DNA of 36,291 nucleotides, from NCBI GenBank assembly GCA_016207565.1, contig JACQPK010000511.1, positions 1-36,291 on the forward strand, in the 5' to 3' direction. Every line of letters starts with the position of its first letter. Positions within the stretch are counted from its first letter, which is position 1. Under the pieces are notes generated by a model, which made no database searches, was not told the DNA's origin, and saw only the letters and a list, made by a program, of their open reading frames with translations. Below are positions 1 to 36,291 of the stretch, piece after piece. Origin of the DNA: Elusimicrobiota bacterium (lineage in GTDB: Bacteria > Elusimicrobiota > Elusimicrobia > UBA1565 > JACRDR01). A program made the position numbers and the translations under genes.

Positions 1-1
1 A

Positions 2-77
2 GGAACGCGAAGGACGGATCGAGGGAATATTTCGCTTTCCGCGCCTTTCTGTTACTTCCTCTGCGTGCCTTCGCGTT
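2..77. repeat. Intergenic repeat family, inverted pair
   Basis: Positions 44-77 match 1681-1715 at about 30 of 35 aligned columns, sharing CTCTGCG and CCTTCGCGTT blocks. Positions 2-28 carry part of the same element in inverted orientation (GGAACGCGAAGGA). The copies therefore flank the TPR gene on both sides. They are non-coding by appearance. From 78 to 195 I see only GC-rich sequence leading to the TPR gene, with no other recognisable element. Confidence 0.5.
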
Positions 78-195
78 GCTTAGTTCGTTAGGCATCAGTT
101 TGGAGGTGCACTAGTTCGCGCCGGGACTTGGATCCTGCCGCTTCCCCGGCCGGCCAACCGCCGCCCCGCCGCCCGCGCCGCTCGCCCACCCGGCC

Positions 196-1647
196 TTGAC
201 TACGCGTGGTGAAGCACATTATCCTGAGCGCGTGGTGATTTGGGCACTGTTGGCCCTATGGACCGGCACCCCGGCGTTCGCGGGCGAGTGCGAGGACGCG
301 CTCGCCAAATGCGACGAGGTCCGCAACGAGGCGGAGAAGGCGATGGCCTGCGTCACCGGAGTGGCGAACCGCTTTCCCAACTGCGCGGCGGCGCACGCGC
401 TCGTCGCCGAGCTCGGCAACGTGTTCGGGTACGCCGCCAAGGAAACGGGGAACGAAGCGGGGATGAAGCCCTTCTTCGAGAAGGCGTTCGAAGGGGCGAG
501 CAAGGCCGCGGCGCTTCAGCCCCGGAACCCCGAGTACGCGCTGGCCCGCGCCCACGCGGCGTACGAATCGGGGAAGCACGACGCCTCGTTCGACGCCTAT
601 TCGAAGGCGCTCGAGCTGGCCCAAGACAACACGACGCGCGGGAGCGCGCACGCGGGGCGAGGGTGCATCCTGGCCCACCGGGGGAAGTTCGACGAGGCGC
701 TGCGGGAGATGGAGGCCGCTTGGCGGAACGCGCCCGACGCGCACACGCTCATCACCCGGGCCGAGGTCTTCACGCTCATGGGAGATAACGATCGCGCGCG
801 GGCGGACTACGACCAAGCGCTGTCCATGATCGAGGAGCCCGCCGAATACAAGGCGTGGGTGCAGAAGGAGCGCGACAAGGTGCCGGGGGGGCGAGGCAAG
901 CCTGCCGGAAAAGGAGCGGGCGCGACGGCGACCGGGCCGCGGCCTTTTCGTCCGCCCCCGGGAGCGGGCGGGGCCGCGGGCGGCAAGCCGGCCCTCACGG
1001 GGAAGGCGGCCGCCCAAGCCGCGTGCACCTCGGCGGTGAAGGACTGCTACGCGATCAACAAGAACTCCGGAACGCGCGAGGCGGTCAAGTGCTCCGAGAA
1101 GGTCCTCAACACGCACGCAAAATGCGCCGCGGCGCATTTCCAGCACGGCTGGTTCTGGGGAAACCTCGCCGAGGAGGATCGGCGCGCCAAGGGGCCGAAG
1201 CCGGCCAAGGAGGGCTGGCAGAAGGCGAAGGCCAGCTATAACCGCGCCGTCGAGCTCGACCCCAACGACGCGCTCGCCGTGATCAACCGCGGGATGGCCG
1301 AATATAAGTGCGGCTCCTACAAGGCCGCCGTCGAGACGCTGACGAAGGGGCTATCCCTCGCGATCAAGCCCGAGGCGCAAGCCACCGCCCACCTCGACCG
1401 CGGCCTGGCGTACGCGGCCCTCGGCGAGCACGGCAAGGCGCTGCCCGACTACGACGCCGCCTACGCGTACTTCAAGAGGCCCTCCCTCGAGCGGGCGCAC
1501 ACCTACGCCGCCCTCGGCCAGATCGCGAACGCCCGCAAGGAGTACGAGGAGATCGCCAAGGGGAAGGATGCGAGCGCGGCCGCGCTGGCCAAGAAGGGGC
1601 TCGCCGCGCTGGACGCCGCCGGCGAGCAGGTCCACGGCGCGGACTAG
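196..1647 (+). CDS. Secreted TPR protein with two Cys-containing halves
   Basis: Function is unknown; probably an exported scaffold protein. The 483-residue reading frame starts at a TTG, but GTG codons at 232 and 235 are equally plausible starts and put a short hydrophobic signal (VVIWALLALW...AFA) at the N-terminus. Tetratricopeptide-like helices fill both halves (roughly residues 65-225 and 310-475). Each half opens with the same pattern: C-x6-C-x12-14-C-x10-CAAAH, at C32/C39/C52/C63 and C277/C284/C299/C310. That indicates an internal duplication and possible disulfides outside the cytoplasm. A Gly/Pro/Ala-rich linker (about residues 230-270) separates the halves. The gene stands alone and converges on the amine oxidase gene. 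TPR is confident; the role is not. Confidence 0.75.
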   Translation: MTTRGEAHYPERVVIWALLALWTGTPAFAGECEDALAKCDEVRNEAEKAMACVTGVANRFPNCAAAHALVAELGNVFGYAAKETGNEAGMKPFFEKAFEGASKAAALQPRNPEYALARAHAAYESGKHDASFDAYSKALELAQDNTTRGSAHAGRGCILAHRGKFDEALREMEAAWRNAPDAHTLITRAEVFTLMGDNDRARADYDQALSMIEEPAEYKAWVQKERDKVPGGRGKPAGKGAGATATGPRPFRPPPGAGGAAGGKPALTGKAAAQAACTSAVKDCYAINKNSGTREAVKCSEKVLNTHAKCAAAHFQHGWFWGNLAEEDRRAKGPKPAKEGWQKAKASYNRAVELDPNDALAVINRGMAEYKCGSYKAAVETLTKGLSLAIKPEAQATAHLDRGLAYAALGEHGKALPDYDAAYAYFKRPSLERAHTYAALGQIANARKEYEEIAKGKDASAAALAKKGLAALDAAGEQVHGAD

Positions 1648-1680
1648 CCCAATCTCCTCAGTTACCCGCTCTCTTCGCGT

Positions 1681-1790
1681 CCTTTCCGTAACTTCACTCT
1701 GCGATCCTTCGCGTTTCATCTGTTGCAGCCCGCCGCCTAACGGGGAAAACGGCGGAACGCAGAGGTCCGCAAAGTAAAGTAACGAAAAGG
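1681..1790. repeat. Imperfect inverted repeat between convergent genes
   Basis: The 1681-1717 copy and the 1754-1790 copy (inverted) belong to the same family as 44-77 and could pair into a long imperfect stem. Inside lies a smaller stem, CCGCCG at 1730-1735 with CGGCGG at 1750-1755. The element sits between the converging ends of the TPR and amine oxidase genes and may act as a two-way terminator, though no clear T-run is present. The rest of the gap (1791-1872) shows nothing recognisable. Confidence 0.5.
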
Positions 1791-1872
1791 CCGCAGAGGA
1801 AAGGAGAACAAAATTATCCCGACACCCTCGACGGGGGGAGGCGGTCAACCACGAATCTAGGTTAGCGTCTAG

Positions 1873-3711
1873 CTACAGTCCCGGCGTGCGCCGGTAGAAT
1901 CCCGCGGGCACGAAGCGCACGCTCGCCCGGTGCGCCGGCATGAGGGGCCACTCCTCGGGCCGCGGGGCGTGGGTGACGCCCAGGACATACCACAAGACCA
2001 GGTCCCCGTCCACCAGGCTCTCGTCGTCCTCGCCGAAACGCCCGACGCCGTCGCCGCCCGCCGCTTGGTTCGGGTAGTCCCCGGCCGCGTAGCGCTCGCC
2101 CCGCTTGTGCCGGGTCGCCCACACGGCGTGCTCCAGGAACCCGGCGCGCCGGCGGATCTCGGAACCCGGCGACGACAGCGGGGGCGCGTTCTCGCCGGGA
2201 ACGACGAGATAGCCGGCCGGATGCCCCTCCGCGGCCGACGCGCCGGAGGCGACGAGCCACCGGCGGCTCTCCGAGGGGTCCAGCGCCCGGCGGGCCGCCC
2301 GCTCGGACCCGAGCAGGCGCGAGTCCATCGCGAAGGCGTTGCCGTGCGGGTTTTGGGGGTCTCGAGGCAGGGGCCGCGCGAACGTCTCGTAGAGGCGGTT
2401 GGCCTCGCCGTCGACGTCGAAGTCGAGGCGTAGGGCGAAGAAGTGCTGGTGGTGGGGCGCCGCGACGCCGCTCGACACCGGATGCGAGTAGGGGTCGTGG
2501 GAGGACGACGAGACCCCCTTGGCGAGCATGATGCCGGTCGCCTCCACCTGGAACTCGAGCGCCCCGTCCTCGCGGAACACCCAGCTGAACGCGTAATCGT
2601 AGTTGCCGATCGTCGCGACCGATGTGAGCACCAGCTCCCGCGCACGGCGCGCGACGTCCGCGTCGGGCTCCGGATTGCGGTGCTTCCACAAGAGCCCCCC
2701 GTCCCGGGTGTAGAAGCCGAGCGCCCGCGGCAGCACGGCGGGCTCGCCGCGCTCGTCCGCCAGCTCGGCGTCGAGCGCCAGCGCGTCGGGAGGCAGATCC
2801 TTGCCGGGCGTGAGCGGGCCCGCGAGCCGGCCGAGCCCGAGCTCTCCGGCGTCGAACGCGCCCCGCCAGACCCAAGCCGGCGACGGGTCGCCGTACGGGA
2901 CCACGGTCTCGGAGACCGACGCGCGGTAGAGCACCGGCCGGAGACGACCGCCGTCCTCGCGCGCGACGTCGTAGAGGACGGGCCCTTCCCGCGCGTCGAG
3001 CGCGAAGCGGAAGCTCCAGCCGCCCCAGCGCACGCGCCGGCCCTCGCGCTCGAGCGCGAGGGGAGTCCCGGACGAAGCCGTCGACCGGAGCGCGGAGTAG
3101 TCGCCGGTCTCGGGGCCGATTGCCGGTCCCCCGGCGTCCTCCACGCGCGCGACGCGTCCGTGCGTCAGGTCGACGACAGCGACGACGCCCTCCACCGGCC
3201 GAGCGTAGAAATTCGGCGAGCGGCCCTGGTAAAAGGACAGCACGCGCGCGAGCCGCGGGCCGCCGGCCTGCTCCAGCCCGATCGTCCCGGGCGCCCAGGC
3301 GTCGAGCCCGACGCGGTCGAACTCCGTGATCCCTCGCTTCCGCATCATTTCCCGCCACGCCGGGTCCGCGCGCACGAGCTCGGCCGCGCCGGAGGTCTCG
3401 CTCGGCAGCAGGCCGGGTTGCACGCCCGTCTTGGCGAGCCAGCGCGCGACCCGGCCCCGGCCGAGATCGACCGTCGCCTCGTAGACGCGGTTCGCCGGGC
3501 GATCGAGCAGCACCGCGGCCGCGGACCGACGGCCCGGAGCGGCCCCCTTTTCCGGCTCCTCGAGCGCGAGCGCCGCGAAGAACGCCCCCTTCGGGAAGCG
3601 CGCGTCCCGCCGGAGCACCGCCGCGGCGCGCTCGAGCTCCCGCGCCGTCAGCGGGTCCAGGGGATGAGCGGCAAGCGTCGAGGCCCAGACCCAAAGCAGG
3701 GGGAGTACCAT
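1873..3711 (-). CDS. Copper amine oxidase (primary-amine oxidase)
   Basis: Quinone-dependent copper amine oxidase, which oxidises primary amines to aldehydes with release of ammonia and hydrogen peroxide. The family's key residues are visible. The cofactor tyrosine lies in the N-Y-D motif (Y371), which would be processed to topaquinone. The copper ligands are H421 and H423 in HHQHFF and H581 in the C-terminal THAPRPEEWPLMP motif. The catalytic base is D287 in AFDAGELGLG, which follows the conserved VPYGDP. The position equivalent to the usual gate Tyr is F286. At 612 residues it is near the length of the catalytic forms. The N-terminus (MVLPLLWVWASTLAAHP) looks like a signal peptide, so it is probably periplasmic. 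Substrate cannot be inferred; no dedicated amine-catabolism genes are adjacent. Confidence 0.9.
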   Translation of the reverse strand: MVLPLLWVWASTLAAHPLDPLTARELERAAAVLRRDARFPKGAFFAALALEEPEKGAAPGRRSAAAVLLDRPANRVYEATVDLGRGRVARWLAKTGVQPGLLPSETSGAAELVRADPAWREMMRKRGITEFDRVGLDAWAPGTIGLEQAGGPRLARVLSFYQGRSPNFYARPVEGVVAVVDLTHGRVARVEDAGGPAIGPETGDYSALRSTASSGTPLALEREGRRVRWGGWSFRFALDAREGPVLYDVAREDGGRLRPVLYRASVSETVVPYGDPSPAWVWRGAFDAGELGLGRLAGPLTPGKDLPPDALALDAELADERGEPAVLPRALGFYTRDGGLLWKHRNPEPDADVARRARELVLTSVATIGNYDYAFSWVFREDGALEFQVEATGIMLAKGVSSSSHDPYSHPVSSGVAAPHHQHFFALRLDFDVDGEANRLYETFARPLPRDPQNPHGNAFAMDSRLLGSERAARRALDPSESRRWLVASGASAAEGHPAGYLVVPGENAPPLSSPGSEIRRRAGFLEHAVWATRHKRGERYAAGDYPNQAAGGDGVGRFGEDDESLVDGDLVLWYVLGVTHAPRPEEWPLMPAHRASVRFVPAGFYRRTPGL

Positions 3712-3719
3712 GGAGCCGG

Positions 3720-3725
3720 ATTATA
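3720..3725 (-). promoter_or_regulatory. TATAAT -10 box for amine oxidase gene
   Basis: A perfect TATAAT on the minus strand ends 8 nt before the ATG at 3711. No convincing -35 box is seen. A transcript starting at the usual distance would have almost no 5' leader. Confidence 0.5.
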
Positions 3726-3781
3726 GCAACGACAGCCTTGCGAAAGCCCCAAGGCCGGGGTATATATTGAGGAAAGGGCCG

Positions 3782-5143
3782 ATGGAACCCGCCGACGAAG
3801 AGAAGGACAAAGACCGCGAGAAGAAGTGGCTGATCCTGATCGCGCTCCTGGGAGTGGCCACCCTGTCGCTCGTTTTCTTCCTGCTGCCCGGCTCCAAGTC
3901 GAAGAAGCCGCAGCTCGGCATGCCGTTCGCCTCCAAGCCCAAGTCCGCGGAGCCCAAGACGGGCCCGCGGCTGGGCGTCGCGGAGCTGCAGTCGGAAGGC
4001 GTGGCCTACTCCGGCGCGGCCGGCGCGCCCGGCGCGCCCGCCGGAGAGGCCGGGGCGGAGGGGGACCTGAGCGCCGCCGATATCCTGGGATTGCTCGCCG
4101 TGGACGCTCAGGTATCGACGGCCACCGCGAAACAGTTCGAACAGGAGCTCAAGGCCGACCCGGAGATCCACCGGGCGTTGAGCCGATTCAAGGCGAGCGG
4201 CGGCAGCGACGTCGCCGGTCTGCTGGCGACGCTCGGCTCGATGCCCCAGTTCCAGGGGCTCATGAAGAAGTTCAAGCTCGACAAGAAGTTCGGGCACGGG
4301 CTCGGCTCCGACTTCGACGCCCTCGGCCGGGGAGGTCGAGGCGCCCAGACGAACGCCGGCGCCGCCGCCCTGGCCGAGGCCCTCAAGCGCTACAAAGGCG
4401 CCGGCAAGGGCATCGGCCCCGGCGTGTATAGCGACGGCGGGCTCGCCGCGGGCCCGCGGCGTAAGCGCACGCGGAACACGAAGCAAGGACGGAGCGGCGG
4501 GGATCCGCACTACGTGGAAGGGGCGCTCAACGCCAGCCAATGGCAGGCCCGGCTCGCCGCCGCGGGGACGCAGGAGTCGCAGGCCTACGACTTCGGCTTC
4601 TCGCTCGACGCGTGGGCGGCGCTTCAGTTCGCCAACCGCGAGGTCCTCAAGACGATCGAGACGGAGGGCCACAACCAGCCGGGGCCACCCCAACCCTCCG
4701 TGGCGACGTGCTCGGGGACGTGGTGCCGGCTCGTCTCATGCGGGAAGGGCTGCGTGAAGTGCCAACCCAAATACCCGTTCGGCAACAACAACGCCCCGGG
4801 CGGCGGCTGCGGTGGCGCCAACTGGGACTACAATCAGAACCACGACGAGGTGAAAGCCGTCTGCAAGTACTTCGGTTTCGAGGACGACTGCAAGCAGGCC
4901 TGCATCAACCACCCCCCTTGCGACATGTGGTCGTTCACCGACAAGCCGGTCGTCCAAGGAGACAACTCGGCGCCGACGCCCGGGGACGACGACCCAGGCG
5001 GCGTCGTCGAAGAGGAGTACGGCGGCGAAGACGGCGGGCCGGGCGGAGGGACCACCGGCGGCCCAGGGGGCTGCGTCGTCCCCTGCGACTACGTCGGCGA
5101 CCCTCCGCCCGGCTGTCGGAAAGACCCTACCTGCCCCGAATGA
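3782..5143 (+). CDS. Membrane-anchored Cys-rich protein, unknown function
   Basis: I do not recognise this 453-residue protein. The frame is open from 3710, but the start at 3782 is preferred. It has a purine-rich Shine-Dalgarno tract (GAGGA at 3769-3773), and it gives a short charged N-terminus followed by one membrane helix (LILIALLGVATLSLVFFLLP), implying a type II topology. An Ala/Gly-rich low-complexity stretch follows, then a helical segment. The last ~145 residues hold 14 cysteines, including CxxxCxxxCxxC (in SCGKGCVKC) and GGCVVPC contexts, mixed with acidic and Gly-rich spacers. This suggests a disulfide-rich exported domain. TATATA at 3761-3766 may be its -10 region. It is divergent from the amine oxidase gene and may share its control region. 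Confidence 0.65.
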   Translation: MEPADEEKDKDREKKWLILIALLGVATLSLVFFLLPGSKSKKPQLGMPFASKPKSAEPKTGPRLGVAELQSEGVAYSGAAGAPGAPAGEAGAEGDLSAADILGLLAVDAQVSTATAKQFEQELKADPEIHRALSRFKASGGSDVAGLLATLGSMPQFQGLMKKFKLDKKFGHGLGSDFDALGRGGRGAQTNAGAAALAEALKRYKGAGKGIGPGVYSDGGLAAGPRRKRTRNTKQGRSGGDPHYVEGALNASQWQARLAAAGTQESQAYDFGFSLDAWAALQFANREVLKTIETEGHNQPGPPQPSVATCSGTWCRLVSCGKGCVKCQPKYPFGNNNAPGGGCGGANWDYNQNHDEVKAVCKYFGFEDDCKQACINHPPCDMWSFTDKPVVQGDNSAPTPGDDDPGGVVEEEYGGEDGGPGGGTTGGPGGCVVPCDYVGDPPPGCRKDPTCPE

Positions 5144-5191
5144 CCTGAATCTTTCAGTTGATCGTTTTCGTCGACGTCTGAAAGATTCAGG
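5144..5191. terminator. Perfect 14-bp inverted repeat after the Cys-rich gene
   Basis: CCTGAATCTTTCAG at 5144-5157 begins right after the stop codon and is exactly inverted at 5178-5191, leaving a 20-nt loop. It lies at a convergent junction. Terminator function is inferred; the stem is not followed by a strong T-run. Confidence 0.5.
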
Positions 5192-5244
5192 ACGACAAGT
5201 TCTATTGGTTGCTTCCTTTGAGGAATTACTTAATATGAAACTGT

Positions 5245-5290
5245 CCCGGATTCTTCGGACGTAGCTTCACGATCAACCGAAGAATCCGGG
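5245..5290. terminator. Perfect 14-bp inverted repeat after the APSGS-repeat gene
   Basis: CCCGGATTCTTCGG at 5245-5258 and its exact inverse at 5277-5290 enclose an 18-nt loop. The stem ends four bases before the stop codon of the minus-strand gene, so it is placed like a terminator for that gene. Confidence 0.5.
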
Positions 5291-5294
5291 CGAA

Positions 5295-6455
5295 TCACCA
5301 CGGCCTTCGGTACGATCCCATGCTCTGCAGGATCGTCTCCGCGGCCTGCCGGTAGAACCGCTCGGCCTTCGAGCCCGACGGGGCGCGGCGATACCGCTGG
5401 TCGAACTCCGCGCCGAGCCTCTCGAGCTCGTAGCCGCTCGGCCGCGAGTACTGGAGCCACGAGCTGAGCGCCCGCAGCGCGCCGTCGAACGCGGCCTGCG
5501 CCGCCTGGCCGCAGAAGCGCTCCTCCCGCGAGCCGGACGGCGCCCGCCGCCAGCCCTCCTCGTAGCGGAGACCGAGCTGCTCGAGACCGCGATAGTCGTC
5601 CCCCGCCTGCCGCACCCGCCGCTCGAGCGCGACGATGGTGGCGTCCCAGGCCCCCTGCTCCGCGAGGGCGTAGAACCGCTCGAGCGTGCTCCCCGAGGGC
5701 GCGCGCCGCCAGCCGGCCGCCGCTTCTTTGGCGTACGCCTCGAGCTCCGAGAGCGACTCGCCGCTGAGCCGGCCCGACGAGATGAGCGCCCGGGCCTCCT
5801 CCATCAGCTCCTCCATGCGCCGCTGGGCGATGCGCTCCTCGAAGGAGCCGGAGGGAGCCGAGCGCCACCGAGCCGCCGACTCCTCGATGCCCCGCGAGAT
5901 CGCGCGGAGCCGCTCGATCCCTCCGCCGTAGTAGGGAGAGTCGGGGTACGGGGTGCCCCGGTCGTCGCGCGGGTAGTCGGGCACCGGGTAGTTCGGATAG
6001 TCGGGTCGCGGGTACTCGGGCCGCGGATAGCCCGGCCGGGGATAGTCCGGGCGCGGGTGGTCGTGGCGCGGCCGGTCGTCGCGGCGGCGGTCGTCGCGCC
6101 GCGGCGGATCGTCGCGGCGGGGCTGCTCGTGCCGGGGGTGCTCGTGGCGCGGCTCCTCCCGGCGCGGCGGGTCCTGGCGCGGCGGGTCCTGGCGCGGCTG
6201 CTCCTGGCGCGGGCGCTCCGGAGCCGGCGTCTGAGGCGGCGCGGGCTCTTGCGGCCGGGGCACCGGCGCCTCCCGGGGTGGAACGCGCTGGCGGCCCTGC
6301 TCGTCGCGCGGCAGCTGCCGGGCGACCTCCTGGAGGATCTGCGCGAACGCCCGCCCGGCGTCCCCGTTGAACGGAAGGCTCTGCGACCAGGAGGGCGTTA
6401 TGACCGTCGCCAAGAGCGAGATGGCGCACAATACACGGCGGGGTTCGTTTCTCAT
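5295..6455 (-). CDS. Exported protein with four APSGS repeats
   Basis: Unrecognised 386-residue protein. It starts at an ATG with a good AGGAGG site five bases upstream and a signal peptide (basic n-region, then AISLLATVITPSWS). Residues ~50-175 are a polyampholyte rich in Pro, Arg, Asp, Glu and His, much of it in PR-D/E-x steps. The C-terminal half consists of 52-53-residue units beginning at about residues 197, 249, 302 and 355. Each opens with W/Y-R-R/S-APSGS-x2-ER-F/I and continues as predicted helix; the last unit is truncated. A single Cys lies in unit three. A surface or cell-wall-associated role is plausible because of the signal peptide and charged linker, but no function is assigned. 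Confidence 0.7.
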   Translation of the reverse strand: MRNEPRRVLCAISLLATVITPSWSQSLPFNGDAGRAFAQILQEVARQLPRDEQGRQRVPPREAPVPRPQEPAPPQTPAPERPRQEQPRQDPPRQDPPRREEPRHEHPRHEQPRRDDPPRRDDRRRDDRPRHDHPRPDYPRPGYPRPEYPRPDYPNYPVPDYPRDDRGTPYPDSPYYGGGIERLRAISRGIEESAARWRSAPSGSFEERIAQRRMEELMEEARALISSGRLSGESLSELEAYAKEAAAGWRRAPSGSTLERFYALAEQGAWDATIVALERRVRQAGDDYRGLEQLGLRYEEGWRRAPSGSREERFCGQAAQAAFDGALRALSSWLQYSRPSGYELERLGAEFDQRYRRAPSGSKAERFYRQAAETILQSMGSYRRPW

Positions 6456-6561
6456 CGCGTCCTCCTTGCGTCGTCTGGTCTCAGCCTAACCCCGACCGCT
6501 GGCGCGCCACAGGGCCGAGGAGGGAGCCGCGCCATGGGACCGAAGGCCCCAGAAACGTCAT

Positions 6562-6597
6562 GGTCCGAAGGTCCCGCCTGCGATGGGACCTTGGACC
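6562..6597. repeat. Hairpin upstream of the DUF885 promoter
   Basis: GGTCCGAAGGTCCC at 6562-6575 pairs with GGGACCTTGGACC at 6585-6597 with one bulged base and a 9-nt loop. A weaker related copy (GGGACCGAAGGCCCC) lies at 6536-6550. It ends just before the -35 box, so it could be a terminator for antisense or upstream transcripts or an operator. The remainder of the 6456-6636 gap holds no gene I can support. Confidence 0.4.
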
Positions 6598-6601
6598 CAG
6601 A

Positions 6602-6629
6602 TTGTCGTTTTCCGCCGTTTTGATATAGT
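6602..6629 (+). promoter_or_regulatory. Sigma-70-like promoter, probably leaderless
   Basis: TTGTCG (6602-6607), a 16-nt spacer and TATAGT (6624-6629) form a good promoter. Only seven bases separate the -10 box from the ATG at 6637, and no Shine-Dalgarno sequence is present. Confidence 0.6.
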
Positions 6630-6636
6630 CGTCGAC

Positions 6637-8304
6637 ATGTTCCAGCTCGTGTCCGCGCTCTCCCTCGCGGCCTCCGCCGCGCCGACGCTGAAGTCCCTCG
6701 AGCTGCCCGGGACGCCGGCGTTCTCCGCCGCGGCCAAGGACGTGATCGACGTCCGCTTCGCGATCGACCCGAGCCTCGCCTCGGCGGCCGGGCTGTTCGA
6801 CGATGCCGTCCGGGTGCCGTCGTTCGACCCCGAGGCGGTCGCCGGACTGACGCGCCGCCTCCGCAAGGACCTCGAGAGCCTGCGGGCCATGCCGTGGCGA
6901 AGCTGGGAGATCGATCGCCAGATCGATTGGCGCTGGGTCTACGTCCTGGCGGAGGACGGCCTGCGGCAGCTCGAGACGGAACGGCTCTACCTCCACCGCC
7001 CGGCGTCCTGGCTCGAGCCGCTGGCCAACGACTACATCTTCCTGCTGACGTTCGCGCCGCAGCGCGCGGACCTGCGCGCCGGCCTCACGAAGCTCGTGCC
7101 AGGCATGGTCGCCGAGCTGCGCCGAGTCGCGACGAGGCCGACGCTCCGAGCCGCGGCCACCGCGGTCGGCGTCGCCGAGGGCGTCCTCGCCACGCTGCGC
7201 GCCGAGCCCGCGTCGCCCGCCCGGGACGCGGCGGTCTCGGCGCTCTCTTCCTATATAGACGAGCTCAGGGCGCTCAAGGACCCGACCGAGTACGCGGTGA
7301 TCGGCCGCGAAAACTACGCGTGGCGCCTGCGCCACGCGAATCTCCTGCCGTGGTCGCCGCAGCAGCTGCTCGCGCTCGCCACCCGCGAGCTGGTCGACGT
7401 CGAGACGCGGCTCGAGGCGCTCAAGCCCCGGCTCAAAGCGATCGACGCAACGGAGGAGGCGCGGCGGACGGCCGAACACCTGACGCAGGAGAGCCTGCTC
7501 GCGCTCTACGACAAGATCACCGACGAGGACCGCCGGTTCCTCGACCGGGCGGACCTGGTCACGGTGCCTCCCGGCGTCGGTCCGATCCGGACTCGGCCGA
7601 CGCCCGAGGCGATGATCCCGCTCACGGGCGACGGAGGGAGCATGAATCCGCCGGTGGCGGTCGGCGGCGACAGCGTCGGCTGGTGGAACGTCGAGCACTT
7701 CAAGCCCGAGTGGGACGCCGAGAAGCGGCTCTCGATGGTCCGGAACGCATTGGAGCGGAAGCGGACCGACATGGGCCCGTACGCGGTCCACGAAGGGCTG
7801 CCGGGGCATCACCTCCAGCTCTCGATCGCGCGGCTCCATCCGAACCCTCTGCGCAAGCTCCTCTACGATAACTCGATGGTCGAGGGGTGGGCGCTGTACG
7901 CCGAAGAGGCTTACTGGGCGGCCGGAGGCTTCGGGACCGAGGCCGAGGCCGAGCGCGAGATGCTCAACTCCTACCTCTACCGCGTGCGGCGCGTCTTCTA
8001 CGACGCGCACGTCGAGTCGGGCGATTGGACGCTGCAGGAGGCGGCCGACTTCAAGACCCGCTCTCGCCGCGGGGAAGGCAAGCCCGACGAGGACGTGCAG
8101 CGCACGATCAACTGGCCCGCCCAGCTCATCGGCTACTTCGCCGGCAAGCAGCAGATCCTCGCCCTGCGCGAGGAGTACCGCCGGAAGCTCGGCGCGGCCT
8201 ACTCGGACCGAAGGTTCCACGACGCGCTCCTGGCGGAAGGCTCGATCCCGGTCGCGCTGATTCGCGCCAAGCTCCTCGGCGAGCCCGTGCCGGGTGTCGA
8301 CTGA
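6637..8304 (+). CDS. DUF885 family metallopeptidase-like protein
   Basis: 555-residue member of the DUF885 family, whose members carry a zinc-peptidase-like active site. The motif HEGLPGHH (H385, E386, H391, H392) and the downstream EGWALYAEE (third-ligand region, about residues 413-421) are both present. The DNA frame is open upstream, but the ATG at 6637 gives a compact hydrophobic N-terminus (MFQLVSALSLAASAAP) resembling a signal peptide, and it lies immediately downstream of the best promoter in the window. Export is therefore likely. It heads the long plus-strand run and overlaps the following methyltransferase by one base (TGATG). A biological substrate cannot be named, and a link to the peptide gene downstream is only positional. 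Confidence 0.85.
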   Translation: MFQLVSALSLAASAAPTLKSLELPGTPAFSAAAKDVIDVRFAIDPSLASAAGLFDDAVRVPSFDPEAVAGLTRRLRKDLESLRAMPWRSWEIDRQIDWRWVYVLAEDGLRQLETERLYLHRPASWLEPLANDYIFLLTFAPQRADLRAGLTKLVPGMVAELRRVATRPTLRAAATAVGVAEGVLATLRAEPASPARDAAVSALSSYIDELRALKDPTEYAVIGRENYAWRLRHANLLPWSPQQLLALATRELVDVETRLEALKPRLKAIDATEEARRTAEHLTQESLLALYDKITDEDRRFLDRADLVTVPPGVGPIRTRPTPEAMIPLTGDGGSMNPPVAVGGDSVGWWNVEHFKPEWDAEKRLSMVRNALERKRTDMGPYAVHEGLPGHHLQLSIARLHPNPLRKLLYDNSMVEGWALYAEEAYWAAGGFGTEAEAEREMLNSYLYRVRRVFYDAHVESGDWTLQEAADFKTRSRRGEGKPDEDVQRTINWPAQLIGYFAGKQQILALREEYRRKLGAAYSDRRFHDALLAEGSIPVALIRAKLLGEPVPGVD

Positions 8305-8966
8305 TGCCGTACGAGCTCTCGCATCTCGACTACTCCGACGACATCCTCGGGCCGATCCAGCCCGACGAGGCCCTGCTCCTCTACGGGCTGGTCCGGGTGC
8401 TCGCCCCGCGAGTCGTCGTGGAGATCGGATTCTGCGAGGGGCACTCGGCGAGGAACTTTCTCAAGGCGCTCGGCCCCGACTCCGTCCTCTACAGCTTCGA
8501 CCCGGATCCCGCCTGCGCCGAGCGCGCCGCGGCCTTAAACGACCCGCGGTTGCGCTTCGTCGCGAAGCGCCAGGAGGACTTCCTCCCCGACGACATCGAC
8601 CGGCGCCCGATCGACCTCCTGTTCATCGACGCCTCGCACGACCCGGACCTGAACCTGCGGTTCTTCGACCGCGTCCGGGGTTCTCTCGCCGAAAGCGCGA
8701 TCGTCGCGGTCCACGACACCGGGACGTGGGACGAGCGCGTGATCCCGGTCGAGTACGGGATGTGGATCGAGCACGCGCGCGACGTCGTGCGGCGCGACCC
8801 GGCCGCCCGCGTGGGCGCCACCGAGGTCGCGCACCAGCCGGGAGAGCGTCGCTTCGTCAACCGGCTGAAGGCGGAGCATCCCGAGCTCGAGCAGCTCCAC
8901 CTCCACTCGGTGCGCGTCCGGCGCCACGGGCTCACGCTCCTGCAGCGCTACCGGCCGTTACCCTGA
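8304..8966 (+). CDS. Class I SAM methyltransferase (Methyltransf_24 type)
   Basis: 220-residue Rossmann-fold methyltransferase resembling the CmcI/Methyltransf_24 group. Motif I is VVEIGFCEGHSARN. The acidic end of strand 2 is SFDPDP, and the family-typical LLFIDASHDPDLNLRFF is followed by an AVHDTG segment. These proteins often act on sugars or small molecules in glycan and secondary-metabolite loci. The start ATG overlaps the preceding stop (TGATG), suggesting translational coupling. Its own TGA stop is part of the extended -10 element of the next gene. The acceptor is unknown. Confidence 0.8.
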   Translation: MPYELSHLDYSDDILGPIQPDEALLLYGLVRVLAPRVVVEIGFCEGHSARNFLKALGPDSVLYSFDPDPACAERAAALNDPRLRFVAKRQEDFLPDDIDRRPIDLLFIDASHDPDLNLRFFDRVRGSLAESAIVAVHDTGTWDERVIPVEYGMWIEHARDVVRRDPAARVGATEVAHQPGERRFVNRLKAEHPELEQLHLHSVRVRRHGLTLLQRYRPLP

Positions 8967-8985
8967 TATAATCCCCGACCGGAGG
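8964..8985 (+). promoter_or_regulatory. Extended -10 promoter and RBS for the PqqD gene
   Basis: TGATATAAT (8964-8972) is a TGn-TATAAT extended -10 whose TGA is also the stop codon of the methyltransferase gene. GGAGG (8981-8985) follows, eight bases before the ATG at 8994. The gene therefore has an internal operon promoter and, unlike many neighbours, a real ribosome-binding site. Confidence 0.55.
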
Positions 8986-8993
8986 TATCCCCT

Positions 8994-9284
8994 ATGCCCG
9001 CAACCGCCGCCGTGAAGACGCGCCGCACCTTCAAGCATGCGTCGCGCGCCGCCTGGCGCAAGGTCGCCGACGAGGCGATCATCCTCGACGTCGAGAGCGC
9101 CGAGTACTACTCCCTGACGGGCCCGGGCCTGCGCGCCTGGGAGCTCCTGGGCGAAGGAAAGACCGCGCGCCGGATCGCCGAACGCCTCGCCGAGGAGTAC
9201 GACGCCCCGCCCCGGCGCATCGAGGCCGACGTGGAGGCCCTCGTGGCCGACCTGAAGCGCGCGAAGCTGATCCAGACGGCGTGA
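8994..9284 (+). CDS. PqqD-like RiPP recognition protein
   Basis: 96-residue stand-alone PqqD/RRE-type protein. PqqD folds bind the leader region of ribosomal peptides and present them to a modifying enzyme, commonly a radical SAM protein. Family hallmarks are visible. A degenerate strand region AIILDVESAEYYSLTGPGLRAWELL matches the usual 'D-x-x-x-x-x-Y-x-L-N-x-x-G-x-x-x-W' pattern, followed by helices with ARRIAERLAEEYD and VEALVADLKRAKLI. It overlaps the radical SAM gene by four bases (GTGA), so the two are probably coupled. A leader-like peptide is encoded 2.3 kb downstream in the same run. PqqD-like proteins also occur near glycan genes without a known peptide, so the partner is inferred. 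Confidence 0.85.
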   Translation: MPATAAVKTRRTFKHASRAAWRKVADEAIILDVESAEYYSLTGPGLRAWELLGEGKTARRIAERLAEEYDAPPRRIEADVEALVADLKRAKLIQTA

Positions 9285-10564
9285 TCGTCTTCGTCGACCC
9301 GCCCAGCCCGGAAGGCTTCGTCGCCTTCCGGCACTCGCACGGAGGCTACGGCGAGTGCTGCAAGACGAGCCGCCTGCGTGTCCCCACCCTCGACATCTTC
9401 CTCGCGGCGAGCCGCGTGCTGGAGGCGGGCCGCGAAGCCTCGGTCGTCGACTCCGTCCTCGAGGGGCACGGCCCCGAGGAATGCGTCGCGGAGATCCTGC
9501 GCCGGCGGCCCACGGCCGTCGCGCTCCGCACCGCGGTGGGCTCCCGGCAGGAGGACCTCGCGGTCGCCGAGCTCTTGCGCGCGCGCTTCGACGGCCCGAT
9601 CGTGTTCTTCGGACCGGCCGCCCAGCCGTCGTTCTTCCTCGCCTCCTCCGCGGTCGACGGGGTGCTCGCGGGGGAAGGCATCGAGCCGTTCGTCGAGCTC
9701 GCGCGCCGGCCGAGCCGCCGCGCGGCTCGGGCCCTCGCGGCCGGGCCGATGGACCTCGAGCGGTTGCCCGTGCCTCGGTGGGACCTGGTCGACTACCGGA
9801 GCTACTCCTACGTGACGGCGCAGTCGAGCTGGGGCTGCCCCTTTCGCTGCGGCTACTGCCCCTATCCCGTGACCCAAGGCCCCACCTGGCGCGCGCGGCC
9901 GATCCCGGCGGTCGTCGAGGAGTTCCGCGCGCTGCGCGACCGCTACGGCCTTCGGTTCGTCCTCCTGCGCGACCCCGAGTTCACGCTGGACCGCCGCCGC
10001 GCGGCCGCGCTTTGTGAGGCGCTGCTGGAGGCGGGAACCCCGATCTTGTGGGGCTGCGAGACGCGGCTCGACACCCTCGACGACGAGCTCATCGACCGCA
10101 TGGCCCGCGCGGGCTGCATGCGCGTCGCCTTCGGCGTCGAGTCGGTCGAGCCCGCCATCCTCGCCGCCCAGGGCCGGCGGGCCCTCTCCCCGGCGGCGAT
10201 CCGCCGCCGGGTCGGAGCCCTCAAGCGGCGGGGGATGCTCACCTACGCCATGTACATCATCGGCCTTCCCGGCGAAACCGAAGCCTCGGCGCGGCGAACG
10301 GCGGACTTCGCTCTCGAGCTCGACACGAACGCGGCGTCGTTCTCCTTGGCGACGCCGTTCCCCGGGACCCGGCTCGAACGCCGGGCGAAATCCGACGGGC
10401 TCTCGGCGCCCGGCGAGCCGCGGATGACGAGTTGCGTGCCGACCCTTTCCTCCGGACCGCTCGCGCCCGGCGAGGCCGAGCGGCTGTACCTCGAGGCTAA
10501 AGCGAGATGGAAACGACACAAAGGCGAGTCCCGGTCCGAGTCCCGGCCTTTCGCCCTTTCCTGA
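9281..10564 (+). CDS. B12-binding-type radical SAM enzyme
   Basis: 427-residue radical SAM protein. Residues ~1-130 resemble a cobalamin-binding Rossmann domain (RRRPTAVALRT ... VFFGPAA ... AVDGVLAGEGIEPF), but I do not see the DxHxxG base-off histidine motif, so cobalamin use is uncertain. The 4Fe-4S cluster motif is C186-x3-C190-x2-C193 in WGCPFRCGYCPYP. The TIM-barrel continues with GCETRLDTLDDELIDRM and FGVESVEP, ending in a short C-terminal region without SPASM cysteines. The gene starts with GTG overlapping the PqqD stop and runs 58 bp into the aminotransferase gene. Candidate substrates are the nearby peptide or a sugar/lipid intermediate. Confidence 0.85.
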   Translation: MIVFVDPPSPEGFVAFRHSHGGYGECCKTSRLRVPTLDIFLAASRVLEAGREASVVDSVLEGHGPEECVAEILRRRPTAVALRTAVGSRQEDLAVAELLRARFDGPIVFFGPAAQPSFFLASSAVDGVLAGEGIEPFVELARRPSRRAARALAAGPMDLERLPVPRWDLVDYRSYSYVTAQSSWGCPFRCGYCPYPVTQGPTWRARPIPAVVEEFRALRDRYGLRFVLLRDPEFTLDRRRAAALCEALLEAGTPILWGCETRLDTLDDELIDRMARAGCMRVAFGVESVEPAILAAQGRRALSPAAIRRRVGALKRRGMLTYAMYIIGLPGETEASARRTADFALELDTNAASFSLATPFPGTRLERRAKSDGLSAPGEPRMTSCVPTLSSGPLAPGEAERLYLEAKARWKRHKGESRSESRPFALS

Positions 10565-11646
10565 CCCGCGCCGAGTCCGGCGCGGTCCAGGAGGCGGTCG
10601 AGAGCGGCTGGCTCGGCACCGGCATCTACACGCGCCTCTTCGAGGAGCGGCTGACCCGTTCGCTCGGGGCCCCGCACGCCCACGCCGTGAGCTCGGGGAC
10701 CGCCGCGCTCCACCTCGCGCTCCAGTCCCTCGGAGCCGGCGGCGGCGAGGTGTTGACGACGGCCGTCACGAACGTCGCGACGAACCACGCGATCCTCTAC
10801 AACCGCGCGAAGCCCGTCTTCTGCGAGGTCGACCCCGAGACGGGCCTGATCGACCCGGCCGAGATCGAGCGGCGCAGGACTCGCCGCACGCAGGCCGTCG
10901 TCGTCGTCCATCTCGGGCAGGCCTGCGACATGGACGCCGTCCGCCGAGCCGCCGGCCGCGTGCCGGTCGTGGAGGACGCCTGCGCGTGCCTCCCCGGAGC
11001 CGGCGCCTCCCGCGGCCGGCGGCTCGGCACGCTGGGAGACGCCGCGTGCTTCAGCTTCGGCCGCTTCAAGGGCCTCACGACGATCGAGGGCGGGGCCGTC
11101 GTCCACGCGCGCCCGGCGCTCGCCGAGCGCCTCCTCCGCCTGCGCCGGATGGGCCTCGCGGAAAAGGACGGCGAGCTCGTCCGCTCGCCCGAGGGGCTCT
11201 CGGAGCTCGGCTGGCATTATCGTTTGGGCGATCTTCCCGCCGCCCTCGGCCTGGCCCAGCTCGAGCGGCTCCCCGCGCTCCGGGAACGCCTCGCGACGAT
11301 CGAGCGCCGCTACCGGGCCGGGCTGCGCTCGCTCGCGTGGCTCGAGCGGATCCCGGCCGCGCCCGGCTCGGAGGGCGTCCTCGGCTCCTTGAGGGTGCGC
11401 CTGAGAGGCGGAGGGCGCGACGCCCTTCGCCGCCATCTCGCCGCGCGAGGGATCGGGCTGAACGACCCGCTCTATCCGAGCCACCGCTACCGGCTCTACC
11501 GGCCGTTCGGGCGCGGCCTGCCCGCCTCCGATCGGTTCTGCGCCGAGACGCTCGAGCTTCCGTTCTATCCCGGGCTCGCCGACCGCGAGGTCGACCTTGT
11601 CCTCGAGACCCTCGCCGATTTCAGGAGACGCCACCATGGCACGTAA
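10507..11646 (+). CDS. DegT/DnrJ/EryC1 PLP-dependent aminotransferase
   Basis: 379-residue fold-type I PLP enzyme of the sugar aminotransferase family, which transaminates keto-sugar nucleotides to amino sugars. Visible features are SSGTAALHLALQSLG near residue 60 (phosphate-binding region), VVEDACACLPG (PLP-binding Asp) and FSFGRFKGLTTIEGGAVV, in which K188 is the expected Schiff-base lysine. C-terminal segments include GWHYRLGDLPAALGLAQLE, matching the family N-Y-R-L-x-D-I/L-x-A-A-L/I-G motif. It overlaps the radical SAM gene by 58 bp and the small peptide gene by 11 bp. The ribosome-binding site for the peptide gene is inside its last codons. It probably supplies an amino sugar for the polysaccharide. 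Confidence 0.9.
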   Translation: METTQRRVPVRVPAFRPFLTRAESGAVQEAVESGWLGTGIYTRLFEERLTRSLGAPHAHAVSSGTAALHLALQSLGAGGGEVLTTAVTNVATNHAILYNRAKPVFCEVDPETGLIDPAEIERRRTRRTQAVVVVHLGQACDMDAVRRAAGRVPVVEDACACLPGAGASRGRRLGTLGDAACFSFGRFKGLTTIEGGAVVHARPALAERLLRLRRMGLAEKDGELVRSPEGLSELGWHYRLGDLPAALGLAQLERLPALRERLATIERRYRAGLRSLAWLERIPAAPGSEGVLGSLRVRLRGGGRDALRRHLAARGIGLNDPLYPSHRYRLYRPFGRGLPASDRFCAETLELPFYPGLADREVDLVLETLADFRRRHHGT

Positions 11647-11743
11647 CAACCGACGCCCGAAGGCGACGAAGAAGAAAAAGAAGGCGTACAAGAAGCCGAA
11701 GCTCGTCAAGCACGGCGTCCTCTCGATCGTCGAAGGCGATTAG
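11636..11743 (+). CDS. Small Lys-rich peptide with lasso-leader-like motif
   Basis: 35-residue peptide. ATG at 11636 follows AGGAG (11623-11627) by eight bases, a good ribosome-binding site. The gene overlaps the aminotransferase end by 11 bp and shares its last base with the next start (TAGTG). Thirteen of 35 residues are Lys or Arg, with five consecutive Lys at 12-16. The C-terminal half reads Y18-x2-P21-x-L23-x3-G27, the leader signature recognised by RRE/PqqD-type proteins in lasso peptides; the usual Thr six residues after Gly is E33. Only eight residues follow the Gly, so a classical core is missing. Together with the PqqD and radical SAM genes, this suggests a RiPP precursor or a peptide tag. 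It could instead be a small basic protein. Confidence 0.65.
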   Translation: MARNNRRPKATKKKKKAYKKPKLVKHGVLSIVEGD

Positions 11744-14487
11744 TGCGGGTCGGCCTCGCCTGGATCGACCCCGCGGACCCCACGGACCGCGCGATCGCGC
11801 TCGGCCTGGGCGAGGCGCTGCGCCGGGCGGGCCACGACGTCGCGATCCTCGGCCCGCGCCGCCGCGACGCGGCGCCGCGGGAGCGGCTCGAGGGCTTCCC
11901 CCTGCACCGCGTCGAGCCGCGGGGAGGCGCCTCGAAGCTCGTCGCGCTCGGACGCGAGCTCGCGATCGACGTCTGGCACGTGCACGTCTTCGCGCGCGAC
12001 CACCGCGTCTTCGCGCAGGCCGCCTCGGCCTCCGGCCGGCCTTTCGTGGCGACGCTGCACCTGGTCCTCGAGGACTACCTGCCGTTCGTCGGAGGCAGGG
12101 AGGGGCTCCGCCGGCTCCTCGCCGGGGCGGCCTCGGTCGCGACCGTCAGCCGTTCGGCGCGCGCCGAGCTGGGCGCGATCCTCCCGGAGTGGCGGCGCCG
12201 GAGCGTCGTGATCCCGAACGGAGCGCCGTCCGCGCCGGTTCCCGCGCGCCAGGCCGAAGCCCCCTATGTCGTCTGTCCGGCGCGGCTCGCTCCGTATAAA
12301 GGGCAGGACGTGCTGCTCATGGCCTTCGCCCAGGCGCGCGAGCGCGTTCCCGGGCTGAGGCTGTATTTGTGCGGACGCGATCAGACAGGCGGAGCGCTCG
12401 CCGGGTTCGCCGGACGCCTCGGCCTTTCGAGCGCCGTGCGGCTGACCGGCGGCCTCGCGCCGCGGCGGCTCGCGCGCCTCGTCGCGGGCGCGCGGGCGGT
12501 CGTCTTGCCTTCGCGCCGCGAAAACCTGCCCCTGGCCGTGCTCGAGGCGATGGCGGCGGGCCAGGCGATCGTGGCGACCCAGGTCGGCGGCGTTCCGGAG
12601 CTCGTCCGTCACCGCGAATCGGCGCTCCTCGTCCCGCCGGCCGACCCTCAGCGCCTCGCGGACGCGCTGGTCGAGGTCTGCCGCTCGGGACCCTTGCGGC
12701 GCCGCCTCGGGGCCGCGGCCCGGAGGCGGGCGCGTTCCTTCTCCTGGTCGGCCGCGGCTCGCCGCTACGCCGCGCTTTATCGGGCCGCGGCCGCCTGCCT
12801 CGCCTTCGCCTTCGCGGCGGCGCCCCGGTCGTCTGAGGCCGGCCAGTTCCTCACCGACCCGTTCCTCCAATCGCCCGGCGAGCGATCGGTGCGCGTCGTC
12901 TGGTTCACCGAGTTCGAAGGCCGCGGCCACGCGGCGATCTACGGGCCGAACCTCATCCGCCGCGCGCCGGCCGTCACCACGCGCCTCACGCGCGCCTATG
13001 AGGACGCGGAGTCCCGCCATCCCTTGAGGCCGTCGGGCCCGGCCCCCGTGCTCCGGACGATCTTCCGCCACGAGGCGTTCCTCGAGGCGCTCCCCGCGGG
13101 CCGCGCGGTCCCGTACTACGCGCGGAGCATCAAAGACGACGTCGAGCTCCGCAGCCGGACGTTTACGGCGCGCGGCCGGCCTCCCAAGGGAGCGCCGCTG
13201 ACGCTGCTCCTCACCTCCGATCACCAGCTCAAGCCCCGCTCCGCGGCGAACATCCAGAAGGCGGCGGAGACGGCGGGGACGATCGACGCGGTCGTGTTCG
13301 CCGGAGACCTCGCGAACGTGCCGGACCGCGCCTCGGAGTGGTTCGACGACGCGCGCGGCAACGCGTTCTTCCCGGTGCTGCAGGGGCGCGCGAGCTACGC
13401 CCTGGCCTGCCCCGGGGGCACGATCACCTACCGCGGCGCGCCGGTGATCCAGAGCGCGCCGCTGTTTACGGCGATCGGCAACCACGAGGTCATGGGTCGC
13501 TTCCGTCCGGAGACGAGCCTTTCCAAGCAGATCTTCGACGCCTATCCCCGCGGAGAGGCGGCAAAGCGCCTGAAGGAGCGCGGCGCGAAGGCCGGCGGGC
13601 GCGCGCTCGAAGACGAGTCGCACAACGTCCGGACCTACGAGGAGCTCTTCACGCTGCCGCGCTCCGGTCCCGGCGGTGAGCGTTACTACGCGACGACCTT
13701 CGGCGACGTCCGGCTCGTCAGCCTCTTCGCCACGCGCCAGTGGCGGCCGGGCCCCGAGGAGGCGCCCGAGCCGCACCGCGGGAAGTATGCGGAACGGGCG
13801 GAGGACCTCGCGGACCCCAGCCGGTGGGGCTTCGGCAGCCTCATCTTCGAGCCGATCGGGCGAGGCAGCGCCCAGTTCGAGTGGCTGAAGCGCGAGGTCG
13901 CCGGCGCGCCGTGGCGCCGGGCGGCGGTGCGCGTCGCGTTCTTCCATGAGCCCGTCCACACGCTGGGCGACAAGGCGGTCCCCGCCTTCACCGACCCCGT
14001 GCCGGTCGTCGAAAGGAAGGACGGGCGCGTGGTCGCCGTCGCCTACGAGTATCCCCCGGAGAAAAACTTCCTGGTCCACGACGTCGCGCCGCTCCTGGAG
14101 GAGGCCGGCGCGCATCTGGTCCTCTACGGCCACTCGCATCTCTGGAACCGCTTCCGTTCCGCGCGCGGGACGAGCTACCTGGAGACCTCCAACGTCGGCA
14201 ACAGCTACGGCGCGTTCTGGAAGGGCGGCCGGCGCCCGAACCTCCCGCGCGCTCCGCGGGCGCCGGAGGACTACCCGCCGTCGGGCGATCCCCACGGACT
14301 CGAGCCGATCGCGCCCTCGCTGGCCCCCTTCCACGACGCCGCCGGAGAGCCCGAGCCCTTCGTGTCCTCCAACGAGCTGACCGTCTTCACGCTGCTGCGC
14401 ACCGCGACCCGCCGCGTCGAGAGCTGGCGTTGGGATCCCTGCCGCCCCGACGAGCCGGCCGTCAAGTTCGACGAGTTCGGGCTTTGA
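11743..14487 (+). CDS. GT4 glycosyltransferase fused to purple-acid-phosphatase-like domain
   Basis: 914-residue single frame. Residues 1-346 are a complete GT4 transferase (VWHVHVF, SRSARAEL, VVIPNG, PSRRENLPLAVLEAMAAG, VGGVPELV). It ends just where its paralogue at 28307 ends. A short hydrophobic stretch (residues 348-360) resembling a signal peptide core follows. Next come an Fn3-like PAP N-terminal segment (FLTDPFLQSPGERSVRVVW) and a calcineurin-like metallophosphoesterase with SDHQ (D493), GDL (D522), GNHE (H581) and GHSH (H797, H799). No ATG/GTG/TTG lies between 12697 and the hydrophobic stretch; the nearest in-frame upstream option is TTG at 12694. Either this is a true fusion (cytoplasmic GT, exported phosphatase), or two genes with an unusual internal start, or an assembly or sequencing error joined them. 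Confidence 0.8.
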   Translation: MRVGLAWIDPADPTDRAIALGLGEALRRAGHDVAILGPRRRDAAPRERLEGFPLHRVEPRGGASKLVALGRELAIDVWHVHVFARDHRVFAQAASASGRPFVATLHLVLEDYLPFVGGREGLRRLLAGAASVATVSRSARAELGAILPEWRRRSVVIPNGAPSAPVPARQAEAPYVVCPARLAPYKGQDVLLMAFAQARERVPGLRLYLCGRDQTGGALAGFAGRLGLSSAVRLTGGLAPRRLARLVAGARAVVLPSRRENLPLAVLEAMAAGQAIVATQVGGVPELVRHRESALLVPPADPQRLADALVEVCRSGPLRRRLGAAARRRARSFSWSAAARRYAALYRAAAACLAFAFAAAPRSSEAGQFLTDPFLQSPGERSVRVVWFTEFEGRGHAAIYGPNLIRRAPAVTTRLTRAYEDAESRHPLRPSGPAPVLRTIFRHEAFLEALPAGRAVPYYARSIKDDVELRSRTFTARGRPPKGAPLTLLLTSDHQLKPRSAANIQKAAETAGTIDAVVFAGDLANVPDRASEWFDDARGNAFFPVLQGRASYALACPGGTITYRGAPVIQSAPLFTAIGNHEVMGRFRPETSLSKQIFDAYPRGEAAKRLKERGAKAGGRALEDESHNVRTYEELFTLPRSGPGGERYYATTFGDVRLVSLFATRQWRPGPEEAPEPHRGKYAERAEDLADPSRWGFGSLIFEPIGRGSAQFEWLKREVAGAPWRRAAVRVAFFHEPVHTLGDKAVPAFTDPVPVVERKDGRVVAVAYEYPPEKNFLVHDVAPLLEEAGAHLVLYGHSHLWNRFRSARGTSYLETSNVGNSYGAFWKGGRRPNLPRAPRAPEDYPPSGDPHGLEPIAPSLAPFHDAAGEPEPFVSSNELTVFTLLRTATRRVESWRWDPCRPDEPAVKFDEFGL

Positions 14488-14493
14488 TAGAAT
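14485..14493 (+). promoter_or_regulatory. Extended -10 overlapping stop codon
   Basis: TGATAGAAT: the stop codon TGA of the fusion gene supplies the TGn of an extended -10 (TAGAAT, 14488-14493). Seven bases separate it from the ATG at 14501, with no leader room for a Shine-Dalgarno site. Confidence 0.45.
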
Positions 14494-14500
14494 CCGGCGG

Positions 14501-15217
14501 ATGAGACTCGGGACGGCGAGGACGCACGCTTCGAGGCTGGCGGCCGGCGGCGGCCGGAAGCTCCTCCCCCGCCTGCGGGCGGCCCAGCGGAGGCGCTACT
14601 TCCGCGAGCTGGCCCTGGCGTGGGACGCCTGGCACGACGCGCAGGACGAGCCGAAGATCGAGTCTCCCGAGCACGAGGCGGCGGCCGAGGAGGCGCTTGC
14701 CCGGCTCGCCCCACTCCTTTCGCGCAGGACGCGCTTCCTCGATCTCGGCTGCGGCGACGGCTGCGTCTTGAAGCGCGCCGCGCCCCGCTGCGCCCGCGCC
14801 GACGGAGCCGACGTCTCGGCCCGCGCCCTCCGGCGCGCGCGGCGCAACACGCGCGGCTTGGGCAACGTCGCCTTGCGTCGCGTCGGGGGTTTCGCGCTTG
14901 ACGTCGCCGGCGGCTCCTACGACCTGGTCCTCTGCCGCCGGATGCTCTCGCACCTAGACCTCGAACCGGTGGCGTGGACCTTCCGGGAGGTGCACCGGGT
15001 CCTCGCGCCGAAGGGCCGCTTCGTCTTCGATCTCCCCGACCTGCGCCACGAGCCGTATCTCGCCTCGGTGGTCTCCGACGACGGGAACGGCTGGCCCGGC
15101 ATCCATCGCCCTCGCTTCTGGACGCCGGAGGCGGCGAAGGCGCTCGTGACGCGCGCCGGGTTCACCGTCGAGCGCGTGGTGCCCGGCCCGTGGTTCGAGG
15201 TCCGCGCCGTCCGCTGA
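14501..15217 (+). CDS. Class I SAM-dependent methyltransferase
   Basis: 238-residue methyltransferase. Motif I FLDLGCGDGCVLKRA is followed by GADVSARALRRARRN (strand 2), YDLVLCRRMLSHLDLEP (strand 4) and a Methyltransf_11-like FREVHRVLAPKGRFVFDLPDL. It has an arginine-rich N-terminal extension of about 40 residues and an aromatic segment (LAWDAWHDAQDE) before the core. The stop codon overlaps the next ATG (TGATG), tying it to the tandem GT2 gene. The likely role is O-methylation of a sugar during polysaccharide assembly, inferred from context; a quinone or lipid methylase of the same fold cannot be excluded from sequence alone. Confidence 0.8.
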   Translation: MRLGTARTHASRLAAGGGRKLLPRLRAAQRRRYFRELALAWDAWHDAQDEPKIESPEHEAAAEEALARLAPLLSRRTRFLDLGCGDGCVLKRAAPRCARADGADVSARALRRARRNTRGLGNVALRRVGGFALDVAGGSYDLVLCRRMLSHLDLEPVAWTFREVHRVLAPKGRFVFDLPDLRHEPYLASVVSDDGNGWPGIHRPRFWTPEAAKALVTRAGFTVERVVPGPWFEVRAVR

Positions 15218-16713
15218 TGGTCTCCATCATCGTCTTGGTCCGCAACCGCTGGGCGGACACCCGGCGCTGCCTCCGGTCCGTCCGGCGCCACACGCCCCAA
15301 GGAAGCTACGAGCTGCTGCTCTACGACAACCACTCCTCCGCGGGCGTCGCCCGAAGGCTCGAGCGCCTCGCCGCCGGCTGGCCGCAGGCGCGGCTCGTTC
15401 GCAACGACCGGAACCTGCACTTCGCGCTCGCGATCAACCGCGGCATGGAGTCCTCGAGGGGCTCTCACGTCGTCTGGCTCAACAACGACACCGTCGTGGG
15501 CCCCGGCTGGCTCGAGCGGCTACTCGAGACGGCCGACTCCGACGCGTCGATCGCCGCCGTCGGTCCGATGACCAACAACATGGCGCCGCCCGAGCAGCTC
15601 GCGGCGCCGTTCTCCACCACGCGCGCCCCGAGGCCCGAGGAGGTCCCGTTTTTGGGCGGGTTCTGCTTCCTGGTGAAGCGGCGGTGGGCCGAGCGGGCCG
15701 GGCGGCTCGACGAAAGGTTCGAGTGGGGCTGGGAGGACATCGACTACTGCATGCGCCTCCGCCACGCCGGAGGCCGCCTCGTCGTCGCCCGCAACGTCTT
15801 CGTGCGGCACGCCGGAAACCGGACCATCCGCACGCTGGGGAGCCCGCGGCGCCGCCGCATCGACCTCAAGAACCGGCGGCTCATCCTGCGGAAGTGGAAC
15901 ACGGACGAGCCGCTGCGGCCCGATCTCCACCGCCTGTTCCATCACCTGCTCGCGCCCTGGGAGCGACGGCCGGTGTCGGTGTCCGTGCTCGTTCCGTACC
16001 GCGGCGAGTGGGACGACCTGCGCACGTGCCTGAGCGCGATGCGCCGGGCGTCCAACTCCGTCGGCTACGAGGTCCTCGCGGTCGATGCCTCGGGCCGCGG
16101 CACGGGGCTTAGGCGCATCCGCGCGCTCGCGGAGCACTGGCCGGAGCTGAAGGCGCTGAGGTTCCCGGGCCGCCGCGTCCTGGGCGCGATCAACCTCGCG
16201 CTCCGCGAGGCGGCGAGCCCTTTCGTCGCCCTCGTCTCGCCGCAGGCTCGCCCGCCCTCGGGCTGGCTGGACGGGCTGCTGGCGGCCGCGCACACGTGGC
16301 CGGACGCCGGAGCGTTCGGCCCGATCTCGAACGGCCGGTTCCTCGGCGCACAGTTCGCGCGCCGCCGCCCGGCGGCTCCGCCGGGCGAGTGGCGCTTCCG
16401 CAGCGGCCGCTTCCGGAAGGCGCGTCTGCGGACCTCGGAGTTCCTGCGCGGGTTCTGCCTGCTGGTCCCGCGGGCGACCCTCGATCGGGTCGGCCGCTTC
16501 GACGACCGGCTCGACCTCGAGTCGGGGGTCTCGGACCTCTGCCTGCGGATCCGCCAGTCCGCGAGCCGCCTGGCGGTGGTCCCGCAGGTCTACGTGCCCC
16601 TGGCGGGAGTCCGCCGGAGCCCGAGCTGGCGGCGGGTGGTCGAGCGCTGGAACGGCTCAAAGGTCCTGTTCGACAAATGGGCAGGACACCCCCTCTTCCG
16701 CCCCCCGAAGTAA
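15217..16713 (+). CDS. Tandem GT2 glycosyltransferase, second domain degenerate
   Basis: 498-residue protein with two GT-A domains. The frame is open from 14974, but ATG 15217 (TGATG with the methyltransferase) gives the standard GT2 N-terminus (VSIIVLVRNR). Domain 1 (1-~245) has YELLLYDNHSS, VWLNNDTVVGPGWL (metal-binding motif NND) and the acceptor-side WGWEDIDYCMRLRHAGG, typical of rhamnosyltransferase-like GT2 proteins. Domain 2 (~253-498) keeps the fold pattern (VSVSVLVPYRG, EVLAVDASG, RGFCLLVPRATLDRVG). However, the metal motif is replaced by VALVSPQARPPSGW, and the ED pair becomes ESGVSDLCLRIR. It may be catalytically dead and act as a binding or scaffold module. The stop codon lies inside a palindrome. 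Confidence 0.85.
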   Translation: MVSIIVLVRNRWADTRRCLRSVRRHTPQGSYELLLYDNHSSAGVARRLERLAAGWPQARLVRNDRNLHFALAINRGMESSRGSHVVWLNNDTVVGPGWLERLLETADSDASIAAVGPMTNNMAPPEQLAAPFSTTRAPRPEEVPFLGGFCFLVKRRWAERAGRLDERFEWGWEDIDYCMRLRHAGGRLVVARNVFVRHAGNRTIRTLGSPRRRRIDLKNRRLILRKWNTDEPLRPDLHRLFHHLLAPWERRPVSVSVLVPYRGEWDDLRTCLSAMRRASNSVGYEVLAVDASGRGTGLRRIRALAEHWPELKALRFPGRRVLGAINLALREAASPFVALVSPQARPPSGWLDGLLAAAHTWPDAGAFGPISNGRFLGAQFARRRPAAPPGEWRFRSGRFRKARLRTSEFLRGFCLLVPRATLDRVGRFDDRLDLESGVSDLCLRIRQSASRLAVVPQVYVPLAGVRRSPSWRRVVERWNGSKVLFDKWAGHPLFRPPK

Positions 16714-16737
16714 AGTGGGGACAGTCCCCACTTTACT
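16709..16737. terminator. Perfect palindrome at convergent junction 1
   Basis: AGTAAAGTGGGGAC (16709-16722), one central base, then the exact inverse (16724-16737). It contains the stop codon of the plus-strand gene and ends three bases before the stop of the minus-strand gene. It is closely related to the palindrome at 18588-18626. A two-way terminator or REP-like repeat is the likely explanation. Confidence 0.6.
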
Positions 16738-16740
16738 AAC

Positions 16741-17787
16741 TCAACTTTCGATGCGGGAGGCGGCGAGCCGGGCTGCCGCCAGGGCGTAGCGGTCGAGCGA
16801 CGGCAGCGGCGGCAGCCGGCTGATCCGCGGGTACCGCCGCAGCAGGGCGTCGAGTGCGAGCGTCGCGCCCGGATCCGGCGCCCGGCCGTCGCGCTCGAAG
16901 CGCCGCGCCAACGAGCGCGCTCGCAGCGCCGCCCCGAACAACCGCCGCCGCGGGTCGATCGGCGGACTGAGATGGCCCGCCAGCCGCCGGAGCGAGGCGA
17001 AGGCCGGGTGAAAAGCCAGCTCGTGCCGGATCAGCAGATGATCGAGCACCTCGGCACGAAAGCGCCGCCGCTCGCGGTTCGCCCACGTCGCCGCGCGGCC
17101 GTGGACCCGGAACGACGCGAGGGTCTCCGGCACGTACACGAAGCCTCCGTTGGCGGCGAAGCGAGCGAGGAGCTCCCAGTCGCACAGGTTCACGAGCTCC
17201 TCGTTGAAGAGCCCCCAGCGCCGGAACGCGATCCGCTCGACCAGTACCGCGGTCGGCTCGCCGAGGCAGTTGTACCCCGGGCGCTCGAGGAGGACCCGCC
17301 CGAACTCGGCCGGGCCCACATAGCGCGCGCCCCGGAAACGCCGCTCGACCGAATGTTCGCGTAGATGCCTCCGGTAGATGGCCCGGATCGCCTCGCCCAC
17401 GCCGGGCTCGAAGAAGAACCGGCGCCGGCAGATCGCGAGCCCCACGCCGGGCCGCCGGGCGGCGAGCAGCCGGCCCAGGCACTCGGGCTCGAGCAGGTCG
17501 TCTTGGAACAGGAACTTGATCCAGGGCGCGCGGGCGAGGGCCACGCCGCGGTTCCAGTTGCCCACGAGCCCGAGCGGCCGGGCGTTGCGGCTGACGCGCA
17601 GCCGCGGGTCGCGCGCGGCGGCCCGGCGCGCGAGCTCCCAGGTCCCGTCCGTCGAGGCGTCGTCGTTCAGCACGACCTCGAAGGCCGTGAAGGTCTGCCG
17701 CCTGAGGCTCTCGAGGCACTCGCCGAGCCAGGCGGCGCCGTCGCGCGTCGGGATGACGACGCTGACGGCGGGGGGGATGGAGGGCAC
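16741..17787 (-). CDS. GT2 family glycosyltransferase
   Basis: 348-residue GT-A transferase starting at GTG. The nucleotide-binding face shows VSVVIPTRDGAAWL and EVVLNDDASTDGTW. The acceptor-loop metal site is KFLFQDDLLEPE (QDD in place of DxD). Late-domain elements include VLVERIAFRRWGLFNEEL and CDWELLARFA, the ED/CDW motif typical of this clan. The C-terminal ~110 residues are Arg-rich and helical. It is transcribed against its neighbours. Its GTG lies six bases from a TAAAAT hexamer in the 18-bp gap shared with the divergent GT2 gene. The sugar specificity is not predictable. Confidence 0.85.
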   Translation of the reverse strand: MPSIPPAVSVVIPTRDGAAWLGECLESLRRQTFTAFEVVLNDDASTDGTWELARRAAARDPRLRVSRNARPLGLVGNWNRGVALARAPWIKFLFQDDLLEPECLGRLLAARRPGVGLAICRRRFFFEPGVGEAIRAIYRRHLREHSVERRFRGARYVGPAEFGRVLLERPGYNCLGEPTAVLVERIAFRRWGLFNEELVNLCDWELLARFAANGGFVYVPETLASFRVHGRAATWANRERRRFRAEVLDHLLIRHELAFHPAFASLRRLAGHLSPPIDPRRRLFGAALRARSLARRFERDGRAPDPGATLALDALLRRYPRISRLPPLPSLDRYALAAARLAASRIES

Positions 17788-17793
17788 GGCCCG

Positions 17794-17799
17794 ATTTTA
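17794..17799 (-). promoter_or_regulatory. TAAAAT -10 box, six bases before GTG
   Basis: On the minus strand TAAAAT is followed by CGGGCC and then the GTG at 17787. The same TAAAATCGGG string precedes the tmk GTG at 33849, supporting a shared leaderless start layout. Confidence 0.5.
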
Positions 17800-17805
17800 C
17801 CTAAG

Positions 17806-18597
17806 ATGCCGGTGTTGAGGCCCGAGCTCAGCGTCATCGTCCCCGTCCGCGACCTGCCCGCGGCCACGCGCCGCTGCCTGGAGAGCGTGCGCCGCGAGAC
17901 CTCCCTGCCGTACGAGGTGCTCGTCGTCGACAACGGCTCCGCCGCGCCCACGCGCCGGCTCCTCGCGGGGCTGGCTCGGCGATGGCCCGCGCTCCGCGTC
18001 CTGCGCGAAGGCTTGAACGACGGCTTCGCCGCGTCCGTGAACCGCGGCATGCGCGCGGCCCGCGGCCGGGTCCTGGTGTGGCTGAACAACGACGCGGTCG
18101 TCACGCCCGAGTGGGACGCGAGGCTGGCCCGCTGCCTCGACTCCGACCCGGCCGCCGGAGCCGCCGGTCCCGTCACGAACGACCCCCGCTGCGGGGCCGG
18201 GCGCGCGGCCGGGCACCGCGTCCCCGAGCGCGAGCTTCCGCGATTCGCCCGCGCATGGTCTCGCCTCTACGACGGGCAGCGCGAAGAGGTCCGCCAGCTC
18301 ACGGGCTTCTGCCTGGCCCTCAAGCGCGAGGCCCTCGAGCGCGTCGGGCTCCTCGACGAGCGCTTCGCGTGGGGCGAGGAGGACGACGACTACTCGTTCC
18401 GCCTCCTGCAGGCCGGCTGGAAGCTGCTCTTGGCCCGCGACGTCTTCGTCCACCACGACGGGGGCGCGACCCGCTCGCGCCTTCCCCGCGGCGTCCGCGA
18501 GCGGCTGCGCCGCCGAAACGAGCGCCTGCTGTTCGACAAGTGGCTGACGAAGACGGCCGAGATCCGGCGCTACCTGAGAACCGGGTGGAGAAAGTAA
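17806..18597 (+). CDS. GT2 glycosyltransferase, rhamnosyltransferase-like
   Basis: 263-residue GT-A transferase similar in pattern to domain 1 of the tandem GT2 at 15217. It shows LSVIVPVRDLPAATRRCLESV, YEVLVVDNGSAAP, LNDGFAASVNRGMRAARG, VWLNNDAVVTPEW (NND metal site), LTGFCLALKREALERVGLLDERF and WGEEDDDYSFRLLQAGW. ATG 17806 is taken as start; GTG 17812 or TTG 17815 are also possible because TAAGAT at 17802-17807 could be a -10 box for a leaderless start. The last residues (RK-stop) are encoded by the arm of the 18588-18626 palindrome. The shared motifs suggest the gene and the tandem GT2 arose by duplication. Confidence 0.85.
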   Translation: MPVLRPELSVIVPVRDLPAATRRCLESVRRETSLPYEVLVVDNGSAAPTRRLLAGLARRWPALRVLREGLNDGFAASVNRGMRAARGRVLVWLNNDAVVTPEWDARLARCLDSDPAAGAAGPVTNDPRCGAGRAAGHRVPERELPRFARAWSRLYDGQREEVRQLTGFCLALKREALERVGLLDERFAWGEEDDDYSFRLLQAGWKLLLARDVFVHHDGGATRSRLPRGVRERLRRRNERLLFDKWLTKTAEIRRYLRTGWRK

Positions 18598-18626
18598 ATT
18601 GGGGACTGTCCCCAATTTACTTTCTC
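18588..18626. terminator. Perfect 39-bp palindrome at convergent junction 2
   Basis: GAGAAAGTAAATTGGGGAC (18588-18606), one central T, and its exact inverse (18608-18626). Both converging genes end inside the element: it provides the final Arg/Lys codons and TAA stop of the plus-strand gene and, symmetrically, of the minus-strand gene. The core GTAAA(T/G)TGGGGAC matches the palindrome at 16709. It looks like an inserted REP-like element now serving as a shared end. Confidence 0.65.
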
Positions 18627-19657
18627 AACAAGCGGCCGACGGCGGCGGCGAAGCGCGGGTAGGCGAACCGCGCGGCCGAGCGCCGCGCCGCGCGCGCGAG
18701 ACGAGCGAGCCGGGCGGGGTCGGCGGCCAGGCCTGCGGTGAGCTCCTCGAGCTCGGCCCACGAGCGGTAACGGTAGCCGTCCACGCCGTGGCGCACGAGC
18801 TCCCGGGGCCCGCCCGCGTCGTAGACGAGCGGCACCGCCCCCGCCGCCATCGCCTCGGCGACCGACGAGCCGAAATGCTCCCGAAGCCCCGGATGGGCGC
18901 TCGCCGGCACGCCGTAGCCCGCCGCGTGCCAAAATAGAGAGGCGCGCCCCAGTAGCCGCCGGAGCCCGGCGAAGGGCAGCCGCGAGAAGATCTCCACCGA
19001 CGGGCCCGCCGCGCGCCGCAGCCGGCGGAGCGCGGCCGCGGTGCCCGGCAGGGCCGCGAAAGCGAAACTCCAGGCGAGCCCGCCATCCGAGAGCCGCTCG
19101 AACGAGCGCAGGAGCTCCCGCTCCCGCTTGGGCACCGGGCGGGACTCGATCCGCCCCGCCGCCGCGATGAGCCGCGCCTTCGGCTCGGGCCTAAGCGCCG
19201 GATGGACCGGGCCGCACAGGATTTCCGCGCGGCGCCGCCACAGGCGGCGAAGCGCGTTCGCCGTGTAGCGCGAGTTCGCGAGCACGCGCCAGCCGTTGAG
19301 GTGGCGCGGCGCGGAGCGAGGCACGCAGTGCACCCAGAGCCAGCTCTCGCGCGCGAAGGCCGGCAGCCACGCGGACGGGGCGTTGTTGACGAAGAGATCG
19401 TAGCGGGCGCTCCGAACCGCGAGCGCCGAGCCGCCGCGCGCAAGGAGCGGGCGCGCGTCGACGACGCGGACCGCCGGGAGCTCGACGCCGAGCGCGCGCT
19501 CGAGCGCTCTCCGGGCGACCGGCGCGTCGGTCAGGAGGTCGACGCGGAACCCGCGGTCACCGAGGGCCCGCGCGAGCCATGCCGCGTAGCGCTCCTGTCC
19601 GCCGAGCCGGGCCAAGTCGAGGCAGAGGAGCCCGGCCCGCCTGGTATAATGCGCCAT
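18617..19657 (-). CDS. GT4 family glycosyltransferase
   Basis: 346-residue GT-B transferase. The N-terminal domain begins LLCLDLARLGGQERYAAWLARAL, a typical GT4 first helix region, followed by LWVHCVPRSAP and VLANSRYTANALRR. The C-terminal domain has EHFGSSVAEAMAAGAVPLVYDAGGPRELV, containing the E-x7-E-like donor-binding motif. It lacks a long variable insert, so it is slightly shorter than usual. Its ATG at 19655-19657 overlaps, head to head, the ATG of the next plus-strand gene (shared CATG). TACAAT at 19667-19672 (minus strand, inside the neighbour's coding region) may be its -10 box. Confidence 0.85.
   Translation of the reverse strand: MAHYTRRAGLLCLDLARLGGQERYAAWLARALGDRGFRVDLLTDAPVARRALERALGVELPAVRVVDARPLLARGGSALAVRSARYDLFVNNAPSAWLPAFARESWLWVHCVPRSAPRHLNGWRVLANSRYTANALRRLWRRRAEILCGPVHPALRPEPKARLIAAAGRIESRPVPKRERELLRSFERLSDGGLAWSFAFAALPGTAAALRRLRRAAGPSVEIFSRLPFAGLRRLLGRASLFWHAAGYGVPASAHPGLREHFGSSVAEAMAAGAVPLVYDAGGPRELVRHGVDGYRYRSWAELEELTAGLAADPARLARLARAARRSAARFAYPRFAAAVGRLLRK
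19645..19650 (+). promoter_or_regulatory. TATAAT -10 box, five bases before ATG
   Basis: TGGTATAAT is an extended -10 (TGn at 19642-19644) with only five bases before the ATG at 19656. It lies within the coding region of the divergent GT4 gene, so the two genes interleave promoters and coding sequence. Confidence 0.55.
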
Positions 19658-20504
19658 GCCTTCGGGATTGTACCTTTCCGTCGTGATCCCGTTCCGCGAC
19701 GAGGAGCGCTTCCTCGGCGACGCCCTTCGGTCCGTCGGCTCCCAGACGCTCGCCGGGTGGGAGGCGGTGCTGGTCGACGACGGCTCGACGGACGGCGGCG
19801 CGGAGCTCGCGCGCGGCTTCGTCCGCGACCATCCGGGCCGATCCAGGCTCCTGCGCCTGCCCCGGAGCGCCGGCGCCTTCGCGGCCCGCCTGCGCGGCGC
19901 CGCCCTCGCCCGCGCCGGCCTCGTCGCCTTCCTGGACGCCGACGACGTCTGGGACCCGGACTATCTCGCCGTCCACGCCGCCCGGCGGCGGGCGGCGCGC
20001 GGAGAGCTCGGCCTGAGCTACGGCCCCTGCCGGCTCGGCGCGAGCGGCGGGGCGCAGACCGTGCCCGCGCTGCGGCCGCGCGTGTTCGGGGCCGGCGAGC
20101 TCCTGCGGAACTTCCTGAGCAGCGGCTACGGCACGACGCCCTATCCGAGCGCGGTGATCCTGCCCCGAGCGCTCCTCCTCTCGTTGTCGCACCTCGCGGC
20201 CGACGCGGCGCGCCTCACCGTGTTCGAGGACCAGCTCCTGTTCTGGGGCGCCGCCGCGCGCCGGCCGACGCTCGTCCACGCCGACGCGCGCGTCGTCTAC
20301 CGGGGCTCGCGGGCGAAGTCGTTCCCGAAGGCGCGGGGAGCGGCACGGCTGCGTGAGGAGCGGGAGTTCCTACGCGCCGCCGCCCGAGACCTGGCTTCGG
20401 TCGATCCCGGCCACCCCCTCCTTGGGCCCGACGGCCTGCCCGCGCGCCTCGAAGGCGCGGCGTTCTTCCGCCGCCGGATACCGCCGGAGCTCGCCGCCCG
20501 ATGA
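19656..20504 (+). CDS. GT2 family glycosyltransferase
   Basis: 282-residue GT-A transferase. LSVVIPFRDEERFLGDALRSV and EAVLVDDGSTDGGAELARG give the nucleotide-binding strand pattern, and VAFLDADDVWDPDYL contains the DxD metal site (DADD). The later half has SYGTTPYPSAVILPR-like acceptor-side sequence (positions ~20120-20170) and FEDQLLFWGAAARR as the ED motif. The ATG-to-ATG head-on overlap with the minus-strand GT4 is unusual. The stop overlaps the next gene by four bases (ATGA), coupling it to the radical SAM/SPASM protein. Confidence 0.85.
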   Translation: MPSGLYLSVVIPFRDEERFLGDALRSVGSQTLAGWEAVLVDDGSTDGGAELARGFVRDHPGRSRLLRLPRSAGAFAARLRGAALARAGLVAFLDADDVWDPDYLAVHAARRRAARGELGLSYGPCRLGASGGAQTVPALRPRVFGAGELLRNFLSSGYGTTPYPSAVILPRALLLSLSHLAADAARLTVFEDQLLFWGAAARRPTLVHADARVVYRGSRAKSFPKARGAARLREEREFLRAAARDLASVDPGHPLLGPDGLPARLEGAAFFRRRIPPELAAR

Positions 20505-21514
20505 AAGCGCCGCCTCCCGAGGTCCGGTTCTGGATGGAGCTGCAGCTCAAGCCCGATCGCGTGCGGGCGCCGGTGCGATCCGCGATCCTCGAGCCGGGGG
20601 CGGTCTGCAACCTGCGTTGCCCCTTCTGCGCCACGGGCCGCGGCGAGCTCGAGCTCGACCGCGGGCTGCTCACGGCGGAGCGCGCCCGGCAGCTGCTCGA
20701 CGCGCTGGGCCCCAGGCTGTCGCGGGTCGTCTTCTACAACTGGGGCGAGCCGCTGCTGAACCCCGCGCTGCCCGAGCTGGTGGCGGAGGCCGCGCGGCGC
20801 GGCGCCGAGACCGAGATCAGCACGAGCCTGTCGGTGCCGGCGTTCGACCGCGCGTTCGCCGAGCGGCTCGTCCGCTCCGGACTCACGACGCTGTTCGCCT
20901 CGTGCGACGGCGCGACGCAGGCCGCCTACGCGCGCTACCGGGCGGGCGGGAGCCTCGCGCTCGTGCTGCGCAATCTGCGCCTGCTGCTCGACGTCCGCGC
21001 GCGCCTGCGCCTGAAGAATCCGCGCGTCGTCTGGCGCTTCCTCCTCCACCGCGGCAACGAGGCCGACGTCCCGAAAGCGCGGCGTCTCGCCGCCCGGCTC
21101 GGCGTGCCGATCGAGTTCCAAGAGCTCTGGACGCCCGCGTCCGCGAGCGCGCGCTGGGCTCCTTCGGCCCCGGCCGCGCGCGCCGCGGCGGCGGCGCCCG
21201 CGCTCATCGGGCGGCTGTGCCTGCAGGCGTGGGACGAGCCGGTCGTGCACGCGGACGGCTCGGTCTTCCCCTGCTGCTTGGTCTCCGACCGGCGCTGGAG
21301 CCTCGGCAACCTGCGCGAGGAGCCGTTTCAGGCGTTGTGGAACAAGCCGCTCGCGACGGCGATGCGGCGCTACTTGCGAACGGGCGAGCGGCCGCGCGTG
21401 GAGCTTCCCTGCTTCGGCTGCCCGAACGATCCCAACCGGAACGCCTCCCCCGCCGCGCAGCCGTCGAGCCACAACGAGCGGCAAAGACCCGCGCGGCGGA
21501 CCAGCGCCGCGTAG
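20501..21514 (+). CDS. Radical SAM/SPASM domain protein
   Basis: 337-residue radical SAM enzyme. Cluster motif C36-x3-C40-x2-C43 in AVCNLRCPFCATG; FYNWGEPLLNP is the glycine-rich GGEP-equivalent strand. The C-terminus carries SPASM-like cysteines (RLCLQAW, SVFPCCLVSD, LPCFGCPND) expected to hold auxiliary iron-sulfur clusters. SPASM proteins modify peptides or act in other group-transfer chemistry, and similar ones are common in surface-glycan loci. The last ~30 residues after the final CFGC are low complexity and arise from the antisense overlap (145 bp) with the PIG-L gene, so the C-terminus may be a late drift product. It is coupled to the preceding GT2 by ATGA. Confidence 0.8.
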   Translation: MKAPPPEVRFWMELQLKPDRVRAPVRSAILEPGAVCNLRCPFCATGRGELELDRGLLTAERARQLLDALGPRLSRVVFYNWGEPLLNPALPELVAEAARRGAETEISTSLSVPAFDRAFAERLVRSGLTTLFASCDGATQAAYARYRAGGSLALVLRNLRLLLDVRARLRLKNPRVVWRFLLHRGNEADVPKARRLAARLGVPIEFQELWTPASASARWAPSAPAARAAAAAPALIGRLCLQAWDEPVVHADGSVFPCCLVSDRRWSLGNLREEPFQALWNKPLATAMRRYLRTGERPRVELPCFGCPNDPNRNASPAAQPSSHNERQRPARRTSAA

Positions 21515-22044
21515 TCGGCCACGCGAAGCTGGGACCGGTACTCCCGCAGCGCCCGCAGCTTGTCTTCGAACGCCGCCGAGACGTCGGCGACCGCGTCGGG
21601 ACGCGGGAGGGACCCGATCTCGTAGCGCCAGGCCCGCGCCGCCGCGGGCACCGCGCGCGCCAACGCGCGATGATCGGCGTGAGGATCGTCCGCGGCGGGC
21701 GCGTAGACGACGGCCGGCCGCTCGCGCGCGAGCAGCTCGCGCACGCGCAGGGCGAGTCCGCGGGCCGAGGCCAGCCGCGCGTCCGGGCAGCCCCAGAACT
21801 CGAGCGCCCGCGCGCCGAGCACGGCGCAGGCTCGCCGCGCCTCGAGCCTCCGAATCGCCGCAAGCCGCCCGCCGGAGGGACCGCCGGGCGGCGCGCCCCG
21901 CTCGCCGTCGGTCGCGAACGCGACCACCACGCGGTCGCCGCGCCGCGCGTGCAGGCGCAGCACGCCGCCGCAGCCTATCGTCTCGTCGTCGGGATGCGGC
22001 GCGAGGACGACGACCGTCCCGCGCGGCGGGTTCCAGGAGATCAA
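21370..22044 (-). CDS. PIG-L family deacetylase
   Basis: 224-residue LmbE/PIG-L-type zinc amidohydrolase, a family that removes N-acetyl groups from GlcNAc-containing substrates. Key motifs are VVVLAPHPDDETIGCGG (HPDDE, with zinc ligands His and Asp) and DDPHADHRALARA (third ligand HxDH). It starts with TTG overlapping the upstream stop (TTGA) and is the last gene of the minus-strand exporter operon. Its 3' end overlaps the radical SAM/SPASM gene antisense for 145 bp; the final ~20 residues after the LWLDG region look extraneous. Deacetylation of an amino sugar in the polysaccharide is the likely role. Confidence 0.85.
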   Translation of the reverse strand: MISWNPPRGTVVVLAPHPDDETIGCGGVLRLHARRGDRVVVAFATDGERGAPPGGPSGGRLAAIRRLEARRACAVLGARALEFWGCPDARLASARGLALRVRELLARERPAVVYAPAADDPHADHRALARAVPAAARAWRYEIGSLPRPDAVADVSAAFEDKLRALREYRSQLRVADYAALVRRAGLCRSLWLDGCAAGEAFRLGSFGQPKQGSSTRGRSPVRK

Positions 22045-24181
22045 GGAATCCCCCCAGCCGACCTCTCCCCCGCCTCGCGGGGAGTAGGAGACAGCTCGTC
22101 GATCGAGCGGCCGAGCCCGGCCATGAGCTCGCGCAGCGCCTCGAGGTGGCCGGCCCCGAGCGCGGATCGCGGCGCCCGGTCCAGCACCGCGGCGGGCTCC
22201 GCCGCCGCGAGCCGGCGGACCGTCTCGCCCATGGGAGCGGATGCAACGAGCGGCTCCCAGTCCGAGAACGCCGGCGCGTCGCGTCCGCCGAGCCAGAGCG
22301 AAAGGCCGAGGCCGCGGCTATAGAGGTGGCGCAGGACGTAGCGGTTCGTCCAGGAGCTCTCGATCCAGAGGCTGCGCCACCAGATCGCCATCCACGACGC
22401 CGCCTCCGCGGCGACCTGGCGGCGGAGCGGCTCGGGCAGCCGGGGAGACGGCGGCAGCTCGCCCAAGGCGCAGGGGCCGGGTCCGTCCAGCAGCCCTCCG
22501 CCCGCGGGGCCGCTCCCGGAGTCGAGCCGGCCGAGCGGCGCCCCCAGGTACGAGGACTGGAGCGCCAAGGCCCACGCCGACGCGCTCAGCACCACCGGGA
22601 CGCCGGAAAGGGGGTCCGCCAGGGCGGCGCGGGCGGCCCGGGCGTACTCGCGCTCCCCCGCCCCGTCGTCTAAGACGAGATAGGTATGGTACGGCGGGTC
22701 GCACACCACGGCCCGCGCCCCGCCGGAGGCCCGCAGCGCGTTCATCCGGCCTTCCAGCGCCCACGCCGGAGCGGGAAAGCGCGCCGCCGGACCGTCGACG
22801 ACGCCGAGCCCCTCGAGCGCGGCTCGCGACGCGCGCTCCAGCAGCCTCGCCGACTCGCTCCACAGAGCGGCCGGAGCCGCGGCCCCCGCGTCCGCCCTGA
22901 CGGCGCGCGCCTGGGCGCGGGTCGCGACCCGGTTCGTCTCGCGCGCGGCGAAGGAGCCGTAGCGCCAGGCGTCGAGGAAGAGCTTGCGGAGATCCGCCTC
23001 GTCTTTGGCCGCGGCGTCCGGGCGCGCGCGGAAACGCCGCCGCGACAGCTCGAGGTAGGAGACCAGGCACCAGGCCCACGGGTCGAGAAAGCGCCGCTTC
23101 GCGGAGGACTCGAGGAGGGCGGCCTCCGGGAGCCCGGCGCCCCGGAGCACGCGCCACGCGGGCGGGTCCTCGGAAGCCCGCTGCCCTCCCCACCGCCGGT
23201 ACCGAGCGAGCTCGGCGGGCTCGGGAAGCCAGAGATCGCCGAGCATCGGCGCGGCCGCCTTCAGCGCGCCCGTCGCCGCGCGCAGGCGGCGGAGCCTCAC
23301 GGCCTCCTCGGCGGCCGTCTTCACGGGCGGCAGGACCACGATGAGATCGATGTCGCTCACGCCGGGCTCCCAGCCCTCGCGCGTCATTCCTCGATGCAGG
23401 ATCACGCTGTGGGCGCCGGCCGTCGTTTCGAGCGCCGCGGCCGAGCCGGCCGCCGCGCCCCGGTACAGCGCGCGATAGGCGCTCGAGAGCGCCGGCACGT
23501 CGCGCGTCGCGAGAACGAGGTCGGCCGCCCAGCGCTTGAGCGACGTCTTCGCGGGCGGCGGAGCGTCCTCGAAGGCGGCGGCGCGCAGCCCCTCGAGCAC
23601 CGGCGGCTCTCCGGTCCCCAGCGCCCGGACGTCGTCTTCGAGCGTGGCGGGCCGGGCCTCGTCGCCGAGCAACTCCCGGGCGAGCGCGTGAGCCGTGAGG
23701 TACGCGCCGAGCGGACCCGCGTGCTCGCCGTCCGCCGCCCGCAGCCCCGGCCGGCCCCGGCGCCGCTCCCAGCGGGCCCACCGGGCGCCGATCCCGGCGA
23801 CCCTCGCGCCGAGAGAGTCTCCCAGCGCGCGGTAGAACGCCGCGACCCGGGGCTCGTCCGCGGCTCCCGGCGAGAGCCACGGCCACCACAGCAGGAGCCG
23901 CGCGCCGTGCTCGCGCGTGAGCGCCGCGAGGCCGCCGGCCGCGAGCCGCGTCGCCTCAGGGTCGGCCAGCGGGCGCGCGCGGTGCTCCTGCAAGACGACC
24001 GCGTCCCAGCGCTCGGCGGCCAAGGCCGACCGGACGCGGCCGGACGCGAGGTGCTCGGCGAGCGTGGCGCCGTCCTGGGCGACGCAGCCGGTCTCGAGCG
24101 GCGGGTAGAGCCGGCGCAGCAGGCCGGGGAGGTCGTGCTCCGGCGGGTGGAGCGTGAGGCTGTTGCCGACGAAGAGGACCC

Positions 24182-24185
<4 letters not shown>
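22041..24185 (-). CDS. SGNH hydrolase fused to nucleotidyltransferase-like domain
   Basis: 714 residues from GTG 24185, which overlaps the ATPase stop (GTGA); the open frame upstream is antisense to the ATPase and is discarded. Residues 1-~185 are an SGNH/GDSL-type hydrolase: RVLFVGNSLTLHP (nucleophile block), VVLQEHRARP, and RAADGEHAGPLGAYL with the D-x2-H catalytic pair. Residues ~230-500 contain a nucleotidyltransferase-like core, GMTREGWEPGVSDIDLIVVLPP, with SDID as metal ligands, followed by a helical region. Residues ~500-714 are helical and Trp-rich without a recognised fold. SGNH enzymes near glycan genes often edit O-acetyl groups, and the NTase substrate is unknown. I do not recall this pairing. 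Confidence 0.7.
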
Positions 24186-24900
<715 letters not shown>

Positions 24901-24904
<4 letters not shown>

Positions 24905-25656
24905 AGCGACTCCGCGACGCCCCGGCTCCAGCGCGGGAAGGCCGCGGCGGTGGCCGCGGTCGCGGCCGCGGCGCCGGCGGCGACCAGGGCGAGCGAGGCG
25001 GGCGGCGGCGGCGGGGCGCCGAGCAGCGCGGCGCGCGCCGCGCCGATCACGACGGAGAGCGGGTTCGCGGCGAGGAGCGCGGCGCCGGAGCCCTGCACCG
25101 CTTGGGGGTCGAAGAAGACGGGGGTCAGGAAGAAGAGGGCATAGAGCGCGAGGCCCCACGCCCGCTCGAGGTCGCGAAACTGGACGGCCGGGACCGCCAA
25201 GGCGCACGCGACGGCGCCGGCGAGCAGCGCCTCGACGACGGCCAGGCCCGGCAGCAGCAGCCAGCCCCAGCCCTGGAGCTTTCCGAGCGCGGCCAGCGCC
25301 GCCGCCAAGAGCGCCCACTCCGCGAGGTGCGAAAGCCAGACGGCCGCGACCGCCGACCAGACGACCGCGAGCCGGGGCACCGGGTGGCTGCCGACCAGAC
25401 CCGCCTTCCGGCGCAGGCTCGTCAGCCCGGCGGTGGACGCGGTCGCGAAGAAGTTCCACGGGACGAGCCCGACGAGGAGGTAGGCCGCGTAGTCCGGGAT
25501 GGCCGCGCCGAGCCACCCGGAGAAGACGGCGTAGAGGATGGCGAACTGCCCCAAGGGCTGCAGCAGGGTCCAGCAGAACCCCATCCAGGTGCCCTGGTCG
25601 CGGAGCTTGAACTCGGTCCGCGCCAGCGTCCAGAAGAGGTCCCAGGGCCACGCCAC
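24901..25656 (-). CDS. Wzm-type ABC-2 polysaccharide permease
   Basis: 251-residue membrane protein of the ABC-2/Wzm group. The N-terminus LFWTLARTEFKLRDQGTWMGFCWTLLQPL matches the family's amphipathic 'RD-x-K-x-R-Y-x-x-x-x-x-G-x-x-W' region. Five to six hydrophobic helices follow, including GQFAILYAVFSGWLG, VVWSAVAAVWLSHLAEWALL, LLLPGLAVVEALLAGAVACALAV and ALYALFFLTPVFFD. The start codon is GTG at 25656, six bases from a TAATAT hexamer in the divergent region shared with the TMTC-like gene. It heads the minus-strand operon permease, ATPase, SGNH-NTase, PIG-L. It moves a finished glycan across the inner membrane. Confidence 0.9.
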
Positions 25657-25662
25657 GGATGA

Positions 25663-25674
25663 ATATTACATAAT
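25663..25674. promoter_or_regulatory. Divergent leaderless -10 pair
   Basis: In one 25-bp gap, TAATAT (minus strand, 25663-25668) lies six bases from the permease GTG, and CATAAT (plus strand, 25669-25674) lies seven bases from the GTG at 25682. The two hexamers are adjacent back to back. No clear -35 boxes were found. Confidence 0.5.
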
Positions 25675-25681
25675 ACGTCCG

Positions 25682-27346
25682 GTGCACTCCCGGGCGGTCG
25701 GGCTCTTGATCCTCGTCGTGGCGTTGGCCTACGGCCGCACGCTCCGAAACGGCTTCGTCTGGGACGACGCGATCTACATCGAGCACAATCCGTTCGTGCA
25801 GGACCCCGCCAATCTCCGCCATCTCGTCGACCCGCGCTTCTACCTGGGGCGGCAGGCGGTCCTCGCCGGCAGCCGCCCCGTGTTTCTGGGCTCGCTGCTC
25901 ATCGACCGGCTCGTCTGGGGGGACCGGGCCTGGGGCTGGCACCTGACGAACGTGCTGCTCCATGCGGCGGACGCCCTCTGGGTGTACGCGCTGGGGCTCG
26001 AGCTCTTCGCCGCGTGGCCCGGGGCGCTGGCGGCCGCGCTGTTATTTGCCGCGCACCCGGCCGCGTCGGAGGCGGTCAACGGCGTGAGCTTCCGGACGGA
26101 CCTTCTCGCGGCCTTCTTCACGTTCGCGGCGCTCTACACCTACCTTCGCGCGCGGCGCCAGGTGGGCCGTCGCGCCGTAGCCAGGCTCGCGGGGGCCGCC
26201 GGGCTAGCGGGGCGGAGCCCCGTTGTGCCCGCGCTCGCAGGGGCTATTGGGGCCGCGGGCCCAGCGGGGCGGAGCCCCGCGGTGCCCGCGCTCGCAGGGG
26301 CTATTGGGGCCGCGGGCCTCTTCGGACTCGGCCTCCTCGCCAAAGAGAGCGCGGCGTCCTTCCTGCTCCTGCTCCCGCTCGCGGAGTTCCATACGCTCCC
26401 CTCGGGCGAGGCGACCGAGCGCAATCGCCGGCTCGCGTGGGCCCTCGGCCTCTCCCTCGCGGCCGCGGCCGCCTTCGCGGCTTTCCACTCGGCGCGCTTC
26501 CGCTACGACCTCGGCGCCGGCCGTGCCCGCGCGCCCTCTTCGGGCCTCACCGCGGGCGCGCCGGTCCCGGCCCTCGACCCGGGCGTGAGCGACCAGCCGT
26601 CGCCCCCCCCTTGGCGCGAGTATTACGAGAAGACGGGCACGCGCGTCGCGACCACGGTCCGGATCCTCGCGACGTATGCGCGGCTCTTCGTCTTCCCGCA
26701 TCCGCTCGTCGTCGACCGCGCGCCGCCGCTGGCCGGCGGAACCCTGGCCTCCATGCTGCTCCTCGCGGGGCTCTTCGCCGCCGCCCTCCGTTGGCGAAGC
26801 CGGCCGCTGGGGGCGGGGCTCGCGTGGTGCGCCGCCGCGCTCGTGCCGGTCGCGGGTCTCTATCCGCTCTACAACCCGATCGCGGAGCGCTACCTCTATC
26901 TCGCCGCGGCCGGCGCCGCGTGGGCGCTGGCCGACCTCGGCACGCTCCTGCCCCCGCGCGCGCGGCCCGCGGTGCTGGCCGCCGCCGTGCTGGCGCTCGC
27001 GGGCCGGGCCTGGGCGAGGACGCACGACTGGCGCTCGAACGACACGCTGTTCGCCGCCGACGCCCGCGGCGTGCCCCAACACCCGCGCGTGCGGCTCAAC
27101 CGCGGTCTGGCGCTCTGGGAGACGGGGAACCGGCGCCAGGCCGAGGATCAGCTCCGGCAGGCGGTCGACGCGCATCCCGGCTACGTCGAGGCGTGGGTGA
27201 ACCTCGGCATGCTGCGGCTGGAGCTCGGCCGCCCCGTCGAGGCGCTCTCGGCCTTCGAACGGGCGCTCGAGCTCTCGCCCGGCGACCGCCTGGCCCGTTA
27301 CGGCCGTGCGATCGCCTCGAAGCAGCCTTCGGGAGCGAAGCGATGA
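25682..27346 (+). CDS. TMTC-like GT-C membrane glycosyltransferase with TPRs
   Basis: 554-residue multi-pass protein resembling the TMTC/GT105 class of lipid-phosphate-sugar-using mannosyltransferases. The N-terminal helix is followed by TLRNGFVWDDAIYIEHN (D28/D29, the catalytic acidic pair of this clan). Further conserved-type segments are RPVFLGSLLIDRLVWG, HLTNVLLHAADALWVYALGL, LFAAHPAASEAVNGVSFRTDLL, LLAKESAASFLLLLP and YNPIAERYLYLAAAG. About ten membrane helices precede two C-terminal TPRs (~residues 465-540). The longer open frame from 25538 is rejected because GTG 25682 follows a -10 box by seven bases. The gene carries an internal 57-bp tandem repeat. The likely role is sugar transfer onto an exported glycan or protein. 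Confidence 0.8.
   Translation: MHSRAVGLLILVVALAYGRTLRNGFVWDDAIYIEHNPFVQDPANLRHLVDPRFYLGRQAVLAGSRPVFLGSLLIDRLVWGDRAWGWHLTNVLLHAADALWVYALGLELFAAWPGALAAALLFAAHPAASEAVNGVSFRTDLLAAFFTFAALYTYLRARRQVGRRAVARLAGAAGLAGRSPVVPALAGAIGAAGPAGRSPAVPALAGAIGAAGLFGLGLLAKESAASFLLLLPLAEFHTLPSGEATERNRRLAWALGLSLAAAAAFAAFHSARFRYDLGAGRARAPSSGLTAGAPVPALDPGVSDQPSPPPWREYYEKTGTRVATTVRILATYARLFVFPHPLVVDRAPPLAGGTLASMLLLAGLFAAALRWRSRPLGAGLAWCAAALVPVAGLYPLYNPIAERYLYLAAAGAAWALADLGTLLPPRARPAVLAAAVLALAGRAWARTHDWRSNDTLFAADARGVPQHPRVRLNRGLALWETGNRRQAEDQLRQAVDAHPGYVEAWVNLGMLRLELGRPVEALSAFERALELSPGDRLARYGRAIASKQPSGAKR
26206..26319 (+). repeat. Two near-identical 57-bp tandem units in frame
   Basis: Units 26206-26262 and 26263-26319 match at 54 of 57 bases, adding 19 residues each to a loop/helix of the TMTC-like protein. 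Each unit contains CGGGGCGGAGCCCCG, a small inverted repeat. A partial third copy extends upstream of 26206. Confidence 0.75.
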
Positions 27347-28338
27347 TCTCCGTCATCATCTTGGGCTCGCGGCCGCGATCGCTCGAGCGGTGCCTGGCGA
27401 GCATCGCGGCGTCGACGCCGCCGGGCCCGATCGAGACGCTGGTCGTCGTGGACGAGCGCGCGGCGGCGGCTCGCTCCGCCGTCGAGGCCTGGGCGGGCCG
27501 CCTCGCGGGGCTGCGCGTCCTCTCGGCCCGCGCGCTCCGGGTGGGCGCCGCGCGCAATCTCGCGATCGCGCAAGCGCGGGGCCGCTGGCTGTGCTTCCTC
27601 GACGACGACGTGGTGGTGCCGCCGGACTATTTCGCGACGCTGGCCGACAAGGCGGCGAGCCACCCCGAGGCCGACGCGATCGGCGGCCCGAATCTCACGC
27701 CCCCGGACAGCGGGGTGTTCGAGCGCGCGGTAGGCCGGCTCCTGTCGTCGTGGTTCGGCGCCTGGCGTATGCGGCGCCGCGCGACGGGCCACCCTCACGA
27801 CGCGTGGGTGGACGAGCGCAGCCTGATCCTCTGCAACCTCGCCCTGCGCGCGGGGCGGCTCGAGCGGGAGAGCCTGGCCTTCGATGAGCGCCTCGAGCGC
27901 AACGAGGAGAACCTCCTGCTCGAGGAGCTCCGGGCGCGGGGCGCGCGCCTGCTGCACGCGCCGGGGCTCTGGGTCTATCATGAGCGCCGCTCCACGCTCC
28001 CGGCCTTCGCCCGGCAGTGCTATCGGTCCGGGGTCGGCCGCGCGCGGATGACGTTCCTCCTGCCCGGCTCGCTGAGACCGGCCTATCTCCTGCCCCTGGC
28101 CCCCGCGCTCGCGCTGGCCGCGGGCGGACCGTGGGCCGCCGCCTACCTGGCGGCCGTCGTTCTCAACGCCGCTTGGTGCGCGCTCGGCGACGAGCGGCCT
28201 TTCGCCGTCTTCGCTCGGCTATGCGCCCTCTTCCCCGTAGGCCACCTGAGCAACGCGGCGGGGCTCGCGGCCGGGACCCTCCAGGCGGCGTTCGACCGGC
28301 AACCCCATGAGGATCGCGCTCGTTACGCCGACGCGTAG
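27343..28338 (+). CDS. GT2 glycosyltransferase with C-terminal membrane helix
   Basis: 331-residue GT-A transferase starting at ATG 27343 (ATGA overlap with the TMTC-like gene). ISVIILGSRPRSLERCLASI opens the Rossmann half, IETLVVVDERA occupies the usual D-N/D-G position, and RWLCFLDDDVVVPPDYF supplies the DDD metal motif. NEENLLLEELRARG takes the place of the ED motif. The C-terminus has hydrophobic segments (YLLPLAPALALAAGG, WAAAYLAAVVLNAAW), so it is probably membrane-bound. Its end overlaps the following GT4 by 32 bp. It resembles transferases with C-terminal anchors that act on lipid-linked acceptors, which is an inference. Confidence 0.8.
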   Translation: MISVIILGSRPRSLERCLASIAASTPPGPIETLVVVDERAAAARSAVEAWAGRLAGLRVLSARALRVGAARNLAIAQARGRWLCFLDDDVVVPPDYFATLADKAASHPEADAIGGPNLTPPDSGVFERAVGRLLSSWFGAWRMRRRATGHPHDAWVDERSLILCNLALRAGRLERESLAFDERLERNEENLLLEELRARGARLLHAPGLWVYHERRSTLPAFARQCYRSGVGRARMTFLLPGSLRPAYLLPLAPALALAAGGPWAAAYLAAVVLNAAWCALGDERPFAVFARLCALFPVGHLSNAAGLAAGTLQAAFDRQPHEDRARYADA

Positions 28339-29305
28339 CGACCCCGCGCACCGCCGCCTGGCGCGCGCGCTCGCCTGCGAGTTCCGGCGGCGCGGGCATC
28401 GGGTCCGCTGGCTCACGTCCTCTCCGGGGGCGCGGACGCGTTTCGACGTCTGCCATGTCCATTGGTTCGCGCGCGGCTTCGAGGGCTTGGGCCTGGCGGC
28501 GTGGCCCGAGGGAGCCCGGCTCGTGCTGACCCACCAGGCGGCCTCGTTCGGACTCATCGAGCATCCGGCGGCGTTCGGCGCGCTCGCCCGCCGGGCCGGC
28601 CTCGTGACCACGGTCTCCCGGCGCGCGGCCCGCGAGCTGGCCGTGTCCATTCAGAAGCGCGCGGCGGTGGTCCCCAACGGCGTCGCGCCGGCGCGACGCA
28701 CGGCGCGCCCCGCCCGCTCGCGGACCACGCTGCTGGCGGTCAGCCGGATCGCCGCCTACAAGGGGCTGGACACGTTGGCCCTCGCGTTCGCGTCGCTGAA
28801 GGACCGGCGCCCCGGCCTCCGGCTCGAGGTATACGGGCCCGATCAGACGGGCGGGCGTTTCGCCCGGTTCGTCCGCCGGCTCGGCCTGGGCGGACGCGTC
28901 GAGCTCCGCGGGGACCGTCCCGAGCGCGAAGTCGACCGCGCGCTCGCGCGCTGCGAGGCCTTCGTCCTCCCCTCGCGGCAGGAGAATCTGCCGATGGCTC
29001 TCCTCGAGGCGATGGCGGCGGGACGGCCGATCGTCGCCTGCCGCGTGGGCGGCGTGCCGGAGGCGGTCCGCCATGGGAGGGAGGCTCTCCTCGTGCCCCC
29101 GGGCTCCCCCGCGGCGCTTGGACGCGCGCTCCGGTCCCTGCTGGAGCGGCCCGCGCTGGCCCGCCGCCTGGGCCGCGCGGCCGCGAGGCGCGCGCGCCGC
29201 TTCACCTGGCGGAACGTTGCGACGAACTATCTCGAGGCCTACCGAACCTTGCTGGATGCAAGCCCTAGAAAGAGGGCCCCGTCAGCACGCGAAAAAGGTA
29301 GGTAA
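28307..29305 (+). CDS. GT4 family glycosyltransferase
   Basis: 332-residue GT-B transferase, a close paralogue of the GT4 half of the fusion protein at 11743. Shared blocks include DQTGG before ...RLGL, the PSR-ENLP-A-LEAMAAG motif, the VGGVPE-VRH segment and the C-terminal ARRARRFTW...Y segment. Those blocks also mark where the GT4 part of the fusion ends. It shows VCHVHWFARG, VVPNGVAPARR and AVSRIAAYKGLD as the domain interface. It overlaps the preceding GT2 by 32 bp and ends with a short basic tail. It is the last glycan gene before the pilin operon. Confidence 0.85.
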   Translation: MRIALVTPTRSDPAHRRLARALACEFRRRGHRVRWLTSSPGARTRFDVCHVHWFARGFEGLGLAAWPEGARLVLTHQAASFGLIEHPAAFGALARRAGLVTTVSRRAARELAVSIQKRAAVVPNGVAPARRTARPARSRTTLLAVSRIAAYKGLDTLALAFASLKDRRPGLRLEVYGPDQTGGRFARFVRRLGLGGRVELRGDRPEREVDRALARCEAFVLPSRQENLPMALLEAMAAGRPIVACRVGGVPEAVRHGREALLVPPGSPAALGRALRSLLERPALARRLGRAAARRARRFTWRNVATNYLEAYRTLLDASPRKRAPSAREKGR

Positions 29306-29344
29306 TAGCTGTCTCGAGCCTGACAAACTGTGACTGGGTTCATA

Positions 29345-29373
29345 TTGATTTTTAGGGGAAACCCGCTTAAACT
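29345..29373 (+). promoter_or_regulatory. Sigma-70-like promoter for the pilin operon
   Basis: TTGATT (29345-29350), a 17-nt spacer and TAAACT (29368-29373) form a well-spaced promoter, followed by seven bases and ATG 29381. The start is probably leaderless. The 75-bp gap holds nothing else except ACTGTCCCG, which also occurs in the hairpin region at 5240. Confidence 0.6.
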
Positions 29374-29380
29374 GTCCCGA

Positions 29381-31999
29381 ATGCGCAGACGGCTGGGATC
29401 GCGGGGTGTCTCGCTGGTCGAGCTTATGGTGGCCGTGGCCATCCTCTCGATCGGCATCCTGGGATTTTTCGGGGCGTTCCGCTTCATCACCAAGTCGGTG
29501 CACGCCAGCCGGAGCCGCACCCTCGCGGCCAACCTGACCCAGGAGCGCATCGAGAACCTCAAGAACATCTCGTACTACAGCCTGCTCGTGACCACCTCGG
29601 CGGACGTGGACAACTCGTTTACGCCAGGCATCACCTACGACAACGTCAACTACCCGCCGGACACGGTGGCGATCGGAAACATCGTCTACAAGCGCTACAC
29701 CTTCGTCTCCCTGGCCCAGATCAACAACAACGTCATCTCGACCGTCACGTTCACCTACCCGGACACCGGGATGAAGCAGATCACGGTGCACGTGATCTGG
29801 TCCGAGGAAGGCAACCAGAAGAAGTGGTCGATGAGCAACCTGCTCGAGAACCCCAACGTGGCGCCCCTCGACTGCAGCTACTCCGGCGCGGTCACGCGGA
29901 ACACCGGGGGCAACCTGTCGGGCGCGCTCGTGCGGGTCCTCCAGAACCCGGACTGGCAAGCCGAGACGGACTCCTCGGGCAACTACACCTTCCGGGCGCA
30001 CCACGGCACCTACGACCTCCGAGCCTCCCTGGCCGGCTTTTACGACCAGACCCAGGCCTCGATCGGGTGCGTGCTGGGGTCCAACTACATCCAGAACTTC
30101 GCGCTCACGCAGATCACGACGGGACAAGTCTCGGGCAACGTGTGGATGAACACGAACCTCGTCGTCGCCCAGGTCGTGGTCGCGACCTACACCTGGGCCG
30201 GCAACAACGATACGTTCGCCGAGGTCGAGTACGTCAGCCTCTATAACCCCACGACCTTCGCGATCAACATCGGCGACGACATCACCGCCGATCAGGTCAG
30301 CATGAATTACCAGGAGGAGGGTGGGGCCTCGAGCGTCCCGCCGGGCTCGTGGAACTTCGTGCATTTCTCCACCTACATTCCGCCGCTCAGCTATTACCTC
30401 ATCGCGAACGCGACGGCGTTCATGATCAACGGAGCCGTGCACAACGTGGACGCGTGCTACAAGAACGGCGCCAACTGCGACACGAGCCCCGATCCCGCGG
30501 GCACAGACTTCCTCAAGAACAACTCGGCGGCGCAGCTCATCGTGGGAGACCCGATCAACTGGATCGCCTACGACACGATCTGCTGGGACGACGGGGACAC
30601 GGTGGCGACCGATGCGGGCGCGGGGCTCGGGACTTGCGAAGGCACGTCCATCCCGAACTACAATGTGCCGCCGCTCGACGGCATCGGACTGGGCAATATG
30701 ATCGTGCGCGTCTCGAGCCCGGGCGCGCCCGTCCTCAGCTTGTTCGGCTCCTACGGCTCGGCCTACGACTCCGACGACAACCGCTCGGACTTCCGTTTCC
30801 CGTCGGACACCTTCATCGGCATCCCGCTCAACGCGGGCTCCGTCTTCGACGGCGAGTTCCCGGTGATCGCCGGCAAGCCCGGGATCGGCGCGCTCGTGAC
30901 GTCGAACGACTCGCTCTCGGGCTCGACCGTCGCCTACCGCGATTACATCGCGAGCACCACCTACAACCTCGCCTTCGCCCGCTATACGATCCCGGCGGTC
31001 TCGACGGGGACCTGGGCGGTGGTCATCGCGACCAACACGTACTACAAGCAGATCTCGAACGTGATCGTCACCGCGAACGCGACGACCGCGATCCCGAACG
31101 CGGCGACGACGCCGGCCGAGCCGTATTCGGGAGGCGTCGGGCAGATCCTATCGAGCCACACCCTCGGCGGGTTCGTGAACGGCGTCGTGGTGGACGTGAA
31201 CGGCTCCGGGGTCTCGGGCATCTCGGTGCTCGCGGGTGGCAAGGCGACCACCACCGGGGCGAACGGTCGGTACTTCGTGCAGACCTCCAGCGGCCCGATC
31301 TACGTGATCGCCAACCCCAACAACGCCAACCCCGTGTACATCCAGGATATCGCCCAGGTGACGCTCAGCGCCGGAGAGGTGGCCACTCAGAACTTCACGA
31401 TGCTCCAGGGCGGACTCCTGACCGGCTACGTCACGAGCGGCACGACGCCGCTGCCGAACGTCGTCGTGGCGGCGACCCTCGGCGGAAACCAGATGGGCTC
31501 GGGCACCTCCGACACGAGCGGCACCTTCATCATCCGCAACCTCTCCACGGGCACGTACACGATCAAGCCCGTCCTCGACACGGGCCAGGACTCGAGTCCC
31601 AACTCGATGAGCGCGACGGTGGTCTCGACCAGCTCGGTCTTCGTCGGGACGTTCACCGTCGCCGGCTCGCTCGGCAACATCGCCGGCACGATCACTTACA
31701 AAGGCGAGCCGCTGACGACGGGGGCGCTGGTCCTCGCCTCCTCCGCGTCGATCGCCTCCGTCCCCTCGGCGCTCGCGGCCTCCTCCGCGCCGGCCCTCAC
31801 CCCGCTCTACGCGGTCTCGAGCAAGGCCGACGGCACCTACGAGATCGCCACGCGCGGGACGAGCACCTACACCTACAATCTCGCCGTGTACGTCCCGGAG
31901 ATCCAAGGCGACGGGTCCGTCGTGATCACGACCAAGACCTGGTCCGGCATCAGCGTCTCGCCGAGCGCCACGACGAACCTGGACCTCACGATCCCATGA
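29381..31999 (+). CDS. PilV-like pseudopilin with large exported passenger
   Basis: 872-residue type IV pilin-family protein. The prepilin signal is basic and short, with cleavage expected after G9 and Glu at +5 (G|VSLVELMVAVAILSIGI). ATG 29381 is preferred over 29330 because it lies just after the promoter and gives a standard signal. After a ~130-residue pseudopilin region come several beta-rich modules: two or three CarboxypepD_reg-like segments (SGALVRVLQNP..YTFRAHHGTYDLRASLAGF; SGISVLAGGKATTTGANGRYFV; LPNVVVAATLGGN..YTIKPVL). Between them is a segment around residues 265-510 that recalls lamin-tail domains (AEVEYVSLYNPT...GSWNFVHF...YYLIANA). Such tips suggest an adhesin-like minor pilin. 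It overlaps the next gene by ATGA. Confidence 0.8.
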   Translation: MRRRLGSRGVSLVELMVAVAILSIGILGFFGAFRFITKSVHASRSRTLAANLTQERIENLKNISYYSLLVTTSADVDNSFTPGITYDNVNYPPDTVAIGNIVYKRYTFVSLAQINNNVISTVTFTYPDTGMKQITVHVIWSEEGNQKKWSMSNLLENPNVAPLDCSYSGAVTRNTGGNLSGALVRVLQNPDWQAETDSSGNYTFRAHHGTYDLRASLAGFYDQTQASIGCVLGSNYIQNFALTQITTGQVSGNVWMNTNLVVAQVVVATYTWAGNNDTFAEVEYVSLYNPTTFAINIGDDITADQVSMNYQEEGGASSVPPGSWNFVHFSTYIPPLSYYLIANATAFMINGAVHNVDACYKNGANCDTSPDPAGTDFLKNNSAAQLIVGDPINWIAYDTICWDDGDTVATDAGAGLGTCEGTSIPNYNVPPLDGIGLGNMIVRVSSPGAPVLSLFGSYGSAYDSDDNRSDFRFPSDTFIGIPLNAGSVFDGEFPVIAGKPGIGALVTSNDSLSGSTVAYRDYIASTTYNLAFARYTIPAVSTGTWAVVIATNTYYKQISNVIVTANATTAIPNAATTPAEPYSGGVGQILSSHTLGGFVNGVVVDVNGSGVSGISVLAGGKATTTGANGRYFVQTSSGPIYVIANPNNANPVYIQDIAQVTLSAGEVATQNFTMLQGGLLTGYVTSGTTPLPNVVVAATLGGNQMGSGTSDTSGTFIIRNLSTGTYTIKPVLDTGQDSSPNSMSATVVSTSSVFVGTFTVAGSLGNIAGTITYKGEPLTTGALVLASSASIASVPSALAASSAPALTPLYAVSSKADGTYEIATRGTSTYTYNLAVYVPEIQGDGSVVITTKTWSGISVSPSATTNLDLTIP

Positions 32000-32532
32000 C
32001 CCCCGAAAACCCGCGCCCGCGCTTCCGCCGCTCGCCCGGCTACAGCGTGGCCGAGATCATGGTCGTCGTGGCGATCCTCGGGATCCTCGCGACCGTCGGG
32101 CCGACGCTCCTCATCAGCACGCGGAACTTCTTCCTCACGACGACGGCGCGCAACGACATCCAGCGCGACGCCCGCGTGTCGCTCGACACCATCAACCGCA
32201 TGCTGCGCCAGGCCAAGGGCGGGACGGTCGTCATCGACAGCGCGAGCGGCCAGGGGCCCTACTCCCGGATTCGCTTCCTGCTGGGCGACGACCGCTACTG
32301 CGAGTTCCGCCAGGACGGCAACCAGCTCAAGCAGGTGATGACGAGCATGGCGGATACCTCGAAGCAGGAGACGTCGGTCGTGAGCCGCAACCTCGTCTAC
32401 ATCGCGTTCACGTTCCCGAGATCCGACGACCCCAGCCTCGTCAGCGTGTCGATGACGATGGGCAAGAGCATCCAGCTCGGACAGCGCAAGGTGCTCGAGC
32501 TAACGATCCAAAAGATCCGGATCATGAACTGA
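31996..32532 (+). CDS. PilW-like minor pseudopilin
   Basis: 178-residue prepilin-family protein. The signal ends PRFRRSPG, with cleavage after G15 and Glu at +5 (G|YSVAEIMVVVAILGILATV). A helical stem and beta-rich C-terminus follow, including a RYCEFRQDGNQLKQ element and a C-terminal VLELTIQKIRIMN strand. The frame is much longer upstream, but only ATG 31996 (ATGA with the PilV-like gene) yields a prepilin signal. It ends TGATG with the PilX-like gene. It probably forms part of the priming complex of minor pilins with its two neighbours. Confidence 0.8.
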   Translation: MTPENPRPRFRRSPGYSVAEIMVVVAILGILATVGPTLLISTRNFFLTTTARNDIQRDARVSLDTINRMLRQAKGGTVVIDSASGQGPYSRIRFLLGDDRYCEFRQDGNQLKQVMTSMADTSKQETSVVSRNLVYIAFTFPRSDDPSLVSVSMTMGKSIQLGQRKVLELTIQKIRIMN

Positions 32533-33830
32533 TGACTCCTCCACGCGGACGCCGCGGCTCCGATTCCGGCCAGGTCCTGGTCGGCGTGATCGTGCTGCTG
32601 GCCATCCTGACCATCCTCGTTCCGGCGATGGTGCTCTACACCCAACGCGAGGCGCTATGGACCGCGAAGCAGACGCAGAACACCACCGCGTTCCACCTGG
32701 CGGAGTCGGGCGTCGAGAAGGCCTTCCTCACGCTGTCGCTCTCGACCGGCGCGTGGCGGCAGCTCCAGCAGTCGGGCACGGGCTACGACGACTTCAAATG
32801 GGACAAGTCGTTCTCGGACGTCCCCGGAGGCACCTACACCGTCTCCATCACCAGCGGCCCCGACACGGAGCAGGCCACCGTCATCAGCGTCGGCCGCGAG
32901 TCGAAGAAGAAGGAGGTGCGCGCGCTCAAGGTGATCTACTCGAACGCGACGCTCGGCGGCATCGCCGTCTACTCGGCGGCGGGGGTGCGCGTGGGCGGCG
33001 GCGTCACCGTCGAGTGGGGCGCGATCGTGAGCCCGCTCGCCATCGACTTCCCGGCGCTCCCGACCTTCCCGTCGGCCTACTCCGCCGACGCGATCTCGCC
33101 GTGGCCCTACGGGCAGTCCAACTGCGACACTCCGGACTGCTGCCAGTTCTTCCAGTACTACTCGAACATCCCGCCCGAGCCCGTGCTCGACCTCTCGTAC
33201 TACAAGTCCTCGGCGACGGCCACGACCGGCTGCCCCGCCGGCGGCAACCCCGCCGGGAGCTGTTACTACGACACCGCTCAGAGCTGGTCGGACGTGACCG
33301 AGACGAGGGGCGTGCCGTATTACGTGGACGGCAACCTCACCGTGGGCTCCCCGGGCATCGACATCATCGGCAGCCTCATCGTGATCGGCAACCTCCAGAG
33401 CACGAGCGGCAACTGGGGCAAGGGATCAAGGACGATGAAGGTCCCCCGCGACGCCTGGAAGCAGTACTGCCACGACTGGGCGCATTATCAGCCGATGGAC
33501 AACGCGGAGCCGGCGACCTATCCCGGCAAGAACTCCTCCTACAAGTCGGCCTCGACTTTGACCTATTCGGACACGCCGAACAACAAGACCGCGATCTCGG
33601 GCCTCCTGTACGTCCAAGGGAACTTCTCGGTGGGCGGCGGCGGCGGCAACACCTCGGTCCACGGCGTGATGTTCGTCCTAGGCACCACGACGATGACCTC
33701 CAACTCCGGCGTGACGGTCTGGTACGACAAGGACGCGGCCTCCGCGATCCAGACCACCAAGATCATCCTGACGCGCGACAACTGGCAGGACGCCCCGAAG
33801 TACAAGTGGCCCACCGGTCTCGACCCCTAA
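32532..33830 (+). CDS. PilX/GspK-like minor pilin
   Basis: 432-residue protein in which a basic N-terminus (RGRRGSDSG) precedes a hydrophobic helix QVLVGVIVLLAILTILVPAMV without Glu at +5, as in PilX-type proteins. The helix is followed by QTQNTTAFHLAESGVEKAFLTLS, the segment typical of PilX_N. A long C-terminal region has Cys-containing stretches (SNCDTPDCCQFF; GCPAGGNPAGSCYY) and repeats of glycine-rich beta sequence such as VGGGGGNTSVHGVMFVLG. That region may be a right-handed beta-type or tip-associated domain. It is the third gene of the operon; a short gap with TAAAAT follows before tmk. Confidence 0.75.
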   Translation: MTPPRGRRGSDSGQVLVGVIVLLAILTILVPAMVLYTQREALWTAKQTQNTTAFHLAESGVEKAFLTLSLSTGAWRQLQQSGTGYDDFKWDKSFSDVPGGTYTVSITSGPDTEQATVISVGRESKKKEVRALKVIYSNATLGGIAVYSAAGVRVGGGVTVEWGAIVSPLAIDFPALPTFPSAYSADAISPWPYGQSNCDTPDCCQFFQYYSNIPPEPVLDLSYYKSSATATTGCPAGGNPAGSCYYDTAQSWSDVTETRGVPYYVDGNLTVGSPGIDIIGSLIVIGNLQSTSGNWGKGSRTMKVPRDAWKQYCHDWAHYQPMDNAEPATYPGKNSSYKSASTLTYSDTPNNKTAISGLLYVQGNFSVGGGGGNTSVHGVMFVLGTTTMTSNSGVTVWYDKDAASAIQTTKIILTRDNWQDAPKYKWPTGLDP

Positions 33831-33836
33831 CTTTTG

Positions 33837-33842
33837 TAAAAT
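33837..33842 (+). promoter_or_regulatory. TAAAAT -10 box, six bases before the tmk GTG
   Basis: TTGTAAAATCGGGAA precedes GTG 33849 directly. No Shine-Dalgarno site fits in the six bases between hexamer and start, so tmk transcription from here would be leaderless. Confidence 0.45.
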
Positions 33843-33848
33843 CGGGAA

Positions 33849-34487
33849 GTGAACCCCTCCAGGCCAGGGACCTTCATCGTCCTCGAAGGCCCCGATCGCT
33901 CCGGCAAGTCCACGCAGGCGGCGCTCCTGGTGAAGGCCCTGCGGGAGGCAGGCCTGCCGGTCGTGCACACCCGGGAGCCCGGCGGCACGCGCTTCGCCGA
34001 GGCCATTCGCCGGGTCGTCCTCGACCCGGCTCACGAGGTCGTACCCCTGGCCGAGCTGCTCCTCTACGAGGCGTCGCGCGCCCAGCACACGGACGAGGTT
34101 CTCCGTCCCGCGCTGGCGCGCGGGACGGCGGTGGTCTGCGAGCGCTACACGCTGGCGACGCTCGCGTACCAGGGGGCCGGACGGGGGCTGCCTTTCCCCC
34201 TCATCCGGCGCCTCAACCGCATCGCGACCGGAGGGCTGAATCCCGATCTGACCGTCGTCTTGGACGTCCCCGACCGCGAGTTCCACCGCCGGAGCCTCGG
34301 GACCGCCGACCGCCTCGAGCGCGAATCCAGACGGTTCCGCGACCGCGTGCGCGAAGGCTACCGGCGCTTCGCCCAGTCCGAGCCCAGGACGGCGCTCGTC
34401 GACGCGACCCGCTCCGTGCCGGAGGTCCACGCCGCGATCTGGGAGCGCGTGGAGCGCCTGCTGCCCAGGGCGAAGGCGGCGGCATGA
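33849..34487 (+). CDS. tmk: Thymidylate kinase
   Basis: 212-residue dTMP kinase, which makes dTDP from dTMP for DNA synthesis. Motifs in order: P-loop FIVLEGPDRSGKSTQ, the TREPGGT donor-side loop, ERY in AVVCERYTLATLAYQGAG (dTMP-contacting DR/RY region), and a lid-like RLERESRRFRDRVREGYRRF segment. GTG start. The stop overlaps the holB start by four bases (ATGA). The tmk-holB-metG order is a common housekeeping run in bacteria. Confidence 0.95.
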   Translation: MNPSRPGTFIVLEGPDRSGKSTQAALLVKALREAGLPVVHTREPGGTRFAEAIRRVVLDPAHEVVPLAELLLYEASRAQHTDEVLRPALARGTAVVCERYTLATLAYQGAGRGLPFPLIRRLNRIATGGLNPDLTVVLDVPDREFHRRSLGTADRLERESRRFRDRVREGYRRFAQSEPRTALVDATRSVPEVHAAIWERVERLLPRAKAAA

Positions 34488-35413
34488 GCCTCTCCGCCCT
34501 CCGCGGCCAGCCGCGCGCGCAGCGCCTGCTGTTGCCGCTGCTCAAATCCAAGCGGCTGCCTCCCGCCCTCCTGTTCCACGGCCCGGAGGGCGTCGGCAAG
34601 GCGCTCGCCGGGCTCGAGGTGGGCAAGGCCCTCAATTGCGAAAAGCCGTCTCCGTCCGCGGAAGCCTGCGACGAGTGCCGCTCCTGCGTCGCGGCGCATA
34701 AAGGCATCGATCCGGACCTCAAGCGCGTCAACGCCCAGTACCAGGCGGGCCTGCGCGAGGAGGAGGCGGAGCGGCAGCGGACGATCCGCGTCGACACCGT
34801 CCGGCACCTGATCAAGGACGTGGAGATGACGTCCTTGACCGGGCGGTGGAAGACCGCGATCCTCGAGGATGCCGAGCGGCTCGAGACCGAGGCGGCCAAC
34901 GCGCTGCTCAAGTCCCTCGAGGAGCCGCCGGCCCGCACGCTCTGGATCCTCGTCACCTCCCGCCGCGAGCGAGTGCTCCCGACCATCCTGTCGCGCTGCC
35001 ACCGCGTGCCGTTCGGCACGCTGCCCGAGACCGAGCTCGTCTCGATCCTGAAGGGGTGCGGCCTGCCCGCGCCCGAGGCGGCGAGGCTGGCCCGCTTGGC
35101 GGAGGGCTCGCCGGGCCGAGCGCTCCGGCTCCGGGAGCTCGGGCTCGCCGACGGCGAGGACGGCGACGGCACGCCGCTCGCCCCCTTCCGCCTGGCCGAC
35201 CGCCTGCCGCGCGAGCTGCACCTGGCCCGGCCCGTGGCCGAGGCCCAGCTGCGCAGGATCGCGTGGCGCATCCGGGACAAGGGCCGGCTCGGCTTCCCCG
35301 GGGCCGGCGCCTCCCTGCGGGAGATCGCCCGGCTCGGCTCGTACCTTCGCTCGAACGTCGACCCCCGGCTGCTCGTGCAGCTCGCCGCGCTCGAGTTAGA
35401 ACGCTTCTCATGA
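34484..35413 (+). CDS. holB: DNA polymerase III delta' subunit
   Basis: 309-residue clamp-loader delta' subunit. ALLFHGPEGVGKALAGLEV occupies the Walker A region, with Ala in place of the usual Ser/Thr after Lys, consistent with delta' being ATPase-inactive. A zinc-binding C-x10-C-x2-C-x2-C element lies in NCEKPSPSAEACDECRSC. EDAERLETEAANALLKSLEEPP and LPTILSRCHRVPF are highly characteristic. It overlaps tmk (ATGA) and metG (ATGA), giving a tightly coupled run. Confidence 0.92.
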   Translation: MSLSALRGQPRAQRLLLPLLKSKRLPPALLFHGPEGVGKALAGLEVGKALNCEKPSPSAEACDECRSCVAAHKGIDPDLKRVNAQYQAGLREEEAERQRTIRVDTVRHLIKDVEMTSLTGRWKTAILEDAERLETEAANALLKSLEEPPARTLWILVTSRRERVLPTILSRCHRVPFGTLPETELVSILKGCGLPAPEAARLARLAEGSPGRALRLRELGLADGEDGDGTPLAPFRLADRLPRELHLARPVAEAQLRRIAWRIRDKGRLGFPGAGASLREIARLGSYLRSNVDPRLLVQLAALELERFS

Positions 35414-36291
35414 ACTCCAGCCCAAAACCCTACTACCTGACGACGCCAATCTACTACGTGAACGCCGCGCCCCACATCGGGCACGCGTACACGACGCTGG
35501 CCGCGGACGTGCTCAACCGCTACCAGCAGATGCGCGGACGCAAGACGCATTTCTTGACCGGGACCGACGAGCACGGCTCCAAGATCGAGGAGGTCGCCAA
35601 GGCGCGAGGGAAGACTCCGAAGGCGCACGCCGACGAGATCGCCGAGGAGTTCAGGGCCCTCTGGAAGCACCTCGACGTGCGCTACGACGACTTCATCCGG
35701 ACGACCGATTCTAGGCACGAGGAGACCGTCCGGGCCGTCTTTAAGACTCTCCACGAGAAAGGCGACATCTACAAGGGTGTCTACCGCGGGTTCTACTGCG
35801 TCTCGTGCGAGACCTACTGGACCTTGGGCGAGCTCGGCGAGAAGAGGGTCTGCCTCAACGCGGACTGCGGGAAGCCGCTGCGCGAGGTCGAGGAGGAGAG
35901 CTACTTCTTCAAGCTCTCGCGGTTCCAGGGGCCGCTGCTCGCGCACTACCGCGAGCATCCCGAGTTCCTCAGGCCCGAGAGCCGCGCGCCCGAGATCGTC
36001 CGCTGGGTCGAGTCGGGCCTCAAGGACATCTCGGTCTCGCGGAGCAAGGTCGCCTGGGGGGTGACCGTCCCCTTCGACCCCCAGCACACCGTCTACGTCT
36101 GGTTCGACGCGCTCCTCAACTACATCTCGGCGCTCGGCTACGAGCCCGGCAAGCCTCCCTCGCGCGACTTCCAGGAGTGCTGGCCCGCCGAAGTGCACCT
36201 CGTCGGCAAGGAGATCTACCGCTTCCACGCCGTCATTTGGCCCGCGAGGCTCATGGCCCTCGGCGTACAGCCGCCGAGGGCCGTCTTCGCG
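35410..36291 (+). CDS. metG: Methionyl-tRNA synthetase, 3' truncated by window end
   Basis: First 294 codons of class I methionyl-tRNA synthetase, which charges tRNA-Met. Visible parts are YYLTTPIYYVNAAPHIGHAY (HIGH-type motif), FLTGTDEHGSKIEE and a four-Cys zinc segment (CVSCETYWTLGELGEKRVC with NADC). Conserved segments VYVWFDALLNYISALGY and CWPAEVHLVGKEIYRFHAVIWPA follow. The KMSKS motif and anticodon-binding domain lie beyond the window. ATG 35410 overlaps the holB stop (ATGA). Confidence 0.95.
   Translation, partial: MNSSPKPYYLTTPIYYVNAAPHIGHAYTTLAADVLNRYQQMRGRKTHFLTGTDEHGSKIEEVAKARGKTPKAHADEIAEEFRALWKHLDVRYDDFIRTTDSRHEETVRAVFKTLHEKGDIYKGVYRGFYCVSCETYWTLGELGEKRVCLNADCGKPLREVEEESYFFKLSRFQGPLLAHYREHPEFLRPESRAPEIVRWVESGLKDISVSRSKVAWGVTVPFDPQHTVYVWFDALLNYISALGYEPGKPPSRDFQECWPAEVHLVGKEIYRFHAVIWPARLMALGVQPPRAVFA

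Follow-up and report, generated by a model that had tools for sequence, protein, structure and literature searches.

In the biosynthesis of PQQ and mycofactocin (PqqA/D/E and MftA/B/C, the latter with a glycosyltransferase), a short conserved precursor works together with a PqqD-type chaperone and a radical SAM enzyme. The unit described here has the same elements; however, its radical SAM enzyme belongs to the AprD4 family and not to the SPASM type, a DegT aminotransferase is present and the peptide motif is another one. AprD4 is a radical SAM diol dehydratase, which converts a sugar diol to a ketone. The unit also resembles the AprD4 and DegT pairs of aminoglycoside and amino-sugar pathways, as its radical SAM enzyme is nearest to AprD4 in the PDB and its DegT protein is nearest to the ArnB type, though here an RRE and a short peptide accompany the pair. 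In lasso peptide precursors, YxxPxL occupies positions -17 to -12 (PMC10368454). The split-B1 lasso systems, including the phosphorylated ones (BsfA/B1/K), are similar to our locus in the YxxPxLxxxG segment and in a stand-alone RRE that is nearest to B1, and the HprK-like kinase motif of the phosphorylated systems appears here in sister loci. However, our unit adds radical SAM, DegT and GT4 genes, and the tail of its peptide is invariant within its class. The systems named HPr-rel-A and GeoRSP in NCBIfam combine a PqqD-family chaperone with an HprK-like kinase or a radical SAM enzyme, as do our sister loci, whereas the sister-locus scores are far below the cut-offs and the radical SAM enzyme of the present class (class A below) is unrelated to the GeoRSP SPASM enzyme. 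RRE loci of unknown class associated with radical SAM enzymes and glycosyltransferases have been reported with RRE-Finder (PMC7470986), so the general idea is already known. In the open-access literature, we found no paper that combines Elusimicrobi* and PqqD, and no such unit was apparent in the titles and opening lines of abstracts among the matches listed for Elusimicrobi* and RiPP. Apparently, neither the peptide family nor its class structure has been described before.

The window, i.e. the whole analysed stretch of 36,291 nucleotides from an Elusimicrobiota bacterium, contains the following features:

8994-9284, + strand: stand-alone PqqD/RRE protein of 96 aa (Pfam PqqD, 60.5 bits)
9281-10564, + strand: AprD4-like radical SAM enzyme of 427 aa, CxxxCxxC at residues 186-193 (Pfam Radical_SAM)
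10507-11646, + strand: DegT/DnrJ/EryC1/StrS (sugar-type PLP) aminotransferase of 379 aa (Pfam DegT, 268 bits)
11623-11627, + strand: ribosome-binding site AGGAG of the peptide gene (sequence)
11636-11743, + strand: peptide gene, 35 aa (sequence, relatives, selection)
11743-14487, + strand: GT4 glycosyltransferase, about residues 1-345, in an in-frame fusion with a metallophosphoesterase (Pfam)
27346-29302, + strand: GT2 and GT4 genes, relatives of which lie beside PqqD in other genomes

The first-pass annotation had noticed a 35-codon gene with an AGGAG site, and its coordinates and the gene order were correct when the sequence was checked again. The encoded peptide, MARNNRRPKATKKKKKAYKKPKLVKHGVLSIVEGD, consists of a variable Lys/Arg-rich N-terminus (residues 1-17), the segment Y18-x2-P21-x-L23-x3-G27 and the invariant tail VLSIVEGD, in which Ser30 is the sole hydroxyl residue; the count of exactly eight residues between Gly27 and the end of the peptide was also right. 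The same annotation placed the PqqD and radical SAM genes in one run with the peptide, which agrees with our reading that no gap separates one gene from the following one: the PqqD and radical SAM genes overlap, as do the peptide gene and DegT upstream of it, and the GTG with which the GT4 gene starts, at 11743, overlaps the stop codon of the peptide gene. Among the ORFs of 20-80 aa in the window, only the peptide ORF carries [YW]xxPxLxxxG. However, first-order Markov shuffles of the window gave at least one such ORF in 7 of 60 cases (mean 0.13), and thus the motif by itself is weak evidence for a real gene.

The evidence for the gene came from its relatives. A homologue search of 97 relatives recovered small ORFs at the same place, and the ending KHGVLSIVEGD-stop is common to seven Elusimicrobiota genomes whose lysine-rich N-termini are unlike each other. 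In the final 11 codons the seven genomes differ by at least seven synonymous substitutions and by no amino acid, a pattern that has a probability of about 5e-5 to 2e-4 in the absence of constraint, and pairwise identity was 89% over the last 16 residues versus about 36% before them. To judge from these codon changes, the tail is under strict purifying selection in the seven genomes. Furthermore, a search of 341 genomes of the phylum gave exactly the same seven for the peptide with the VLSIVEGD tail (65-74 bits, against 27 for the next match) as for the radical SAM subfamily (567-764 bits, against 237 for the next match); the seven span three families whose other members mostly have neither. 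The order PqqD, AprD4-like radical SAM, DegT, peptide, GT4 is conserved in the complete loci, PqqD is kept beside the radical SAM gene in relatives, and DegT is present in six of the seven genomes. In the remaining one, G030, no close copy of DegT was found; the peptide, PqqD, radical SAM and GT4 are kept there, with the peptide 3.9 kb after the radical SAM gene. The unit of G014 is distributed between two contigs; what had looked like a further genome with the radical SAM gene, L034, proved to be the second contig of G014. A radical SAM search in one genome per species, limited to two sequence patterns, was also made; in the flanking sequence examined of radical SAM relatives outside Elusimicrobiota (L036, L037, L043), the PqqD and peptide of the window had no match. 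As seven genomes share an invariant tail with synonymous-only changes and the same seven hold the adjacent radical SAM gene, the peptide gene is almost certainly real and forms one unit with PqqD, the radical SAM enzyme and GT4. A chance ORF is ruled out by the conservation and the synonymous-only change.

Radical SAM, DegT and GT4 all come from sugar-acting families. The best solved match of the radical SAM enzyme by sequence was AprD4 (6fd2, E 4.6e-62), and AprD4 was also the best match by fold (Foldseek E 8.8e-23, 29% identity) when an AlphaFold2 model with a mean pLDDT of 78.5 was compared. The AprD4 structure was crystallised with a sugar substrate. Among the NCBIfam models, too, AprD4 was the nearest: the enzyme scored 175.7 bits against the cut-off of 500 of the AprD4 equivalog NF033070, indicating that it is a relative of AprD4 and not an equivalog, and it has the canonical CxxxCxxC, whereas AprD4 aligns with one extra residue. 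It had been called B12-type at first sight, a label which we could not support: the enzyme matched no B12-binding Pfam domain, Radical_SAM being the only domain matched, and its nearest relative is AprD4. The DegT protein has ArnB as its nearest solved relative and resembles ArnB- and perosamine-type sugar aminotransferases. Within the fusion protein at 11743-14487, the conserved partner of the peptide is the GT4 part. The peptide-adjacent GT4s of the VLSIVEGD class, including the GT4 after the radical SAM gene in G030, form a group of their own (fork support 89/90 inside a parent fork of 100/95), to which the remaining GT4s of these loci do not belong, and on this grouping of sequences the downstream GT4 gene belongs to the unit.

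The signature Y-x2-P-x-L-x3-G had been read as a lasso-type leader, and the reading holds at the sequence level for the peptide and for its family. In lasso numbering, L23 is at -12, G34 at -1 and D35 at +1; by its sequence, then, the peptide is a lasso leader plus one residue. The leader segment for B1/RRE is present, and no core with a ring-forming Asp/Glu follows, the peptide stopping at +1. No B2 transglutaminase-like protease (PF13471) scored over the cut-off in 14 genomes holding such peptides, and the window's contig has no Asn-synthetase-like cyclase (PF00733), the nearest same-contig matches in relatives being about 28-42 kb from the peptide. Since a protease over the cut-off and a nearby cyclase are both absent, we regard the locus as a case of lasso-like recognition and not as a member of the lasso family; an ordinary lasso cluster, which the first-pass annotation had already rejected, is ruled out by the missing core, protease and cyclase. 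The nearest solved relative of the PqqD protein is the lasso RRE TbiB1 (E 5.4e-7), and its best NCBIfam matches are lasso RRE models, below their cut-offs, while it scored 17.8 bits against the cut-off of 46 of TIGR03859, the PqqD equivalog of PQQ biosynthesis. From what is known of the family, PqqD is very likely to bind the peptide.

The locus was at first taken for a single odd cluster. The cluster is real, but it is in fact one class of a phylum-wide family. A broad profile built from 18 such peptides gave 43 matches in 39 of the 341 Elusimicrobiota genomes; 43 peptides were read with their surroundings and partner genes were counted within 3 kb. With few exceptions, they have the form of a K/R-rich N-terminus followed by [YW]-x2-P-x-[LIVM]-x2-H-G, and they differ in what comes after it:

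Class A: tail VLSIVEGD, 7 peptides
Class B: tail TALA[HR]SY, 5 peptides
Class C: tail with A[AS]F and a final Tyr, 8 peptides
Class D: tail [IL]S[ED]VASAFKP, 16 peptides
Other tails: 7 peptides

The class D unit consists of a SPASM-like radical SAM enzyme, PqqD, the peptide, a FabD/MdcH-like acyltransferase and an HprK-like kinase. PqqD and the acyltransferase were found within 3 kb of all 16 class D peptides and the radical SAM enzyme and the kinase near 15 of 16, whereas of the 27 peptides outside class D only 2 had this radical SAM enzyme nearby and only 2 this acyltransferase (Fisher p about 1e-8 and 6e-10, respectively, statistics that ignore shared descent). Peptides of classes B and C are mostly followed directly by a GT4 gene, sometimes with an HprK-like kinase, and PqqD is often more than 3 kb away. 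The HprK-like kinases of the sister loci carry the His, G-x-G-K-[ST] and Asp-Asp residues that have been described for lasso precursor kinases (PMC10368454). Two tail classes have their own enzyme set, and across the phylum tail and enzymes change in step behind a leader segment that stays the same. Residues after the Gly that are fixed within a class and different between classes behave as substrate residues would. None of the peptide precursors reached an NCBIfam cut-off where tested, and mining with precursor models would therefore miss them. These short peptides with fixed tails across the phylum are apparently an undescribed family, and each tail class offers a testable set of enzymes and substrate.

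A small precursor gene whose protein sequence is under selection lies next to an RRE and tailoring enzymes, which gives the locus the general features of an RRE-dependent RiPP, and it is reasonably likely to be an RRE(PqqD)-guided, RiPP-like modification unit that has the short invariant tail as its substrate. The earlier RiPP-like reading therefore stood in its main points (a lasso-type leader, a stand-alone RRE, no lasso maturation genes). Its suggestion that the modified part might come first and the recognition sequence last is disfavoured: the N-terminal half is free to vary (about 36% identity versus 89%), whereas each class has its own fixed residues behind the Gly. PqqD would grip the peptide at Y/W-x2-P-x-L-x3-G, by analogy to the way lasso RREs grip their leaders, and would offer the tail VLSIVEGD, the putative whole substrate region with no separate core, to the AprD4-like radical SAM enzyme, DegT and GT4. 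The tail is probably modified covalently by products of the operon. Because all three enzymes are from sugar-acting families, we favour a route in which GT4 would place a sugar on Ser30 and the radical SAM enzyme (diol to ketone) and DegT (ketone to amine) would edit this sugar on the PqqD-held peptide; that the modification is such an edited sugar is possible, though doubtful. Four points count against the reading as a whole: radical SAM and DegT together could equally make a free sugar for the polysaccharide; G030, with the peptide 3.9 kb downstream of the radical SAM gene, lacks a close DegT; the peptides of classes B and C often have no PqqD within 3 kb; and no protease or dedicated exporter was identified. 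The invariant tail suggests a fixed product, as in PQQ and mycofactocin, and the product may be a fixed glycopeptide or a peptide-borne amino-sugar for the envelope polysaccharide locus rather than a variable antibiotic. The unit is surrounded by such a locus, full of glycosyltransferases.

The main rival to a modified tail is a carrier or scaffold role, in which the EGD end or Ser30 tethers a small molecule or glycan, the product is released and the peptide is recycled, as with pearlins (scaffold peptides) or the amino-group carrier LysW. The first-pass annotation had also raised a carrier or tag for the glycan machinery. The acidic C-terminus is invariant with nothing beyond it and the handle is lysine-rich. 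Furthermore, scaffold-peptide pathways do exist: in the ammosamide pathway the short peptide end is likewise a possible platform, and Amm10 has an AprD4-like part at its N-terminus and an RRE-like one at its C-terminus (PMC12715798). However, a PEARL-type ligase (PF04738) was not found in the seven genomes, though the search was equally silent in the control genomes, none of the conserved partners was recognisable as a ligase gene, and the other classes end in SY, FY or KP and not in acid. We consider this role unlikely. Still less likely is that the peptide acts as a leader in trans or regulator, remaining unmodified itself while PqqD and peptide activate the radical SAM enzyme or GT4 on free envelope sugars. 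The correspondence of the peptide to a lasso leader with one further residue, the sugar-type enzymes and the crowd of glycosyltransferases at the locus would all fit, but eight invariant, class-specific residues after the motif exceed the needs of an activating leader. It is very unlikely that two modules coincide here, with radical SAM, DegT and GT4 making an amino-deoxy sugar and PqqD and peptide as unrelated passengers: although each enzyme family has ordinary roles in sugar biosynthesis and the linkage of the peptide is looser in G030, the gene overlaps (PqqD and radical SAM, peptide and DegT), the perfect co-occurrence of peptide and radical SAM in 341 genomes and the pairing of peptide-PqqD units with quite different enzymes in other classes speak against it. 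A decayed or cryptic lasso cluster whose leader lost its core, as the ending at lasso +1 (numbering of PMC10368454) and a weak sub-cut-off match to lasso models could suggest, has a negligible probability, since purifying selection keeps the tail strictly in the seven genomes and comparable short-tailed peptides occur in 39.

Extended to the other classes, the preferred reading of a PqqD-held, modified tail leads to a tentative and rather doubtful picture of peptide-borne assembly across the phylum, in which RRE-held lysine-rich peptides would have their fixed tails decorated class by class and the conjugates would feed or join an envelope glycan. The decorations, tentative to the same degree, could be a sugar (GT4), an edited sugar (AprD4-like radical SAM and DegT), an acyl group (FabD/MdcH-like) or a phosphate (HprK-like). 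If this picture is true, the lasso leader/RRE module would have a use outside lasso peptides and antibiotics. The module itself appears to be used without lasso core or chemistry over much of a poorly known phylum. Moreover, an AprD4-family radical SAM enzyme may have a peptide, or a sugar bound to one, as its substrate here; this would widen the scope of a family known from aminoglycoside biosynthesis.

Relatives of the GT2 and GT4 genes at 27346-29302 lie divergently beside PqqD in G006, G008 and G014, where an HprK-like kinase is located between the two genes. The window does not have it: tblastn found no HprK-like kinase within the window, and the genome has one on another contig.

The class D unit was recovered at L112 and at 15 further loci (e.g., L108, L109 and L147-L154), with a nearly invariant gene order across the 16 genomes, and its peptide ended in VASAFKP. 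In the sister loci an HprK-like kinase adjoins PqqD. The window's own genome (G000) carried an HprK-like kinase on a separate contig, C140, where a DegT-like gene lay some 3 kb from it.

L112:7699-10961, class D unit: radical SAM, PqqD, peptide, FabD/MdcH-like acyltransferase and HprK-like kinase
L114 (G000 contig C140, from base 6014 up to its end), HprK-like kinase truncated by the contig end

In relatives, GT4 ended near residue 345, whereas the window's gene was longer, and as assembled a signal-peptide-like stretch joined its two parts in frame. This joining may be a real fusion or an assembly error.

11743-14487, GT4 glycosyltransferase and metallophosphoesterase, one reading frame as assembled

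Other peptides were found near PqqD. The one from G003, a genome of the same family as the window's, carried the tail LLSMAAFPGGAMAQSWWGWW, different from those of the other classes, and may represent a separate RiPP. The tandem peptides of G197 had unlike tails, ITTVAGIIVRE and ITKVAGADDDPVR.

L029:4032-4187, longer peptide adjoining PqqD (G003)
L111:463-570 and 641-778, two tandem family peptides 3' of a single PqqD (G197)

Two other window genes were noted. The methyltransferase-like ORF, which had no match in the relatives' loci, might be on the same transcript as PqqD. Relatives of the 889-aa protein were present in four other class A genomes.

8306-8966, methyltransferase-like ORF directly upstream of PqqD
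29330-31996, 889-aa protein that has carboxypeptidase-regulatory-like repeats as well as an N-terminal methylation motif
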